The notes under the pieces were generated by a model that saw only the letters and a list, made by a program, of their open reading frames with translations, searched no databases and was not told the DNA's origin. From an uncultured Lachnospiraceae bacterium (GTDB lineage: Bacteria > Bacillota > Clostridia > Lachnospirales > Lachnospiraceae), in assembly GCA_934899185.1 (NCBI GenBank), contig CAKXYI010000005.1, forward strand, positions 59,750 to 123,749: a stretch of DNA of 64,000 nucleotides. The letters run 5' to 3'. The translations under genes and the position numbers were made by a program. Position 1 is the first letter of the stretch. Each line of letters opens with the position of its first letter. This document shows, piece after piece, positions 1-64,000 of this stretch.

Positions 1-2
1 AG

Positions 3-791
3 CAGGTCGACTCGCCGTATGTGAATGCCGAGACTTACGACTATGTAAAGCCGACAAAGCCGGTGCCAAGCCGAGATGAAAAAGCAGCAAAGACGCGCAA
101 GACGCTCATCCTGCTCATCAGTATTCTGATCATTTTATCTATTGTCTTTGCTGTTGTGAAGAACGTTGTCGTAGGATTTTTCGGATCGTCTGAGTCTTGG
201 AGCAACGTCCATGTCGATGTAGAGGAAGCGACCGTGGTAGATGCAGAGTTGGGAGAGGAAGTTCTGGTAGAAGATGAGTATGGACGCAGTCTGAAAGTTT
301 CCGGTGTGGAACTTCTGGCAGAGGCAGATACCGTCGGGGGGCTGCCGACCGGGCAGCGATTGATCGCTGTGCGCGTGGAGTCAAATGAAGTGGCAGATCT
401 TGACTATGATACCTATTCTTCTTCACCGGTGGGCGATTTCTTCCTTTATTATGATGGTACTTATCGTTCCTGTGTTCCCCCTTACAAGTTTGATGATGGG
501 GGCTTTGATGATGTCATTGGCAATCGCCAGGAAATCCAGACTTATGATTTCACAAGTCAGAAAAACCATAGCGGTTATGTCTTTTTCTTTGTACCGGCGG
601 ATGCCAAGGAACTTGCTTTTGTCTACAGTGTGCAGAATGTAAAGAACGGGGATCTGGTAGAATATGTCAGAGTTCCGTTGCTCTTGGAGAGTGCAGGGGA
701 GGGGGATGCGCTTGGAACGCAATCCATGGATGAGAATATCACGACCCTGCCAAATACAGATGATGAAACAATGAAGCCGATTGTAGATTAG
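3..791 (+). CDS. Membrane-anchored protein of unknown function (5' end outside window)
   Basis: The reading frame is open to the left edge of the window, so the true start probably lies upstream; a GTG at 21 is the first visible start-like codon. The visible protein has a short basic cytoplasmic tail, one hydrophobic segment (roughly residues 28-50 counted from the GTG) and then an extracytoplasmic domain of about 180 residues rich in acidic and aromatic residues. The core, with a stretch beginning VSGVELL and ending in a strand-rich part, has the general shape of DUF4352-like immunoglobulin-fold lipoprotein domains, but that is only a resemblance. It is followed 13 bp later by another single-pass protein and then a LytTR regulator gene, so the three may be co-transcribed. 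No function can be assigned. Confidence 0.7.
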   Translation, partial: QVDSPYVNAETYDYVKPTKPVPSRDEKAAKTRKTLILLISILIILSIVFAVVKNVVVGFFGSSESWSNVHVDVEEATVVDAELGEEVLVEDEYGRSLKVSGVELLAEADTVGGLPTGQRLIAVRVESNEVADLDYDTYSSSPVGDFFLYYDGTYRSCVPPYKFDDGGFDDVIGNRQEIQTYDFTSQKNHSGYVFFFVPADAKELAFVYSVQNVKNGDLVEYVRVPLLLESAGEGDALGTQSMDENITTLPNTDDETMKPIVD

Positions 792-804
792 GAGGGGTGA
801 GATC

Positions 805-1332
805 ATGCAGGAAAATGGAAAGAGAAAACGAGGCAATGGTGTGCTAGTTATCGTTTTGATCATAGTTATCAGTATCTTCGCTTCGACCCTGTCTGATATG
901 ATCAGTTCGGTCAGCAACGCTTTAAACGGTTCCGATAACGTCCAGAGCGAGGCGGTTTTAGAGGGGGATATCACCATTGATTATCTGGGAAAGACCTATT
1001 TAGGAAACGCGCAGAATGGATTTTCCTACTATTCTATCAATGTGCCGGTCTACAATAACGGCACTTATGAGATGGGAACCGGTTACGAGATCAGGCTCAG
1101 AGTCGAGGGAGAGGACTGGACGGATGTCGATGATTTTTATAACAACGACACCACGGACTTTTCTTATTGTTATGATGACATCATACCGGCAGCCACATCC
1201 GGCATTGCCCATAGGATCTATCTGATCAAAGATGGTGTAAGTCAGGTGACGGCTACCTTCTATGATAACAGTGATGATTATTATGATGAAACGAACGGAA
1301 CAGAATTCACCTTACAGATACCGACAGAATAG
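805..1332 (+). CDS. Small single-pass membrane protein of unknown function
   Basis: 175 residues, ATG preceded by AGGAGGGG at a good distance. Residues 1-11 are basic, residues 12-30 form a hydrophobic helix, and the rest (about residues 45-175) is an acidic, Tyr- and Asn-rich domain expected outside the cell. It sits 13 bp after the preceding membrane-anchored gene and 10 bp before a LytTR response regulator, so it is probably in the same transcript. The two neighbours share topology (short basic N-tail, one helix, strand-rich outer domain) without obvious sequence identity. No family is recognised with certainty. Confidence 0.75.
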   Translation: MQENGKRKRGNGVLVIVLIIVISIFASTLSDMISSVSNALNGSDNVQSEAVLEGDITIDYLGKTYLGNAQNGFSYYSINVPVYNNGTYEMGTGYEIRLRVEGEDWTDVDDFYNNDTTDFSYCYDDIIPAATSGIAHRIYLIKDGVSQVTATFYDNSDDYYDETNGTEFTLQIPTE

Positions 1333-1342
1333 GAAATGATCG

Positions 1343-2055
1343 ATGAGGATAGCAATCGTAGAAGATGAAAAAAATTTGCAAAACAACTGATAGATGATCT
1401 GCAGCAATACGGACAGGAGACAGGGCTTGCTGTGGATGTACGTTGGTTTACGGATGGAGCGCAGATCATTGGCAACTACCGCCCGGAGTGGGATTTGATC
1501 TTATTGGATATTGATATGCCGACAATGGATGGTATCACGACTGCGCGGGCTATCCGCAAGCAGGATACAGGTGTGCTTCTTATGTTTGTCACCAATCTTG
1601 CCCAATATGCGATCAAGGGTTATGAGGTAGAAGCCATTGATTATGTCTTAAAGCCAATCAACTATCAGGCATTAAAGATGAAAATGAACAAGGCCCTGCG
1701 TATCTATCGCAATACACAGGATGCATATGTCATGTTAAAAAAAGATGGCGAGACCATGCGTATCCCTTTGTCCCATATCTATTATATCGAGGTGTCGGGA
1801 CATCGCCTGATCTATCATACCGCTGAGGGCAATATCGAAAAGTCCGGAGATAAGACCCTGACTGTTTTAGAGGAGGAACTGCGGGATAGTGGATTTGCAC
1901 GCTGTAACGCCTGCTATTTGGTCAATCTGCGTTTTGTGGAAGGTATGAACGAGCAGGAAGTTCTTGTGGGAGCGGATCATTTGGCAATTTCCAGAGGCAA
2001 GAAAAAGTCCTTTTCGCAGGAATTGCTGCAATATGCAAAAGGAAATGGTAAGTGA
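1343..2055 (+). pseudogene. LytTR-family response regulator, apparently frameshifted near codon 11
   Basis: The expected start is ATG 1343, giving MRIAIVEDEKNL and then a stop after 15 codons. The rest of the protein continues in the -1 frame from the A7 run at 1368-1374 to the stop at 2053-2055. Adding one A to that run restores a full regulator of about 237 residues. The joined product has a receiver domain (phospho-acceptor in LLDIDMPTMDG), a TMFVTNLAQYAIKGYEV-like segment and a C-terminal LytTR DNA-binding domain (HIYYIEVSGH, FARCNACYLVNL). The paralogue at 12286-13002 starts the same way (IAIVEDEK), which supports the reconstruction. Re-initiation at GTG 1432 would give a 207-residue protein without the acidic pocket. 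A homopolymer sequencing error, true decay, or slippage on the A run are all possible. Confidence 0.75.
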
Positions 2056-2371
2056 TGGAAGGGATCATAAAATTTTTTGCACCTGTCTGATCTATGATCT
2101 GACCTGCTGTGTGATCCTGCTGGTCGTTCAGGTGCAGCAGAAGCGGGAAGTAAATTTGCAGGCAGTGGTCATTGCGGCAAATGCTCTGGCTGAAAATGTA
2201 AATTATGCAAACCAGATTGGAGATGACAGTATGGTGAGTGCGATCGGAAATAACAGTACGGTCATAAACAAGATACTGGTTGTCTTGGATATTCTGGCAG
2301 CGGTATTTATGGTGCTGGGTATTGTTGGTGTGGTAAAAGACCAGAAGTTGAAAAAGAAAATGCGTAAATAG
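2055..2371 (+). pseudogene. Small two-helix membrane protein, possibly frameshifted near its start
   Basis: The C-terminal part is clear: about 95 residues with a first hydrophobic helix (LTCCVILLVVQVQ), a polar middle, a second helix (ILVVLDILAAVFMVLGIVGVV) and a basic tail. Two starts compete. ATG 2055 overlaps the regulator's TGA (TGATG) and is well spaced from AAAAGGAA at 2037, but its frame stops after MEGIIKFFAPV; one extra base between 2073 and 2085 would join it to the long frame. ATG 2045 is already in the long frame and gives 108 residues, but lies only a few bases after the ribosome binding site. I favour a one-base loss. Function unknown; it may be a membrane partner of the upstream regulator. 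Confidence 0.5.
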
Positions 2372-2384
2372 AAAATGACCGAGT

Positions 2385-2427
2385 AAAGACCCGTGTCGTC
2401 AGTAAAATTGATGACATGGGTCTTTTT
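2385..2427 (+). terminator. Rho-independent terminator
   Basis: AAAGACCC/GTGTC pairs with GACATGGGTCTTT across a short AT-rich loop and runs into a T tract. It closes the first operon, just after the small membrane protein gene. Confidence 0.85.
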
Positions 2428-2454
2428 ATATTGTGGAGAAAGGTGGTGTAAAAG

Positions 2455-2495
2455 AAAGGGATGCGGTCCCACCCTACTTTGCCCCGCATCCCTTT
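2455..2495. repeat. Perfect 12-bp inverted repeat upstream of the Pho promoter
   Basis: AAAGGGATGCGG at 2455-2466 is exactly complementary to CCGCATCCCTTT at 2484-2495, with a 17-base loop. There is no T tract on either side, so it is not a standard terminator. It may be a second barrier to read-through, a copy of a dispersed repeat, or a regulatory site. Confidence 0.6.
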
Positions 2496-2537
2496 CCTAT
2501 ACCTTGCCCCCAATATAAAATGACACCTCTACGTTAT

Positions 2538-2592
2538 TTAACACAATTTTTACACAGACCATCCCTTTCATTTTACAAAAGGATCTTATGAT
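2538..2592 (+). promoter_or_regulatory. Pho-box-like repeats and promoter of the pst operon
   Basis: TTAACA at 2538 and TTTACA at 2549 are exactly 11 bp apart, the spacing of the TTAACA repeats bound by PhoP in Bacillus; a third TTTACA lies at 2572, 23 bp on. A -10-like TATGAT sits at 2587-2592 with no good -35, as expected of an activator-dependent promoter. The site precedes pstS, and phoB/phoR-type genes lie in the same cluster, which supports control by phosphate starvation. The assignment is inferred from spacing and context. Confidence 0.6.
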
Positions 2593-2648
2593 AGACCTCG
2601 TAAAGAAAATGAAAAGAAAAAGTCTATCAGACGAAAAGGAGATCAAAA

Positions 2649-3551
2649 ATGAAATTAAAGAAAATCGCCGCAACACTTCTTGTTGCAACATTAGCACTGG
2701 GCACCATGGTAGGATGCGGAAGCAAAGGAAATGACAATACAGCAGATGGCGCAGATCAGACAGGAGCATCCGGGGACATCACCATTCTTTCCCGTGAGGA
2801 CGGATCCGGTACAAGAGGCGCATTCGTAGAACTCTTTGGTATTGAAGAAAAGGATGCAGACGGCAACAAGGTCGACATGACAACCGAGGATGCAAAGATC
2901 ACAAACTCTACCTCTGTTATGATGACAACCGTTGCAGGAGATGTAAACTCTCTTGGTTATATCTCACTGGGATCATTAAACGATACTGTGACCGCTGTTA
3001 AGATTGATGGCGTAGAAGCAACCGCAGACAACGTATCCAATGGTACATACAAGATCGCCCGTCCGTTTAACATTGCAACCAAGGGCGAGGACTTAAGCGA
3101 TGCAGCACAGGATTTCGTAAACTACATCCTGAGCAAAGACGGACAGCAGATCATCACAGACAATGGTTACATCAGCGTGGGCGAGGGTAAGGAATTTACA
3201 TCTAACAATGCATCCGGAAAACTCGTGATCGCAGGTTCCTCTTCTGTAACACCGGTTATGGAAAAACTGGTAGAGGCTTATGGCAAGGTCAATGCAAATG
3301 TTGAGATCGAAGTACAGGAAAGTGATTCCTCAACCGGTATGCAATCAACCATCGACGGTCTGTGTGACATCGGTATGGCATCCAGAGAGTTGAAGGATTC
3401 TGAAACCGAAGCAGGACTTGTGGCAACAGAGATCGCAAAAGACGGTATCGCAGTGATCGTAAACAATGACAGCGGAATCACAGATCTGACATCTGATCAG
3501 GTAAAGCAGATCTACACCGGTGAGATCCTTACATGGGATGAAGTAAAATAG
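2649..3551 (+). CDS. pstS: Phosphate-binding lipoprotein PstS (circularly permuted halves)
   Basis: 300 residues; high-affinity phosphate-binding lipoprotein of the PstSCAB importer. The signal peptide ends in a lipobox, LGTMVGC, with Cys23 the likely lipidated residue. Both phosphate-binding halves are present but in swapped order. The part with SREDGSGTRGAF, normally in the second half of PstS, comes first (about residues 45-185). The part with GSSSVTPVMEKL and DIGMASREL, normally at the N terminus, comes second (about residues 195-300). The protein ends at TWDEVK, the point where canonical PstS would run on into the SRxDGSGT segment. It is the first gene of the pst operon behind the Pho-box-like repeats. 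Confidence 0.93.
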   Translation: MKLKKIAATLLVATLALGTMVGCGSKGNDNTADGADQTGASGDITILSREDGSGTRGAFVELFGIEEKDADGNKVDMTTEDAKITNSTSVMMTTVAGDVNSLGYISLGSLNDTVTAVKIDGVEATADNVSNGTYKIARPFNIATKGEDLSDAAQDFVNYILSKDGQQIITDNGYISVGEGKEFTSNNASGKLVIAGSSSVTPVMEKLVEAYGKVNANVEIEVQESDSSTGMQSTIDGLCDIGMASRELKDSETEAGLVATEIAKDGIAVIVNNDSGITDLTSDQVKQIYTGEILTWDEVK

Positions 3552-3589
3552 GAATTCCCGACATTCAAGGAAATGAGAAAGGTCAGAAC

Positions 3590-4441
3590 ATGAAACATTT
3601 GAAAGAACAGATAATGAAGGTCATCTTTTTCATAGCGGCTTGCACTTCGGTGTTAGCCGTTGCCTTGATTTGCATCTTTTTATTCGCTAACGGACTTCCA
3701 GCGATGGGAAAGATCGGACTTGGCAAGTTCTTAACCGGCGTGATATGGAAACCTTCAAATAATATATTTGGTATATTGCCTATGATCATGGGCAGTATCT
3801 ATGTGACAGCCGGAGCCATTATCATCGGTGTACCGATCGGACTCTGTACAGCTGTTTTTATGGCGCATTATTGTCCGAAAAAGATCTATGGCATCTGTAA
3901 GGCGGCAGTCAATCTGATGGCTGGCGTACCATCCGTAGTCTATGGCTTTTTCGGACTGGTATGTATCGTGCCGCTCATGCAGGAATTGACCGGGCACGAT
4001 GGTTCTACCATGCTGACGGCTTCCATCCTGCTTGGCATCATGATCCTGCCGACCATTGTCAGCGTCTGTGAAGCTGCTATCCACAGTGTCCCGACACCAT
4101 ATTATGAAGGGGCACTTGCCCTAGGTGCGACCAAAGAGAGAAGCATTTTTCTGACGGTCATCCCGGCGGCAAAGTCCGGTATCGTAGCAGGTATCGTGCT
4201 GGGTATCGGCAGGGCAATCGGAGAGACGATGGCAGTTGTCATGGTTGCGGGCAATCAGGCACGTATGCCAAAGGGCATCACGAGAGGTGTCAGAACCCTG
4301 ACCTCCAATATTGTATTGGAAATGGGCTATGCGGCAGATCTGCACAGGGAAGCCCTGATCGCGACCGGCGTTGTCTTATTTGTATTTATTCTTTTGATCA
4401 ACTTATGCGTGGCGGCACTCAAACGTCAGGATGCAAAGTAA
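3590..4441 (+). CDS. pstC: Phosphate ABC transporter permease PstC
   Basis: 283 residues, integral membrane subunit of the phosphate importer. About six hydrophobic segments are visible, starting near residues 12-34. The binding-protein-dependent permease signature is EGALALGATKERSIFLTVIP, followed by GIGRAIGETMAV, typical of PstC/PstA. ATG is preceded by GAGAAAGGTC. It lies 38 bp after pstS and 12 bp before pstA. Confidence 0.95.
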   Translation: MKHLKEQIMKVIFFIAACTSVLAVALICIFLFANGLPAMGKIGLGKFLTGVIWKPSNNIFGILPMIMGSIYVTAGAIIIGVPIGLCTAVFMAHYCPKKIYGICKAAVNLMAGVPSVVYGFFGLVCIVPLMQELTGHDGSTMLTASILLGIMILPTIVSVCEAAIHSVPTPYYEGALALGATKERSIFLTVIPAAKSGIVAGIVLGIGRAIGETMAVVMVAGNQARMPKGITRGVRTLTSNIVLEMGYAADLHREALIATGVVLFVFILLINLCVAALKRQDAK

Positions 4442-4453
4442 GGAGGCAAGGCA

Positions 4454-5296
4454 ATGAAACAAAATTTAAAAACAGCATTAAAGCATCCCCTGTCGCTTTT
4501 GCTTTGGATCTTCATCTTATTATCTGCAGTACTTACTATGGGTGTCTTGCTCTATATCATTATCTTTATCGTGGCAAAGGGGGCACCTCATCTGTCACTT
4601 GATCTTTTTGCATGGGAATATACTTCTGACAATGTTTCCATGATGCCGGCGATCATCAATACCCTCATTATGACAGGCTTATCTCTCGTGATCGCCGTAC
4701 CGCTCGGCATTTTTGCAGCCATCTATCTGGTGGAATATGCAAAGCGCGGCAGTAAACTGGTAAAAGTTATCCGCATGACCGCGGAGACCTTGTCGGGTAT
4801 CCCATCCATTATTTATGGTCTGTTTGGTCTTCTTTTCTTTGCAACATATCTGCATTGGGGATACTCTATGTGGTCCGGTGCATTGACCTTAGTTATTATG
4901 ATCCTGCCGCTTGTCATCCGAACGACCGAAGAAGCACTCATTGCCGTACCGGATATGTATCGGGAAGCCAGTTTTGGACTGGGAGCGGGAAAGTTGCGGA
5001 CAATTTTTCGAATCATCCTGCCGGCAGCTGTGCCGGGCATCTTATCCGGCGTCATTCTCTCCATTGGACGAATTGTCGGAGAGACGGCAGCCCTGATCTA
5101 TACCTCGGGAACTGTAGCACAGACGGCGACCGATCTGACAAAGTCCGGGCGAACTCTTGCCGTGCATATGTATAGCCTTTCGCGTGAAGGATTGCACATG
5201 GATGAGGCATATGCGACAGCCTTTGTCCTGCTGATCCTCGTGGTACTGATCAATGCCATATCTGATGGCATTGCCAAAAAAGTTTCAAAAGTGTGA
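4454..5296 (+). CDS. pstA: Phosphate ABC transporter permease PstA
   Basis: 280 residues, second permease of the PstSCAB importer. It has six predicted membrane helices, the first near residues 15-40. The EAA-type loop is EASFGLGAGKLRTIFRIILP, followed by SIGRIVGETAAL, the counterpart of the PstC motif. The start has AAGGAGG ten bases upstream. It pairs with PstC in the membrane and receives energy from PstB, encoded 27 bp downstream. Confidence 0.95.
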   Translation: MKQNLKTALKHPLSLLLWIFILLSAVLTMGVLLYIIIFIVAKGAPHLSLDLFAWEYTSDNVSMMPAIINTLIMTGLSLVIAVPLGIFAAIYLVEYAKRGSKLVKVIRMTAETLSGIPSIIYGLFGLLFFATYLHWGYSMWSGALTLVIMILPLVIRTTEEALIAVPDMYREASFGLGAGKLRTIFRIILPAAVPGILSGVILSIGRIVGETAALIYTSGTVAQTATDLTKSGRTLAVHMYSLSREGLHMDEAYATAFVLLILVVLINAISDGIAKKVSKV

Positions 5297-5323
5297 GAAA
5301 GAAAAAAGGAGTCAATAAATCAT

Positions 5324-6082
5324 ATGGAGAACAAAGCAAAAATTTCCATTCAGGATCTGAATTTATATTATGGCGATTTTCATGCCCTAAAAGGCATTAA
5401 TATGGAACTGCCGGAGAAAGAGATCTCTGCCTTTATCGGCCCGAGTGGCTGCGGTAAGTCCACTTTATTAAAATCCATCAACCGCATGAACGATCTGGTG
5501 GAGGGCTGCAAGATCACAGGGCAATTGAAATTGGATGAAGAAAATATTTATGGAGATATGGATGTCAACCTTCTGCGCAAGCGTGTCGGCATGGTATTCC
5601 AGAAGCCAAATCCTTTTCCGATGAGCGTCTATGACAACATTGCCTACGGACCGCGTACCCATGGAGTGTACAGCAAGGCCAGATTGGATGAGATCGTGGA
5701 GACTTCTCTGCGCCAGGCGGCGATCTGGGACGAGGTCAAGGATCGACTGAAAAAGAGCGCACTGGGCTTGTCCGGTGGGCAGCAACAAAGGCTTTGCATC
5801 GCAAGAGCACTTGCCGTCAAGCCGGAAGTTCTGCTCATGGATGAGCCGACTTCTGCACTGGATCCGATCTCGACGTCCAAGATCGAGGATCTGGTCATTG
5901 AATTAAAGAAGGATTTTACTATCATCATGGTAACACACAACATGCAGCAGGCAGTGCGTGTATCGGATAAAACCGCCTTTTTCTTACTTGGTGAAGTCAT
6001 TGAATACGGGGAGACGGAACAGATCTTCTCCATGCCAAAGGAGAAAAAGACAGAGGATTATATTACAGGTAGATTTGGTTAA
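5324..6082 (+). CDS. pstB: Phosphate ABC transporter ATPase PstB
   Basis: 252 residues, cytoplasmic ATP-binding subunit that drives phosphate import. Walker A is GPSGCGKST (residues 39-47), the signature is [15 protein letters not shown], Walker B is [12 protein letters not shown], and the switch His lies in MVTHNMQQA. The segment around INRMNDL and the Q-loop [10 protein letters not shown] are characteristic of PstB. The length is normal for the family. phoU follows after 9 bp. Confidence 0.97.
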
Positions 6083-6091
6083 GGAGGAAGT

Positions 6092-6742
6092 ATGAGAAAT
6101 CGATTTGACAGACAGTTGGAAGAACTGCACGTAGAACTGATCAAAATGGGGAGTATGTGTGAGGATGTGATCCGTAAGACTTCAAAACTTTTGCAGTCCG
6201 GGGATGCCAAAGTGGCAAAGGAGATTCGCAAGGAGGATAGCAATATTGACGAACAGGAGCGTCTGGTGGAGAGTCTTTGTTTAAAACTCCTCTTGCAGCA
6301 GCAGCCGGTGGCAAAAGATCTGCGCAAGGTTTCCGCGGCCTTGAAGATGATCACGGACATGGAGCGTATCGGTGATCAGGCATCCGATATTGCGGAGATC
6401 ATAGAGACGACAGATTTTAGCGTGCCGGCCAACGATGTAAAACTGGCAAAAATGGCAGAGACGACCATAGCCATGGTGACAGAGAGCATTGATGCCTATG
6501 TCAAGCAGGATTTAAAACTGGTGCGTGAGGTCATTGCCAGAGACGATGAAGTAGACGATCTTTTCTTGGAAGTCCGTCAGGAAATTGCAGACGAAATGGC
6601 AGAAAATAGGAATCCGATGAGCAGTCTGGATCTGCTTATGATCGCAAAATATTTTGAGCGTATTGGTGACCATGCAACTAACATCGCCGAGTGGGTTGAA
6701 TTTTCTATTACAGGGATGCACAAGGATGCAGACATTTTATAA
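6092..6742 (+). CDS. phoU: Phosphate regulatory protein PhoU
   Basis: 216 residues, all-helical, with two PhoU repeats. The metal-binding type motif occurs as MERIGDQASDIAE in the first half and FERIGDHATNIAEW in the second. In known systems PhoU connects the Pst transporter to the PhoR kinase and keeps the Pho regulon off when phosphate is plentiful. The position between pstB and the two-component genes fits. AAGGAGG precedes the ATG. Confidence 0.95.
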   Translation: MRNRFDRQLEELHVELIKMGSMCEDVIRKTSKLLQSGDAKVAKEIRKEDSNIDEQERLVESLCLKLLLQQQPVAKDLRKVSAALKMITDMERIGDQASDIAEIIETTDFSVPANDVKLAKMAETTIAMVTESIDAYVKQDLKLVREVIARDDEVDDLFLEVRQEIADEMAENRNPMSSLDLLMIAKYFERIGDHATNIAEWVEFSITGMHKDADIL

Positions 6743-6749
6743 ATTTTAT

Positions 6750-6778
6750 TTGCAAGATCGCCTCCGGTGCAATACTAT
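6750..6778 (+). promoter_or_regulatory. Possible internal promoter before the phoB/phoR-type pair
   Basis: TTGCAA at 6750-6755 and TACTAT at 6773-6778 are separated by 17 bp in the 89-bp gap after phoU. This could give the two-component genes a separate basal transcript. No Pho-type repeats are evident here. Confidence 0.4.
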
Positions 6779-6831
6779 GATAGTGGTATGAAACACAGGA
6801 AACATGCGATAGAGTTCATGGAGAAGATTAT

Positions 6832-7503
6832 ATGATTTATTATGTAGAAGATGAAAAAAATATCCGGGAACTGGTAGAGTATGCACTGCTGGCAAATGGA
6901 TTTGAGATTAAATGTTTTGCGGAGGGAGCGGCCCTGTGGCAGGAACTGAGAAAAGATGTCAGACCGGAGTTGATCCTTTTGGATATCATGCTGCCGGGGG
7001 AGAATGGTCTGGAGATCTTACACCGCTTAAAAGGTGATGCCAAGACCAAGGACATTCCGGTCATCATGGTGACCGCCAAGGGAAGCGAATACGATAAGGT
7101 ATTGGGACTTGACAGCGGGGCAGATGATTACATAGCAAAGCCTTTTGGCATGATGGAAATGGTATCGCGCATCAAGGCGGTCTTGCGCCGTACCAAAAAA
7201 GAAGAGGCAGGGGATGATCTGGTCTATGAGGATATCCGGGTCTGCAATGCGTCCCATAAGGTCTTTGTGAAGGATCAGGAAGTGGAATTGACCAAGAAAG
7301 AATATGATCTCTTGTCTCATTTGATCCGCAATCAGGGCGTGGTGCTGACCAGAGATCAGTTGTTAAACAGTATCTGGGGCTATGATTTTGATGGTGAGAC
7401 GCGTACCGTGGATGTCCATGTGCGCTCTTTGCGGCAAAAGTTAGGGCAGGCAGGCGACTATGTCGCGACTGTCCGTGGGATTGGTTATCGAATAGGGGAA
7501 TGA
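6832..7503 (+). CDS. phoB: Response regulator, PhoB/PhoP type (OmpR family)
   Basis: 223 residues. The receiver domain has VEDEKN at its start, phospho-acceptor Asp51 in LLDIMLPGENG, the Thr of MVTAKG and the Lys of AKPFG. A winged-helix DNA-binding domain covers about residues 125-223, with NSIWGYDFDGETRTVDVHVR and the C-terminal VRGIGYR. It is cytoplasmic and is expected to activate the pst promoter when phosphorylated. A kinase gene starts one base after its stop, downstream of pst-phoU, which supports the phosphate role; the PhoB/PhoP choice of name is by context. Confidence 0.88.
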   Translation: MIYYVEDEKNIRELVEYALLANGFEIKCFAEGAALWQELRKDVRPELILLDIMLPGENGLEILHRLKGDAKTKDIPVIMVTAKGSEYDKVLGLDSGADDYIAKPFGMMEMVSRIKAVLRRTKKEEAGDDLVYEDIRVCNASHKVFVKDQEVELTKKEYDLLSHLIRNQGVVLTRDQLLNSIWGYDFDGETRTVDVHVRSLRQKLGQAGDYVATVRGIGYRIGE

Positions 7504-7504
7504 T

Positions 7505-9166
7505 ATGAGAAAACGCATTTTTAGAAGCACGGCAATCTTGGTGACACTGGCAATCCTTGTCACCTTTGTCACTGCTTTTTTCTTTATGTATAACAAATTA
7601 GAAGAAAATATGACAGAGCGCGTGGATAATGAGGTAAATTATCTGGCAAAGGCTGTGGATGAACTGGGAGAAACTTCTCTTGAAACGGGCTTGGCAGACG
7701 GACTGACCGGGCGCATTACCTTAGTCGATGCCGTTGGCAATGTTTTGTATGATTCTTATGAGGATGCAGCAGAGATGGAAAATCACGCATCCCGCCCGGA
7801 GATTGTCCAGGCGATGAAAGAGGGAAGGGGCAGTGCCAACCGCTACTCGACGACCTATGCCAAGCGCAGTTACTATGCAGCCGTCCGTCTGGATAATGGG
7901 CAGATCCTGCGAGTGGGCGATGCGATCGACAGTGTCTATGGTGCTCTTTTCCCAGGCGTATTCATGCTCTTGCTGCCGCTGGCCTTACTTCTGGTCTTGA
8001 GTTTTTATCTGATCGACCGGACGACCAAGCGCATGATGGAGCCTTTGGAGGCGATCGACCTGGATCATCCGCTGGAAAATGTCGCCTATGATGAACTGGT
8101 GCCATTTCTGCGTCGTATCGCAGACCAGAACGAAGCCCTAAAAGAGCAGGTGCAGGAGCGCAACAAGCAAGAGCAGGAATATGTAGCCATTACGGAGAAT
8201 ATGAAGGATGGTCTGATCGTGACCAATCGTCACCATGTGCTTTCCATCAATCGGGCAGCCCAGCGTATTTTTGAGATCAAGCCGGAAGAGTGTATGGGAC
8301 AGAATATCATTGTCGTAAACCGCAACCAGAAGTTGAAGGAAGTAGTGGACGGTGCACTTGCCGGAAAAGACATGGTCAAACATATGACCATTGATGATGT
8401 GACCTATGAGTTGCATGGAAATCCGGTCATCCAGGATGGCACCAACACCGGTGTTGTCATCTTCATTATGGATGTGACCCAGAAAAAGCAACTGGAGAAC
8501 ATGCGACAGGAGTTTTCAGCAAATGTATCTCACGAATTAAAGACACCGCTTATGTCAATCTCCGGCTATGCGGAACTTTTAAAGGATGGGATCGTGCGAC
8601 CGGAAGATCAGAAGGAATTTGCCGGTAGGATCTATCAGGAGGCAGCCCGCCTGACAACACTGGTACAGGACATCATCCGTCTTTCAAAACTGGATGACGA
8701 AAATCTGGAATTGGAAAAAGAAACGATTGATCTGTTTGAGATGAGCAAGGAGATCATCGAGACTTTACAGCCTGCGGCAAAAAAACGGCATATCTCCATT
8801 TCTTACCAGGGAAAGCGTTTGTCTATCAGTGGCATGCCGCAGATCATTTATGAGATGCTTTATAATGTATGTGACAATGCCATTCATTACAATAAAGATG
8901 AGGGAACGGTGGTGATCACGACCGAAAAGACAGAAGAAGGCATCTGTTGGAGCGTGGCAGATACGGGAATAGGTATTCCGCTGGCAGAGCAGGAACGTAT
9001 TTTTGAACGATTTTACCGCGTAGATAAGAGCCATTCGCGTGCGACCGGCGGCACCGGCCTTGGGCTTTCCATTGTAAAGCATGGCGCAGAATTACATGGG
9101 GCGAGAGTCCGTGTAGACTCCGCCCCGGAGCAGGGAACTACGATCACCATTGTATTCCCTGCCTGA
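7505..9166 (+). CDS. phoR: Sensor histidine kinase, PhoR type
   Basis: 553 residues. Membrane helices lie at about residues 8-29 and 147-169, enclosing an outer domain of about 115 residues. A cytoplasmic PAS domain (about 225-330, beginning YVAITENMKDGLIV) precedes the HisKA domain with the phospho-acceptor His343 in FSANVSHELKTPL. The HATPase domain has N-box DNAIHYN, G1 DTGIGI and G2 GGTGLGLSIVKH. The PAS plus HisKA arrangement and the gene order pst-phoU-regulator-kinase match PhoR. It is the last gene of the cluster and converges on the next gene. Confidence 0.9.
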   Translation: MRKRIFRSTAILVTLAILVTFVTAFFFMYNKLEENMTERVDNEVNYLAKAVDELGETSLETGLADGLTGRITLVDAVGNVLYDSYEDAAEMENHASRPEIVQAMKEGRGSANRYSTTYAKRSYYAAVRLDNGQILRVGDAIDSVYGALFPGVFMLLLPLALLLVLSFYLIDRTTKRMMEPLEAIDLDHPLENVAYDELVPFLRRIADQNEALKEQVQERNKQEQEYVAITENMKDGLIVTNRHHVLSINRAAQRIFEIKPEECMGQNIIVVNRNQKLKEVVDGALAGKDMVKHMTIDDVTYELHGNPVIQDGTNTGVVIFIMDVTQKKQLENMRQEFSANVSHELKTPLMSISGYAELLKDGIVRPEDQKEFAGRIYQEAARLTTLVQDIIRLSKLDDENLELEKETIDLFEMSKEIIETLQPAAKKRHISISYQGKRLSISGMPQIIYEMLYNVCDNAIHYNKDEGTVVITTEKTEEGICWSVADTGIGIPLAEQERIFERFYRVDKSHSRATGGTGLGLSIVKHGAELHGARVRVDSAPEQGTTITIVFPA

Positions 9167-9168
9167 AT

Positions 9169-10035
9169 TTATTTTTGTCTATTGTGTCGTTTTTCGTCAA
9201 TCATGGTGCGCATACGTTGGCGCAATTCATTGCCCTGTTGACTGCGTTTGAAGCCTTGGATACTGAGCAGGGTGCTTTTCTGAGCAGCGGATGATGACAG
9301 GAAAAGACTTTCCAGACGCTCTTTGGTCAGACGTTCACGCAGGGCAGCAACCTTTTCTTCTGCCAGTTCCTTGCGGACAAAAGCGCCCTCCTGTATCTGT
9401 TCGGACTTCTCGATCATGTTGCCGATAGCATCGGTTGCCTTGGTATCCAGTTTCTCGTAGGCACTTGCGATCTGCTCGTTAATATCGCTTTCAATTCGGT
9501 TGAAGTTCTTGGCAAAATTGGTCAGGGCGGAAACCGTCAGTGCCATATCCATGCCAAATAAAAACATAAAGACCAGAGACAGGGCTTCCATCAGATAGAC
9601 ATTGGTATCGTGTGTCATGCCGCTGACAAAAGGATAAATGACACGGACGACCAGAATGCCTGCCAGTCCAAAGCCGATGGATGCAGGCAGACAGACACGA
9701 CCATTGATATTGCAGATGACATTGCTGTAGTCCCACCAGTAAGCGTGGAAAAGTTTTTCCAGCGCCCAGGAAGTCGTGTATTCCAAAACGATACTGCCAA
9801 AGAAGCAGATCAGGAAGATCTTTAAGTTGTTGGCTTCCTGCATACCGGAGATGGGCAGTTCCGAAAAGAGGATGGAGGCAAGCAGGGCGCCAACTCCGTA
9901 GATGGGAACGATAGGACCATGCAGAAATCCACGGTTTTCCCAGTGATGTTTGCGGATCGTGCAGTAGGTGGATTCGTAGATCCAGCCCATAAAACTGTAT
10001 ATGATGAACCAGACAAAATATTTGCTTACTAACAT
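9169..10035 (-). CDS. Putative ABC-transporter type IV membrane protein (PF06541-like)
   Basis: 288 residues from ATG 10035, preceded by AAAGGATAATTCT on the reverse strand. The frame stays open further upstream but runs through the promoter region of bioY, so the longer version is rejected. The N-terminal half has about five hydrophobic helices and conserved-looking blocks GWIYESTYCTI, NRGFLHGPIVPIYGVG and LEYTTSWALEKLFHAYWWDY, typical of the Firmicutes family annotated as putative ABC transporter permease. The last 110 residues are a charged, probably coiled-coil cytoplasmic tail. Substrate and partner are unknown. It converges on phoR with a two-base gap. Confidence 0.8.
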   Translation of the reverse strand: MLVSKYFVWFIIYSFMGWIYESTYCTIRKHHWENRGFLHGPIVPIYGVGALLASILFSELPISGMQEANNLKIFLICFFGSIVLEYTTSWALEKLFHAYWWDYSNVICNINGRVCLPASIGFGLAGILVVRVIYPFVSGMTHDTNVYLMEALSLVFMFLFGMDMALTVSALTNFAKNFNRIESDINEQIASAYEKLDTKATDAIGNMIEKSEQIQEGAFVRKELAEEKVAALRERLTKERLESLFLSSSAAQKSTLLSIQGFKRSQQGNELRQRMRTMIDEKRHNRQK

Positions 10036-10129
10036 AGAATTATCCTTTCTTTGCGCTGTTCTTGGTGTTAAAGAGTATAGCAATAAGATACTATAAGAAA
10101 TACTAATAGTCAAAATGGGAATATGTAAT

Positions 10130-10158
10130 TTGACAAAGAATAAACAATCTTTTATTCT
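10130..10158 (+). promoter_or_regulatory. Promoter of bioY
   Basis: A consensus TTGACA at 10130-10135 and TATTCT at 10153-10158, 17 bp apart. A BirA-like operator was looked for around it but none was clear. Confidence 0.65.
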
Positions 10159-10204
10159 GAGTAAGGAAAAGTTATAAATAAGACAAGTTAAAGGAGAAGT
10201 TATC

Positions 10205-10762
10205 ATGAATGCACAGGCAAAAACAACAACACTTCGTACCGTAGACATCGCGTATATCGGACTCTTTGTTGCAGTTATGGCAATCTGTTCTTGGATTTCC
10301 ATTCCGGCAGCAGTTCCATTTACCTTACAGACATTTGCAGTCTTTATGGCAGTCGGTCTTTTGGGTGGAAAAAGAGGAACGATCGCCGTTTTGACATATG
10401 TATTATTGGGAGCCATTGGCGTTCCGGTCTTTGCCGGATTTTCTGGTGGTATCGGCGCATTGCTCGGCAATAGCGGCGGTTATATCGTTGGTTTTATTTT
10501 CTCTGCCCTCGTTATGTGGGCTATCACAGCAAAGTTTGGCGAAAAGACATGGGTCTTAGGTCTTTCTATGGTATTAGGGCTGATCGTGTGCTATACTTTT
10601 GGAACCATGTGGTTCATGATCGCTTACACTGCAAATACAGGTGCTGTCGGTATCATGGCTGTACTTGGCTGGTGTGTCATCCCATTTATTATCCCGGATC
10701 TTTGCAAGGTGGGAATTGCATTGATTCTTACAAAACGTTTGAAAAAACATGTGAAATTATAA
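10205..10762 (+). CDS. bioY: Biotin ECF transporter S component BioY
   Basis: 185 residues, integral membrane substrate-binding subunit for biotin uptake. Six hydrophobic segments are visible. The family motifs AVPFTLQTFAVFMAVGLLGGKRG and GVPVFAGFSGGIGALLGNSGGYI-like blocks are present; the latter is the biotin-binding loop. No energizing ECF genes are next to it, so it probably uses a shared ECF module encoded elsewhere. AAGGAG precedes the ATG, and a terminator follows, making this a single-gene unit. Confidence 0.95.
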   Translation: MNAQAKTTTLRTVDIAYIGLFVAVMAICSWISIPAAVPFTLQTFAVFMAVGLLGGKRGTIAVLTYVLLGAIGVPVFAGFSGGIGALLGNSGGYIVGFIFSALVMWAITAKFGEKTWVLGLSMVLGLIVCYTFGTMWFMIAYTANTGAVGIMAVLGWCVIPFIIPDLCKVGIALILTKRLKKHVKL

Positions 10763-10786
10763 GATAACAAATTAAGATGAAAACAG

Positions 10787-10818
10787 GAGCGCATCCGGTT
10801 CGGATGTGCTCTTTTTTT
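10787..10818 (+). terminator. Rho-independent terminator after bioY
   Basis: GAGCGCATCCG pairs with CGGATGTGCTC across a three-base loop, followed by seven T. Confidence 0.92.
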
Positions 10819-10890
10819 GCACCTTTGTGGATTTTCTATGGAAATAGAATGGAATTTGTGTAAAATGGGAAGAGGAAAAGAGGTAGAAAT

Positions 10891-12264
10891 ATGGAAAAAG
10901 AAAGAATACAGGAAAATCCATTGGGGATGCTTCCAGAAAATAAATTATTGCGACAGTTTGCAATCCCGAGTATCATAGCGATGCTGGTGAGTTCGCTTTA
11001 CAATATCGTGGATCAGTTTTTTATCGGGAATGCCATCGGTGAATTGGGAAATGCTGCAACTAACATTGCGTTCCCGCTAAATACATCCTGCGTTGCCATT
11101 GCACTTTTGATGGGAATTGGTGGTGCATCAACCTTTAACCTTGCGATGGGGCGGGGAGATAGTAAAGGTGCCGGAAAGTATATTGGTAATTCGGTGACGG
11201 TTATGTTGCTGCTGGGTGTTGTTCTATCAACCGTTACATTACTGTTTTTGGCGCCATTGCTTCGCTTTTTTGGCTCACCGGAAAAGGTACTTCCTCTAGC
11301 GATGGAATATACAAGAATTACAGCGATAGGTTTTCCGTTTTTGATTTTATCCGCAGGTGGTGGTCATCTGGTGCGTGCAGATGGCAGTCCGAAAATGACG
11401 ATGGCAATCAATATTGTCGGAGCGGTTGTGAATACGATTTTAGATGCACTGTTCGTTTTTGGCTTCCGATGGGGAATGACAGGTGCAGCAGCAGCGACTG
11501 TGATTGGACAGGTTGTGGCAGCGGCAATGGTTGTCTGGTATCTGTATCATTATAAGACGGTACAATTACAAAAAAATGCATTTTTATTGGATAAAGAAGT
11601 CGTTTTACAGGTGATGTCGCTTGGCGCAGCACCATGCTTTAACCAGCTGGCAATGATGCTTGTGCAGGTTGTGATGAATCGTACATTGAAATATTATGGT
11701 GGTATGTCGGCATATGGAGAATCCATTCCGATTGCATGTTCCGGTATTATCGCGAAGGTATCAATGCTTGTTATGTCTTTTGTCATTGGTATCTCCCAGG
11801 GACTGCAGCCAATTGTAAGTTACAATTATGGTGCAAAGAAATATGGACGCGTGAAAAAGGCGTATTTTCTGGCAATACGCAGTGCGGCAGTCATCTGCGT
11901 GGTTTCGTCTGTATTGTTTCAGGTTTTCCCGAGACAGATTATTTCTGTGTTTGGAAATGGATCGGAACTTTATTTTGACTTTGGTGAGAACTTTTTTCGG
12001 AAATTTTTGTTTTTTATGTTCCTTTGTTTCATGCAGCCAATTTCAGCAAATTTCTTTACGGCAATTGGAAAACCGAAAAAAGGTATTTTTATGTCGTTGA
12101 CAAGACAGATTATATTTTTACTGCCGCTATTGCTAATTCTGCCGCTCTTTATGGGAATTGATGGCGTTATGTTCGCAGGTCCGGTAGCGGATCTGGTGGC
12201 GACTATTGTCTGTACGGTTCTTGTGGTAAAGGAGATGCGCAGACCGGAATTTATCGGGAAGTAA
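10891..12264 (+). CDS. MATE family multidrug/cation exporter
   Basis: 457 residues, with about twelve membrane helices in two homologous halves. The first half has NIVDQFFIGNAIGELGNAA and ALLMGIGGASTFNLAMGRGD, the second VMSFVIGISQGLQPIVSYNYGAKKYGRVKKA, all typical of the MepA/DinF-like branch. It is expected to export organic cations or other compounds using a Na+ or H+ gradient; the substrate cannot be told. A LytTR two-component pair starts 21 bp downstream and may be co-transcribed. Confidence 0.93.
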   Translation: MEKERIQENPLGMLPENKLLRQFAIPSIIAMLVSSLYNIVDQFFIGNAIGELGNAATNIAFPLNTSCVAIALLMGIGGASTFNLAMGRGDSKGAGKYIGNSVTVMLLLGVVLSTVTLLFLAPLLRFFGSPEKVLPLAMEYTRITAIGFPFLILSAGGGHLVRADGSPKMTMAINIVGAVVNTILDALFVFGFRWGMTGAAAATVIGQVVAAAMVVWYLYHYKTVQLQKNAFLLDKEVVLQVMSLGAAPCFNQLAMMLVQVVMNRTLKYYGGMSAYGESIPIACSGIIAKVSMLVMSFVIGISQGLQPIVSYNYGAKKYGRVKKAYFLAIRSAAVICVVSSVLFQVFPRQIISVFGNGSELYFDFGENFFRKFLFFMFLCFMQPISANFFTAIGKPKKGIFMSLTRQIIFLLPLLLILPLFMGIDGVMFAGPVADLVATIVCTVLVVKEMRRPEFIGK

Positions 12265-12285
12265 TGTGGAGTACGAGAGAGTATC

Positions 12286-13002
12286 ATGGTTAGAATCGCA
12301 ATCGTAGAAGATGAAAAAGAATACCAGAATATATTGCTGTCTTATATTGAGCGATACCAGACGGAACATTTCGCTGATCTTACAACAACGGTCTATGCGG
12401 ACGGGATGGATCTTGTGGATGAGTACCATGGTGGTTATGACATCCTTCTTATGGATATCAAGATGAAGCATTTAGATGGAATGAAAGCAGCACGTAAGAT
12501 TCGAAGTATAGACCAGGCGGTGGTTATTATTTTTATCACAACAATGGCGCAGTATGCCGTGGCCGGTTATGAAGTAGATGCACTTGATTTTGTCTTAAAG
12601 CCGGTGGATTATGCCCGGTTTGAGCCAAAGTTGACAAAAGCAATCGGTCTTGTGGAAAAGCAGAGAAAAAAGAAATATCTGATGCTATCTAAGGAGAATC
12701 GCAAAGAAAAAGTTTGCTCGGATGATATTCTTTACGTGGAAATCCGTAATCACAATGTCTATTATGTGACAAAACAGGAGACCTATGTTATGCGTTCTTC
12801 TATGGCAGAGGTGGAAAAAGAACTGATGGCGTATCATTTTAGCCGTTGCAATCAGGGATATCTGGTAAATTTAAAGAATGTAGTAAGTGTAAACAAGGAT
12901 GATGTACAAGTTGGGAGCTATCATTTGCCGTTTTCGCGTTCTCGCAAAAAAGCCTTTTTACAGGAATTAAGTCAATATTTAGAAGCAGGATATGAGTCAT
13001 AA
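12286..13002 (+). CDS. LytTR-family response regulator
   Basis: 238 residues. The receiver domain begins IAIVEDEKEYQ, with phospho-acceptor Asp in ILLMDIKMKHLDG. The C-terminal LytTR domain includes DDILYVEIRNHNVYYV and HFSRCNQGYLVNLKNV, ending in the usual SRSRKKAF segment. It binds DNA as a dimer at direct repeats and pairs with the GHKL kinase encoded 9 bp downstream. It is similar in layout to the frameshifted regulator at 1343-2055. Targets are unknown; the flanking MATE exporter or the downstream glycosidase are candidates. Confidence 0.92.
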   Translation: MVRIAIVEDEKEYQNILLSYIERYQTEHFADLTTTVYADGMDLVDEYHGGYDILLMDIKMKHLDGMKAARKIRSIDQAVVIIFITTMAQYAVAGYEVDALDFVLKPVDYARFEPKLTKAIGLVEKQRKKKYLMLSKENRKEKVCSDDILYVEIRNHNVYYVTKQETYVMRSSMAEVEKELMAYHFSRCNQGYLVNLKNVVSVNKDDVQVGSYHLPFSRSRKKAFLQELSQYLEAGYES

Positions 13003-13011
13003 GGAGGAGCT

Positions 13012-14322
13012 ATGTTAGGATTTCTTCAACTGCTGATTTTCCCAATGGAATTGTTGCTGGCGGTTACAATTTATGTGATTCCTCTGCGCATGCGCAGACA
13101 AGGTGTTTGGCGCTGCCTGCTGTCACTTGCGGCAATTTTTCTTATCGAGATGCTCTGGATGCATGTATATCCATGGGTGGCCGAGCATATGTACATCGTT
13201 AGGGATGGTGACATAGGCATACTTTTTCGGATATTATCGTCTTTCCTATTTTATTTTGTATTTTTGTTGGGGATACTTTTGGGTATCTGGTATTCGTTTG
13301 ACATTTCTTTGAAAGAGGCGGTTCTTTGTGTGACTATGGGGTATGCAACGGAGCACATTGCCTATTGTATTCGTTTGCTCATTAATGGGGCGACAGATAG
13401 TCAGATGGCAGAAAGTCTGCATTTACTATATTTTTTGATTCATTTTGGTGTGTATCTGATTTTTTATTTCTTTTTTGCAAAAAAGATGGTACAGAAGCAT
13501 CATTACGAAACCGATGCGATGGCGTCTCTCTGGATGACTTTGGTGACGCTGTTTATCGTTTTATTGATGAGTCTTGCAGCAACCTTTTGGGGATTTACGG
13601 TCTTGCATGGCATTTATGGTCTGGTGTGCTGTCTGTTTGTGATGATCAACCAGCGGAATTATATGTCGAATTGGCATTTGCAAAAAGAGATGGCTGAACA
13701 ACAACAAATATTTGCCACGAACAAAGCACAATACGAAATGTCAAAAGAAAACATCGAACGTATCAATCGCAAATGTCACGACTTAAAACACCAGATTGCC
13801 GGACTGCGCAATATCACAGATGCAGATGAGCGTTGTCAGATTGTGGATTCCATTGAAAAATCAGTGATGATTTATGATGCTATTTTGCATACAGGAAATC
13901 CTATTTTAGATACTGTTTTAACAGAGAAAAGCCTGATTTGCCAGGAAAATGGGATTCGTATGCATGGAATCATTGATGGAAAACTGCTTTTTTTCATGGA
14001 TGCCATTGATATCTATACGCTGTTTGGAAACGCACTTGACAATGCGATTGAGGCAAATCGAAAGGTGGAGAAAGAAAAGCGCTGCATCAGTATTCTGATT
14101 CATGAAAAAGTAAATCTGATCTTTATACAGATCGAGAATCCATATACGGGAGCATTGCAGATGAAACATGGTCTGCCGCAGACAAGCAAGCAGGATAAGC
14201 ATGAGCATGGATTTGGCATGGAAAGTATTCAGACCATGGCAGAAAAGTATGGCGGATTTTTAAAACTGGAGACAGGTCAGGATATTTTTGTGTTACGTAT
14301 TACGATTCCGCAGAGCCGATGA
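13012..14322 (+). CDS. GHKL sensor histidine kinase (AgrC-like)
   Basis: 436 residues. About six hydrophobic segments fill the first 215 residues. A short helical region carries the probable phospho-acceptor His in RKCHDLKHQIAGL. The HATPase domain has N-box FGNALDNAIEAN and G-box HGFGMESIQTMAEKYGG. This architecture, with a LytTR regulator upstream, is that of AgrC/ComD-type sensors, often for peptides. AAGGAGG precedes the start. No peptide precursor gene was found nearby. Confidence 0.9.
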   Translation: MLGFLQLLIFPMELLLAVTIYVIPLRMRRQGVWRCLLSLAAIFLIEMLWMHVYPWVAEHMYIVRDGDIGILFRILSSFLFYFVFLLGILLGIWYSFDISLKEAVLCVTMGYATEHIAYCIRLLINGATDSQMAESLHLLYFLIHFGVYLIFYFFFAKKMVQKHHYETDAMASLWMTLVTLFIVLLMSLAATFWGFTVLHGIYGLVCCLFVMINQRNYMSNWHLQKEMAEQQQIFATNKAQYEMSKENIERINRKCHDLKHQIAGLRNITDADERCQIVDSIEKSVMIYDAILHTGNPILDTVLTEKSLICQENGIRMHGIIDGKLLFFMDAIDIYTLFGNALDNAIEANRKVEKEKRCISILIHEKVNLIFIQIENPYTGALQMKHGLPQTSKQDKHEHGFGMESIQTMAEKYGGFLKLETGQDIFVLRITIPQSR

Positions 14323-14459
14323 ACCGATTACGACGCAAAAGTGACAAAACAGGACACAGTTTGTTCATAAATACAGAAGATATGCTAACCTCTTTTTTAC
14401 AGAATGCCAAAATGCAAAGAATGAGCATGACGGCAGAAAGGTAAGAAGGAGGTTTTGTT

Positions 14460-17400
14460 ATGCGAAAAAGAGAAAAGAAGCAGTCAACAAGAAAAAGCAA
14501 GATCATCAAAACAGTCATTTCTGTTCTGTTGATTGTTGTTATGGTTGCGGCAATTGTGGCAGCGAATACACTTTTGACGGAAAACAATCGTATGGTAAAT
14601 GCCATGATGGGGGCGAATGACTCTGTGATTGACAACTCTGGCGTAGATACCAAGGGATTAGATTTGGACTACAATAAGAGTGATTATTCGAAAGACAAGA
14701 TAGGAGAGGCTGAGGATGCACTGGCAGAGCAAATTGCGGATGAGGGAATTGTTTTGCTGAAAAATGAGGGAAATGCGCTTCCACTTTCCAAAGATACGCC
14801 AATCAGTTTCTTTAGCAGAAATGCGGTGACAGTAGCAACGCATGCAGGAATCATGGGCTATGGCAGTGGAACATTAAAAGAAGATTTTGAAGCAGATGGG
14901 TATACCGTAAATAAGACGCTTTGGAAGTTTTATGACAAGGGCGAGGGATCTTCTTATGGACTGGGCTCAGGATCTATCAGTTTTGGTAGAGAAGAAGACT
15001 TTGCCATCAATGAGTGTCCATTGGAAAAAATCACGGCAGACGACAAGGTGGTAGACAGCCTTTCCGGTACGACCGCAGTCTATGTTTTAAAGAGAGTGGC
15101 TGGTGAAGGACGTGATATGCCGCGTTCTATGTATAATCATACAGACAAGGCAGAGGATCAGACGAAGTCTTATCTGGAGCCGGATTCCGTAGAGTTGGAG
15201 ATCTTATCTTACTTAAATGATAACTTCGACAATGTCGTATTGGTTGTCAATTCCAATGCTGCTTTAGAGTTGGATTGGGTGAAAGATTATGCCAATATCA
15301 AATCGGTTGTTTTGGCACCAAGTGGTCTTTCTTCTTTGCCAAAGATTTTAAGTGGAGAAGTAAATCCGTCTGGTAGAACGGTAGATACATTTGCGGCAGA
15401 TGCGTTGGCATCTCCGGCTGCACAGAACTTTGGCGATTATCAATATTATGATGAAAATGGCGATGCAACCAAATATAACTATGTAAGTTATGAAGAAGGT
15501 GTCTATGTTGGTTATCGTTATTATGAGACACGTTATGAAGATGTGGTATTAGGACAGGGCAATGCGGGAGATTATGACTATGCTTCTGAAGTGTGCTATC
15601 CATTGGGTTATGGACTTTCTTACACGACGTTCTCTTGGAGCGCACCACAGATCACATGGAAAGATGGCAGCGCAACCGCTACCGTGGAAGTGACCAATAC
15701 AGGATCTGTAGCTGGAAAAGATGTCGTAGAACTTTACGCACAAAGCCCATATACCGATTATGACAAGGAAAATGGTGTGGAGAAGCCGTCCGTAGAACTT
15801 TTGGCATACGCAAAGACATCTGTCTTAGAGCCGGGAGCATCGGAGATTGTTACCATGACCTTTGATGAAGAGCAGTTCAAGGCATATGATGCCAATGGGG
15901 CAAAGACTTATATCTTAGATGCAGGCACATACTACATTACTGCTGCAAAAGATGCACATGAAGCCATCAACAATATTTTGACAGCAAAGGGAAAGACAAC
16001 CGCAGATGGCATGACAGCAGCAGGGGATGCTGCTATGGTAACTACTTATGAGCCAAAGAATGCAGACACCGATTTGGCAACCTATGCTAAGGATACCTAC
16101 AGTGGTGCAGAGATTACCAACCAATTGGATGATGCCAAAGGCGATGTGGCCTATCTGACCAGAAATGACTGGATGGGTACTTTTCCAACCCATGATGGGG
16201 AACCGACCGATGAGATCAGTACCTGGGGCAATGAGATCAATGGCAGTGACAAAGACGGCAATCCTGCATCTTATGTCTACAGCAAGACCATTGACGCAGA
16301 TGGCTTAAAGGCATTAGATTCCTTTGATTCCGGTTCGCCGGTTGATGCATCCAAATTTGATGATGAGATTGTTTATGGAAAGAAAAATGATCTTACTTTG
16401 ATCCAGATGCGTGGACTTGATTTTGATGATCCGCAGTGGGATGACCTTTTAGATGAATTGACATATGAAGATTACTACAATACGATTGCACTTTCTGGAT
16501 ATGGTATAGAATATATTGATTCTATTGATATGCCATTCTGCACGGATGCGGATACGGCAAACGGCTTGATTTATGGCGGAACCGGAAAATATTATCCAAA
16601 CTCTATGACATTGGCACAGACCTGGAATCAGGACCTGGCAAAAGAGATGGGAACCATGATCGGTAATGAAGCGATCATCGGTGGAATGGACGGTTGGTAC
16701 GCACCATCTATGAATATCCATCGTACACCTTTCTCAGGACGTAATGGAGAATACTATTCCGAGGACCCATATCTCTCCGGAGCTGTAGCTTCTAATCAGG
16801 TTTATGGCGCTGCAACCAAAGGCGTTTATGCATATATCAAGCATTTTGCCTTTAATGATCAGGAAGATCACCGAGGCGACTGTGACGGACAGTACGGACT
16901 TGCAACATGGCTCAATGAGCAGTCTGCAAGAGAAATTTATCTCAAGCCATTTGAAATGTGCATGAAACTGGGAGATGTGACATTAAATTATCTGGAGCAA
17001 AAGAGTGATGGCACTTATGAAAATGCAACAAGACAGATCCGGGCGTGTCAGGCGGTTATGACAGCGTTTAACCGTATCGGTTATACCTGGACTGGTGGAA
17101 GTTACCCTCTTTTAACAGGAATTGCAAGAAATGAGTGGGCGTTCCAGGGGATGATGATTACAGACAATGCAAACACAGGTGTATTTATGGATGGATACCA
17201 GATGATCGAGGCAGGCGGAGATATCAAATTGACCTACTTAGCAGATTCTGCACGATTTGACTTTGACAAAAATGATACAGCAACCTATCACTACGCGAGA
17301 GAGGCTATGCATCGTGTCCTTTATACGGTGGCAAATTCCAAGGCAATGCTTGGTGCAATGCCGGGAACTGATTTCGTGGATGAACCTTCCGATACAGAGA

Positions 17401-17504
17401 AGATCACAATGGCAGTAGATATCGTATGTGGTATCCTGATCGTACTCCTGACAGTGATGACCGTGCTTCGCTTTGTACCGAGAAAGCAAAAGCAAAAGAA
17501 ATAG
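14460..17504 (+). CDS. Membrane-anchored GH3 glycoside hydrolase with reversed domain order
   Basis: 1014 residues. An N-terminal membrane helix (about residues 15-39) is followed by the GH3 C-terminal-type alpha/beta domain (ADEGIVLLKNEGNALPLS, residues about 95-330). Next come a fibronectin-III-like domain (about 370-520, after PLGYGLSYTTFSW) and the catalytic TIM barrel (about 590-960). The likely nucleophile is Asp902 in MMITDN. A second hydrophobic helix (about 980-1003) and basic tail close the protein. The barrel-last order is known in some rumen beta-glucosidases and is the reverse of most GH3 enzymes. It probably releases glucose or other sugars from beta-glycosides at the cell surface; the exact substrate is unclear. 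AAGGAGG precedes the ATG. Confidence 0.9.
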   Translation: MRKREKKQSTRKSKIIKTVISVLLIVVMVAAIVAANTLLTENNRMVNAMMGANDSVIDNSGVDTKGLDLDYNKSDYSKDKIGEAEDALAEQIADEGIVLLKNEGNALPLSKDTPISFFSRNAVTVATHAGIMGYGSGTLKEDFEADGYTVNKTLWKFYDKGEGSSYGLGSGSISFGREEDFAINECPLEKITADDKVVDSLSGTTAVYVLKRVAGEGRDMPRSMYNHTDKAEDQTKSYLEPDSVELEILSYLNDNFDNVVLVVNSNAALELDWVKDYANIKSVVLAPSGLSSLPKILSGEVNPSGRTVDTFAADALASPAAQNFGDYQYYDENGDATKYNYVSYEEGVYVGYRYYETRYEDVVLGQGNAGDYDYASEVCYPLGYGLSYTTFSWSAPQITWKDGSATATVEVTNTGSVAGKDVVELYAQSPYTDYDKENGVEKPSVELLAYAKTSVLEPGASEIVTMTFDEEQFKAYDANGAKTYILDAGTYYITAAKDAHEAINNILTAKGKTTADGMTAAGDAAMVTTYEPKNADTDLATYAKDTYSGAEITNQLDDAKGDVAYLTRNDWMGTFPTHDGEPTDEISTWGNEINGSDKDGNPASYVYSKTIDADGLKALDSFDSGSPVDASKFDDEIVYGKKNDLTLIQMRGLDFDDPQWDDLLDELTYEDYYNTIALSGYGIEYIDSIDMPFCTDADTANGLIYGGTGKYYPNSMTLAQTWNQDLAKEMGTMIGNEAIIGGMDGWYAPSMNIHRTPFSGRNGEYYSEDPYLSGAVASNQVYGAATKGVYAYIKHFAFNDQEDHRGDCDGQYGLATWLNEQSAREIYLKPFEMCMKLGDVTLNYLEQKSDGTYENATRQIRACQAVMTAFNRIGYTWTGGSYPLLTGIARNEWAFQGMMITDNANTGVFMDGYQMIEAGGDIKLTYLADSARFDFDKNDTATYHYAREAMHRVLYTVANSKAMLGAMPGTDFVDEPSDTEKITMAVDIVCGILIVLLTVMTVLRFVPRKQKQKK

Positions 17505-17522
17505 CATATGAAAGAATAGAGA

Positions 17523-17560
17523 AGGCAGGGGCAATCTGTGGATCGCCCTTGTCTTTTTTT
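17523..17560 (+). terminator. Rho-independent terminator after the GH3 gene
   Basis: GGCAGGGGC and GCCCTTGTC form an imperfect stem around a short loop with TC/GA pairing at its top, followed by seven T. Confidence 0.75.
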
Positions 17561-17617
17561 GTCGGAAACTATATAATGAAACATCATAGATAATACGTAT
17601 TGAGAAGGGGCTGTATT

Positions 17618-19456
17618 ATGGAAAAAGAACGTGTAGAAAAGACAGAAACAAAAGAGGAAACGAAGGTAACAGAGGAGAAGGCTGCAAAGGTTGGCTGCAA
17701 GAAGGCTAACAAAGCAAAGAAAAAGCCGGGCAAGTTACACAAGACCAGTATCGGCATGAAGATCTATTCTTGTATGGTGGTCATGGGAATCTCCTTTTTG
17801 ATCGTTGTGTTTGCCAATATCTCTATCCTTGGCACAGTGGAAAAGAATAACGACAAATTGGTCAACGTCTATATGGAGTTGGAGAAGACAAAGAGTGTGA
17901 CTGCGGAGTCTTACCAGCAGACGGCAAAGTATGCAGAGTCATGTGTCAACCGTCCAACGGATGTTAACTTCTCCGGATTGGAATCATCGATCCAGAACGT
18001 GCGTGACCATATGGATACGACCAAGAAGTGTGTCAAGAAGACAGGGGACAAGAACTTGATCTCCCGCGTGGATGCATGGGAAGTCAAGATGGAAGATTTT
18101 CTGGATTCCGCAGAGTTGATCCTGACAAAGTGTCAGCAGGGAGATATCGAGGCGGCTTCCAATACTTTGTCTGCTCTGGGTGGACCATATACCTACGTGC
18201 AGATCGCGCAGGGTGACTTTGAGGAATTATTTAACAGTGAATTAGCCAATATTGAAAAGACCAATACACAGGCGATCAGTCGTATCCGTCAGATCAACTA
18301 TATCTGTTCAGGTGTGGTTGTATTTATCATCCTTATTATGGTTCTGATCGTTTATAAGACCATCGTTCGCCCGACCAAGAAGTCAGGTGAGCAGATTCGT
18401 CAGATCTCTGACAAGATCTCCAAGAACGAGGGTGATCTGACCGAGCGTATCGTGGTACGTTACGGCGATGAAGTCGGTCAGATGGCAATGGGTATGAACG
18501 GCTTCTTGGATCAGTTGCAGAATGTTATGAAGAACCTCAAGTCTGAGGCAGACAATATGACATCTTCTGCACAGGCAGTTTTGGATTCCGTAGATTCTTC
18601 TACAGCCAATGCGGATCATGTATCTGCCGCTATGCAGCAGATGGCAGCCAGCATGGAGGAGATTGCCGCAACGCTTAGCACCATTACTTCCGGCAGTGAT
18701 GCTATCCTTGCAGAAGTACAGAACATGGTAGACAGTGCCAGCGGCGGTGTCGATTTGGTACATGAGATCAAGAACAGAGCACAGAATCTGCATGCAGAGA
18801 CGATTTCCGGCAAGAATGAGACCAGCGGACGTATCGTAGAGATCCGTGGCATGGTAGAAGATGCCGTGGAGGAGAGCCGCAGTGCAGAAAAGATCACAGA
18901 ACTGACCGGCGAGATCTTAGATATTGCCAGCCAGACCAACTTACTTGCGTTGAATGCATCCATTGAGGCTGCAAGAGCAGGCGAGGCAGGCAAGGGATTT
19001 GCTGTTGTTGCGGATGAGATTCGACAACTTGCAGACAGTAGCCGTGAGACTGCCAACAACATTCAGGAGATTTCTAAACTGGTTATCGGTTCCGTTGAAA
19101 AATTGGCATCCAACTCACAGAATATGCTTGCCTTTATCGACGGAAAAGTTATGCAGGACTACGATGGATTTGTTAAGGTTGTAGAGCAGTACGAGGCAGA
19201 TGCAGACAGCATCAATGAAGTATTGGGACAGTTTGCAGCCAAGACAGACGAGATCCGCAATACCGTTGAGGACATGAACAATGGTATCAACGATATCTCT
19301 ACTGCCATTGATGAGAACGCACAGGATGTGACAGGTGTGGCACAGAATGCCGTTTCCTTGGTAGAGGCAATGAACAAAATTCAGGCAGAGACAGAAAACA
19401 ATCAGGCGATTTCCCAGCAGTTAAATGAGCAGGTAAACCGCTTCAAGAGAGTATAA
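17618..19456 (+). CDS. Methyl-accepting chemotaxis protein
   Basis: 612 residues from ATG 17618, chosen because AGAAGGGG lies just upstream; an earlier in-frame start has no such site. A long Lys/Glu-rich cytoplasmic head (about 1-45) precedes a first membrane helix, a four-helix-bundle sensor of about 150 residues, a second helix ([19 protein letters not shown]), a HAMP domain and a methyl-accepting signalling domain. The hairpin tip reads [19 protein letters not shown]. It would signal to CheA/CheW; the ligand is unknown. truA begins at its stop (TAATG). Confidence 0.93.
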
Positions 19457-20196
19457 TGGAAAAGAATTACAAATTAAAGATCAGTTATGACGGTTCGCGT
19501 TATTTCGGCTGGGAACACCAGCCGGATCGCGAAACCATCCAAGGAAAAATAGAGACAGTCCTTGCACGTATGGTGGATAAGGATATGGTAGACGTGATTG
19601 GCGCGGGGCGTACAGATGCAGGTGTACATGCCCGCGCCATGATTGCTAATGTGCATCTGGATACAGGGATGTCACCGGAGGAAATCCGTGATTATGCCAA
19701 CCGCTATCTGCCGGATGATATTGCCATACTGGAAGTGCGGGAGGCGGCTGACCGCTTCCATGCCAGATATAAGGCAGTGGGCAAGACTTACCAGTACACC
19801 TGTTTTGACGGTTCGGTCAAACCGGTCTTTGACCGCAAGTATTATACGTCGTTGGATCAGGAACTGGATGTGGAAGCCATGCAGGAAGCGGCACATTTTC
19901 TGGAAGGTAAACATGATTACAAGAGTTTTTGTGGTAACAGTCGTATGAAAAAATCGACCATCCGTATCGTAGACACGATCACCGTGCGCCGGCGCAAGGG
20001 ATATGTTTATCTGACCTTCCATGGCACAGGCTTCTTACAGAATATGGTGCGCATCATGGCAGGAACTCTGATTGAAGTCGGTCTGGGACGCATAAGACCG
20101 GAAGAAGTGGAGGAGATTTTGGAGGCTTGCAACCGTAAGATGGCAGGTCCGACAGCACCGGCAAAGGGGCTTTGCCTCTTGAAGGTGGACTATTAA
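19456..20196 (+). CDS. truA: tRNA pseudouridine synthase A
   Basis: 246 residues. TruA converts uridines 38-40 of tRNA anticodon arms to pseudouridine. The catalytic Asp lies in the family motif GAGRTDAGVHA; other conserved blocks are KISYDGSRYFGWE near the start, and FLQNMVRIMAGTLIEVG. Normal length for the family. The start overlaps the chemoreceptor stop by one base, so translation may be coupled, though the functions are unrelated. Confidence 0.97.
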   Translation: MEKNYKLKISYDGSRYFGWEHQPDRETIQGKIETVLARMVDKDMVDVIGAGRTDAGVHARAMIANVHLDTGMSPEEIRDYANRYLPDDIAILEVREAADRFHARYKAVGKTYQYTCFDGSVKPVFDRKYYTSLDQELDVEAMQEAAHFLEGKHDYKSFCGNSRMKKSTIRIVDTITVRRRKGYVYLTFHGTGFLQNMVRIMAGTLIEVGLGRIRPEEVEEILEACNRKMAGPTAPAKGLCLLKVDY

Positions 20197-20236
20197 AGTG
20201 GAAATCATAAATGAAACTTGACGGAAAATGAAGGAT

Positions 20237-20270
20237 GAGTGAAGACTTTTCAAGTCTTCGCTCTTTTTTT
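20237..20270 (+). terminator. Rho-independent terminator after truA
   Basis: GAGTGAAGACTT pairs with AAGTCTTCGCTC across a short loop, then seven T. Confidence 0.93.
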
Positions 20271-20346
20271 GCCCTCTTTTTGTATAGAATGTCAGAAACT
20301 ATGGATAATATACAAAAACGATATGGAAAATTTGTTGAAGTTTTAT

Positions 20347-20436
20347 GATTGAAAATGATTGAAAATGACGGAATGTGATTGTATAATACAAACATCAAAT
20401 GAATGATTTTGAACGAAGTTGAACGGAAGTGAATTT
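20347..20436 (+). promoter_or_regulatory. fru operon promoter overlapped by 10-bp direct repeats
   Basis: A strong promoter, TTGAAA (20359-20364), 17 bp, TATAAT (20382-20387), lies inside a run of helically phased repeats. TGATTGAAAA occurs twice in tandem and is followed by TGACGGAATG and TGATTG. A second group downstream of the -10 reads TTGAACGAAG, TTGAACGGAA, GTGAA. Repeats with a 10-bp period on both sides of the -10 are what a DeoR-type repressor would bind, and the repressor gene follows directly. Confidence 0.75.
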
Positions 20437-21186
20437 ATGTTAGCGGAAGAAAGATTTGCAAGAATATTGTCCATACTAGAAGAAAGTGGTTCTGTGACGG
20501 TCGCAGAACTGATGGAGCGTCTGGATGCGTCAGAGTCGACCATCCGTCGTGATCTCAACAGTCTGGATGCCAGAGGACAACTCATCAAGGTGCATGGCGG
20601 TGCCATGATGAAGGACGCTGATTCCTACCGGACACAGGATGATGATGTCCAGTTACGCAAGGAACGCAACGTAGAACAGAAAGTAGCGATAGCTCGCTAT
20701 GCGGCGCGTTTGATTTCTGACTATGATGTGGTCTATCTGGATGCAGGCACAACGACAGAGTTGATGATCGATCCTATGTTGAATCGCCATGCCATGTATG
20801 TGACCAATGCCATCGGACATGCGAGAAAATTAGCAGCATTAGGCTCTACTGTCTATCTTCTGGGCGGCGAGTTCAAGGGAATGACAGATGCTATCGTTGG
20901 TGAGGAGGCAGTGCTCTCCATCGCCAAATACAATTTTACCAAGGGCTTTTTCGGAACCAATGGCGTGACGGTAGAACAGGGATTTACCACGCCGGAGGTC
21001 AAAGAGGCATTGATCAAGCGCAGAGCCATGGCACAGACCAAGGATGCCTACGTTCTGGCAGATGCCAGCAAATTCGGTGAGATATCCACCGTGACTTTTG
21101 GGGACTTTTCGGATGCAATCGTTTTAACGGATCAGAGAAACAAAAAGTATAGAGATTTTTCAAATATTAAGGAGGTGGGAGAATGA
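20437..21186 (+). CDS. fruR: DeoR-family repressor of the fructose operon
   Basis: 249 residues from ATG 20437. An N-terminal winged helix-turn-helix (about residues 5-55, VTVAELMERLDASESTIRRDLNSL) is followed by the DeoR sugar-phosphate-binding domain (about 75-230), with YLDAGTTTE and FFGTNGVT as ligand-site motifs. It probably senses fructose 1-phosphate and derepresses the downstream fruK-fruA genes. The stop overlaps the fruK start (ATGA). The specific name follows the operon context. Confidence 0.9.
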   Translation: MLAEERFARILSILEESGSVTVAELMERLDASESTIRRDLNSLDARGQLIKVHGGAMMKDADSYRTQDDDVQLRKERNVEQKVAIARYAARLISDYDVVYLDAGTTTELMIDPMLNRHAMYVTNAIGHARKLAALGSTVYLLGGEFKGMTDAIVGEEAVLSIAKYNFTKGFFGTNGVTVEQGFTTPEVKEALIKRRAMAQTKDAYVLADASKFGEISTVTFGDFSDAIVLTDQRNKKYRDFSNIKEVGE

Positions 21187-22091
21187 TCTATACAGTGACC
21201 TTTAATCCTTCTTTGGATTATATCGTGTCAGTGGATGATTTTACGTTGGGGCGTGTCAACCGTACCAGGACGGAGATTATTTATCCGGGCGGTAAGGGAA
21301 TCAATGTTTCCATGGTGCTGAAGAATCTGGGACATGATAGTCACGCACTTGGCTTCATGGCAGGGTTTACCGGACAGGAGATCGTAAGACTCTTAGATGA
21401 ATGGGGCGTACAGTCAGATTTCATCCGCGTGGAAGATGGAATTTCCCGTATCAATGTCAAACTTCGTTCCAATGAGGAATCGGAGATCAATGGACAGGGA
21501 CCTGCGATTGCTGAAGACCACATCAAACAGTTGTATCAGCAGTTGGATCGTTTGGAAGATGGGGATGTCTTAGTGCTCGCCGGAAGCATACCGGATATCA
21601 TGCCGGACGATATTTATATGGACATTATGAAACACCTGTCTGACAAGAAATTGCACATCATTGTGGATGCGACCAGAGATCTGCTGGTAAATGTATTGTC
21701 TTATCACCCATTTTTGATCAAGCCAAACAATCACGAACTCGGCGAGATCTTTGGCGTGGAATTAGAGGATAAGGAAGAAGTCTTTACCTATGCCGCAAAG
21801 TTACAGGAGCGTGGAGCACGCAATGTTCTGGTTTCTATGGCAGGTGACGGAGCCGTCCTTCTGACAGAGGATGGACAGAGATTTGAGAGTATGCCACCGA
21901 AGGGCAAGGTCGTCAATTCGGTTGGCGCCGGGGATTCCATGGTAGCAGGATTCCTCGCAGGATATATGGAAGAACATGATTATGCCAAAGCATTTTATAT
22001 GGGACTGTGTGCGGGAAGCGCATCCGCATTTTCAGAGGAACTGGCAACCAGGGACGAAGTCCTCGCTTTGATGCATAGTATCGGAAAGTAA
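21183..22091 (+). CDS. fruK: 1-phosphofructokinase
   Basis: 302 residues, PfkB/ribokinase fold. It phosphorylates fructose 1-phosphate, made by the fructose PTS, to fructose 1,6-bisphosphate. Motifs are GGKGINVSMVLKNLG near residue 38 and the C-terminal catalytic VNSVGAGDSMVAGF with the base Asp. AAGGAGGTGGG upstream and overlap with the fruR stop imply coupled translation. fruA follows after 47 bp. Confidence 0.95.
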   Translation: MIYTVTFNPSLDYIVSVDDFTLGRVNRTRTEIIYPGGKGINVSMVLKNLGHDSHALGFMAGFTGQEIVRLLDEWGVQSDFIRVEDGISRINVKLRSNEESEINGQGPAIAEDHIKQLYQQLDRLEDGDVLVLAGSIPDIMPDDIYMDIMKHLSDKKLHIIVDATRDLLVNVLSYHPFLIKPNNHELGEIFGVELEDKEEVFTYAAKLQERGARNVLVSMAGDGAVLLTEDGQRFESMPPKGKVVNSVGAGDSMVAGFLAGYMEEHDYAKAFYMGLCAGSASAFSEELATRDEVLALMHSIGK

Positions 22092-22138
22092 TGTGTCAAA
22101 CATTATTTTATTAGGAAAGGTAAAAGGAGGAATCACAC

Positions 22139-24199
22139 ATGAAAGTGAGAGATTTGCTTGGTGTAGAAAGCATTCAGTTGCATGGGGCACCAACAGGCAA
22201 GGAGGATGCCATCAGGCAGATGGTAGATCTCATGTGCAAGCGCGGCAACATCGCGGATCCTGACACTTATCTGCAGGGGGTTTTTGCAAGAGAGGAAGAG
22301 GGAACGACCGGTATCGGAGAGGGGATCGCAATTCCGCATTGTAAGTCGGACGCAGTATCAGCACCGGGGCTGGCAGCCATGGTCGTGCCACAGGGAGTAG
22401 AATACGATGCGCTTGACGGAGAACCGGTGCATATCATCTTTTTGATCGCAGCACCAAACACAGAAGACAATGTGCATCTGGAGGTACTTAGCCGTCTGTC
22501 CGTTCTTTTGATGGATGAGCAGTTTACAAAGGATCTCATGCAGGCAAAGAGTCCGGAGGACTTTTTACATGTGATCGATCTGGCTGAGGCAGACAAGGAA
22601 GAAAAAGAGGAAGCCAAAGCAGAGGTTGCAGAGACACCGGTGGGAGAGGAGATTTTTGTTGTTGCAGTTACCGGATGTCCTACCGGAATCGCACATACTT
22701 ATATGGCAGCAGAAGCCTTGGAAAAGGCAGCCGCCGCAGCAGGATGCCGGATCAAGGTAGAGACCAGAGGATCCGGCGGAGCCAAGAATGTACTTACGGA
22801 TGCAGAGATCGCCTCTGCAAAGGCAGTCATCGTTGCCGCTGATACCAAGGTACCAATGGATCGTTTTGATGGCAAGGCACTGATCGAGTGCAAGGTGGCA
22901 GATGGCATCAGCAAGGCAGCAGAATTGGTTGACCGTGCGATGAAGGGGGATGCATCTGCTTATCACGCAAGTGCTGCCAAGAAAGAGACCAAGGTCGATA
23001 CAGGAAAGACGGACAGCGTAGGACATCAGATCTATACACATCTGATGAATGGTGTATCGCATATGCTTCCATTCGTTATCGGTGGTGGTATCTTAACAGC
23101 GATCGCCTTTTTGATCGATACTTTGATGGGCTATGGTGCGATCGGTGGCGGAAGTTTTGGTTCCTGCACTCCGGTTTCCGCATTTTTTAAATATGTAGGT
23201 GGTCTTGCCATGGGACTTATGGTTCCGGTGCTTGCGGGCTACATCGCTTATTCCATTGCAGACCGTCCGGGTCTTGCGGTTGGTTTTACCGGAGGACTTC
23301 TGGCAGCCAACGGTAATGCACTCTTTACGGATTACGATTGGGGCAGCCTGTCCGGCTTTAGTGATTTTGTTGGTCGTTTCGCTTTCCAGGGAGAGCATGG
23401 TGGTACGACGGTTTCCGGTTTCTTGGGCGGTATTCTGGTAGGTTTCCTTGCCGGATACATTATCTTGGGACTCAAGAAACTCTGCGAGAAACTGCCGGAT
23501 TCTTTGGAGGGCATCAAGCCAACCCTGATCTATCCGGTCGTAGGTATCTTTATCGTGAGTGTCCTTATGTGCTTTATCTTTAACCCGATCATCGGATTGA
23601 TCAACACAGGGCTTTCTACCATGCTGACAGCCCTTGCCAAGGCAGGACTGATCACCCTTTTGGGATGTCTCTTAGGAGCCATGATGGCGATCGATATGGG
23701 AGGTCCGATCAACAAGGCAGCCTATGTCTTTGGTACAGGAATGCTTGCAACAGCATCTGATCTGATGGCAAGCGGTACACAGTCAACAGACCCGGCAGTC
23801 CAGGCATGCTACATTGCAATGGCATCCATCATGGTCGGTGGTATGGTTCCGCCAATCGGTATTGCCCTTGCCTGCCACTTCTTCCCGAAGAAGTTCACCG
23901 AGGCAGAGCGTGCGTCTAAGGTTTCTAACCTTGTCATGGGATGTTCTTTCATCACAGAAGGTGCCATTCCATTTGCAGCAAGTGACCCGGCTCATGTGAT
24001 CCCATGTACTCTGGTTGGTGCAGGTGTTGCAGGCGGATTCAGTGCATTCTTTGGATGTACCCTGATGGCTCCTCACGGCGGTATCTTCGTATTTGCAACC
24101 GTTGGCAAGCCTTTGCTTTACATCCTTTCATGGATCATCGGTTCCATCGTTACGACTGTTATGCTCGGCTTTATCAAGAAGGATGCACAGGAAGTTTAA
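22139..24199 (+). CDS. fruA: Fructose-specific PTS enzyme IIABC
   Basis: 686 residues combining three PTS domains. IIA (about 1-150) carries the phospho-His67 in GIGEGIAIPHCKS; IIB (about 170-275) carries the phospho-Cys180 in VAVTGCPTGIAHTYMAAEAL; IIC (about 290-680) is the membrane channel with eight or more helices. It imports fructose and releases fructose 1-phosphate. The order A-B-C is usual for Firmicutes FruA. AAAAGGAGG precedes the ATG. HPr and enzyme I genes follow in the same direction. Confidence 0.96.
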   Translation: MKVRDLLGVESIQLHGAPTGKEDAIRQMVDLMCKRGNIADPDTYLQGVFAREEEGTTGIGEGIAIPHCKSDAVSAPGLAAMVVPQGVEYDALDGEPVHIIFLIAAPNTEDNVHLEVLSRLSVLLMDEQFTKDLMQAKSPEDFLHVIDLAEADKEEKEEAKAEVAETPVGEEIFVVAVTGCPTGIAHTYMAAEALEKAAAAAGCRIKVETRGSGGAKNVLTDAEIASAKAVIVAADTKVPMDRFDGKALIECKVADGISKAAELVDRAMKGDASAYHASAAKKETKVDTGKTDSVGHQIYTHLMNGVSHMLPFVIGGGILTAIAFLIDTLMGYGAIGGGSFGSCTPVSAFFKYVGGLAMGLMVPVLAGYIAYSIADRPGLAVGFTGGLLAANGNALFTDYDWGSLSGFSDFVGRFAFQGEHGGTTVSGFLGGILVGFLAGYIILGLKKLCEKLPDSLEGIKPTLIYPVVGIFIVSVLMCFIFNPIIGLINTGLSTMLTALAKAGLITLLGCLLGAMMAIDMGGPINKAAYVFGTGMLATASDLMASGTQSTDPAVQACYIAMASIMVGGMVPPIGIALACHFFPKKFTEAERASKVSNLVMGCSFITEGAIPFAASDPAHVIPCTLVGAGVAGGFSAFFGCTLMAPHGGIFVFATVGKPLLYILSWIIGSIVTTVMLGFIKKDAQEV

Positions 24200-24288
24200 A
24201 AAGGAATATGGATGGGCGGAAGCAGAAAGACAGTATGCTTCCGCTGCATCTAAAATAGAAAAAGAAAGATCATAAGGAGGAAAATATC

Positions 24289-24546
24289 ATGAAAGAAATC
24301 ACATACACGATCACAGATCCGGAAGGAATCCACGCAAGACCGGCGGGTGTCTTGGTAAAAGAGGCAGCAAAGTTTACAAGTAAAGTTACCATCGCAAAGG
24401 ATGGAAAAGAAGTAGATGCCAAGAGGATCTTAGGCGTTATGGGACTTGGCGTAAAATGTGGACAGGAAATCGTTTTAAAGACTGAGGGCGAGGATGAGGA
24501 TGCAGCCATCGAAGCACTTGGAAAGTTTTTGGAAGAAAATCTGTAA
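24289..24546 (+). CDS. ptsH: Phosphocarrier protein HPr (lacks the regulatory Ser46)
   Basis: 85 residues. His15 in GIHARPAG is the phosphate carrier between enzyme I and the IIA domains. At the site of Ser46, which HPr kinase modifies in most Firmicutes, the sequence reads DAKRILGVMGLG, with Arg46. This copy therefore cannot be modified there and is unlikely to serve as a CcpA co-repressor. It lies between fruA and ptsI with its own AAGGAGG. A second HPr with Ser46 may exist elsewhere. Confidence 0.93.
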   Translation: MKEITYTITDPEGIHARPAGVLVKEAAKFTSKVTIAKDGKEVDAKRILGVMGLGVKCGQEIVLKTEGEDEDAAIEALGKFLEENL

Positions 24547-24629
24547 GATAGGATAGCGAACAGCGCAATGCTGGTTCTCATTAAGTGCTCATAACAGGTT
24601 GGCGCAGCAACAGAAAAGGAGCGATAAAT

Positions 24630-26246
24630 ATGAAATTAGAAGGTAAAAGCGTTTTTAGCGGAATAGCAATCGGAAAGTGCAAGATCTTCGGAAAGAAAGA
24701 TCAGGTCGTAAAACGTAGCAGGATAACAGAGACAGACCTTGAGATCAAACGTTTTACCCAGGCAAAAGAGCAGGCTAAGAGTCAGTTGGCAGCCCTCTAT
24801 GAAAAGGCATTGAAAGAGGTGGGCGAGGCGAATGCAGCCATTTTTGAAGTGCATCAGATGATGCTGGATGATCTGGATTATGTGGAGTCCATCACCAATA
24901 TGATCTCATCCCAGGGCATCAATGCAGAGTATGCCGTGGCAACGACAGGCGATAACTTTGCCGAAATGTTTGCAGCCATGGACGATGATTATATGAGAGA
25001 GCGTGCGGCAGATGTCAAAGATATTTCCAATCGCGTCATCCATATCTTGCAGGGCGGCAGTGAGCAGGCAGGACTGGGAGATCAGCCGGTCATCATTTTG
25101 GCAGATGATCTGGCACCGAGTGAGACTGTGCAACTGGACAAGTCCAAGGTACTTTCCTTTGTGACCCGTCATGGATCCACCAATTCGCATACAGCAATCC
25201 TGGCGAGAACCATGAATATTCCGGCGCTTATTGGAGTAGATTATCCAGAGGATGCAGAAGGACATATGGCTGTCGTGGACGGCAGAAACGGTGTCTTTAT
25301 CTTGGATCCGACGGAGGAAGAATTGACGAAGTATGAGGCACTTCGTCAGGAAGAAGTAGAAAAGGCAAGACTTTTACAGGAACTAAAGGGCAAGGAGAAT
25401 ATCACGAAAGCGGGCAAGAAGATCGCCCTTTATGCAAATATCGGTGGTGTTGGTGATGTGGCAAGTGTACTTGCCAATGATGCCGGCGGTATCGGACTTT
25501 TCCGCAGTGAGTTCTTATATCTGGAGACAGAAGACTATCCGAGTGAGGAACAGCAGTTTAAGGCGTACCGGACAGTCGCAGAGAACATGGCTGGCAAAAA
25601 GGTCATTATCCGAACCCTTGACATTGGTGCGGATAAGCAGGTAGATTATTTTGGGCTGGAACATGAGGAAAACCCGGCAATGGGATATCGTGCCATTCGT
25701 ATCTGCTTAGATCGCAAGGAGATCTTTAAGACACAGTTGCGCGCCATTTACCGTGCATCTTATTATGGCAACATTTCCATCATGTTTCCTATGATCATCT
25801 CTGTGGATGAGGTCAAGGCTGCCAAGGAGATGTGTGCGACGGTACAGGAAGAATTAAAGAGTGAGGGCGTTCGGTACGGAAAGGTGGAACTCGGTATTAT
25901 GATCGAAACACCTGCGGCAGTCATGATCTCGGATCTTTTGGCAAAGGAAGTTGACTTCTTTTCCGTTGGAACCAATGATCTGACCCAGTACACACTGGCG
26001 ATCGACCGTCAGAACCCAAAACTGGATAATATCTATGATGCACACCATCCGGCAATCCTTCGGATGTTACAGACCATCATTGATAATGGACATAAGGAAG
26101 GCTGCTGGGTCGGCATCTGCGGTGAACTTGGTGCAGACGTGACTCTTACAGACACATTCCTTAAAATGGGCATAGATGAACTTTCGGTCAGCCCTTCTAT
26201 GATCCTAAAGGTCAGAGAACAGATCCGAAACAGCGATGCCGAATAA
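24630..26246 (+). CDS. ptsI: PTS enzyme I (phosphoenolpyruvate-protein phosphotransferase)
   Basis: 538 residues from ATG 24630 (AAAAGGAG upstream); a longer in-frame start lacks a ribosome binding site. It takes phosphate from PEP and passes it to HPr. The N-terminal domain holds the phospho-His in GSTNSHTAILARTMNIPAL; the C-terminal PEP-binding barrel has GIGLFRSEFLY, IRTLDIGADKQ, GIMIETPAA and SVGTNDLTQYTLA. Length is slightly short of the common 570 residues but complete. Confidence 0.95.
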   Translation: MKLEGKSVFSGIAIGKCKIFGKKDQVVKRSRITETDLEIKRFTQAKEQAKSQLAALYEKALKEVGEANAAIFEVHQMMLDDLDYVESITNMISSQGINAEYAVATTGDNFAEMFAAMDDDYMRERAADVKDISNRVIHILQGGSEQAGLGDQPVIILADDLAPSETVQLDKSKVLSFVTRHGSTNSHTAILARTMNIPALIGVDYPEDAEGHMAVVDGRNGVFILDPTEEELTKYEALRQEEVEKARLLQELKGKENITKAGKKIALYANIGGVGDVASVLANDAGGIGLFRSEFLYLETEDYPSEEQQFKAYRTVAENMAGKKVIIRTLDIGADKQVDYFGLEHEENPAMGYRAIRICLDRKEIFKTQLRAIYRASYYGNISIMFPMIISVDEVKAAKEMCATVQEELKSEGVRYGKVELGIMIETPAAVMISDLLAKEVDFFSVGTNDLTQYTLAIDRQNPKLDNIYDAHHPAILRMLQTIIDNGHKEGCWVGICGELGADVTLTDTFLKMGIDELSVSPSMILKVREQIRNSDAE

Positions 26247-26307
26247 TTTGATAAGCAGATGGCGGATGTTTGTTATGCTATCCGGACATTCGTCTGACTT
26301 TTGCCCC

Positions 26308-26378
26308 GTCGTCCCTGACTGCGCTATGGGATGACGGTATATAGAAACCACCTTTGTAAGACAGAGGTGGTTTTTTTT
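26308..26378 (+). terminator. Hairpin plus rho-independent terminator after ptsI
   Basis: The terminator proper is ACCACCT (26347-26353) pairing with AGGTGGT (26365-26371) and a run of eight T. Just before it CCGTCGTCCC (from about 26308) can pair with GGGATGACGG, giving a second hairpin with one G-T pair. Confidence 0.85.
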
Positions 26379-26429
26379 CTTGTCCGCCTGTGGTAAGATA
26401 GGAAGATGAAGAAAGAAGGTAGACACAAG

Positions 26430-27152
26430 ATGAAATACGATATTGTTTTATTTGATTTGGATGGAACACTTTTAAATACATTGGAAGATCTGGCAGACAG
26501 CGTGAACTATGTCATGGGACAGATGGGCTATCCCCTGCATCCTTTGGAGGATATCCGCCAGTTCGTAGGCAACGGCATCCGTACCCTCATGGTCAGGGCA
26601 ACGCCACAGGGGGAAGAGAACCCGCGCTTTGAAGAAGGTTTTGCCATGTTCAAGGCTTATTATCTGACCCACAATCAGATCAAGACCAGACCTTATGATG
26701 GTGTGATGGAACTTTTGCATGATTATGAGGAAGAGGATATGCCGATGGCGATCGTGACCAACAAGAATCAGGAGTCCGTAGATGTGCTGGTGCGGGACGT
26801 ATTCAAGAACCATGTGCGTGTTGCGGTAGGTGATGATGGGATTCGTCAGAGAAAGCCTGCGGCTGCCCCGGTCGAGGAGGCATTGCGCAGACTGCGTCAG
26901 GTCTACGCTGATCAGGCATGGGCGCGTATGGGCGGCGAGGATGCCTTGTCTGAGGCAGACTGGCTGACGTGGATCAAACCGCATGTTCTGTATGTAGGAG
27001 ATTCGGATGTGGATGCGGCAACAGCAGAAAATTCCGGCGTGGACTGTGCCCTGTGCGCATGGGGATTTCGTGAGGAATCTTTGCTTGAGACCCTGCCGCA
27101 TGTGGTCTTGTTACATAAACCATTAGAATTAGAAGCATTTATGAGAGGATAA
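26430..27152 (+). CDS. HAD-superfamily hydrolase, phosphoglycolate phosphatase-like
   Basis: 240 residues from ATG 26430. The HAD nucleophile motif is FDLDGTLLNT (residues about 7-16), motif II is AIVTNKNQ, and the acidic motif IV is YVGDSDVDAATAENS. A four-helix cap lies between motifs I and II, as in Gph/PpaX-type phosphatases. A stretch of about 20 residues before motif IV (around DQAWARMGGEDALSEADW) looks like an insertion. The substrate cannot be told. The next gene starts two bases after its stop. Confidence 0.88.
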   Translation: MKYDIVLFDLDGTLLNTLEDLADSVNYVMGQMGYPLHPLEDIRQFVGNGIRTLMVRATPQGEENPRFEEGFAMFKAYYLTHNQIKTRPYDGVMELLHDYEEEDMPMAIVTNKNQESVDVLVRDVFKNHVRVAVGDDGIRQRKPAAAPVEEALRRLRQVYADQAWARMGGEDALSEADWLTWIKPHVLYVGDSDVDAATAENSGVDCALCAWGFREESLLETLPHVVLLHKPLELEAFMRG

Positions 27153-27154
27153 AT

Positions 27155-28354
27155 ATGGGTATAAAAAAGGCATATTGCCGTGTATATCAATGGATCTATA
27201 ATATTGGAATGAAGGTCGTCAAATGGAAGGAGCCGGAACGCTTAGAGGGTGTGGATAGTTTTCACAGCATCCCGGAGATTCTGGAACAGGCAGGTGTCTG
27301 GGCACCCATGATCGTTACCGGACCGCGTATCGGTAAGAGCGGCTTTTTGAAGGATCTTTATAGTGATCTTTCGGAGCGATCGGTCATCTATGATCAGGTA
27401 CATCCTGACCCGACGATCTCACAGATCGAGGAAATGTACCAGATCTATCAAGACCATGACTGTGACAGCATCATTGCCATTGGCGGAGGCTCCAACATGG
27501 ATGCGGCAAAGGCTCTGGCGGCGCGTGTTGCCCGCCCGGATAAGTCTTTGCAGGACATGAAGGGACAATTAAAGGTTGGTCGACAGGTTCCTTTTTTTGT
27601 CGCTGTGCCGACGACAGCAGGCACGGGATCGGAGACGACCATTGCGGCTGTTGTGACCGACGACAAAGAGAATCATAAGTATGCTATCAATGATCCGGTT
27701 TTGGTGCCGGACTATGCTGTGATGGATCCCAGCCTTACCGTATCCCTGCCACCGGATATCACGGCGGCGACCGGTATGGATGCCCTGACCCATGCTATCG
27801 AGGCGTATTTGAGTTGGACTTACCGCACGGAAGAGACGATCGAGTATAGCGAGGAGGCAGTTTCTGCCATCATGGAATTTTTGCCGGAAGCCTATGAACA
27901 GGGGGATTCCCTAGAGGCAAGAGAGGAAATGCTGATCGCGTCCTTTAAGGCGGGGGCTGCTTTTACACGAGCCTGTGTCGGCAATGTGCATGCCATTGCG
28001 CACACCATCGGCGGACTTTATCATGTACCGCATGGTCTGGCAAATGCCGTGGTATTGCCGATCGTCTTAGAAGACTATGGATCGGCGGTCTATGGCAAAT
28101 TAGCGCGTCTTGCGACCCTTTCGCAGGTTGCCTGTGAGGGAACGGAGGCAGAACGTGCCAAGGCATTTATCAGCCATATCAGACAAATGAATGAACATAT
28201 GGGCATACCGGAGCATTTGCCACAGATCCGTGAGGAGGACATTGTGCAGATGGCAGTCTGGGCAGATCAGGAAGCCAATCCGCTCTATCCGGTGCCTGTG
28301 ATATACGATAAAAAGCATTTTGAGGAAGTGATCCGAAAAGTTGCTGGAAAGTAG
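27155..28354 (+). CDS. Iron-containing alcohol dehydrogenase
   Basis: 399 residues of the group III (Fe-ADH) family. The NAD(P)-binding motif is AIGGGSNMDAAKAL (about residue 109); PTTAGTGSE follows. The metal-binding residues lie in DALTHAIEAYLS and HAIAHTIGGLYHVPHGLANAVVLP. It would reduce an aldehyde or ketone, or oxidise an alcohol; the substrate is unknown. It is translated right after the HAD hydrolase, in one transcript with corA downstream. Confidence 0.93.
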   Translation: MGIKKAYCRVYQWIYNIGMKVVKWKEPERLEGVDSFHSIPEILEQAGVWAPMIVTGPRIGKSGFLKDLYSDLSERSVIYDQVHPDPTISQIEEMYQIYQDHDCDSIIAIGGGSNMDAAKALAARVARPDKSLQDMKGQLKVGRQVPFFVAVPTTAGTGSETTIAAVVTDDKENHKYAINDPVLVPDYAVMDPSLTVSLPPDITAATGMDALTHAIEAYLSWTYRTEETIEYSEEAVSAIMEFLPEAYEQGDSLEAREEMLIASFKAGAAFTRACVGNVHAIAHTIGGLYHVPHGLANAVVLPIVLEDYGSAVYGKLARLATLSQVACEGTEAERAKAFISHIRQMNEHMGIPEHLPQIREEDIVQMAVWADQEANPLYPVPVIYDKKHFEEVIRKVAGK

Positions 28355-28367
28355 GAGGTAGACAGAA

Positions 28368-29309
28368 TTGATAAACATTTATAGAACGGACAACCGTATC
28401 ATCTCCGAAATAGATCAGTTCGATACCGGTGCCTGGGTAAAACTTACCGCGCCGACATTGGAAGAATGTGCAGAGATCAGCGATCGTTTTCATATGGATA
28501 TCGCAGATGTGCGGGCTGCCCTCGATGATGAGGAGAGTTCCCGTATCAATCTGGAAGATGAATATACACTTATACTGGTGGATATCCCATCAGCAGAAAT
28601 GCGTAACAACCGCCACTCCTATACCACAATCCCGTTGGGGATTTTGATTGCAGAAGATGTGGTGATCACGGTATGTGCGGAGGAGACTGCCGTACTGCGT
28701 TCCTTTGTGGAACAGCGTGTGCGCGATTTCTCCACTAAAAAACAGATGCGCTTTACCTATCAGATTTTATACAATGCATGCATGGTCTATCAGAGCCTGC
28801 TGCGCAGTATTGACAGAAAGCGTACCGAGATCGAGGAGAGGATCGATCAGAATACAGAGAATGTTGATTTGATCGACCTGCATGAATTGGAGTCCAATCT
28901 GGTCTACTTTGCCACATCACTGCGGGCAAATGGTGTGGTGCTGGATCGATTGACACGTTATGGGAGGCTCCGTCAGTATTCGGAGGATCAGGAACTATTA
29001 GAGGATGTGATCATTGAGAACAGACAGGCAATCGAGATGACACAGATCTATCGTGACATCATCAATGGTACCAGAGAACTGATGTCGACGGTCATCAACA
29101 ATCGCCTGAATAATGTAATGAAATATCTGGCAGCGATCACGATCGTTATGTCCATCCCGACGATCATATCGGGACTCTGGGGCATGAACGTCGGTGGCAA
29201 ATGGATGCCGTTTTCGTCCACACCGCATGGTTTCGCGATCATCTGTGTGATAACGCTGTTGCTTTGTATCGTGGTTATGCTTTGGCTTCGGAAGAAAAAG
29301 ATGCTTTAG
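28368..29309 (+). CDS. corA: CorA-family magnesium/divalent cation transporter
   Basis: 313 residues, starting at TTG 28368 behind GTAGGAGG. A soluble N-terminal funnel domain (about 1-245) is followed by two C-terminal membrane helices with the selectivity motif GMN between them (GLWGMNVGG, then a basic tail after the second helix). It works as a pentamer in the membrane. Its last 35 bp overlap the 3' end of the convergent HD-GYP gene. Confidence 0.93.
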   Translation: MINIYRTDNRIISEIDQFDTGAWVKLTAPTLEECAEISDRFHMDIADVRAALDDEESSRINLEDEYTLILVDIPSAEMRNNRHSYTTIPLGILIAEDVVITVCAEETAVLRSFVEQRVRDFSTKKQMRFTYQILYNACMVYQSLLRSIDRKRTEIEERIDQNTENVDLIDLHELESNLVYFATSLRANGVVLDRLTRYGRLRQYSEDQELLEDVIIENRQAIEMTQIYRDIINGTRELMSTVINNRLNNVMKYLAAITIVMSIPTIISGLWGMNVGGKWMPFSSTPHGFAIICVITLLLCIVVMLWLRKKKML

Positions 29310-30333
29310 CCTGAGAAAACTGGTCTGTAATCTGACGAAAGACCTGCATGATACGAGGATCAAAAGATCTGCCGTCTTCATCTAAGAGAATGGAGACGGC
29401 TTTTTCATGCGAAAAAGCGTCTTTGTAACTGCGCTGGCTGGTCAAGGCATCGTAGACATCCGCGACAGCCAGAATACGTGCGCTGAGCGGGATATCTTCG
29501 CCGGCAAGTCCTTTGGGATAGCCGGATCCGTCCCATTTTTCGTGATGGTAATATGCCATGTCTCTGGCATCGCTTAAGAAACTGTCCTCGCCAACGATCT
29601 CGACCGCATGGGTAAGTGCCTGACCGCCAAAGGTGGAATGCTGGCGCATAAATTCCATTTCCTCCGGGCTGAGACGTGAAGGCTTTAAAAGGGTGTTGTC
29701 GGAAATACCGACCTTTCCCAGGTCATGCAGTGGCGCACCGCGGAGCAATCTTGCCTTGTAGTCCGGTGTGATCACATCCGGGAAAGTATGTGCCTTGTCT
29801 AAGGCATTCAAGAGTATCTCGAAATATTTTGCCGTGCGTCTGACGTGGGATCCGGTGATACCGTCACGGATTTCCAACAGGTCATTTAAACTGGCGACCA
29901 GTGCTGTCTCTACGCGCGTGACCTGTTCTGTCTTTTGCATGATGATATCTTCCAGATGATCCTGATAATGCGCCAGGTCCAGTTGGGTGCGGATGCGCAT
30001 ACGCATGATCTGGGGCTGCAAAGGCTTGTGGATATAATCGACCGCGCCCAGTTCCAATCCGTGGATCTCATCGGTAACATTGTCTTGCGCCGTCAAGAAA
30101 ATAATAGGTGTGTCTTCGGTCTGTGGCAGGGAGCGGATGGCTTCAAGGGTCTCGAAACCGTCCACTTCCGGCATCTGGATGTCTAAGAGTATGATGTCGG
30201 GGGTGTGTTGCTCTAAGTAACGTAGAGCCATTTTGCAGGAATTGGCGGTGACGACTTCGTAGTAGTCATCGAGCGCCTTTTTTGCTGTCCGCAGGTTTAT
30301 GCCATTATCATCAATGATCAAAACTTTTTCCAT
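29275..30333 (-). CDS. Response regulator with HD-GYP domain (probable c-di-GMP phosphodiesterase)
   Basis: 352 residues. The receiver domain (about 1-120) has IIDDNG, phospho-acceptor in ILLDIQMPEVDG and HKPLQP. A linker helix leads to an HD-GYP domain (about 150-330) with HDLGKVG, the central HHEKWDGSGYPKGL and DVYDALTSQRSYK. The key HD and GYP residues are present, so it may cleave cyclic di-GMP. AAGGAG lies before the start. It follows the methyltransferase gene by 30 bp on the same strand and ends inside corA. Confidence 0.93.
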   Translation of the reverse strand: MEKVLIIDDNGINLRTAKKALDDYYEVVTANSCKMALRYLEQHTPDIILLDIQMPEVDGFETLEAIRSLPQTEDTPIIFLTAQDNVTDEIHGLELGAVDYIHKPLQPQIMRMRIRTQLDLAHYQDHLEDIIMQKTEQVTRVETALVASLNDLLEIRDGITGSHVRRTAKYFEILLNALDKAHTFPDVITPDYKARLLRGAPLHDLGKVGISDNTLLKPSRLSPEEMEFMRQHSTFGGQALTHAVEIVGEDSFLSDARDMAYYHHEKWDGSGYPKGLAGEDIPLSARILAVADVYDALTSQRSYKDAFSHEKAVSILLDEDGRSFDPRIMQVFRQITDQFSQAKASFSSEAKA

Positions 30334-30363
30334 GGTGTCAAACTCCTTGTGTCGTATCTGGGT

Positions 30364-31302
30364 TTATAGTGAGGTCGCAAGATCCTTTCCGGCAAATCTG
30401 CCACTGGCTCCGCAAGGGAGAGTAAGTCCGTTGCATGAAACAGGGAGTCCGATCTCCTCTGCGGCTACACTGCCCGGATAGCCTTTTAAGGCGGTTGAGA
30501 TCATATAGTGCAGTACGGCAGGCTGTAAGCCTGTGGTGTATGAGTTTACAAGGAAGAAAAGTGGCTGGTCGGTCAGCAGTTGCGCGCACAATTCTATGAG
30601 CGGATAGATGGCATCCTCGATCTTCCAGATCTCACCCTTGGGACCACGTCCGTAAGATGGGGGATCCATAATGATGGCATCATAATGATTTCCGCGACGG
30701 ATCTCGCGCTCTACGAACTTTTTACAATCATCCACGATCCAGCGGATCGGGGCATCGGCAAGGCCGGAAGATACGGCATTTTCCTTTGCCCAGGTGACCA
30801 TGCCTTTGGATGCGTCAACGTGAGTGACGGCGGCTCCGGCAGCAGCGGCAGCGATGGTAGCGCCACCGGTATAGGCAAAGAGGTTTAATACCTTGATCGG
30901 GCGATCCGGATGCTCTTTCTTCCTATTATATATAAGTGTGGAAAACCAATCCCAGTTGACTGCCTGCTCCGGAAAAAGACCGGTGTGTTTAAAACTGAAA
31001 GGTTTCAGATGAAAAGTCAGGCTGCCGTTATGGTTGACATAGAGATTGTCGTTATCGGTGTGTGGCAGTTGATAAGTGATGCTCCACTGCTGTGGCAGAT
31101 CAAAGAACTCCCACTCGCCGCCACCTTTTTTGCTGCGGTGATAGTGTCCGTTTAGTTTCTTCCATTCGCTGACCTTCTTTGGGGTGTCCCAGATGACCTG
31201 TGGGTCTGGGCGGAGCAGGGTGTATTTTCCCCAGTGCTCTAATTTCTCACCGCCGGAGCAGTCGATGACTTCGTATTCTTTCCAATGGTCTGCTATCCAC
31301 AT
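30364..31302 (-). CDS. Class I SAM-dependent methyltransferase, RlmI/RlmL-like
   Basis: 312 residues. The C-terminal Rossmann domain has the SAM motif NLFAYTGGATIAAAAAGA (about residue 143), VDASKGMVTWAKENA, and the catalytic-type DPPSYGRG. The N-terminal 130 residues are strand-rich without a recognisable PUA domain. Relatives modify 23S rRNA (m5C/m2G), so an rRNA target is likely but not proven. It is first in a reverse-strand pair with the HD-GYP gene. Confidence 0.88.
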   Translation of the reverse strand: MWIADHWKEYEVIDCSGGEKLEHWGKYTLLRPDPQVIWDTPKKVSEWKKLNGHYHRSKKGGGEWEFFDLPQQWSITYQLPHTDNDNLYVNHNGSLTFHLKPFSFKHTGLFPEQAVNWDWFSTLIYNRKKEHPDRPIKVLNLFAYTGGATIAAAAAGAAVTHVDASKGMVTWAKENAVSSGLADAPIRWIVDDCKKFVEREIRRGNHYDAIIMDPPSYGRGPKGEIWKIEDAIYPLIELCAQLLTDQPLFFLVNSYTTGLQPAVLHYMISTALKGYPGSVAAEEIGLPVSCNGLTLPCGASGRFAGKDLATSL

Positions 31303-31438
31303 AATGATTCCTCACATTCTATCTATCGTATCATTCGATTTGCATTCTTCTTATTGCTTCTATATTATATATGAAGAAAGACTAAGATGCCACTGGAAAT
31401 ATTGTATGCGAAAAAATACAATATTTATTCAAAAAACC
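31303..31438. other. Gap between the divergent methyltransferase gene and S10 operon, with an 11-bp inverted repeat
   Basis: This stretch holds no gene. AAATATTGTAT at 31397-31407 and ATACAATATTT at 31416-31426 are exactly complementary around an 8-base loop, just upstream of the S10 promoter. No T tract follows on the forward strand, so an operator or a structured element is as likely as a terminator. Confidence 0.6.
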
Positions 31439-31467
31439 TTGCAAGTATTGATTTTATCATGTATATT
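31439..31467 (+). promoter_or_regulatory. Promoter of the S10 ribosomal operon
   Basis: TTGCAA (31439-31444) and TATATT (31462-31467) are 17 bp apart. Transcription from here would give a leader of about 235 bases before rpsJ. Confidence 0.65.
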
Positions 31468-31574
31468 AGATGTTGCTGTGACATTGATAGTGTTGAAGCG
31501 TGAGGTTGCTGCCGATTATCACCATAGTAATCTGGTAGGTTTTCCGTGGAGCGAATGTCAAGTTAGGAAACTGG

Positions 31575-31672
31575 CGACAAGTCACTGTACAAAATATAGT
31601 CTACCATAGTGTAGAGACACGTGTGTTAATCTTTAGGACACACACGGAGAAGTGTACAGTCACCGCTTGTCG
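31575..31672 (+). promoter_or_regulatory. Structured leader RNA of the S10 operon
   Basis: A long hairpin just upstream of the rpsJ ribosome binding site: CGACAAG (31575-31581) pairs with CTTGTCG (31666-31672), ACTGTACA (31584-31591) with TGTACAGT (31653-31660), and an inner stem CGTGTGT/ACACACG (31620-31626 and 31640-31646) closes the top. The layout fits ribosomal protein autoregulation, but the binding protein is unknown here. Confidence 0.75.
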
Positions 31673-31709
31673 TACTATTGAAATAAGTGCGAAGGAGGCG
31701 ACTTTTTTT

Positions 31710-32021
31710 ATGGCAACTCAGGTTATGAGAATCACACTCAAGGCATATGATCACGAATTAGTTGATGCATCTGCCAAGAAAATCATCGAGACTGTAAAGA
31801 AAAACGGATCACAGGTGAGTGGACCGGTACCACTTCCGACAAAGAAGGAAGTTGTTACTATCTTAAGAGCGGTACACAAATACAAAGATTCCAGAGAACA
31901 GTTCGAGCAGAGAACTCATAAGAGACTCATCGATATCATGACACCTACCCAGAAGACAGTTGACGCATTGCAGAGACTCGAAATGCCAGCTGGTGTTTAC
32001 ATCGATATCAAGATGAAGTAA
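31710..32021 (+). CDS. rpsJ: Ribosomal protein S10 (uS10)
   Basis: 103 residues from ATG 31710, chosen over an upstream in-frame start because GAAGGAGG precedes it and the protein then begins [19 protein letters not shown], as in other S10 proteins. It is part of the 30S head and in other bacteria also the NusE antitermination factor. It leads the S10 operon here; rpsL, rpsG, fusA and tuf are not upstream. Confidence 0.98.
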
Positions 32022-32271
32022 GAAGTTAACAAGGTTAACAATCCGGTATAGGTTTATATAGAAGCAACATTTATGTTCCACTTATATTGCCTGTTCTAGG
32101 ATGATCGCACCGAAAGCAACTTAGCGAAAGCGAGCGTAAGCGAAGGTTGAGCTTAGTGCGAGGCGCATCTAGGAGATTGATGAAACCGAGCGATAGCGAT
32201 GGTTGAGTCTAGCGAGTAGATGTCCGCAAGTAAGTACGGCGATCCGCTGTAGAAAAACAGGAGGAAAGAAA
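32022..32271 (+). promoter_or_regulatory. 250-base structured spacer with two repeat modules before rplC
   Basis: The gap between rpsJ and rplC is unusually long for this operon. It holds two related units about 56 bp apart, at 32131-32162 and 32187-32216, both built as CGAGCG, AGCGA, GGTTGAG, TAG, GCGAG. The second folds as CATCTA/TAGATG (32166-32171 with 32217-32222) around AACC/GGTT and a GCG loop. It may be an RNA regulatory element or a dispersed intergenic repeat. Confidence 0.65.
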
Positions 32272-32955
32272 ATGAAGAAAGCTATTTTAGCAACAAAAGT
32301 CGGAATGACTCAAATCTTCAATGCTGATGGAGTTTTAACTCCTGTAACTGTTTTGCAGGCTGGTCCTTGTGTAGTAACACAGATCAAGACTGTTGAGAAC
32401 GATGGTTACGAAGCAGTTCAGGTTGGTTTCGTTGACAAGAAAGAAAAGGTAGTCAACAAGGATGCCAACGGCAAGAAAGAAATCAGAAACAGACATGGCG
32501 TCAACAAGGCTGAGAAGGGACACTTCGATAAGGCTGGTGTTTCTGGAAAGAGATTCGTAAGAGAATTTAAGTTTGAAAATTGCGCAGATTACAATCTCGC
32601 AGATGAGATCAAGGCTGACATCTTCGAAGAAGGTGACAAGATCGATGCTACAGCAATTTCAAAGGGAAAAGGATTCCAGGGTGCTATCAAGAGACTTGGC
32701 CAGCACAGAGGACCTATGGCTCATGGTTCTAAGTTCCATCGTCATCAGGGTTCCAACGGTGCTTGTTCTTCACCAAGTAAGGTATTCAAGGGAAAAGGAA
32801 TGCCTGGACACATGGGAAGCGTTAAGGTTACAATCCAGAACCTTGAAGTTGTACGTGTAGATGCAGAGAATAACCTGCTTTTGGTAAAGGGTGCTGTTCC
32901 AGGACCTAAGAAGTCTTTAGTTACAATTAAAGAGTCTGTAAAGTCAGGTAAGTAA
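32272..32955 (+). CDS. rplC: Ribosomal protein L3 (uL3)
   Basis: 227 residues from ATG 32272 (AGGAGGAAAGAAA before it); an upstream in-frame start would lie inside the structured spacer. The start [16 protein letters not shown] and the signature [21 protein letters not shown] region are those of bacterial L3, which helps form the peptidyl transferase region of the 50S subunit. Confidence 0.98.
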
Positions 32956-32983
32956 TCGATAGTAGGAAAGGAGGAACTTTACG

Positions 32984-33604
32984 ATGGCTAAAGTATCCGT
33001 ATACAATATGGAAGGCAAAGAAGTTGAGACAATGGAACTTGACGATGCTGTTTTCGGTGTTGAAGTAAACGAGCATTTAGTTCACATGGCAGTTGTCCAG
33101 CAACTTGCAAATAACCGTCAGGGAACTCAGAAGGCAAAGACACGTTCTGAAGTTCGTGGTGGTGGTAGAAAACCATGGAGACAGAAGGGAACAGGTCATG
33201 CAAGACAGGGTTCTACAAGAGCTCCACAGTGGACAGGTGGTGGTGTTGTATTTGCACCAACTCCAAGAGATTATTCTTTCAAGTTGAATAAGAAAGAGAA
33301 GAGAGCAGCACTTAAGTCTGCATTATCTTCCAGAGTAGCAGAGAATAAGTTTGTTGTAGTTGACGAGTTGAAGTTCGATGCGATCAAGACAAAGGATTTT
33401 GCAAAGGTAATGAGCAACCTTGGTCTTGAGAAGGCACTTGTTGTTATCAATGACAACGACACAAATGTTGTTATGTCAGCAAAGAACATTCCTACTGTTA
33501 AGACTGCTTCAACAAGCACGATCAACGTATATGACATCTTGAAGTACAACACAGTTGTTGTAACAAAGGATGCTGTTAATACAATCCAGGAGGTGTATGC
33601 ATAA
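32984..33604 (+). CDS. rplD: Ribosomal protein L4 (uL4)
   Basis: 206 residues. The loop reaching into the exit tunnel is visible as [19 protein letters not shown] (about residue 63). In E. coli L4 represses its own S10 operon; whether it does so here is unknown, but a structured leader is present. Its TAA overlaps the rplW ATG. Confidence 0.98.
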
Positions 33605-33903
33605 TGGCTAACGTACAATATTATGATGTAATCCTCAAACCTGTAATCACAGAGAAGAGCATGAATGCAATGGCTGAAAAGAAGTACACATTTCTTGTTC
33701 ATCCAGAAGCAAACAAGACAATGATCAAGGAAGCGGTTGAGAAGATGTTCGAAGGAACAAAGGTTGCTTCCGTTAATACAATGAACAACGATGGCAAGGA
33801 AAAGAGACGCGGCAGAAGCGTAGGCAAGACTGCTAAGACTAAGAAGGCTATCGTTCAGCTTACAGCAGATAGCAAGGATATCGAGATCTTCGCAGGACTG
33901 TAA
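33604..33903 (+). CDS. rplW: Ribosomal protein L23 (uL23)
   Basis: 99 residues, with [16 protein letters not shown] at the start and the [15 protein letters not shown] loop. L23 lies at the tunnel exit and docks trigger factor and SRP. Its start overlaps the rplD stop by one base (TAATG). Confidence 0.98.
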
Positions 33904-33904
33904 G

Positions 33905-33935
33905 CCGAAAGCAAGATTATGCGTCATGTTTAGAC
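33905..33935 (+). repeat. CCGAAAGCAAG motif and small hairpin in the rplW-rplB gap
   Basis: CCGAAAGCAAG (33905-33915) directly follows the rplW stop and recurs at 39037-39047 and, as CCGAAAGCAA, at 32110-32119, each time in a long intercistronic gap. A GCGTC/GACGC hairpin follows here at about 33919-33935. Confidence 0.5.
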
Positions 33936-33975
33936 GCGATAAGTAAAACGTAAAAGTAGCGAAAGGAGAATTACA

Positions 33976-34818
33976 ATGGGAATTAAAACATATAACCCAT
34001 ATACACCTTCCAGAAGAAACATGACTGGCTCTGATTTCTCCGAGATCACAAAGACGACTCCTGAGAAGTCTCTTACAACTTCTTTGAAGAAGAATGCTGG
34101 TCGTAACAATCAGGGTAAAATTACAGTTAGACACCAGGGTGGTGGAAACAGAAGAAAATATAGAATCATTGATTTTAAGAGAAAGAAAGATGGAGTTCCT
34201 GCAACTGTTATCGGTATCGAGTATGATCCAAACAGAACAGCAAACATCGCACTGATCTGCTACGCAGATGGCGAGAAGGCTTACATCCTTGCTCCTGAAG
34301 GACTTACTGATGGTATGAAGGTCATGAACGGACCGGAAGCAGAAGTACGCGTTGGTAACTGCCTTCCACTTGCAAACATCCCAGTCGGTACTTTGGTACA
34401 CAACATTGAGATGTATCCAGGAAAGGGTGGACAGTTAGTTCGTTCTGCTGGTAATAGCGCACAGTTGATGGCTAAAGAAGGCAAGTATGCAACTCTTAGA
34501 CTTCCATCAGGCGAAATGAGAATGATTCCTTTGAACTGTAGAGCATCTATCGGTGTTATCGGCAATGGTGATCACAACCTTGTTAAGATTGGTAAAGCTG
34601 GTCGTAAGCGTCACATGGGTATCCGCCCAACTGTTCGTGGTTCTGTTATGAACCCTAATGACCATCCACATGGTGGTGGTGAAGGTAAAGCACCAATCGG
34701 ACGTCCGGGTCCATGTACACCTTGGGGCAAGCCTGCACTTGGTTTGAAGACCAGAAAGAAGAACAAACAGTCTAACAAGCTTATCGTAAGAAGAAGAGAC
34801 GGTAAGGCTATCAAATAA
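33976..34818 (+). CDS. rplB: Ribosomal protein L2 (uL2)
   Basis: 280 residues. The conserved C-terminal segment [20 protein letters not shown] contains the His near the peptidyl transferase centre; [19 protein letters not shown] is the N-terminal RNA-binding part. 72 bp follow rplW before its GAAAGGAG site. Confidence 0.98.
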
Positions 34819-34829
34819 GGAGGATCATT

Positions 34830-35111
34830 ATGGCTCGTTCATTAAAAAAAGGACCATTTGCTGATGAAAGTTTATTGAAGAAGATCGATGCAATGAACGC
34901 ATCAGGCGACAAGAGTGTCATTAAGACATGGTCTCGCCGTTCAACAATCTTTCCACAGATGGTAGGACATACAATCGCTGTTCATGACGGAAGAAAGCAT
35001 GTGCCTGTATATGTTACAGAAGACATGGTAGGACACAAACTTGGTGAGTTCGTTTCTACAAGAACTTACAGAGGTCATGACAAGAACGAAAAGAAATCAA
35101 GAGTACGCTAA
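34830..35111 (+). CDS. rpsS: Ribosomal protein S19 (uS19)
   Basis: 93 residues, [19 protein letters not shown] at the start and [14 protein letters not shown] near the end, as in all bacterial S19. It forms the 30S head with S13. AAGGAGG site 11 bp after rplB. Confidence 0.98.
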
Positions 35112-35138
35112 TTAATTTTTGAAAGGAGGTTTCACATC

Positions 35139-35534
35139 ATGGCAAAAGGACATAGATCCCAGATTAAACGTGAGAGAAACAGTCAAAAAGATACTAGACC
35201 TTCAGCAAAGTTATCTTATGCTAGAATGTCAGTTCAGAAAGCTTGCTTCGTATTAGACGCTATTCGCGGTAAGGATGTTCAGACAGCTCTTGCTATCGTA
35301 ACTTATAATCCGAGATACGCTTCAAGCATTATAGAGAAGTTATTAAAGTCAGCAATCGCAAATGCTGAGAATAATTACCCAGACAAGAACTACAGCCTGG
35401 AAAACCTTTATGTTGCAGAGTGCTATGCAAATAAGGGACCAACAATGAAGAGAATTAGACCAAGAGCACAGGGTAGAGCTTACAGAATCGAAAAGAGAAT
35501 GAGCCACATTACTGTTGTGCTTGATGAAAGATAG
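35139..35534 (+). CDS. rplV: Ribosomal protein L22 (uL22)
   Basis: 131 residues. The C-terminal hairpin that lines the exit tunnel reads GPTMKRIRPRAQGRAYRI. The N terminus (about 25 residues, basic) is longer than in E. coli L22. GAAAGGAGG precedes the start. Confidence 0.98.
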   Translation: MAKGHRSQIKRERNSQKDTRPSAKLSYARMSVQKACFVLDAIRGKDVQTALAIVTYNPRYASSIIEKLLKSAIANAENNYPDKNYSLENLYVAECYANKGPTMKRIRPRAQGRAYRIEKRMSHITVVLDER

Positions 35535-35543
35535 GAGGCAATC

Positions 35544-36200
35544 ATGGGACAGAAAGTTAATCCTCACGGCTTAAGAGTCGGTGTGATCAAGGATTGGGAT
35601 TCTAAGTGGTATGCTGAAGGTGAATTCGCTGACTACTTGGTTGAAGATTACAATATCAGAACATTTCTTAAGAAAAAGTTATATGCAGCTGGCGTATCTA
35701 AGATCGAGATCGAAAGAGCAGCCGGAAGAGTTAAGGTTATCGTTTACACAGCAAAGCCAGGTGTTGTAATCGGTAAGGGTGGCGCTGAGATCGAGAAGGT
35801 TAAGGCTGAACTTCAGAAGTTGACAGACAAGAAGCTTGTTGTTGACATCAAGGAAGTTAAGAGACCTGACAAGGACGCTCAGTTAGTTGCAGAGAATATC
35901 GCAGCACAGTTGGAGAACCGTGTTTCTTTCCGTCGTGCTATGAAGTCTTGCATGTCAAGATCTATGAAGACCGGTATTAAGGGTATCAAGACAAGCGTTT
36001 CCGGACGTCTTGGCGGTGCTGATATGGCTCGTACAGAGTTCTATTCAGAAGGTACTATTCCGCTTCAGACACTTCGTGCAGATATTGATTATGGATTCGC
36101 TGAGGCTGACACTACTTATGGTAAGGTCGGTGTCAAGGTTTGGATCTACAAAGGAGAAGTACTTCCTACAAAGGGAAATAAGGAAGGAGGAGCCAAATAA
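35544..36200 (+). CDS. rpsC: Ribosomal protein S3 (uS3)
   Basis: 218 residues, [20 protein letters not shown] at the start. The KH domain has [13 protein letters not shown]; the C-terminal half has [18 protein letters not shown]. It lies at the mRNA entry of the 30S subunit. It overlaps the rplP start by one base. Confidence 0.98.
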
Positions 36201-36640
36201 TGTTAATGCCTAAGAGAGTAAAACATCGTAAGCAGTTCCGTGGATCTATGACAGGAAAAGCTTTACGAGGCAACAAGATCGTAAACGGTGATTTTGGTAT
36301 TGTTGCTATGGAACCATGTTGGATTCGTTCTAATCAGATTGAAGCAGCCCGTATCGCTATGACACGTTATATCAAGCGTGGTGGTAAGGTCTGGATCAAG
36401 ATTTTCCCTGATAAGCCTGTTACAGCAAAGCCTGCTGAAACTCGTATGGGTTCTGGTAAGGGAACTTTGGAGTATTGGGTAGCTGTTGTTAAGCCAGGTC
36501 GTGTATTATTTGAAATCTCCGGGGTACAGGAAGATGTCGCTAGAGAGGCTCTTCGTCTTGCTACACACAAATTGCCTTGCAAGTGCAAGATCGTTTCTCG
36601 TGCAGATTTGGAAAGCGAGGTTGCAGCAAATGAAAACTAA
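36200..36640 (+). CDS. rplP: Ribosomal protein L16 (uL16)
   Basis: 146 residues, [19 protein letters not shown] at the start. The [19 protein letters not shown] segment near the tRNA A site is conserved. Start overlaps the rpsC stop (TAATG); its end overlaps rpmC by 11 bp. Confidence 0.98.
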
Positions 36641-36833
36641 GGAATATGTTAACGAATTAAAGAATGCATCTGTTGCAGATTTGAATGCACAGTTGGTGGA
36701 AGCAAAGAAGGAACTTTTCAATTTAAGATTCCAGAACGCAACCAATCAGTTAGAGAATACCGCAAGAATCAAAGAAGTTAGAAGAAACATTGCACGTATT
36801 CAGACAATGATTACTGCAGCTGATAACAAGTAA
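36630..36833 (+). CDS. rpmC: Ribosomal protein L29 (uL29)
   Basis: 67 residues from ATG 36630, giving [10 protein letters not shown] and the conserved [21 protein letters not shown] longer in-frame reading runs back through rplP and is rejected. Two-helix coiled protein near the tunnel exit, next to L23. Confidence 0.97.
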
Positions 36834-36871
36834 GCAGTTCGGAATTTTAAAGGTAGAAAGGAGACAATATC

Positions 36872-37129
36872 GTGGAAGAAAGAAATCTTAGAAAAACACG
36901 TGTAGGTATTGTTGTAAGCGATAAGATGGATAAGACAATCGTTGTTGCTGTTAAGGATAACGTAAAGCATCCACTTTACAACAAGATCGTTAAGAGAACT
37001 TATAAATTAAAGGCTCATGACGAGAACAACGATGCACACATCGGTGATACCGTCAGAGTTATGGAAACAAGACCATTATCTAAGGATAAGAGATGGAGAC
37101 TTGTTGAAATCATGGAAAGAGCAAAGTAA
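36872..37129 (+). CDS. rpsQ: Ribosomal protein S17 (uS17)
   Basis: 85 residues, starting at GTG 36872 with GAAAGGAG upstream. [19 protein letters not shown] and [19 protein letters not shown] mark the OB-fold 16S-binding protein. Confidence 0.97.
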
Positions 37130-37148
37130 TTAGAAGGAGGCTACAAAC

Positions 37149-37517
37149 ATGGTACAGCAGGAAAGTAGATTAAAAGTAGCTGATAATACAGGTGCTAAAG
37201 AAATCCTTTGCATTCGTGTTATGGGCGGTTCTACAAGAAGATATGCAAATATCGGTGATGTGATCACCGCTACTGTTAAAGATGCAACACCAGGTGGTGT
37301 TGTTAAAAAGGGCGATGTCGTTAAGGCAGTAGTTGTACGCTCCAAGAAGGGTGCCCGTCGTAAGGATGGTTCTTATATTAAGTTTGACGAGAACGCTGCA
37401 GTTATCATCAAAGATGACAAGACCCCAAGAGGAACTCGTATTTTTGGACCTGTAGCTAGAGAGCTTCGTGAGAAACAGTTTATGAAGATTGTTTCCCTTG
37501 CTCCGGAAGTATTATAG
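37149..37517 (+). CDS. rplN: Ribosomal protein L14 (uL14)
   Basis: 122 residues, [19 protein letters not shown] at the start and [29 protein letters not shown] end. It binds 23S rRNA at the subunit interface. AAGGAGG site 10 bp upstream. Confidence 0.98.
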
Positions 37518-37528
37518 GAGGTAGTACG

Positions 37529-37840
37529 ATGGCAACAATGAAGATCAAAAAGGGCGATACTGTTAGAGTAATCGCTGGTGCAGATAAGGATAACGAAGGA
37601 AAAGTTATCGCTGTAAATCAGAAAAATCATACAGTTTTGGTTGAAGGTGTGAACATGATCAAGAAGCACACAAAGCCTAGCATGGCAAACCAGAACGGTG
37701 GAATCATCGAGCAGGAAGGACCAATCGACATTTCAAATGTTATGCTTCTTGTTGATGGTAAGACAACCAGAGTTGGTTTTCAGATGGACGGAGACAAAAA
37801 AGTCCGCGTAGCAAAAGCAACTGGTAAAGTGATCGATTAA
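37529..37840 (+). CDS. rplX: Ribosomal protein L24 (uL24)
   Basis: 103 residues with the KOW motif KKGDTVRVIAGADKDNEGKV near the start and HTKPSMANQNGGIIEQEG after it. Early 50S assembly protein. Confidence 0.98.
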   Translation: MATMKIKKGDTVRVIAGADKDNEGKVIAVNQKNHTVLVEGVNMIKKHTKPSMANQNGGIIEQEGPIDISNVMLLVDGKTTRVGFQMDGDKKVRVAKATGKVID

Positions 37841-37863
37841 TATAACGAGAGGAGGCAAATCAG

Positions 37864-38403
37864 TTGAGTAGACTTAAAGAGCAGTACCAGAATGAGATCG
37901 TAAAGGCTATGATCGAAAAGTTTGGTTATAAGAATATTATGGAAGTTCCAAAGCTTGACAAGATCGTAGTCAATATGGGTGTTGGCGAAGCTAAGGAAAA
38001 TGCAAAGCTTTTAGAGGCGGCAGTTAAGGACATGGAGACAATCACAGGTCAGAAGGCTGTTACAACAAAGGCAAAGAACTCTGTTGCTAACTTCAAGATC
38101 AGAGAAGGTATGGCAATCGGATGTAAGACAACACTTAGAGGCGAAAAGATGTATGATTTCGCTGACCGTCTTATCAATCTTGCACTTCCACGTGTACGTG
38201 ACTTTAGAGGTGTTAGTGCTGATTCTTTCGACGGAAGAGGTAACTACGCACTTGGTATCAAGGAACAGATCATCTTCCCTGAAATCGAGTATGATAAGGT
38301 TGACAAAGTAAGAGGTATGGACATTATTTTTGTTACTACTGCTAAGACAGACGAAGAGGCTCGTGAATTACTGAGATTATTCGGTATGCCTTTCGTAAAG
38401 TAA
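37864..38403 (+). CDS. rplE: Ribosomal protein L5 (uL5)
   Basis: 179 residues from TTG 37864, which is set by the AGAGGAGG 10 bases upstream. [20 protein letters not shown] at the start and [19 protein letters not shown] are typical. It contacts 5S rRNA and P-site tRNA. Confidence 0.97.
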
Positions 38404-38422
38404 TTTAGGAGGGAATTTTAAG

Positions 38423-38608
38423 ATGGCAAAGAAATCTATGAAAGTTAAGCAGCAGCGCAAGCAGAAATTCTCTACTAGAGAATATAGCCGTTGTAAAATC
38501 TGTGGTCGTCCACATGCTTATTTAAGAAAGTATGGCATCTGTAGAGTATGTTTCCGTGAGTTGGCATACAAGGGACAGATCCCTGGCGTAAAGAAGGCTA
38601 GTTGGTAA
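38423..38608 (+). CDS. rpsZ: Ribosomal protein S14, zinc-binding form (uS14)
   Basis: 61 residues. The two CxxC pairs ([20 protein letters not shown]) mark the zinc-containing short S14. AGGAGG lies upstream. A zinc-independent S14 copy, if any, is not in this window. Confidence 0.97.
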
Positions 38609-38630
38609 GCCGGAAGGAGGAAGTTTAATC

Positions 38631-39032
38631 ATGACAATGAGTGATCCAATCGCAGATATGCTTACAAGAATCCGTAATGCAAATACTGCAAAACATGATA
38701 CAGTTGATATCCCAGCATCTAAGATGAAGATCGCAATCGCTGATATCCTTGTAGATGAGGGATATATCACAAAATATGACATCGTAGAAGATGGTAACTT
38801 TAAGAGCATCCGCGTTACATTAAAGTATGGCGCAGATAAGAACGAGAAGGTCATCACAGGCATCAAGAGAATTTCTAAGCCTGGTCTTCGCGTTTATGCT
38901 GGTAAGGATGAAATCCCAACAGTTCTTGGTGGACTTGGTATTGCAATCCTTTCTACAAACAAGGGAATCGTTACTGACAAAGAGGCTAGAAAGCTTCAGG
39001 TCGGTGGAGAAGTGCTTGCATTCGTTTGGTAA
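38631..39032 (+). CDS. rpsH: Ribosomal protein S8 (uS8)
   Basis: 133 residues, [20 protein letters not shown] at the start and [24 protein letters not shown] at the end. In E. coli S8 represses the spc operon; the 112-bp gap downstream is a place to look for a related signal. Confidence 0.98.
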
Positions 39033-39144
39033 TTATCCGAAAGCAAGGATATTGGAACATTTCACGTAATGTATAAACCGTCCCCGAGGCGGACATACAA
39101 TATAGCACCCCGCATATAGCGGAGAAATTATAGGAGGTACGGGC
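39033..39144 (+). other. 112-base spacer between rpsH and rplF with motif and hairpins
   Basis: It starts with CCGAAAGCAAG (39037-39047), the same motif as after rplW. CCGTCC and GGCGGAC can pair weakly (around 39079-39093) and CCCCGC/GCGGAG (around 39107-39125) gives another stem. No gene is seen. Confidence 0.45.
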
Positions 39145-39684
39145 ATGTCACGTATAGGAAGAATGCCAATCGCAATCCCAGCAGGAGTTACTGTTGAAAT
39201 TGCAGAAAATAATCATGTGACTGTAAAAGGTCCAAAGGGAACTCTTGAGAGAACACTTCCATCAGAGATGGATATCAAGTTAGAGGGTTCTGAAGTAATC
39301 GTTACAAGACCAAACGACTTAAAGAAGATGAAGTCCTTACATGGTCTTACAAGAACACTGATCCACAACATGGTAGTTGGTGTTACTGATGGTTACGAAA
39401 AAGTCTTGGAAGTAAACGGTGTTGGATATAGAGTCCAGAAGTCAGGAAAGAATCTGACATTACACTTAGGCTATTCTCATCCGGTTGAGATGGTTGATCC
39501 AGAAGGGCTTGAGTCCACAGTTGATGGTAACAAGATTATCATCAAGGGTATCGATAAAGAAAAAGTTGGCCAGTACGCAGCAGAAATCAGAGACAAGAGA
39601 AGACCTGAACCATACAAGGGCAAGGGTATCAAGTATGCTGATGAAGTTATCAGACGTAAAGTTGGTAAAACTGGTAAGAAATAA
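39145..39684 (+). CDS. rplF: Ribosomal protein L6 (uL6)
   Basis: 179 residues, [19 protein letters not shown] at the start and the C-terminal [21 protein letters not shown] motif near the sarcin-ricin loop. Confidence 0.98.
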
Positions 39685-39702
39685 TTAAAGGAGTGACGAG
39701 AA

Positions 39703-40071
39703 ATGGTTAGTAAGAAATCAAGAGAAGTAGTTCGCCAGACAAAGCATAGAAGACTTCGTAATACTCTTTCTGGAACAGCAGACAGACCACGTCTTGCAGT
39801 ATTCAGAAGTAACAATCATATGTATGCTCAGATCATTGATGATACAGTTGGTAATACACTCGTTTCCGCTTCTACGCTTGATAAAGAGGTAAAGGCTGAT
39901 TTAGAGAAGACAAATAATGTTGAAGCAGCAGCTAAGTTAGGTACTGTTATTGCTAAGAAAGCATTAGATAAAGGTATTTCCACAGTTGTATTTGACAGAG
40001 GTGGATTCATTTATCAGGGCAAGATCGCAGCATTGGCTGACGCAGCTAGAGAAGCTGGATTAGAATTTTAG
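39703..40071 (+). CDS. rplR: Ribosomal protein L18 (uL18)
   Basis: 122 residues. [20 protein letters not shown] and [30 protein letters not shown] end identify the 5S rRNA-binding L18. Confidence 0.98.
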
Positions 40072-40084
40072 GAGGAAATAACAC

Positions 40085-40594
40085 ATGAGACATGAAATTA
40101 TTGATGCTAGTCAATTAGAGTTAAATGAAACAGTGGTATCAATTAAACGTGTAACAAAGGTTGTTAAGGGTGGACGTAACATGCGTTTCACAGCCTTAGT
40201 TGTTGTCGGCGACGGCAATGGTCATGTTGGTGCAGGACTTGGCAAAGCAGCTGAAATCCCAGAAGCAATCCGCAAGGGAAAAGAAGATGCAATGAAGAAG
40301 TTGATTACTGTAAAACTTGATGAGAACAACAGTATTACACATGATATTTCTGGTAAGCATACAGGTGCTTCTGTATTACTGAAGAAGGCTCCGGAAGGTA
40401 CAGGTATCATCGCTGGTGGTCCAGCCCGTGCCGTTTGTGAGTTGGCAGGTATCCAGAACATCCGTACAAAGTCATTAGGTTCTTCTAACAAGCAGAACGT
40501 TGTACTTGCTACAATCGACGGACTCCGTCAGTTGAAATCCCCAGAAGAAGTTGCAAGACTTCGTGGTAAGACTGTAGAAGAGATTCTCGGTTAA
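40085..40594 (+). CDS. rpsE: Ribosomal protein S5 (uS5)
   Basis: 169 residues. The double-stranded-RNA-binding-like N-terminal domain has [19 protein letters not shown], and the second domain [19 protein letters not shown]. Involved in decoding fidelity. Confidence 0.98.
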
Positions 40595-40608
40595 GGAGGA
40601 AATAGATC

Positions 40609-40794
40609 ATGGCAGAAAAGAAGTTAAAGATTACACTTGTTAAGTCTCCTATCGGAGCAGTTCCAAAGAACAAGAAGACTGTTGAAGCATTAGGCCTCAG
40701 AAAACTCAATAAGACTGTTGAGATGCCTGACAATGAAGCAGTTCGTGGAATGATCAGACAGGTAAGACATTTAGTTAAGGTAGAAGAGATTTAA
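40609..40794 (+). CDS. rpmD: Ribosomal protein L30 (uL30)
   Basis: 61 residues, [31 protein letters not shown] core in two parts and [14 protein letters not shown] end. Small 50S protein; AAGGAGG upstream. Confidence 0.97.
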
Positions 40795-40818
40795 TCAAAT
40801 AATTAAGGAGGTGTCACA

Positions 40819-41259
40819 ATGGATTTATCAAACTTACAGCCAGCAGAAGGCTCAAAGCACAGTGATAATTTCAGAAGAGGACGTGGACACGGTTCAGGCA
40901 ATGGCAAGACCGCTGGTAAGGGTCATAAGGGACAGAAGGCTCGTTCAGGAGCTCCAAGACCTGGTTTCGAAGGTGGTCAGATGCCTTTATACAGACGTAT
41001 TCCTAAGAGAGGTTTCACATGCAGAAACTCTAAGGAAATCGTTGGTATCAACTTATCTTATCTTGAGAGATTTGAAGATGGTGCAACTGTAACAGTTGAA
41101 TCATTGGTTGAGACTGGTATCGTAAAGAACACCAGAGACGGTGTTAAGATTCTTGGTAACGGTGAACTTACTAAGAAGTTGACAGTCCAGGCTAATGCTT
41201 TTAGTGCAAGCGCTAAGGAAAAGATTGAAGCCCTTGGTGGTAAAGCAGAGGTGATCTAA
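40819..41259 (+). CDS. rplO: Ribosomal protein L15 (uL15)
   Basis: 146 residues, a Gly/Arg-rich N terminus ([20 protein letters not shown]) and the globular C-terminal half. Its TAA overlaps the secY ATG. Confidence 0.98.
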
Positions 41260-42572
41260 TGCTAGAAACACTCCGCAATGCATTTAAAATTAAAGATTTA
41301 CGAAAAAGAATCGGATTTACATTTTTAATGCTCATTGTAGTGCGAATTGGAAGTCAACTTCCAATTCCCGGAGTGGATCCGGATGTATTTTCACAGTTAT
41401 TTGCAAACAATGGCGATGCGCTGAATTTCTTTGATGCGATTACTGGTGGATCTTTTGAAAATATGTCTATTTTCGCTCTGAACATTACACCATACATTAC
41501 ATCTTCCATTATCATTCAGCTCTTAACGATTGCATTCCCTAAGTTAGAGGAAATGCAGCGTGATGGGGAGCAGGGAAGAAAGAAGATGACGCAGATTACC
41601 CGTTATGTTACGGTTGGATTGGCAATTATCCAGTCTGTTGCGATGGCAATCGGATTTGGACGTTCCGGTTATCTGACCAAGTTCAATGCACTGTATGTTA
41701 TCATGACAGTTGTTGCTCTTACAGCAGGTTCATCTGTTTTGATGTGGATCGGTGAAAGAATTACCGAAAAGGGTATCGGTAACGGTATCTCAATCGTGCT
41801 TGTAATCAACATTCTTTCACGTATTCCGAGTGATCTGACTTCATTATTTGAGCAGTTCATCTCAGGAAAGACCATTGCAAAGGGTACACTTGCTGGTGTG
41901 ATCATTGCAGCAATCATTGTTGCTATGGTTGTTCTGGTTGTATTCTTGCAGGGTGCTGAGCGTAGAATCCCGGTTCAGTATTCAAAGAAAATTCAGGGAA
42001 AGAGACAGGTTGGTGGTGCCAACTCCGTGATTCCAATGAAGGTCAATACGGCTGGTGTTATTCCAGTCATCTTTGCACAGTCATTGTTACAGACACCGGT
42101 TATCATTTGCACCTTGCTTGGTAAGACAGGCGGTACAAGTTTCTGGTACAAGATTCTTCGCGGAATGTCACAGTCAAACTGGTTCGATCCGGATAATTGG
42201 ATTTATACCATTGGTGCTGTAGTATATGTGCTGCTGATCATCGGCTTTGCATATTTCTATACGTCAATTACCTTTAATCCGCTTGAGATCGCTGACAACT
42301 TAAAGAAGCAGGGCGGTTCCATTCCGGGTATCCGATCAGGCAAGCCTACGAGTGATTACTTACAGGCAGTCCTGAACAACATTATTTTTATCGGTGCTAT
42401 CGGACTTTCCATCGTAGCGATCATTCCGATCGTGTTTAATGGACTATTTGGTGCAAACGTGTCCTTCGGCGGAACATCCATCATCATTATTGTTGGTGTT
42501 ATCATCGAGACATTGAAGCAGGTGGAATCCCAGATGCTCGTCAGAAATTACAAGGGATTTTTAAATGATTAA
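41259..42572 (+). CDS. secY: Protein translocase channel subunit SecY
   Basis: 437 residues with ten membrane helices. Conserved cytoplasmic loops include RRIPVQYSKKIQGKRQVGG (loop C4) and KKQGGSIPGIRSGKPT (loop C5), the SecA/ribosome docking sites. GSQLPIPGVDP lies in the first periplasmic part with the plug following. Overlap with rplO suggests coupled translation. Confidence 0.98.
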   Translation: MLETLRNAFKIKDLRKRIGFTFLMLIVVRIGSQLPIPGVDPDVFSQLFANNGDALNFFDAITGGSFENMSIFALNITPYITSSIIIQLLTIAFPKLEEMQRDGEQGRKKMTQITRYVTVGLAIIQSVAMAIGFGRSGYLTKFNALYVIMTVVALTAGSSVLMWIGERITEKGIGNGISIVLVINILSRIPSDLTSLFEQFISGKTIAKGTLAGVIIAAIIVAMVVLVVFLQGAERRIPVQYSKKIQGKRQVGGANSVIPMKVNTAGVIPVIFAQSLLQTPVIICTLLGKTGGTSFWYKILRGMSQSNWFDPDNWIYTIGAVVYVLLIIGFAYFYTSITFNPLEIADNLKKQGGSIPGIRSGKPTSDYLQAVLNNIIFIGAIGLSIVAIIPIVFNGLFGANVSFGGTSIIIIVGVIIETLKQVESQMLVRNYKGFLND

Positions 42573-42589
42573 TGAATAGACATCCATAT

Positions 42590-42615
42590 GGAGATACTGG
42601 CCTAGCCGTATCTCC
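42590..42615 (+). other. Intercistronic hairpin between secY and adk
   Basis: GGAGATAC (42590-42597) pairs exactly with GTATCTCC (42608-42615). No T run follows, so it may be a processing or attenuation hairpin within the spc operon. Confidence 0.6.
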
Positions 42616-42642
42616 TAAGGTGTTATAAGGAGGTTTTTTATC

Positions 42643-43287
42643 GTGAAGATTATTATGTTAGGTGCTCCCGGTGCCGGTAAAGGCACACAGGCAAAGCAGA
42701 TCGCAGCAAAATATCAGATTCCTCATATCTCAACAGGAGATATTTTCCGCGCCAACATTAAAAATGGCACAGAACTTGGAAAAAAGGCAAAGGAATATAT
42801 GGATCAGGGACTTTTGGTGCCGGATGAACTGACTTGTGATCTGGTTATGGATCGTATCGGTCAGGAAGATTGTGCGAATGGATTTGTGCTGGATGGATTT
42901 CCACGTACCATTCCACAGGCAGAGAGTCTGGATGCAGCACTTTCTAAGATTGGACAGAAGATGGATTTTGCCATTGATGTCGATGTACCGGATTCCCATA
43001 TTGTAAAGAGAATGTCAGGTCGTCGTGCCTGCCTTTCCTGTGGAGCAACATATCATATCGTTGCTATTCCGCCAAAGAAAGAAGGTATCTGTGATGCCTG
43101 TGGTAAGGAATTAGTCTTAAGAGACGATGATAAGCCTGAAACAGTACAGAAGAGATTGGATGTTTATCATGAGCAGACCCAGCCTCTGATCGATTATTAT
43201 AAAAAGCAGGGGATCCTGCATTCTGTAGATGGAACGCAGCCGATGGAGGACGTATTCGCCAATATCGACGCGATCATAGGAGTCTAG
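42643..43287 (+). CDS. adk: Adenylate kinase
   Basis: 214 residues from GTG 42643 with AAGGAGG upstream. It interconverts ATP + AMP and 2 ADP. The P-loop is [11 protein letters not shown] (residues 7-17), the AMP site has ISTGDIFR and GFPRTIPQA, and the LID domain carries the zinc-type CLSCG...CDACG cysteines of Gram-positive enzymes. Usual place after secY. Confidence 0.98.
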
Positions 43288-43290
43288 CCC

Positions 43291-44073
43291 ATGTCAGCAG
43301 TTACCATTAAATCTGCCCAAGAATTAGAGTATATGCGGGAGGCAGGCAAGATCCTTGCAAGTGTGCATCAGACCTTAGGGGATGCCCTTTGCGAGGGGAT
43401 GTCAACGCTGGAAATCAATACTTTGGGAGAAGAGATCATTCGCAGTTTCGGATGCGAGCCTTCCTTTTTGAACTATATGGGATATCCGGCATCTGTGTGT
43501 GTTTCCGTCAATGACGAAGTTGTACACGGAATCCCGAGAGAAGACCATATCATTACAAATGGCGATATCGTTAGTTTGGATATTGGCGTAATCTATAAAG
43601 GGTATCATTCCGATGCGGCAAGAACACATGGCGTGGGAGAAATCTCATCGGAGGCACAGGCGCTCATTGATGTGACGCGCGAGAGTTTCTTTGCCGGGAT
43701 AGAGCAGGCGACAGCCGGACGGCATTTGAATGATATTTCGAGTGCGATCGGTGATTATGCGACCAAGCGTGGTTATGGTGTGGTCCGGGATCTGGTAGGT
43801 CATGGCATAGGTACACACCTGCACGAAGAACCGGAAATACCAAACTATCGTAAATGGCGGCGCGGCATCAAGTTGCAGCCCGGCATGACCTTTGCGATCG
43901 AGCCTATGATCAATATCGGCAGTCCAAATGTCGTATGGATGGATGATGAGTGGACGGTTGTGACGGAGGACGAATCCTTATCCGCACATTATGAAAATAC
44001 CATCATCATTACAGACGGTCGACCGGAGATACTGACACTGACAGAAAGTGAGAAGCATCTATGGACGAATTGA
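43291..44073 (+). CDS. map: Methionine aminopeptidase, type I
   Basis: 260 residues. It removes N-terminal Met from new proteins. Metal ligands fall in LDIGVIYKGYHSDAART, GHGIGTHLHEEPEIPNY and the C-terminal TVVTEDESLSAHYENT region. Its last 13 bp overlap the next gene. Confidence 0.97.
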   Translation: MSAVTIKSAQELEYMREAGKILASVHQTLGDALCEGMSTLEINTLGEEIIRSFGCEPSFLNYMGYPASVCVSVNDEVVHGIPREDHIITNGDIVSLDIGVIYKGYHSDAARTHGVGEISSEAQALIDVTRESFFAGIEQATAGRHLNDISSAIGDYATKRGYGVVRDLVGHGIGTHLHEEPEIPNYRKWRRGIKLQPGMTFAIEPMINIGSPNVVWMDDEWTVVTEDESLSAHYENTIIITDGRPEILTLTESEKHLWTN

Positions 44074-44321
44074 TTTTAGCAAAATCCAAGGCGGGACATG
44101 ATAAAAACCATATCTATCTTGTATTGAAACGGCAGGATGACATCGTCTATCTGGTCAATGGAAGAACCAGAACTTGCGATAATCCCAAAAAGAAAAAAGA
44201 AAAACATATACAGCCGATCAAGCATTTGCCACAAGAGATCCTGGATCTGGCAAAGGGCAAGGCGATGAATGATGATTTGATCGGTCAGATTCTAGATCTT
44301 TATATAGGAGGAATAAAATAA
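44061..44321 (+). CDS. Small KOW-domain RNA-binding protein
   Basis: 86 residues. AKSKAGHDKNHIYLVLKR and DDIVYLVNGRTR form a KOW/L14e-like strand-rich core; a Lys-rich stretch (NPKKKKEKHIQPIKHLP) follows. Such proteins are found between map and infA in Clostridia and are annotated as KOW or L14e-related RNA-binding proteins. The overlap with map and the adjoining infA start indicate tight co-translation. A ribosome-associated role is likely but unproven. Confidence 0.85.
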   Translation: MDELILAKSKAGHDKNHIYLVLKRQDDIVYLVNGRTRTCDNPKKKKEKHIQPIKHLPQEILDLAKGKAMNDDLIGQILDLYIGGIK

Positions 44322-44540
44322 ATGTCTAAGGCAGATGTAATCGAAGTAGAAGGTGTTGTAGTAGAAAAATTACCAAATGCTTTCTTTAAAGTGGAACTGG
44401 AAAATGGTCACCAGATTTTAGCAACGATCAGCGGTAAACTTCGTATGAATTATATCCGTATTTTACCGGGCGACAAGGTTACGATTGAGATGTCACCATA
44501 TGATCTGACAAAGGGCAGAATTATTTGGAGAGATAAGTAA
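44322..44540 (+). CDS. infA: Translation initiation factor IF-1
   Basis: 72 residues, S1-like OB fold: [38 protein letters not shown] and [14 protein letters not shown]-1 blocks the A site during initiation. Its ATG follows the previous stop directly (TAAATG). Confidence 0.98.
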
Positions 44541-44547
44541 AAAGTTA

Positions 44548-44577
44548 TTGACAAGAGTTTGATACTTTTGCTATACT
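44548..44577 (+). promoter_or_regulatory. Promoter before rpmJ
   Basis: A perfect TTGACA (44548-44553) and TATACT (44572-44577) with 18 bp between them. It would drive rpmJ-rpsM-rpsK-rpsD-rpoA-rplQ separately from the spc operon. Confidence 0.75.
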
Positions 44578-44584
44578 ATCAAGT

Positions 44585-44653
44585 GCGTTTATGGGCATTT
44601 CTTTTCGCGCGCCTATAAATGCAGTAGATAAAAGACTTGTACATGCGTACAAG
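44585..44653 (+). promoter_or_regulatory. Two-hairpin leader upstream of rpmJ
   Basis: GCGTTTATGGGC at 44585 pairs with GCCTATAAATGC ending at 44622; CTTGTAC (44636-44642) pairs exactly with GTACAAG (44647-44653). Both lie in the 5' untranslated part of the transcript from the promoter just upstream. Confidence 0.65.
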
Positions 44654-44690
44654 GAACACGAAAATGATGAGAAGGGAGGCATTTCCTACA

Positions 44691-44804
44691 ATGAAGGTAA
44701 GATCATCAGTAAAACCTATTTGCGAAAAGTGCAAAGTAATCAAGAGAAAAGGTAGTGTTCGTATTATTTGCGAGAACCCGAAACACAAACAGAGACAGGG
44801 CTAA
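44691..44804 (+). CDS. rpmJ: Ribosomal protein L36 (bL36)
   Basis: 37 residues: [19 protein letters not shown] then [18 protein letters not shown]. Cys11, Cys14, Cys27 and His32 form the zinc site, so this is the zinc-containing form. GGGAGG lies upstream. Confidence 0.97.
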
Positions 44805-45080
44805 TTCATAAGGATTAGTGTTATTTGTATATGTTATGTGCGGCTGATGTTCCCGATGATTAGTAAATAATTAGGCAACATTTTCATAATATATGCGGAT
44901 CACCCTACATACCGAGGGTGGTTAGTTTCGTGGATTCGGAACTCTTCCTTACTATATGTTTAGGAAGAAAAGAACCAAATGAGGCATATACACACATTTC
45001 AGGCCGGCAACGGAGCTGTATAGGGTCTATTTGGGGATGGTAGTAGTTAATCAGAAAATTTTATGGAGGTGTAAACACAC
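44805..45080 (+). promoter_or_regulatory. 276-base structured gap between rpmJ and rpsM
   Basis: No gene fits here. CACCCT/AGGGTG (around 44901-44920) and CTTCCT/AGGAAG (around 44945-44968) form local hairpins within a longer stretch. A leader where a ribosomal protein such as S4 could act on the alpha operon is plausible; the sequence alone does not identify it. Confidence 0.55.
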
Positions 45081-45449
45081 ATGGCTCGTATCGCAGGTGT
45101 AGATTTACCAAGAGAAAAACGCGTAGAAATTGGTTTAACTTACATTTACGGAATTGGTAGAGTAAGTTCTAACAAGATTCTTGAAGCAGCAAATGTTGAT
45201 CCTAGCACTCGTGTTAAGGACTTGACAGACGACGAAGTTAAGAGAATCAGTGCTGTCATTGACGAAACAATGATGGTAGAAGGTGATTTGAGAAGAGACG
45301 TAGCTCTTAATATCAAGAGACTGCAGGAGATTGGATGCTACCGTGGTATCCGTCACAGAAAGGGACTTCCGGTTCGTGGTCAGAAGACAAAGACCAACGC
45401 TAGAACAAGAAAGGGTCCTAAGAGAACTGTAGCAAACAAGAAGAAATAA
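45081..45449 (+). CDS. rpsM: Ribosomal protein S13 (uS13)
   Basis: 122 residues: [20 protein letters not shown] at the start, [20 protein letters not shown] and a basic tail. 30S head protein contacting tRNA and L5. Confidence 0.98.
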
Positions 45450-45474
45450 TTTCAGAAAGTAGGTTAGTTTAGAT

Positions 45475-45867
45475 ATGGCTAAAGTTGCAAAGAAAGTAAC
45501 AAAAAAGCGTGTAAAGAAAAACGTTGAACACGGACAGGCACATATTCAGGCATCTTTCAACAATACAATTGTAACAATTACAGATGCACAGGGAAATGCT
45601 TTATCATGGGCAAGTGCCGGTGGTCTTGGATTTAGAGGTTCAAGAAAATCTACTCCATATGCTGCACAGATGGCAGCTGAAACAGCAGCAAAGGCTGCTC
45701 TCGTTCATGGATTAAAGACAGTAGATGTTATGGTTAAGGGACCAGGATCAGGAAGAGAAGCTGCAATCCGCGCACTTTCTGCATGCGGAATCGATGTAAC
45801 CAGCATCACAGACGTAACTCCAGTACCACATAATGGATGTCGTCCACCAAAGCGTAGAAGAGTTTAA
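45475..45867 (+). CDS. rpsK: Ribosomal protein S11 (uS11)
   Basis: 130 residues: [37 protein letters not shown] and [18 protein letters not shown] end. Platform protein of the 30S. Confidence 0.98.
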
Positions 45868-45885
45868 TAGGAGGGATAATCTAAG

Positions 45886-46479
45886 ATGGCAGTAAATAGA
45901 ACCCCAGTTCTTAAAAGATGCAGATCACTTGGTTTGGATCCTGTATATTTAGGAGTGGATAAAAAATCAAATAGACAGTTAAAGAGATCAGGAAGAAAGA
46001 CTTCTGAGTATGGTCTCCAGTTGAGAGAGAAGCAGAAGGCTAAGTTTATCTATGGTGTATTAGAGAAGCCTTTCCATAACTATTTTGACATTGCAGACAG
46101 AAAGAAGGGTATGACCGGTGAAAACCTTATGACTATCCTTGAGAGCCGTCTGGACAATGTTGTATTCCGTATGGGATTTGCTAGAACACGTAGAGAAGCT
46201 AGACAGGTTGTAGATCACAAGATGTTCTTGGTAAATGGCAAGCCTGTAAATGTACCATCATACTTGGTAAAGGCTGGCGATGTGATCGAAGTTCGCGAAG
46301 CAAAGAAGGGCCTTCAGAGATTTAAGGATATCGTTGAGGTAACAAATGGCAGACTCGTTCCAGATTGGATCGATGTTGACCTTGAGAAGTTACAGGGAAC
46401 TGTAAAAGAGTTACCTACAAGAGAGCAGATCGACGTACCAGTCGATGAAATGCTTATCGTCGAGTTGTACTCTAAGTAA
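45886..46479 (+). CDS. rpsD: Ribosomal protein S4 (uS4)
   Basis: 197 residues. The S4 RNA-binding domain (about 90-155) has [20 protein letters not shown]. The N-terminal zinc cysteines seen in some S4 proteins are absent. In Bacillus S4 represses its own synthesis; here the gene sits in the alpha operon. Confidence 0.98.
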
Positions 46480-46525
46480 TTAGACACAATTTAGCAAGGT
46501 AAACCAGTATAAGGAGGGCCACCTA

Positions 46526-47485
46526 GTGTTCGATTTCGAAAAACCAAACATTGAGATTGCTGAAATCTCAGAAGACAAAAAGTATGGAAGATTTGTTGTA
46601 GAACCTTTAGAGAGAGGCTACGGAACTACACTTGGTAATTCACTTAGAAGAATTATGCTTTCTTCATTGCCAGGTGCGGCAGTAAGTCAGGTGAAAATCG
46701 AAGGCGTATTACATGAGTTCTCATCTATTCCTGGTGTTAAGGAAGATGTGACAGAGATTATCATGAACATCAAGAATCTTGCAATCCGCAACAACAGCGC
46801 AAGCAATGACCCGAAGATCGCATACATTGAGTTCGAGGGTGAAGGTGTTGTAAGAGCAAGTGATATTCAGGTGGATTCTGACATTGAAATCATGAATCCG
46901 GATCTTGTAATCGCTAATTTAAATGGTGGTGCTGACAGCAAACTCTACATGGAGTTGACCATTACGAAGGGTAGAGGATATATCAGCGCAGATAAGAATA
47001 AGTCAGAGGACACACCAATCGGTGTTATCGCTGTTGATTCTATCTACACACCAATCGAAAGAGTAAATCTGAAGGTTGAGAATACTCGTGTAGGTCAGAT
47101 TACTGACTATGACAAACTTACCTTGGACGTATATACAAATGGTACAATTCAGCCAGACGAGGCAGTAAGTTTAGCTGCTAAGGTATTAAATGAGCATTTA
47201 AGCCTCTTCATTGATCTTTCTGATCGTGGAATTGAGGCTCAGGTAATGGCTGACAAGCCAATGGATCCAAAGGGCAAAGTCATGGATATGAACATCGATG
47301 AATTAGAGTTATCTGTTCGTTCATACAACTGCTTGAAGAGAGCAGGAATCAACACTGTTGAGGAGTTATGCAACAAGACAGCAGATGATATGATGAAGGT
47401 TCGTAATCTTGGACGCAAGTCTTTGGAAGAAGTATTAGGTAAGTTAAGCGAGTTAGGACTCCAGCTTAGAACTGGAGACGAATAA
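46526..47485 (+). CDS. rpoA: RNA polymerase alpha subunit
   Basis: 319 residues from GTG 46526 behind AAGGAGGG. The N-terminal assembly domain has [21 protein letters not shown]; the C-terminal domain (about 245-319), which binds UP elements and activators, has [19 protein letters not shown] and [12 protein letters not shown]. Confidence 0.98.
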
Positions 47486-47505
47486 ATGTCACATAGGGAG
47501 AACCG

Positions 47506-47583
47506 GTAAGACCAAAAGGCATGGAACTCTCATAAATTCATGGATGGCATACCATGCACCTCGCGAGTAAGACCAAAAGGCAT
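47506..47583 (+). repeat. 17-bp direct repeat in the rpoA-rplQ gap
   Basis: GTAAGACCAAAAGGCAT occurs at 47506-47522 and again at 47567-47583, 61 bp apart, in the 133-bp spacer before rplQ. Between them GGCATACCATGCACC can form a small hairpin. The function is unknown; a ribosomal protein binding site or a past duplication are the simplest ideas. Confidence 0.7.
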
Positions 47584-47618
47584 TGCGAAGTGAGCCATCA
47601 CATAAGGAGGAAAATAAA

Positions 47619-48143
47619 ATGGCAAAGTATAGAAAGTTAAGCAGAACATCTTCACAGAGAAAGGCATTACTGAGAAATCAGGTAACAAACCTTTTATATC
47701 ATGGAAGAATCGTTACAACAGAGGCTAAGGCAAAGGAAGTTCAGAAGATCGCTGAAGGAATCATTGCTATGGCTGTTAGAGAAAAGGACAACTTCGATGA
47801 AGTTACCGTACAGGCTAAGGTTGCCCGTAAGGACAAAGACGGCAAGCGTGTAAAGGAAGTTGTTGATGGTAAGAAGGTTACTGTATATGATACAGTAGAA
47901 AAGAAGATCAAGAAGGATCAGCCATCTCGTCTTCATGCAAGAAGAGAAATGCTTAAGGTATTATATCCTGTAAAGTCTGCTGGTAAGACTAAGAAGGAAA
48001 TCAAGGAAGTTGATATGCCTAAGATGTTATTCGAGGAAATCGCTCCTAAATATGCTGACCGTAATGGTGGTTATACAAGAATCGTAAAGATCGGACCTCG
48101 TAAGGGTGACGGTGCATTAGAAGTAGTTCTTGAGTTAGTATAA
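47619..48143 (+). CDS. rplQ: Ribosomal protein L17 (bL17), long form
   Basis: 174 residues from ATG 47619 (AAGGAGG upstream), against about 120 in E. coli. The usual core is present at both ends ([20 protein letters not shown], and [17 protein letters not shown]). A Lys-rich insert of about 55 residues (around 60-115, [19 protein letters not shown]) accounts for the extra length. It closes the alpha operon. Confidence 0.96.
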
Positions 48144-48162
48144 TCCATTTATGAACGAAGAA

Positions 48163-48200
48163 GACCTCCCGTAGTTTGAAATGCTGCGGGAGGTTTTTTA
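48163..48200. terminator. Terminator between rplQ and mutS2
   Basis: ACCTCCCGTAG (48164-48174) pairs with CTGCGGGAGGT (48184-48194), followed by six T on the forward strand. The convergent mutS2 may share it. Confidence 0.9.
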
Positions 48201-48214
48201 TTGTTGAAATAAAG

Positions 48215-50617
48215 TTATTTGAAAGTGACGATCGTGACACCGGCATCGCCCTCACCAAATTCGGCGAGATGGAATTCGTCGACGATCTTTTGTTTCCTTA
48301 AATACTGATGTACTGCCTTACGCAGGGCACCGGTTCCTTTGCCGTGGACGATACGGACGGATTTTAAATGTGATAAATAAGCATCATCTAGATACTTATC
48401 CAGTTTGGCTACGGCCTCGTCGCCGTTGAGCCCCAAAAGGTTGATCTCCGGGGAGATAGTAGCGGCCTTGCTAAAGCCACCATTGCCTGTGTAACGGCTC
48501 TTTTTGCCGGTTGTCTTAGCAGCTGTATCATTGTCCTCTAAGAGGACCAGATCATTGATGTTGACCTTGGAACGCATAATGCCCATCTGCACCTGCAGAT
48601 CGCCTTTGACGTTTGGCAGGGAGTAAACGGTTCCGTTGATGTTCATGGAGAGCACCTTGACCGGATCACCTACACGCAGGTTCTTTGGTACTTTATGGTT
48701 CTTTGGATTCTCTGCCTTTTTGGCACCGACAGAGGCTTTCTGGCGGCTGTCTGCTAATTTCTTACCGACAGCGGCACGCTTGGCTTCCATCTTGGCAATA
48801 TCCGGGTTGGAATGACTGTATTTGTTGAAGTCGCGGATGGTCTCGTCTGCAATCTGCTTGGCTTCCTGCAAGATGTGGGAAGCATCCTCATTTGCCTGAC
48901 GAAGAATTTTATCCTTAGAGGTATTCAGCCGTTCTTCACGCTCTTTTAACTTCTTTTGCAGATCTGCAATTTCTTTTTTCTGTCGTGCAATTTCCTCACT
49001 GTCACGCATCATAGCAACTCGTCTTTGCTCTAAGTCGACCATGAGGTCCTCAAAATTCTGGTCATCTTCCGTGACATGGGCCTTGGCATCCGCGATCAGG
49101 TCATCTGACAGACCGAGTTTTTTTGAGATAGCAAAGGCATTACTCTTTCCCGGGATACCGATGAGCAGATGATAGGTCGGACTCAGGGTTTCTACGGAAA
49201 ATTCACAACAGGCATTTTCTACGCCCGGTGTGGATAAAGCATACATTTTTAACTCACTATAGTGGGTCGTTGCCATGGTAAGGACACCGCGCTCATGTAA
49301 ACTGGATAAGATAGCAGTCGCAAGGGCTGCACCTTCTTTGGGGTCTGTACCGGCACACAACTCATCAAAAAGACAGAGGTAATGTCCACTGGATCTCTCT
49401 ACCTTCCGTAAGATATGCACAATATTGGTCATATGTGAGGAGAAAGTCGAGAGGGACTGTTCAATACTCTGCTCGTCTCCGATATCAGCAAAGATATCAT
49501 CAAACACGGCTAACTGGCTACGATCCTTGGTCGGGATATGCAGTCCTGCCTGCCCCATCAGGCTGAGCAGTCCGCAGGTCTTGAGGGAGACCGTCTTACC
49601 ACCGGTATTTGGACCTGTTACAATGAGGAGGTTATAGTCCCTCCCCAGTGTCAGATCGATCGGTACGACATGTTTGGGATCCAAAAGCGGATGTCTTGCC
49701 GCGCGCAGATGGATGATGCCATCGGTATGAAACTCCGGCTCAACGGCGTTCATCTTGCGGGCGAGTTCTCCCTTGGCAAAGATGAAATCCAGTTCTGCCA
49801 AGATCATAAAGTCCTGTGAGATCTCCTCTGTATGTTCTGCGACAAGATTGGACAAGTCGGCTAAGATCTTTTCAATCTCCTCTGCCTCCTGCAATTCCAG
49901 TTCACGCAGGGAGTTGTTGAGATTGACGACGGACATAGGCTCGATAAATAGGGTAGAGCCACTGGAGGACTGGTCATGTACCATGCCGGGAACGTAGTTC
50001 TTGTACTCTGCCTTGACCGGCAGACAATAGCGCCCGCCACGGACTGTGATCACGCCATCCTGTAAGTAAGAACGTGTCGTATTGTTGTTTAACATGGTAT
50101 TCATCTGGGTGCGGATACGCTCGCCGATGACATTCTTTTGCCTGCGGATATTTTTCAGCCCAGGACTGGCATCGTCCGCGATGCTATCTTCCGATAAGAT
50201 ACAGTGGCGGATCTCCTGACAGACCGGTGTGAGTGGTTCCAGATTGTTAAAGAAATGAGCCAGATGATCGCCCTCGATCGACAGATCATTTTCACTGCGT
50301 CCATAGGTCTTGACCCGCTTGGCAACCTCTAAAAGAGAGGCAATCGCCAATAGTTCCGAAATCGTCAAAGAAGACCCGATCTCCAGATGTTTTAGGAAAG
50401 GACGTACATCCGTAATGCCGGAGAAAGAGACACTTCCCCGTTTAAAGATACGGCTGAGAGCATCCTTGGTCTCTGCCTGCATGCGTTTGATCTGTGAAAG
50501 ATCAGAAACGGGCAGAAGTTCACGGCAATAAGCCTTTCCCTGTGTACTGCCAGCACATTGCTCCAACAGAGCGATTATTTTGTTGTATTCGAGTGTTTTT
50601 AATGCTTTCTTATTCAT
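48215..50617 (-). CDS. mutS2: Endonuclease MutS2 / ribosome-rescue factor
   Basis: 800 residues from ATG 50617. MutS-type core and ATPase domain with Walker A GPNTGGKTVSLKT, Walker B CLFDELCAGTDP, a long coiled coil (about 530-640) and a C-terminal Smr domain with VRIVHGKGTGALRKA. In other Firmicutes MutS2/RqcU limits recombination and splits collided ribosomes. The start MNKKALKTLEY matches family N termini. There is no ribosome binding site before this ATG, and TATAAT lies seven bases upstream, so the mRNA may be leaderless. Confidence 0.95.
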   Translation of the reverse strand: MNKKALKTLEYNKIIALLEQCAGSTQGKAYCRELLPVSDLSQIKRMQAETKDALSRIFKRGSVSFSGITDVRPFLKHLEIGSSLTISELLAIASLLEVAKRVKTYGRSENDLSIEGDHLAHFFNNLEPLTPVCQEIRHCILSEDSIADDASPGLKNIRRQKNVIGERIRTQMNTMLNNNTTRSYLQDGVITVRGGRYCLPVKAEYKNYVPGMVHDQSSSGSTLFIEPMSVVNLNNSLRELELQEAEEIEKILADLSNLVAEHTEEISQDFMILAELDFIFAKGELARKMNAVEPEFHTDGIIHLRAARHPLLDPKHVVPIDLTLGRDYNLLIVTGPNTGGKTVSLKTCGLLSLMGQAGLHIPTKDRSQLAVFDDIFADIGDEQSIEQSLSTFSSHMTNIVHILRKVERSSGHYLCLFDELCAGTDPKEGAALATAILSSLHERGVLTMATTHYSELKMYALSTPGVENACCEFSVETLSPTYHLLIGIPGKSNAFAISKKLGLSDDLIADAKAHVTEDDQNFEDLMVDLEQRRVAMMRDSEEIARQKKEIADLQKKLKEREERLNTSKDKILRQANEDASHILQEAKQIADETIRDFNKYSHSNPDIAKMEAKRAAVGKKLADSRQKASVGAKKAENPKNHKVPKNLRVGDPVKVLSMNINGTVYSLPNVKGDLQVQMGIMRSKVNINDLVLLEDNDTAAKTTGKKSRYTGNGGFSKAATISPEINLLGLNGDEAVAKLDKYLDDAYLSHLKSVRIVHGKGTGALRKAVHQYLRKQKIVDEFHLAEFGEGDAGVTIVTFK

Positions 50618-50624
50618 AAAATGT

Positions 50625-50671
50625 ATTATACACAAAAATATATTGAAAGACCAGTCATTCAACCGTATAAT
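50625..50671. promoter_or_regulatory. Overlapping divergent promoters of mutS2 and the YhaM-type gene
   Basis: Forward: TTGAAA (50643-50648), 17 bp, TATAAT (50666-50671), for the nuclease gene. Reverse: TATAAT (complement of 50625-50630) with a weak -35 about 17 bp away, for mutS2. The two promoters overlap. Confidence 0.6.
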
Positions 50672-50760
50672 AAAAACTGCATGAATGTAGTAAAGATAGG
50701 GCGTAAGGGCATATAGAGGTATGGCGCAAGAAGACGCTCTGCATAGAAGAGGAGAATGTA

Positions 50761-51711
50761 ATGAGATTTATCAAAGACCTCACAGAGGGAGAAAGAATCA
50801 ATGAAATATATTTGTGCCGCAAAAAGCAATCGGCACTGACCAAGGCAGGAAAGCCATACGAAAGCCTGATGCTGCAGGATAAGACCGGGACACTGGATGC
50901 CAAGATCTGGGAACCGAGTTCCATGGGAATTGATGACTATGACGAATTGGATTATATCTGGGTGCAGGGAGATATCACATCTTTCCAGGGCGCATACCAG
51001 TTAAATATCAAGAGACTGCGCGTTGCGCAGGAGGGCGAATACATACCGGCGGATTATCTTCCGTGTTCTGATAAGGACGTGGATCTCATGTATGAGGAAT
51101 TGCTGGGATTTATCGGGACGATCAAGGCACCATATATGAAGCAACTGCTTTTGAGTTTCTTTGCAGACGAGGATTTTGCCAAGCGTTTTAAGTTCCATTC
51201 TGCTGCCAAGAGTGTGCATCATGGCTATGTGGGAGGCCTTTTGGAACATACACTGGGCGTGACAAAGAATTGTGATTTTTACGCACAGACTTATCCGATT
51301 TTAAATCGTGATTTACTTTTGACTGCTGCTATTTTCCATGATATCGGAAAATTGGATGAACTTTCCCCATTTCCACAGAATGACTATACCGATGAGGGAC
51401 AGTTGTTGGGACACATTATGATCGGCGCTGCCAAGGTACAGGAGCGTATCAATACGATCGAGGGATTCCCGGAGGTCAAGGCAAGGGAACTGATCCACTG
51501 TATTTTGGCACATCACGGCGAATTGGAATTTGGTTCACCGAAGAAGCCTGCGATCGCAGAGGCAGTGGCACTTAGTTTTGCGGACAACATCGATGCCAAG
51601 ATGGAGACCATGAAAGAAGCCTTAGGCAATGTGGCAGAGGGCGACCTCAAGTGGCAGGGATTCAACCGTTTGTTTGATTCTAATATCAGAAAGACAAGTA
51701 CAGAGGACTAA
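50761..51711 (+). CDS. yhaM: 3'-5' exoribonuclease YhaM family (OB + HD domains)
   Basis: 316 residues. The N-terminal OB fold (about 12-90, with MLQDKTGTLDAKIW) binds nucleic acid; the HD phosphohydrolase domain (about 150-290) has HHGYVGGLLEHTLGV, AIFHDIGKLDEL and CILAHHGELEFGSP. YhaM trims RNA and single-stranded DNA 3' ends in Gram-positive bacteria. GAGGAG precedes the start. The methyltransferase gene begins one base after its stop. Confidence 0.92.
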   Translation: MRFIKDLTEGERINEIYLCRKKQSALTKAGKPYESLMLQDKTGTLDAKIWEPSSMGIDDYDELDYIWVQGDITSFQGAYQLNIKRLRVAQEGEYIPADYLPCSDKDVDLMYEELLGFIGTIKAPYMKQLLLSFFADEDFAKRFKFHSAAKSVHHGYVGGLLEHTLGVTKNCDFYAQTYPILNRDLLLTAAIFHDIGKLDELSPFPQNDYTDEGQLLGHIMIGAAKVQERINTIEGFPEVKARELIHCILAHHGELEFGSPKKPAIAEAVALSFADNIDAKMETMKEALGNVAEGDLKWQGFNRLFDSNIRKTSTED

Positions 51712-51712
51712 T

Positions 51713-53158
51713 ATGAAAAAGAATGATACCTTTATCCTGAAAATCGAAGATATGGGCATCGGCGGTGAAGGCATTGGCAAATATGAGGGGATGACCTTTT
51801 TTGTCAAAGATGCCGTCATTGGAGACGAGATTCTTGCGGGCGTGACTAAGCTGAAAAAAGGCTATGGCTACGCCCGCCTTGTTGAAATTGTGAAACCATC
51901 GCCGAAGCGTGTGGAGGCTCCCTGCAAGATAGCAAGACAGTGCGGGGGATGTCAGATCCAAAATCTCTGTTATGAGGAGCAACTGGTTCTCAAACAGAAA
52001 AAAGTCGAAAATAACTTAAGGCGGATCGGCAGCTTTTCACAGGAACAAGTGGAAAAGGTCATGGAGCCAGTGGTCGGGATGGAGGATCCGTTCCGCTATC
52101 GCAATAAGGCGCAGTTTCCTTGTGGATATGATAAGGACGGCAATATCGTCTTTGGATTTTATGCGGCAAGGAGCCATCAGGTCATCCCGATCGATGACTG
52201 CCTGCTGGGGGTCAGTGAGAATGCAAAGATCCTAGCTGTCATCAAAGAGTACATGGAAGCCTGCCATATCAAGCCTTATGATGAGACGACAGGGCAAGGT
52301 CTGCTGCGTCATGTCTTGATACGCAAAGGTTTTCATAGTGGACAAGTCATGGTCTGCCTGATCATCAATGGGGATAAATTGCCGCAGGCAGATCGATTGG
52401 TGGAGAGTTTGTCGGAAGTCCCGGGCATGCACAGCATTTCTTATAATGTAAATAAGGAAAAGACCAACCGTATCCTTGGTGATAAGGTGCAGCTTTTGTG
52501 GGGAGATCTGTGTATCCGCGATACCATTCATCGGGTCAGAGAAGAAGAGTCTGGGGGATTTACCAGGACAGATGAGAGCGTGACTTTTGCTATCTCGCCA
52601 AAATCTTTTTATCAGGTGAACCCGGTGCAGACGGAGAAATTGTACAGTCTTGCTTTGGAGTATGCGGGACTGACAGGCAAGGAGATCGTCTGGGATCTTT
52701 ACTGCGGTATCGGAACCATTTCTTTATTTTTGGCACAGGCGGCAAAGCAGGTGTATGGTGTGGAAATTGTGCCGGAAGCCATTGCGGATGCCAGAGAAAA
52801 TGCCAAGAATAATCAGATCGAAAATGCAACTTTTTATGTGGGCAAGGCAGAGGAAGTGCTACCGGCATGGGTAGAAGAACATGCAGATGATGGTGATGCA
52901 GGTCTGCACCCGGATGTGATCGTTGTGGATCCGCCGCGCAAGGGTTGTGATGAGAAGTGCTTGGAAACCATGGTTGCCATGGCACCGGAGCGGATCGTTT
53001 ATGTCAGTTGCGATTCCGCTACTTTGGCCAGAGACTTGAAATACTTACAGGGAAAGGGGTATGAGGTGCTGCGCGTGCGACCGGTCGACCAATTTTGCCA
53101 CTCCATGCATGTTGAGTCAGTGGTTCTGATGCAGTATTGTGGAAAAGAGAAGAAATAG
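51713..53158 (+). CDS. rlmCD: 23S rRNA (uracil-C5)-methyltransferase, RlmD/RlmCD type
   Basis: 481 residues from ATG 51713. A TRAM domain (about 5-62, IEDMGIGGEGIGKYEGMTFF) is followed by iron-sulfur cysteines in CKIARQCGGCQIQNLC, a central domain and the SAM domain with DLYCGIGTISLFLA and catalytic DPPRKGCD plus YVSCDSATLARDL. It makes m5U in 23S rRNA (position 1939 and possibly 747). Last core gene before the accessory island. Confidence 0.93.
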   Translation: MKKNDTFILKIEDMGIGGEGIGKYEGMTFFVKDAVIGDEILAGVTKLKKGYGYARLVEIVKPSPKRVEAPCKIARQCGGCQIQNLCYEEQLVLKQKKVENNLRRIGSFSQEQVEKVMEPVVGMEDPFRYRNKAQFPCGYDKDGNIVFGFYAARSHQVIPIDDCLLGVSENAKILAVIKEYMEACHIKPYDETTGQGLLRHVLIRKGFHSGQVMVCLIINGDKLPQADRLVESLSEVPGMHSISYNVNKEKTNRILGDKVQLLWGDLCIRDTIHRVREEESGGFTRTDESVTFAISPKSFYQVNPVQTEKLYSLALEYAGLTGKEIVWDLYCGIGTISLFLAQAAKQVYGVEIVPEAIADARENAKNNQIENATFYVGKAEEVLPAWVEEHADDGDAGLHPDVIVVDPPRKGCDEKCLETMVAMAPERIVYVSCDSATLARDLKYLQGKGYEVLRVRPVDQFCHSMHVESVVLMQYCGKEKK

Positions 53159-53232
53159 GCGAGTTTAACCACAAGATGTTGTGGTTTGAGGGCAAAAAAT
53201 GGGACGAAAATCGACCAGTTTTTGCCCGATTT

Positions 53233-53248
53233 TTTTGCCCATTTTTAT
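53233..53248 (+). repeat. Island motif copy 1 (TTYTGCCCATTTTKAT)
   Basis: TTTTGCCCATTTTTAT. It matches copies at 61467-61482 and 62821-62836 at 14 or more of 16 positions. It lies between the core genome and the first recombinase remnant. Confidence 0.55.
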
Positions 53249-53336
53249 AGATGCATAGGGGCAAAAAAGAGATTTTGGGGTGATTTGAGGAAAAAAGAGA
53301 GGAGGAAACAAAAGAAAATTGCAGATGAATATGTGA

Positions 53337-53379
53337 GGCGGTACTTATTTTAGAAATGAAATAGGTACCGCCATTTTTA
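53337..53379 (+). terminator. Rho-independent terminator-like hairpin
   Basis: GGCGGTACTTATTT pairs with AAATAGGTACCGCC with one mismatch, followed by ATTTTTATTG. It lies between the core operon and the recombinase remnant. Confidence 0.75.
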
Positions 53380-53405
53380 TTGTCAAAAGAACAGGAGGAA
53401 GAAAA

Positions 53406-54173
53406 GTGTCGGGATTATTTTGTAGCAGCCCGCAGCTCTGCATACTGGAGAGACAAATGCAGCAGCCACCGGGGTATCGTCCGAGAGGACAGGGGATCTG
53501 TATCATGAATGCAGAAGAATGGAAAAGCCGCGGGAATTATACCGAGCTTGTGGATTGTGTGATCAGCAGTATGCAGATGGAACATCTGAAAAAGAGGATA
53601 AGTGAAATTTTTGAGAAGGTAGATAAGGAAATGATTTTCGGAAGTATGAAATATCGAAAAGATTTCTATTTTCTACTGACAGGCAGAAGAGGGAAAAACC
53701 TATGCATGGAGGCCATTCACCGGATTACAAGAAATGATGGAGATTTTATAGGAGCCTTCCGACAGAATGTCATACGGGTGATTGGTAGCTACGGAAAGGA
53801 GCAGGAGCCGGATGAGTATGAGGACAAGATAAAAGCAAAACAGCAAGAAATGGTGGCGCTGATAGCCGAGAACGCAAAGACAGGCTCTTACACGCAGGAA
53901 TTTGATGAACGCTACCGGAGCATCGCAAAGGAAATCGAAATCTTAAAGCAGGAGCAGGCAGAGACCAGAAAGAAGAAAAGACTGGCAGAAAGTTATGAAC
54001 AGAGGGTAAAAGACATGGATGCATTCATAAGGGGAAGCACCTGTCAGATACCGGAATTTGACAATGACCTTGTCAGAAGGTTGATTTCAAGCATCAAAGT
54101 AGTCTCTGCCGAGAAAATGATTATCCAGTTTCAGTCGGGAATCGTCATGGAACAGGAAATCAGATATGACTAA
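53406..54173 (+). pseudogene. C-terminal remnant of a large serine recombinase
   Basis: 255 residues from GTG 53406 with AGGAGGAAG upstream, so a fragment could still be translated. The resolvase catalytic domain is missing. The C-terminal two thirds match large serine recombinases: a helix around RQNVIRVIGSYG, a charged coiled coil (about residues 140-205) and the closing strand segment FDNDLVRRLISSIKVV. The first third does not line up cleanly with the family zinc ribbon and may be frameshifted or rearranged. It marks the left side of the island. Confidence 0.75.
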
Positions 54174-54179
54174 GAAAAA

Positions 54180-54222
54180 GGCAGGGATGACAACTGAATA
54201 AGGAAAGCGTTATTCCTGCCGG
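54180..54222. other. Large hairpin downstream of the recombinase remnant
   Basis: GGCAGGGATGAC can pair with GTTATTCCTGCC around an 18-base loop. There is no T run after it. It may be what is left of a recombination site or a weak terminator. Confidence 0.45.
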
Positions 54223-54349
54223 TTTGCGGTAAGAATAAGATAATGGAATAATTATAAGCATTATGATATGATTTTGGCATATTAAGGATATAGAAAATGT
54301 GATATATTCTATCTTTAAGAATAGAATAATTGATTTTTGAGAGGTTATG

Positions 54350-55144
54350 ATGAGCAAACAACTTGTAGAGACTTTGACAGATGCAGCAGTAATGGATGCT
54401 TCACATATTTCTAGTGCAATAGAATTGGATGGATATTATGGTGTATATGAAACAATGGTCGAATACCTTGATGAATATTTGGATGGATTTTACAAATCAA
54501 GTAAAGATAGTCTCTTGCACAGATATATACGAACACAATTGGTGGATGGGCTTTTATATGAAGCTGTAATAGAGAATACACCAGAAGAATATGTGTTGTG
54601 TGAACACAATGAAGCGCTATTTAATCTTTTTGGATATTCGTTCTCTGTTGTAGGAGATTTGCCGCTAGGATATCCCGAATATGATGAGGAGTATTTTGAG
54701 GAGTGGAAAGAGTTCGCTGAAAAAGTGAATAGTTTCTATTGTGATAATATTAATGAGCAATGGGCAGAACATGTATTCTATATTCTTTATACTAATAAGG
54801 ATTTTTTGTTCAGATTTAATACAGAAGTCGCAAAAGTAGTTAAAGATCTAAAAAAAGCAGATTATCCCAACATGCTAAAAAGAGATGGCGTAATAAAAAG
54901 AAGAAATTTTCCGGTATGGTTACAAAAAGCTGTAAAAATGAGAGACAGAAATCGCTGTCAGTTATGTGGAAAGGATTTGTCTGGAACATATAATTTGTCA
55001 GATGAGAATTTCGATCATATGGTACCATTGGAAGATGGAGGAACGAATGATCCCTGCAATATACAGTTGACGTGTGAGCATTGTAATAAATCTAAGGGGG
55101 CAAGGAGTAGAGATTATAAAAATATTATAATTCCTTTTTGGTAA
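54350..55144 (+). CDS. HNH endonuclease-domain protein
   Basis: 264 residues from ATG 54350 (AGAGG six bases upstream; another ATG directly before it is closer to the site). The first 190 residues are acidic and mostly helical, without a recognised family. The last 75 hold a full HNH nuclease: RDRNRCQLCGKDL, the catalytic DHMVPLEDGGTNDP and CEHCNKSKG, with two CxxC zinc pairs. It is AT-rich compared with the core genes. It is the first gene of a probable three-gene operon with the kinase and AlbA-type genes. Nuclease activity on invading DNA is a reasonable guess. Confidence 0.88.
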   Translation: MSKQLVETLTDAAVMDASHISSAIELDGYYGVYETMVEYLDEYLDGFYKSSKDSLLHRYIRTQLVDGLLYEAVIENTPEEYVLCEHNEALFNLFGYSFSVVGDLPLGYPEYDEEYFEEWKEFAEKVNSFYCDNINEQWAEHVFYILYTNKDFLFRFNTEVAKVVKDLKKADYPNMLKRDGVIKRRNFPVWLQKAVKMRDRNRCQLCGKDLSGTYNLSDENFDHMVPLEDGGTNDPCNIQLTCEHCNKSKGARSRDYKNIIIPFW

Positions 55145-55187
55145 TGAATATATGTGAAAAAGAAGTTATCTGGCAGGGGGTGATAAA

Positions 55188-56696
55188 ATGGAATCAGTAA
55201 TTAATAAATTATTTGAGTACTATGACAATGTTTTTTTCGAAGAAAAAGTTGAAGTGGATCAGCGAGGATATATGGGGACTCATTATGATGGATTAAATTT
55301 AGATTATTATTTAGAGGATTCCATTTTTGGAATTGATTATTTATCCATTGAAGATTACTTTGAAACGGTAGCAAACGTGAAATATGTTGAAACGGAAAGC
55401 CTTTTTAATCAATATTCCAATAAGAACTTGGAAACTAAACAACAAGTAATTGGAGCCATTTTAACATTAGTTAATAGTTCTTCATATCGGAAAGAAATGA
55501 AAAATACTATTATGGATAAATCCAAAGCTTTTCTAAAACGATTTGGATTAGAATTAAAAGAAGATGCAGGAATTATACAGATAAAGAATGACTATAAACT
55601 CTTTGAGGGAAGTTATTGTGAGATTTTTCTGTTTAATGAGCAGATTTACAAAAAGCAGCTTAAGGCACAATATCGATCAGATGAAGCATGGAAGAAGAGA
55701 TTTAAATACGAGTATGAAAATATGCTTAGATTGGCTAAGTCACCGTATGTTCTGAAGGTTTTTAATTATGATGGGGACAATGACTCATATTTAATGGAAA
55801 AATGCGACTGCAATGTTTATGATTATTTGGAGAATAATCCATTTAAAGATGATAAGTTGATTTTGCAAATTATTGAAGAACTGTTATTAGGAATGAAAGA
55901 TGTTCATGAAGCGGGCATAATACATAGAGATTTGCATTTGGGAAATATTTTAATTAAAGAGGGACATGTTGTATTGTCTGATTTTGGGTTGAGCAAAGAT
56001 ACCATGATAAACCATAGCTTGAAATCGACTTCAACCCCGAAGAACTCACATTATTTTATTGATCCCATTGGACTGCATGATTTTACTGCATTGGACAAGC
56101 TGAGTGATATATATTCGATTGGAAAAATCATTGATTATATTACAAGCGAAAGTGAGTTAAACAAAAAGTTGTCTTTTGTTATCAGTAAAGCAACAGAACG
56201 TAATAGAGTTAAACGCTACGCTACGATGGACGAAATGATTCAGGACGTAAATAGCTCCGTGAAAGAGCTTTCAGAAGAAGAAAAAATTAGGAATATCGAG
56301 GAGAATCTGCAACGAGGTGAGATTTCCAAGGATGTAGAAGAATTTGTGATGAGACTTATGAGGCAGGAGCAACTTTCTAATTACATCGTAAGAAAACAGC
56401 TATATGCATTTTGGAAAGTATTAATACAATTCAACGAAATAGATCAGTTGGCACTTTTGGGTGAGATAGATAGAACATATTCAGAAGCAACCGGTTATGG
56501 GCACTTCGAAAATTATGATTTGTTTGCTGGTATAGCGTATAATGTTATTAAGAATTCTGCTAATATAAAAATACAGAGAAAAGCGTACAGCATACTGGAG
56601 GGATGTGCCAGTTACAGGTATAATGCCAGTGATTATCTCAAAGAAATTAATATATATTATCCCAACATATTGTCTCAGGAAAAGAGAAAAATATAA
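55188..56696 (+). CDS. Ser/Thr protein kinase with extra N- and C-terminal domains
   Basis: 502 residues. An N-terminal region of about 130 residues without recognised family precedes a eukaryotic-type kinase domain (about 135-365). It has a glycine-poor loop at FEGSYCEIF, a candidate Lys at 155-156, the catalytic HRDLHLGN (His246 to Asn253) and DFG (265-267). The last 130 residues are helical. There is no membrane helix, so it is cytoplasmic. The catalytic residues look intact. Soluble kinases occur in phage defence systems; here it sits between an HNH nuclease gene (43 bp upstream) and an AlbA-type gene (9 bp downstream). Confidence 0.88.
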   Translation: MESVINKLFEYYDNVFFEEKVEVDQRGYMGTHYDGLNLDYYLEDSIFGIDYLSIEDYFETVANVKYVETESLFNQYSNKNLETKQQVIGAILTLVNSSSYRKEMKNTIMDKSKAFLKRFGLELKEDAGIIQIKNDYKLFEGSYCEIFLFNEQIYKKQLKAQYRSDEAWKKRFKYEYENMLRLAKSPYVLKVFNYDGDNDSYLMEKCDCNVYDYLENNPFKDDKLILQIIEELLLGMKDVHEAGIIHRDLHLGNILIKEGHVVLSDFGLSKDTMINHSLKSTSTPKNSHYFIDPIGLHDFTALDKLSDIYSIGKIIDYITSESELNKKLSFVISKATERNRVKRYATMDEMIQDVNSSVKELSEEEKIRNIEENLQRGEISKDVEEFVMRLMRQEQLSNYIVRKQLYAFWKVLIQFNEIDQLALLGEIDRTYSEATGYGHFENYDLFAGIAYNVIKNSANIKIQRKAYSILEGCASYRYNASDYLKEINIYYPNILSQEKRKI

Positions 56697-56705
56697 GGAG
56701 TGGCT

Positions 56706-58112
56706 ATGAAATTAGAACAACTGATTGGTGAAGCAACCGAATATGACAAAAAAGTAATGTTAGAGGTGAAAAAACCAAAGAGTTGGTTGAAAAGCGTAAG
56801 TGCTTTTGCCAATGGTGTGGGCGGTGTACTTATTTTTGGTATTGCGGATGATGACTCTGTGGTGGGGATTGATGATGTAAAGAAAGCTATGGAAGTTATA
56901 AGCGAACAGATAAAAATAAAAATGGACCCAACTCCGGAAGTCCTGTTAAATGCGCATCTTGTAGATGGCAAGGAAATCATAACCTTGGAAGTATATCAGG
57001 GAGAAGAGACACCTTATTATTATGTAGGAGAAGGAAATTATACTGCCTATGTCAGAATTGGCAATGAGAGCGTAATGGCCACCGCTACAGATTTGAAGAG
57101 ACTGGTTTTACGGGGAAAAAACAGAACATATGACAGTCTCGTAACGGATTATTGTTTTGATGATTATTCCTTTTCTAAGTTAAAAGCAGCATATTACAAA
57201 AAAACGAAAAAAAGCATGGAAATGAAAGACTTTGAATCGTTTGGTATTGTTGACAAGAATGGTATGTTGACAAATGCAGGTGCTTTGCTTGCTGATGAAT
57301 CTCCCATTTATTGTTCAAGGCTATTTTGTACCAGATGGAATGGTATAGATAAAGCATCAGGAGTTATAGATGCTCTGGATGATGAGGAGTATACAGGAAG
57401 CCTTATATTGTTATTGGAAGAAGGTATGAATTTTGCACGAAGAAATTCGAAGAAGATGTGGAAAAAGGAATCTGATAGACGAGTAGAATATCCGGAGTAT
57501 CCGGAGAGAAGCATTTTTGAAGGTTTGGTTAATGGATTGGTGCATCGTGATTATTTAGATATGGGAAGTGAAGTCCATATTGATATCTTTGATGATCGTT
57601 TGGAAATATATTCACCAGGTGGTATGTATGATGGCTCATTAATTCAAGACAGAGACATTGACAATGTACCATCAAAGCGCAGAAATCCAGTGGTGGCAGA
57701 TATTTTTAGCAGGCTTGATTTTATGGAACGAAGGGGTAGTGGTTTTAAAAAGATCATGCAGGCGTATGAAGTGGAACCAAATTATACAGAAGACAAAAAG
57801 CCACTCTTTTATTCAAATGCGACGGAATTCAGAGTTATATTAAAAAACCTTAATTTTACCAATGAAGTTTTGAATGATAAAAATGAAGTTTTGGATGAAG
57901 TTTTGGATGAAGTTTTGAATTTTGATGGAACAGAAATGGAGGTTAAAGTAATAAGAGCAATATTGCTTTTACCAAGAATTAAGCAGAAGAAATTGGCTGA
58001 ACAAGTGGGAGTATCTGTAAGTACCATTCAACGAACTATTAAAAAATTGGTTAAAGAGGGTAAAATAGTTCGAATGAATGGAAAGAGAGATGGCTATTGG
58101 AAAGTTTTATAA
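56706..58112 (+). CDS. AlbA_2/Schlafen-type DNA-binding protein with ATPase-like and HTH domains
   Basis: 468 residues from ATG 56706, set by AAGGAG overlapping the kinase stop; a GTG two codons earlier is possible. The N-terminal AlbA_2 domain (about 10-130) has FANGVGGVLIFGI and YVRIGNESV. A HATPase_c_4-like domain (about 240-385) has LVNGLVHRDY, DDRLEIYSPGGM and RRGSGFKKIM. A 4-residue repeat (NEVL/DEVL) forms the linker, and a C-terminal winged HTH (about 415-468, LAEQVGVSVSTIQRTIKKL) ends the protein. Relatives are annotated as transcriptional regulators or ATP-binding proteins, and some Schlafen-like relatives are nucleases. Tight coupling to the kinase gene suggests the two act together. 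Confidence 0.88.
   Translation: MKLEQLIGEATEYDKKVMLEVKKPKSWLKSVSAFANGVGGVLIFGIADDDSVVGIDDVKKAMEVISEQIKIKMDPTPEVLLNAHLVDGKEIITLEVYQGEETPYYYVGEGNYTAYVRIGNESVMATATDLKRLVLRGKNRTYDSLVTDYCFDDYSFSKLKAAYYKKTKKSMEMKDFESFGIVDKNGMLTNAGALLADESPIYCSRLFCTRWNGIDKASGVIDALDDEEYTGSLILLLEEGMNFARRNSKKMWKKESDRRVEYPEYPERSIFEGLVNGLVHRDYLDMGSEVHIDIFDDRLEIYSPGGMYDGSLIQDRDIDNVPSKRRNPVVADIFSRLDFMERRGSGFKKIMQAYEVEPNYTEDKKPLFYSNATEFRVILKNLNFTNEVLNDKNEVLDEVLDEVLNFDGTEMEVKVIRAILLLPRIKQKKLAEQVGVSVSTIQRTIKKLVKEGKIVRMNGKRDGYWKVL
57863..57918 (+). repeat. Short 12-bp tandem repeat inside the AlbA-type gene
   Basis: (A/G)ATGAAGTTTTG occurs four times, three of them in direct tandem, encoding (N/D)EVL units. The unit is a multiple of three, so copy-number change would alter only linker length. 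Such linker repeats are common in this protein family. Confidence 0.8.
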
Positions 58113-58263
58113 ATTTTAAGTTTGCGAGAAGGTTACAGACTAAGTGGATCAGAATTGCTTGTGCTGTTAAGCATAAATAACTATAAGAAAGAGAAGCAGT
58201 CATTCATAATCGAACAATGACCACTAAAAGGTGGTGGATTAAATAGTGTAAGAGGTATAGAGC

Positions 58264-61200
58264 ATGGATTATGTATTGGAGTTTGACGAATTTGTTAGAT
58301 CAATTAAACAGAATATGGATACAAAATTCTCTATGTTTTTAGGAGCTGGGGCGTCTGTTGAATCAGGAATACCATCGGCAGGAGAGTGTATCTGGGAATG
58401 GAAACGAGATATATTTATATCAAAAAATCCAGTTCTGGCAGAAACGCATAATAACATAAAGTCTGAGCAAGTAAAGCGGTCAATTCAGAACTGGTTAGAT
58501 AATCAGGGTATATATCCACAACTAAATTCAGAAGAAGAATATTCAAAATATATTGAGGCAGCATATAAAATAGCCGATGATAGAAGGAAGTATTTCCAAC
58601 ATTTGATAGAAGGAAAAAATCCAAGTTTAGGATATCATATCATTGCTTTACTTGCTGAGAATGAAATTGTGAAGAGTGTTTGGACAACAAATTTTGATGG
58701 TTTAATGCTAAAAACGGCTCATTCTTATGGAATAGTACCTATCGAGGTGACATTGGAATCACAAGATAGAATTTTCCGTAATGATACAGATAAAGAACTA
58801 CTATGCATAGCGCTGCATGGAGATTATAAGTATGGCCCGTTAAAAAATACAGAAACAGAATTAGACAATCAAAGCGATGTTTTAGTTAAGACCTTGTCAC
58901 ATGAAATTGAAAAGAGAAATTTTATTGTACTGGGGTATAGTGGAAGAGATAATTCTGTGATGGATGCTCTAGAAAGAGCTTACATGGAAAAAGGTGCGGG
59001 AAGGATATATTGGTGTGGATATGGAAGAGATATTCCACCCAAAGTGCAGAGATTTCTTGAAAAGATTAATCAGTCTGGGAGAAGTGCATTTTATGTTCCG
59101 ACAGATGGATTTGATAAAACGATGCTAAACATTGCACATATGTTTTTCGAAAATGAGGATTTGCAGAGAAGGATAGATGAAATTAAGAAAAATCTAGGTG
59201 TAGGAGCAGAGTGCGAAACAACTGCGTTTCAACCTTTTACAGATGAGATAAATAAATGCATGGATACAAACTTGTTTCCTATAAAATTCCCTAATCAGTA
59301 TTATCAATTTAAAATTGTTTATAAAGATGGGGAGAAACCTTGGGATTATTGCAAGAGTTTACAGCAATATAATATTATTGCTGTGCCTTATAATGATATG
59401 GTATATGCTTGGGGGAATATGAATTCAATCAGGAGTATGTGTGCGGGACAGCTAGAAGGAAAAATAGAAAGTGCGCCTATTCTTAAAGATGTATTTTTGA
59501 ATAATAAAACATTTAGAGAAATGTTGCTTAGAGCATTAGTTACTATTATAGGCAAATATAGTGGGTGTGAATATAATAAAAATAAGATATGGAGGAAAAG
59601 TGAAAAATTCAGCCAGATGGTTGATGGAAAAAAGATTATTGCATACAGAGGAATACAATTTTCGCTTTTTTCGGATGGAAAGTACAATTATCTTGCTTTT
59701 ATACCAGCATATTTTTATGAAAATAATAAAGATGTGAATAAAGAAGAGCATTTAGAATTTTCAAAAAAATTTATTGAAAACATTTGTCAGAGGCAAGCAA
59801 ATAAGAATTATTATGGGTATTTAGAAAAATGGAGAAAAATTATTTTTCGTGAAAATACAACTATATGTGCTATGTATCCTTTTGATTCAGACTCTGGTTT
59901 TGAATTTAAAATTGTAAATAAAAGTATGTTGGTTGGTATGCATTCAAAATACAACGCAAATTTGTCTGACGCTGTAAGCAAAAATCGAATACAGATATGT
60001 GCAAGAGATTTATTGGATGCGGAATTAAAATTTTACAATCCGAAATATGGAGCAATGCAAAAGGATTTTCACCCAATGAGAGGTCTGGTAAATAATATGC
60101 CTTATGATTATGAAATGAATAATAAGGTATACGCACCAACAATCAAATTAGGAATAATATGTCCAGTCAGCGGACAGGGAAAATTTGAAAGTTTTTTAGA
60201 TGGATTACATAAGCCACATACGACAAGACATAATACGGATTATGTAATAAATTATCCAGGATTCCACAGTGTTTTCGGTGTGGGGCTTGATATTCCAGCA
60301 AGAAGTGAGTGGTTAGCGTTTGATGATGTGGAACTTAAAGAACATGATATATACAAAGCTGCTATTGCATTTGGAAAACAAATAAACAAAAGGATTGAAG
60401 AACTAGGACGTAATGGTCATTTGGATGTTATTATGATTTATATTCCAAAGGAGTATGAGATACTTACAAGCTATGAAGATGAAGTTACTAGATTTGATTT
60501 GCATGATTATGTTAAGGCTTTTGCAGTTCAAAAACATATATCAACTCAGTTTATTAGAGAAAAGACTTTAGATAGTGAATTAGATTGTCAAATTGCTTGG
60601 GCAATATCATTGGCTATTTATGTTAAAGCAGGGCGAACTCCATGGGTTCTTTCAAATCTGCGAACGGATACCGCATTTGCAGGTATTGGTTACAGCGTTA
60701 ACCATTTTAAGAATGGGGAACAAACATTAATTGGATGTAGTCATATATATGCGTCAGATGGACAAGGGTTAAGGTATAAGTTAAGTAAGATAAAGGATGT
60801 TACCTTTGATGCACAAAAAAATCCATATTTATCTGAGAATGAAGCATATCAACTTGGATTAAATATAAAAGAACTATTTTTTTCATCCTTTTCAAGTTTG
60901 CCAAAGAGAGTTGTTATACATAAAAGAACCCCCTTTAAGGAAGAGGAAATCGCAGGTTTGACTAAATGTCTTGGTAGTGCCGGAATAAAAGATATTGATC
61001 TAATAGAGATTACTTATGACGAAAACTTTAAATGTTTCGAGTATAACAAGTATTTACAAGCAGATTTATTTCCAGTTAAGAGAGGGTGTTGTTTTGCAAT
61101 TAATGATAATACAGCATATCTTTTTACGCATGGAATAGCACCGTCGGTTATTTCAGATCGTCGATATTTTCAGGGTGGAACTAATGTGCCAGCACCATTG

Positions 61201-61401
61201 AAAATTGTAAAGCATTATGGAAATGGCGATTTGGCTCAAATAGCATCAGAAATACTAGGATTATCAAAAATGAATTGGAATAGTTTTGGATTATATTCAA
61301 AATTACCATGTACAATTCAGTCTTCTAACGCAATAGCAAAAGTAGGCTGGTTATTACCACAATATGAAGGAATGATTTATGAATATAGAAATTTTATGTA
61401 A
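58264..61401 (+). CDS. SIR2-APAZ-Argonaute fusion (short pAgo defence protein, SPARSA type)
   Basis: 1045 residues. A SIR2 domain (about 20-295) has the NAD-binding FLGAGASVESGIPSA, WTTNFDGL (TNFD 142-145), the candidate catalytic His185 in ALHGDY and LGYSGRDN. A middle APAZ-like region (about 310-620) is followed by MID (about 700-780, LHDYVKAFAVQKHISTQFI) and PIWI (about 780-1045, including VVIHKRTPF and FTHGIAPS). At the first catalytic Asp position of PIWI the sequence is AGIGYS, so slicing is not expected. Known SIR2-type short Argonautes use guides to sense invader DNA and then destroy NAD+, killing or arresting the cell. Here all parts are in one chain. AGAGG precedes the start; the gene is very AT-rich. 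Confidence 0.9.
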   Translation: MDYVLEFDEFVRSIKQNMDTKFSMFLGAGASVESGIPSAGECIWEWKRDIFISKNPVLAETHNNIKSEQVKRSIQNWLDNQGIYPQLNSEEEYSKYIEAAYKIADDRRKYFQHLIEGKNPSLGYHIIALLAENEIVKSVWTTNFDGLMLKTAHSYGIVPIEVTLESQDRIFRNDTDKELLCIALHGDYKYGPLKNTETELDNQSDVLVKTLSHEIEKRNFIVLGYSGRDNSVMDALERAYMEKGAGRIYWCGYGRDIPPKVQRFLEKINQSGRSAFYVPTDGFDKTMLNIAHMFFENEDLQRRIDEIKKNLGVGAECETTAFQPFTDEINKCMDTNLFPIKFPNQYYQFKIVYKDGEKPWDYCKSLQQYNIIAVPYNDMVYAWGNMNSIRSMCAGQLEGKIESAPILKDVFLNNKTFREMLLRALVTIIGKYSGCEYNKNKIWRKSEKFSQMVDGKKIIAYRGIQFSLFSDGKYNYLAFIPAYFYENNKDVNKEEHLEFSKKFIENICQRQANKNYYGYLEKWRKIIFRENTTICAMYPFDSDSGFEFKIVNKSMLVGMHSKYNANLSDAVSKNRIQICARDLLDAELKFYNPKYGAMQKDFHPMRGLVNNMPYDYEMNNKVYAPTIKLGIICPVSGQGKFESFLDGLHKPHTTRHNTDYVINYPGFHSVFGVGLDIPARSEWLAFDDVELKEHDIYKAAIAFGKQINKRIEELGRNGHLDVIMIYIPKEYEILTSYEDEVTRFDLHDYVKAFAVQKHISTQFIREKTLDSELDCQIAWAISLAIYVKAGRTPWVLSNLRTDTAFAGIGYSVNHFKNGEQTLIGCSHIYASDGQGLRYKLSKIKDVTFDAQKNPYLSENEAYQLGLNIKELFFSSFSSLPKRVVIHKRTPFKEEEIAGLTKCLGSAGIKDIDLIEITYDENFKCFEYNKYLQADLFPVKRGCCFAINDNTAYLFTHGIAPSVISDRRYFQGGTNVPAPLKIVKHYGNGDLAQIASEILGLSKMNWNSFGLYSKLPCTIQSSNAIAKVGWLLPQYEGMIYEYRNFM

Positions 61402-61432
61402 TTAAGCTCCTTCTACAAGAAATGAGTAGAAT

Positions 61433-61470
61433 AAAACCTTCAAGTCTACAGGATTTGGAGGTTTTATTCT
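61433..61470 (+). terminator. Terminator after the SIR2-Argonaute gene
   Basis: AAAACCTTCAA (61433-61443) pairs with TTGGAGGTTTT (61455-61465) with one G-T pair. The next bases start island motif copy 2. Confidence 0.8.
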
Positions 61471-61482
61471 GCCCATTTTTAT
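61467..61482 (+). repeat. Island motif copy 2 (TTYTGCCCATTTTKAT)
   Basis: TTCTGCCCATTTTTAT directly after the terminator of the Argonaute gene. The terminator plus motif (about 42 bp) is similar to the unit at 62795-62836. Confidence 0.6.
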
Positions 61483-61603
61483 CAAAATGTCATTTCCAGG
61501 AAAGATACGCTGTGATAAAATGTGCTTAGATATTTTTGGTAATATAAGAGAAATGTTTAGCATGATGCTCTAAGTTTGAAAAGACGAAAGGGAATGTATA
61601 AAG

Positions 61604-62773
61604 ATGAAATTAAATATGACATGTGAAACGTGTGAATTCGGCTCGAATAAAAGTTGTTGCGCTGAGAATAGTAAAAAAAATTATCAAAATATTACAGAGT
61701 GTGATGACTGGGGAGCATCCTTGGAATATTATTCAGAAATCATAGACAATGCTCCATGGTATATTAAAGAACCCTATAGAAGATGCCATATTAGTTATGA
61801 TAAGTTTATGGATCTTTTAAGAAAAGATGATCAAGGAATAGGAATTGAAATCAATATTTATGACGCAATAGAGAAAGTTTATGAAGTAACACCTTGGGAA
61901 TTGGCAGGGGTGTTAGGTGTATCAATAGGAGTACTTGGATATGCTAGGACAAGAAAGACAATAGACAAGAGAAAAAAGCAGTTTTCAAGTAGATTACATA
62001 TTCCGGAAAGTTTTTTTGACCGGTTTCTATCTACGCAGCTTGAGGCATTAAAACAATGCAGAGAGGAATTCTATGAATTTTACGGAAGTGAAACCATTAA
62101 AAAGTTTAAGCAAAATGGAATAGATGCAATGCATTTAAAATTTGTAGAAGATGCCGCTCATGATAAAATTCTTAATGAACAATATCGAGAAGAATATCAA
62201 TATAAGTATCAGCATGAGGAGAAAAATAAGATGTATCATGATTTATCAGATGATTATAAGTCAAGAGATTATGTGATAGCGATAACCTTAAAAGAGGGTG
62301 AATATTATGGAAATTTATTTTATGAATATAATTATGGTGGTTATGGATTATCGGTATCGATTATGAGAGATATATTGGACTTTGTTGAAAATCTTGATTG
62401 CGAAGAAATAGATGCATTAAATGAGGAAGGTTTATTAAATAATAACATTGGTTTAAAATCAGATATGAATGGCAAGGAAATTCATTTCGAATTGAAAAAT
62501 GAAAGAGGAGATGTGCTAAAGAAGACAATATCGGAAGATGAGTTGCAAAAATATATTGTAGGCTATGAAATGATTAGATGTGGTGGGCATGGAATGAAAA
62601 AGGAGCGTAGGCGATGTAGTTCTTGCCAAAATTTTAAGCCAATAGAAGGATGTGCTAAAGGAAATTGTATTGCCAGAGGAGATATAGTTCAAAGAAGTAG
62701 AATAATATGTGCATTTGATTATATTCCCAATAAAAATGAGTGTTGTAATGAGGAGACTTTATATAATAGCTAA
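61604..62773 (+). CDS. Cys-cluster protein of unknown function with internal HTH-like segment
   Basis: 389 residues, no recognised family. Cysteine clusters sit at both ends: CETCEFGSNKSCC (residues 7-19) and CSSCQNFKPIEGCAKGNC near residue 345, followed by SRIICAFDYIPN. They look like zinc-binding knuckles. Around residues 95-115 the segment PWELAGVLGVSIGVLGYART resembles a helix-turn-helix, followed by a basic stretch. The middle is highly charged and Tyr-rich. GAAAGGGAATG lies before the ATG. It is AT-rich and stands alone between two related terminators. A DNA-binding role is possible. Confidence 0.8.
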   Translation: MKLNMTCETCEFGSNKSCCAENSKKNYQNITECDDWGASLEYYSEIIDNAPWYIKEPYRRCHISYDKFMDLLRKDDQGIGIEINIYDAIEKVYEVTPWELAGVLGVSIGVLGYARTRKTIDKRKKQFSSRLHIPESFFDRFLSTQLEALKQCREEFYEFYGSETIKKFKQNGIDAMHLKFVEDAAHDKILNEQYREEYQYKYQHEEKNKMYHDLSDDYKSRDYVIAITLKEGEYYGNLFYEYNYGGYGLSVSIMRDILDFVENLDCEEIDALNEEGLLNNNIGLKSDMNGKEIHFELKNERGDVLKKTISEDELQKYIVGYEMIRCGGHGMKKERRRCSSCQNFKPIEGCAKGNCIARGDIVQRSRIICAFDYIPNKNECCNEETLYNS

Positions 62774-62786
62774 AATGGTTGGAATC

Positions 62787-62820
62787 AAGCCTCTAAGTCA
62801 CATATGATTTGGGGGCTTTC
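62787..62820 (+). terminator. Terminator after the Cys-cluster gene
   Basis: AAGCCTCTAAGTCA pairs with TGATTTGGGGGCTT using several G-T pairs, followed by TCTTCTG and island motif copy 3. Confidence 0.75.
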
Positions 62821-62836
62821 TTCTGCCCATTTTGAT
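62821..62836 (+). repeat. Island motif copy 3 (TTYTGCCCATTTTKAT)
   Basis: TTCTGCCCATTTTGAT, one base different from copy 2 over 16 bp. Confidence 0.6.
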
Positions 62837-63435
62837 TTCGGAAAATCTATCCGAAAAAGCAAAACTATGGTACAATTGCAAGTAGCGATATTTGCCATAG
62901 TAAAGAGCAGATTTCAAATCAAACCGAAGCCAATCAAAGGCTCGTCTAAGAAATCAATTCTAATCTTTTCTGTGGCAGGTGCATCTGGGTGCAGTATGCC
63001 GTTTTTACAGGACCCAAAAGGGACCATTGTGTCATTTTTTGAATCCAAGGCTTAACGGAAAGCCAAGGGTTGTGCATCTAAATTGCACACTCATGGCATG
63101 TGGAGACGGTTGTATTGATGTCAAAAGTGAACCCTAAGAAGTAAAAATAATGTAGTAAATAAAAGGCTTTTCAGAGAGCTATCGTTATTGAGTACGATTG
63201 GCTGCTGGAAAGCCTTTCTTTTTATGCTTGAAAATTGCTTTGTGGGAATTGGTCCACAATGCAGGGGTGACACTAGGGGATAGATAACAAGAGAAAATGA
63301 ACCCAGGGGTTCACCTTATAACGATAAGAAAAGTAAGAAAAACAGCGGTTGGAGAAGGTTCCGGCCGCCGCCCGTCATTAACGATAATTCTTATTGTAGA
63401 GCTCTTTTGCGTATGACTGCATCTTCTTTACGTAA
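62837..63435. other. Non-coding debris of about 600 bases
   Basis: No convincing gene was found. An 83-codon open frame (62804-63055) has no ribosome binding site or family resemblance. GGCTT/AAGCC (about 63049-63064) and the palindrome TGAACCC-AG-GGGTTCA (63298-63313) are present. On the reverse strand about 63372-63460 reads GYDYVKKMQSYAKELYNKN and then a stop, which looks like the end of a decayed gene. Confidence 0.5.
63162..63223 (+). terminator. Terminator-like hairpin in the island debris
   Basis: AAAGGCTTTTCAG pairs with CTGGAAAGCCTTT around a branched loop that contains ATCGT/ACGAT, then CTTTTT. The gene it served is no longer recognisable. Confidence 0.7.
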
Positions 63436-63726
63436 TCATATCCGATCCTTGAGCTGGAAGCAAACCAGCTTCACACATTTGAGGTGCAGGTGCTTATGAA
63501 AAATGGTGCTGCTCACATAGAAAATCAGGATATCATGGCAAGGGCAAAGACAGAAGGAGTGAAAAAGAGAATCACAGAACTTGTAGATTTCCTTCAGGGT
63601 GCGCCGCAGAAACTAGGGGAGTATGATGAAGCGCTGGTTCGAAAGTATATAGAGCAAATCAAGATATTTGAAGACCGTTTCATAGTTTGCTTTAAGGCAA
63701 AGATGGAGCTTGATATTCAAAGATAA
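63436..63726 (+). pseudogene. C-terminal remnant of a second serine recombinase
   Basis: The frame opens after a stop at 63433; about 97 codons remain. LEANQLHTFEVQVLMKNGAA and the final segment EYDEALVRKYIEQIKIFEDR match the C-terminal end of large serine recombinases, like FDNDLVRRLISSIKVV in the remnant at 53406-54173, but the two are clearly different proteins. Catalytic and zinc-ribbon domains are absent. It marks the right side of the island. Confidence 0.7.
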
Positions 63727-63788
63727 TAGAAATAACGTACTTGTTGCCGTGATGGTGACGAGTATTTTTATATTTCGGTTAACATTTG

Positions 63789-63822
63789 ATACCTTGACAA
63801 ATATATTGTCAAGGTATATTGT
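63789..63822 (+). promoter_or_regulatory. Promoter with perfect palindromic operator before the Xre gene
   Basis: ATACCTTGACAA (63789-63800) and TTGTCAAGGTAT (63806-63817) are exact inverted repeats around ATATA. The left arm contains a consensus -35 (TTGACA 63794-63799); TATTGT at 63817-63822 is 17 bp on and may be the -10. A repressor dimer bound here would block the promoter, fitting autoregulation by the adjacent gene. Confidence 0.75.
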
Positions 63823-63845
63823 ATTTACACAAGGAGGATACATCA

Positions 63846-64000
63846 ATGGAAGAAATTCAGAGAATGCAAGATAACTTATTGTTGATAAGAAGAACTGTAG
63901 GATGGACTGCAGAGGAATTCGGTGATCAAATTGGTGTAACCCGTCAAACGATAAATAATATCGAAAGCGGTAGAAATAAACTTACAAAGACACAGTATAT
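63846..64000 (+). CDS. Xre-family HTH regulator (3' end outside window)
   Basis: 51 codons visible, running off the right edge. ATG 63846 follows AAGGAGG. The sequence has a complete helix-turn-helix: LLIRRTVGWTAEEFGDQIG, then VTRQTINNIESGRNKLT. Proteins of this type control phage, ICE and other mobile elements. The palindromic promoter in front suggests autorepression. What follows outside the window may show what it controls. Confidence 0.88.
   Translation, partial: MEEIQRMQDNLLLIRRTVGWTAEEFGDQIGVTRQTINNIESGRNKLTKTQY

Follow-up and report, generated by a model that had tools for sequence, protein, structure and literature searches.

Layout of the island

The window, a stretch of 64,000 nucleotides from an uncultured Lachnospiraceae bacterium, carries an island whose features, given here with their coordinates, all lie on the + strand. 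Its left border is a host gene of the uracil methyltransferase type (23S/tRNA; 51629..53158), an ORF named by reading, followed by the remnant of a recombinase/integrase C-terminus (53406..54173; phrog_95 integrase, 33.6 bits) that matches a 348-aa ORF of the related island L002 at 79% over 155 aa. Next come three genes, encoding an HNH nuclease of 264 aa (54350..55144; PF01844, 42.1 bits), a Stk2-like protein kinase of 502 aa (55188..56696), named from Pfam, PADLOC, alignment, tree and structure model, and a 468-aa protein (56706..58112; hereafter the AlbA protein) with the Pfam domains SLFN_AlbA_2 (70.1 bits) and HATPase_c_4 (93.7 bits) and a winged HTH. The trio is co-directional and, as described in the first-pass annotation, has gaps of 43 and 9 bp (the latter counted from the ATG at 56706) and is AT-rich, with a GC content of 0.34 for HNH, 0.32 for the kinase and 0.36 for AlbA against 0.45 for positions 1-53158. 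The ORF list offers alternative starts for HNH (54347/54350) and AlbA (GTG 56700 or ATG 56706). Two terminator-like sites were found in 53900-58400, both on the - strand, so that co-transcription of the trio is possible as far as its sequence can tell.

The trio is adjoined by the Argonaute gene that had been noted beside it (58264-61401; PADLOC pAgo, 1353.8 bits), after a spacer (58113..58263) of which approximately 90 bp are missing from L002 and the related island L004, as judged from block ends and gap columns. The gene encodes SIR2, a putative APAZ part and Argonaute as one chain, an arrangement that is said in PMC6299218 to be that of the majority of group Ia. The SIR2 NADase domain (approximately codons 1-300; 58264..59163), delimited by an identity profile and a match to 8jkz_A over residues 4-290, contains the TTNFD and LHGD motifs. 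The sensor half (59164..61401), taken as a putative APAZ followed by MID-PIWI, matches 8in8_C over residues 599-1045; the PADLOC pAgo model spans residues 3-1045 and the Aga_SIR2 model residues 5-1045, and residues 291-598 had no PDB match. The SIR2 and MID-PIWI parts match both chains of the Geobacter SPARSA complex. Past the gene lies a hairpin (61420..61478), an inverted repeat with 27-nt arms that are 85% complementary and a possible terminator, and further on a possible second recombinase C-terminal remnant (63484..63726), which was named by reading of the ORF and had no match in PADLOC or NCBIfam and one chance-level row in Pfam. In Rfam, no match in 50000-64000 reached the gathering threshold.

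The kinase belongs to a sister group of Stk2

The kinase (Pfam Pkinase, 67.6 bits; model pLDDT 86.6) has intact catalytic motifs, as had been claimed, with HRD starting at residue 246 and DFG at residue 265; K156, E175, H246, R247, D248, D265, F266 and G267 are invariant across 32 aligned kinases. At approximately 500 aa it resembles Stk2, a staphylococcal abortive-infection kinase that is described (PMC6532042 and PMC11341870) as a single-locus system, whereas the window kinase sits in a multi-gene island. The PADLOC Stk2 profile matches it with 199.5 bits, aligning residues 98-487 to positions 88-485 of 500 and so reaching past the kinase domain, whereas most other matches to this profile in the class score 106-119 bits over the kinase part only. 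The class's two strong matches, L072 and L073, score 666-696 bits. In a midpoint-rooted tree of 53 rows, in which L067, L024, L033 and P0212 have long end branches, the window-like kinases form one side of a 99/97 branch and the two strong matches fall outside it; the frameshifted L004 kinase was omitted from the tree and from the dS counts, and the L005 kinase entered the tree minus its first residues. By profile and tree, the window-like kinases are the sister group of the described Stk2 anti-phage kinases. Identity to the strong matches is 28-29% only, and Stk2-like action would therefore be carried across a deep split.

At least 245 proteins are related to the kinase at E 1e-20, the weak end of which may include other kinases. 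The sister group of Stk2 to which the kinase belongs is thus well populated, and our searches of open-licence papers found no report on its function. A close kinase occurs at seven GTDB loci. The proteins P0010 and P0014 terminate early, close to the position of a run of A in the window. The defence context that the first-pass annotation had proposed is supported, as is the Argonaute neighbour. Relatives of the kinase are located near other defence-type genes: type I restriction-like genes in L036 and L073 (by reading of ORFs), a Shedu SduA match in L035, and an Mrr nuclease and a PDC-S37 match in L005. That annotation had recognized no named system, which holds for the trio, for which the open-licence literature yielded no paper at title and abstract level, but not for the kinase, given its relation to Stk2.

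Four islands share a core and differ at both ends

The kinase, the AlbA gene and the SIR2 domain are common to four islands, the only ones in which this core was seen: those of the window, L001, L002 and L004. The ends vary. Upstream of the kinase, the window and L002 have the HNH gene, whereas L001 has a gene of 360 aa and L004 an ORF of 150 aa. The window resembles L001 from 55179 onwards and L004 from 55178 onwards, so that in these two relatives the upstream gene switches at the presumed ribosome-binding site of the kinase (55174..55187, located from the alignment and the starts of similarity). The window and L001 carry a 6.6-kb cargo that is 98.5% identical, downstream of the same host gene, the proteins of which are just 58% identical. 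L002 has the three genes and the Argonaute in unchanged order at a dS of approximately 0.5, with trio proteins 92-95% identical to those of the window and all three genes, which are real by this measure, under purifying selection (dN/dS 0.068 for HNH, 0.062 for the kinase and 0.060 for AlbA; dS 0.43-0.58).

At the other end, the SIR2 domain of L004 continues abruptly into a putative STAND NTPase in place of the Argonaute part. This SIR2-STAND protein is encoded by one open frame of 965 aa, and the same fusion, with two residue differences, recurs in P0226 on a contig of another size. In Pfam, its STAND part matched AAA_16 (24.4 bits) and gave weak nSTAND6, nSTAND5 and nSTAND1 rows, all below the curated cut-offs; there was no nSTAND3 row, and no Avs-named PADLOC family matched at E 0.01. 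The order of SIR2 and then a putative STAND-type NTPase resembles that of Avs5 (PMC12931631), with the difference that the SIR2 part in L004 is that of the Argonaute protein. Synonymous divergence also separates the two halves of the window protein. Against L002, dS is 0.51 for the kinase, 0.43 for AlbA and 0.43 for the SIR2 part, values in agreement with one another, whereas it is 0.19 (95% interval 0.15-0.24) for the rest of the Argonaute, an unlikeness between sensor half and SIR2 half that sets this protein apart from SPARSA and SIR2-APAZ-pAgo. Against L001 there is no clear difference (0.046, 0.016-0.085, for the SIR2 part; 0.087, 0.057-0.115, for the rest), so that it is L002 and L004 that point to a history of its own for the sensor half. 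These comparisons suggest a natural swapping of sensors, Argonaute against STAND, on a single NADase effector, an exchange for which we found no paper in the open-licence literature at title and abstract level.

A probable recombinase-associated island with exchangeable ends

We suggest that the locus is probably a recombinase-associated, horizontally moved defence island with a kinase-AlbA-SIR2 core and an exchangeable upstream gene and sensor half, not a dedicated three-protein system. Its units would act in parallel. The kinase, triggered by a phage product, could phosphorylate host proteins and stop the cell, as reported for Stk2; the SIR2-Argonaute would be guided to invader nucleic acid and deplete NAD+; the HNH protein could cut DNA independently; and the AlbA protein may regulate transcription or bind nucleic acid. 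Against this reading count the small number of islands with the core, four, three of which (L001, L002 and L004) are metagenome-assembled, and the deep split between the kinase and the strong Stk2 matches. If the reading is right, the islands show in nature, and at the nucleotide level, how a SIR2 effector that itself stays the same can go from an Argonaute sensor to a STAND NTPase, and they raise the question of whether one NADase answers two unrelated kinds of trigger. A more far-reaching proposal, to which we give little credence, would make the locus a plug-in immune platform. In it, both ends of a constant core would be exchanged by precise recombination, the NADase would be wired to Argonaute or STAND, and the kinase would match the action of the NADase to that of whichever first gene is present (HNH or others).

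The kinase and AlbA could instead make up a defence unit of two genes that happens to lie between HNH and Argonaute; the kinase would then act on the DNA-binding ATPase or by way of it. The two genes, 9 bp apart in the window, occur together in all four islands and in two lineages at dS 0.43-0.51, and distant AlbA-like genes are located no more than a few kb from the distant kinases of L034 and L035. AlbA follows the kinase at three of the seven GTDB loci, and it is missing downstream of kinases that are 49-68% identical (L003, L005, L006 and L007). AlbA relatives, 46-62% identical and full-length or nearly so, were present at 48 places in 43 of the 397 genomes of Lachnospiraceae, and 42 of these 43 genomes had no kinase match at E 1e-20 (one has a kinase). 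In 20 of the 48 neighbourhoods, three of them on contigs shorter than 5 kb, a search at E 1e-5 revealed no relatives of the kinase, of HNH or of the Argonaute. We regard a dedicated pair as unlikely. As an observation against the island reading, the presence of kinase and AlbA together in all four islands at dS of approximately 0.5 could mean a functional pair; in favour of the island reading, AlbA and HNH relatives mostly lack the kinase. The AlbA protein presumably belongs to a COG2865-like family, from the other members of which the window's copy differs by its defence-island location. Genes reported near pAgos include those of Schlafen AlbA_2 proteins.

The reading that follows from the first-pass annotation, a single new system of HNH, kinase and AlbA whose nuclease would be controlled by the kinase upon infection, is very improbable. 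The same order and close spacing in the window and L002 at dS of approximately 0.5, purifying selection on all three genes and the lack of a + strand terminator among them are consistent with it. However, a search for the three genes together recovered only L002 among 112 fetched loci; HNH stands beside the kinase at one of five GTDB loci having upstream sequence and is missing from two of the four islands, L001 and L004, where the junctions lie at the kinase start; and the fetched stretches of six loci with HNH relatives (L017, L018, L021, L022, L037 and L038) contain no relative of the kinase. The retention of HNH in both lineages, window and L002, is an observation that runs against the island reading. 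Hardly credible is a uniform four-gene island from which the exchanged ends of L001 and L004 depart as assembly chimeras: L001, L002 and L004 are metagenome-assembled contigs, and the L004 kinase frameshift may indicate sequence errors, but the SIR2-STAND frame is open and recurs in P0226, and the two upstream junctions, both at the border of a gene, are only 1 bp apart.

In other collections, scanned with short exact peptide patterns that detect close relatives only, no kinase match covered more than 80% of the query in plasmid and phage records, plasmids had no DNA match for the trio, and viral contigs had no relatives of the kinase, AlbA, Argonaute or the L004 protein. Viral contigs did contain four HNH relatives (L017, L018, L019 and L020). 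The HNH protein, aligned with 23 relatives, has an all-helical N-terminal domain (model pLDDT 84.5), for the fold of which Foldseek returned no match at E 0.001 or better; the VIA rows lie mostly over the HNH part. P0011 was considered as an HNH-kinase fusion and rejected; it joins two inner points and is without the kinase N-lobe, so that a deletion or a chimeric assembly is our reading of it.

Distribution of the trio and organization of the island

The HNH nuclease (54350..55144), kinase (55188..56696) and AlbA-protein (56706..58112) genes, all on the forward strand upstream of the Argonaute gene (58264..61401), have the location, gaps, domains and kinase motifs described in the first-pass annotation, and are AT-rich relative to the flank (GC 0.32–0.36 versus 0.45). 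Because their dN/dS against L002, which together with L001, L004 and the window makes up four related islands, is 0.060–0.068, indicating strong purifying selection, they are not decaying open reading frames (ORFs). The proposal that they form a three-gene defence system was not supported, as the trio occurs together only in L002 among 112 loci (L008 is the same place in a shorter fetch). A GTDB scan with the kinase returned seven loci (L001–L007), and among those with upstream sequence (L001–L004 and L006) the HNH gene adjoins the kinase only in L002, other genes lying there in the remaining four; L004 has fewer than 800 bases upstream of the kinase, and L005 and L007 begin at it. The AlbA gene lies downstream of the kinase in L001, L002 and L004 and is absent there in L003, L005, L006 and L007. 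Across 397 Lachnospiraceae genomes, the kinase had matches in 5, AlbA in 43 and HNH in 2, the HNH matches being partial at 38–41% identity. Only G001 has both AlbA and kinase matches. G269, an HNH-bearing genome, also encodes a distantly related kinase (33%), which lies roughly 1.1 Mb from the HNH gene. None of 20 AlbA neighbourhoods held HNH, kinase or Argonaute relatives. Among the 391 genomes of the class, 6 carry Argonaute relatives, and the stretches fetched from the five besides G001 contained no kinase, HNH or AlbA relatives at E 1e-6.

We suggest that the units of the island, including the kinase and the Argonaute, would act in parallel within one defence island, by analogy with their families: Stk2 is described as killing the infected cell through phosphorylation of host proteins (PMC6532042), and short Argonautes with SIR2 are described as antiviral systems acting via NAD+ (PMC10781750, PMC10474274). 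Against reading the locus as an island of separable units, not a fixed system, stand the order of all four genes, which is the same in the window and L002 at dS 0.25–0.58 and thus not trivially recent, the pairing of kinase and AlbA in 4/4 islands, the distant AlbA-like genes close to distant kinases in L034 and L035, and the origin of L001, L002 and L004 in metagenome assemblies.

Over 6.6 kb, the cargo of the window is 98.5% identical to that of L001. In both, it follows the same methyltransferase-type gene, but the proteins of this gene are only 58% identical. Similarity begins at 55179 (against L001) or 55178 (against L004), within what is presumed to be the kinase's ribosome-binding site, the apparent exchange point at this end. 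The gene upstream is HNH in the window and L002, one for a 360-aa protein in L001 and a 150-aa ORF in L004; searches of Pfam, PADLOC, NCBIfam and PHROGs gave no match for the latter two at the limits applied. A remnant of a recombinase is present at 53406–54173, and a possible second, from reading of the ORF only, at 63484–63726.

Apparent sensor exchange on the SIR2 effector

The most worthwhile lead is an apparent exchange of sensors on the SIR2 effector. The SIR2 and MID-PIWI parts of the Argonaute protein match the respective chains of the two-chain Geobacter SPARSA complex; here one chain bears both parts, a build on record for other proteins (PMC6299218). The L004 protein (L004:3742–6639) is 89% identical to it over residues 1–322, beyond which there is no significant similarity between the two. 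Past that point in the L004 protein, the Pfam rows are AAA_16 (24.4 bits) and lower-scoring STAND families; since all fall below curated cut-offs, this part is likely, not certainly, a STAND NTPase. The L002 and L004 DNA, compared in 60-base steps, is 95–100% identical over codons 1–280 and 90% over the next 20 codons, reaching background from about codon 320. P0226, a protein relative, shows the same SIR2-STAND fusion and differs at two residues; its contig measures 9,517 bases and that of L004 14,013, which makes a single-assembly error unlikely. The STAND part of P0227 is 48% identical, with no match in the SIR2 part. Taken together, the L004 fusion and its second example look like a natural sensor swap.

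Between the window and L002, dS is 0.43 (0.33–0.56) for the SIR2 part, similar to the kinase (0.51) and AlbA (0.43), and 0.19 (0.15–0.24) for the Argonaute remainder. Against L001, the corresponding values are 0.046 (0.016–0.085) and 0.087 (0.057–0.115), with overlapping ranges, and the whole Argonaute (0.075, 0.054–0.096) exceeds the kinase (0.011, 0–0.027). The 389-aa ORF that lies downstream of the Argonaute gene (61604–62773) has cysteine-rich ends and was without a match to Pfam, PADLOC, NCBIfam and PHROGs models at the limits applied.

Kinase, HNH and AlbA proteins

The 502-aa kinase has N- and C-terminal domains that are conserved in the alignment; its structure model has pLDDT 86.6 and pTM 0.57, and its top defence match is the PADLOC Stk2 profile (199.5 bits). 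At E 1e-30 this profile matched 107 of 391 genomes of the class, two of them at 666–696 bits, and most of the matches score 106–119 bits over the kinase part only. In a 53-row tree, window-like kinases form one side of a 99/97 branch, with the strong Stk2 and PknB-type rows outside. We call the window kinase Stk2-like rather than an Stk2; it belongs to an Stk2 sister group. Other defence-type genes were found close to kinase relatives, which favours the view that the kinase itself acts in defence.

In the HNH protein, roughly 165 N-terminal residues form an all-helical domain, which is followed by a PF01844 nuclease domain. The 23 aligned relatives share D222, H223, N237 and N246 without exception, as well as three CxxC cysteines out of four; the fourth cysteine is at least 90% conserved. 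Two relatives, P0010 and P0014, stop early near the A run of the window (54840–54865), which could be sequencing error or slippage.

The AlbA protein combines Schlafen AlbA_2, HATPase_c_4 and winged-helix domains, and its top phage family is named DNA helicase by PHROGs. Short tandem repeats (57852–57920), DEVL-type in the protein, precede its HTH.

Two kinase settings were observed. Stk2-type kinases in L036 and L073 adjoin genes reading as type I restriction subunits, a possible recurrent pairing. In L003 (8318–13121), a kinase relative lies between a peptidase that weakly resembles Lit/M78 and a phosphoesterase that is weakly similar to a model for an anti-phage phosphoesterase.
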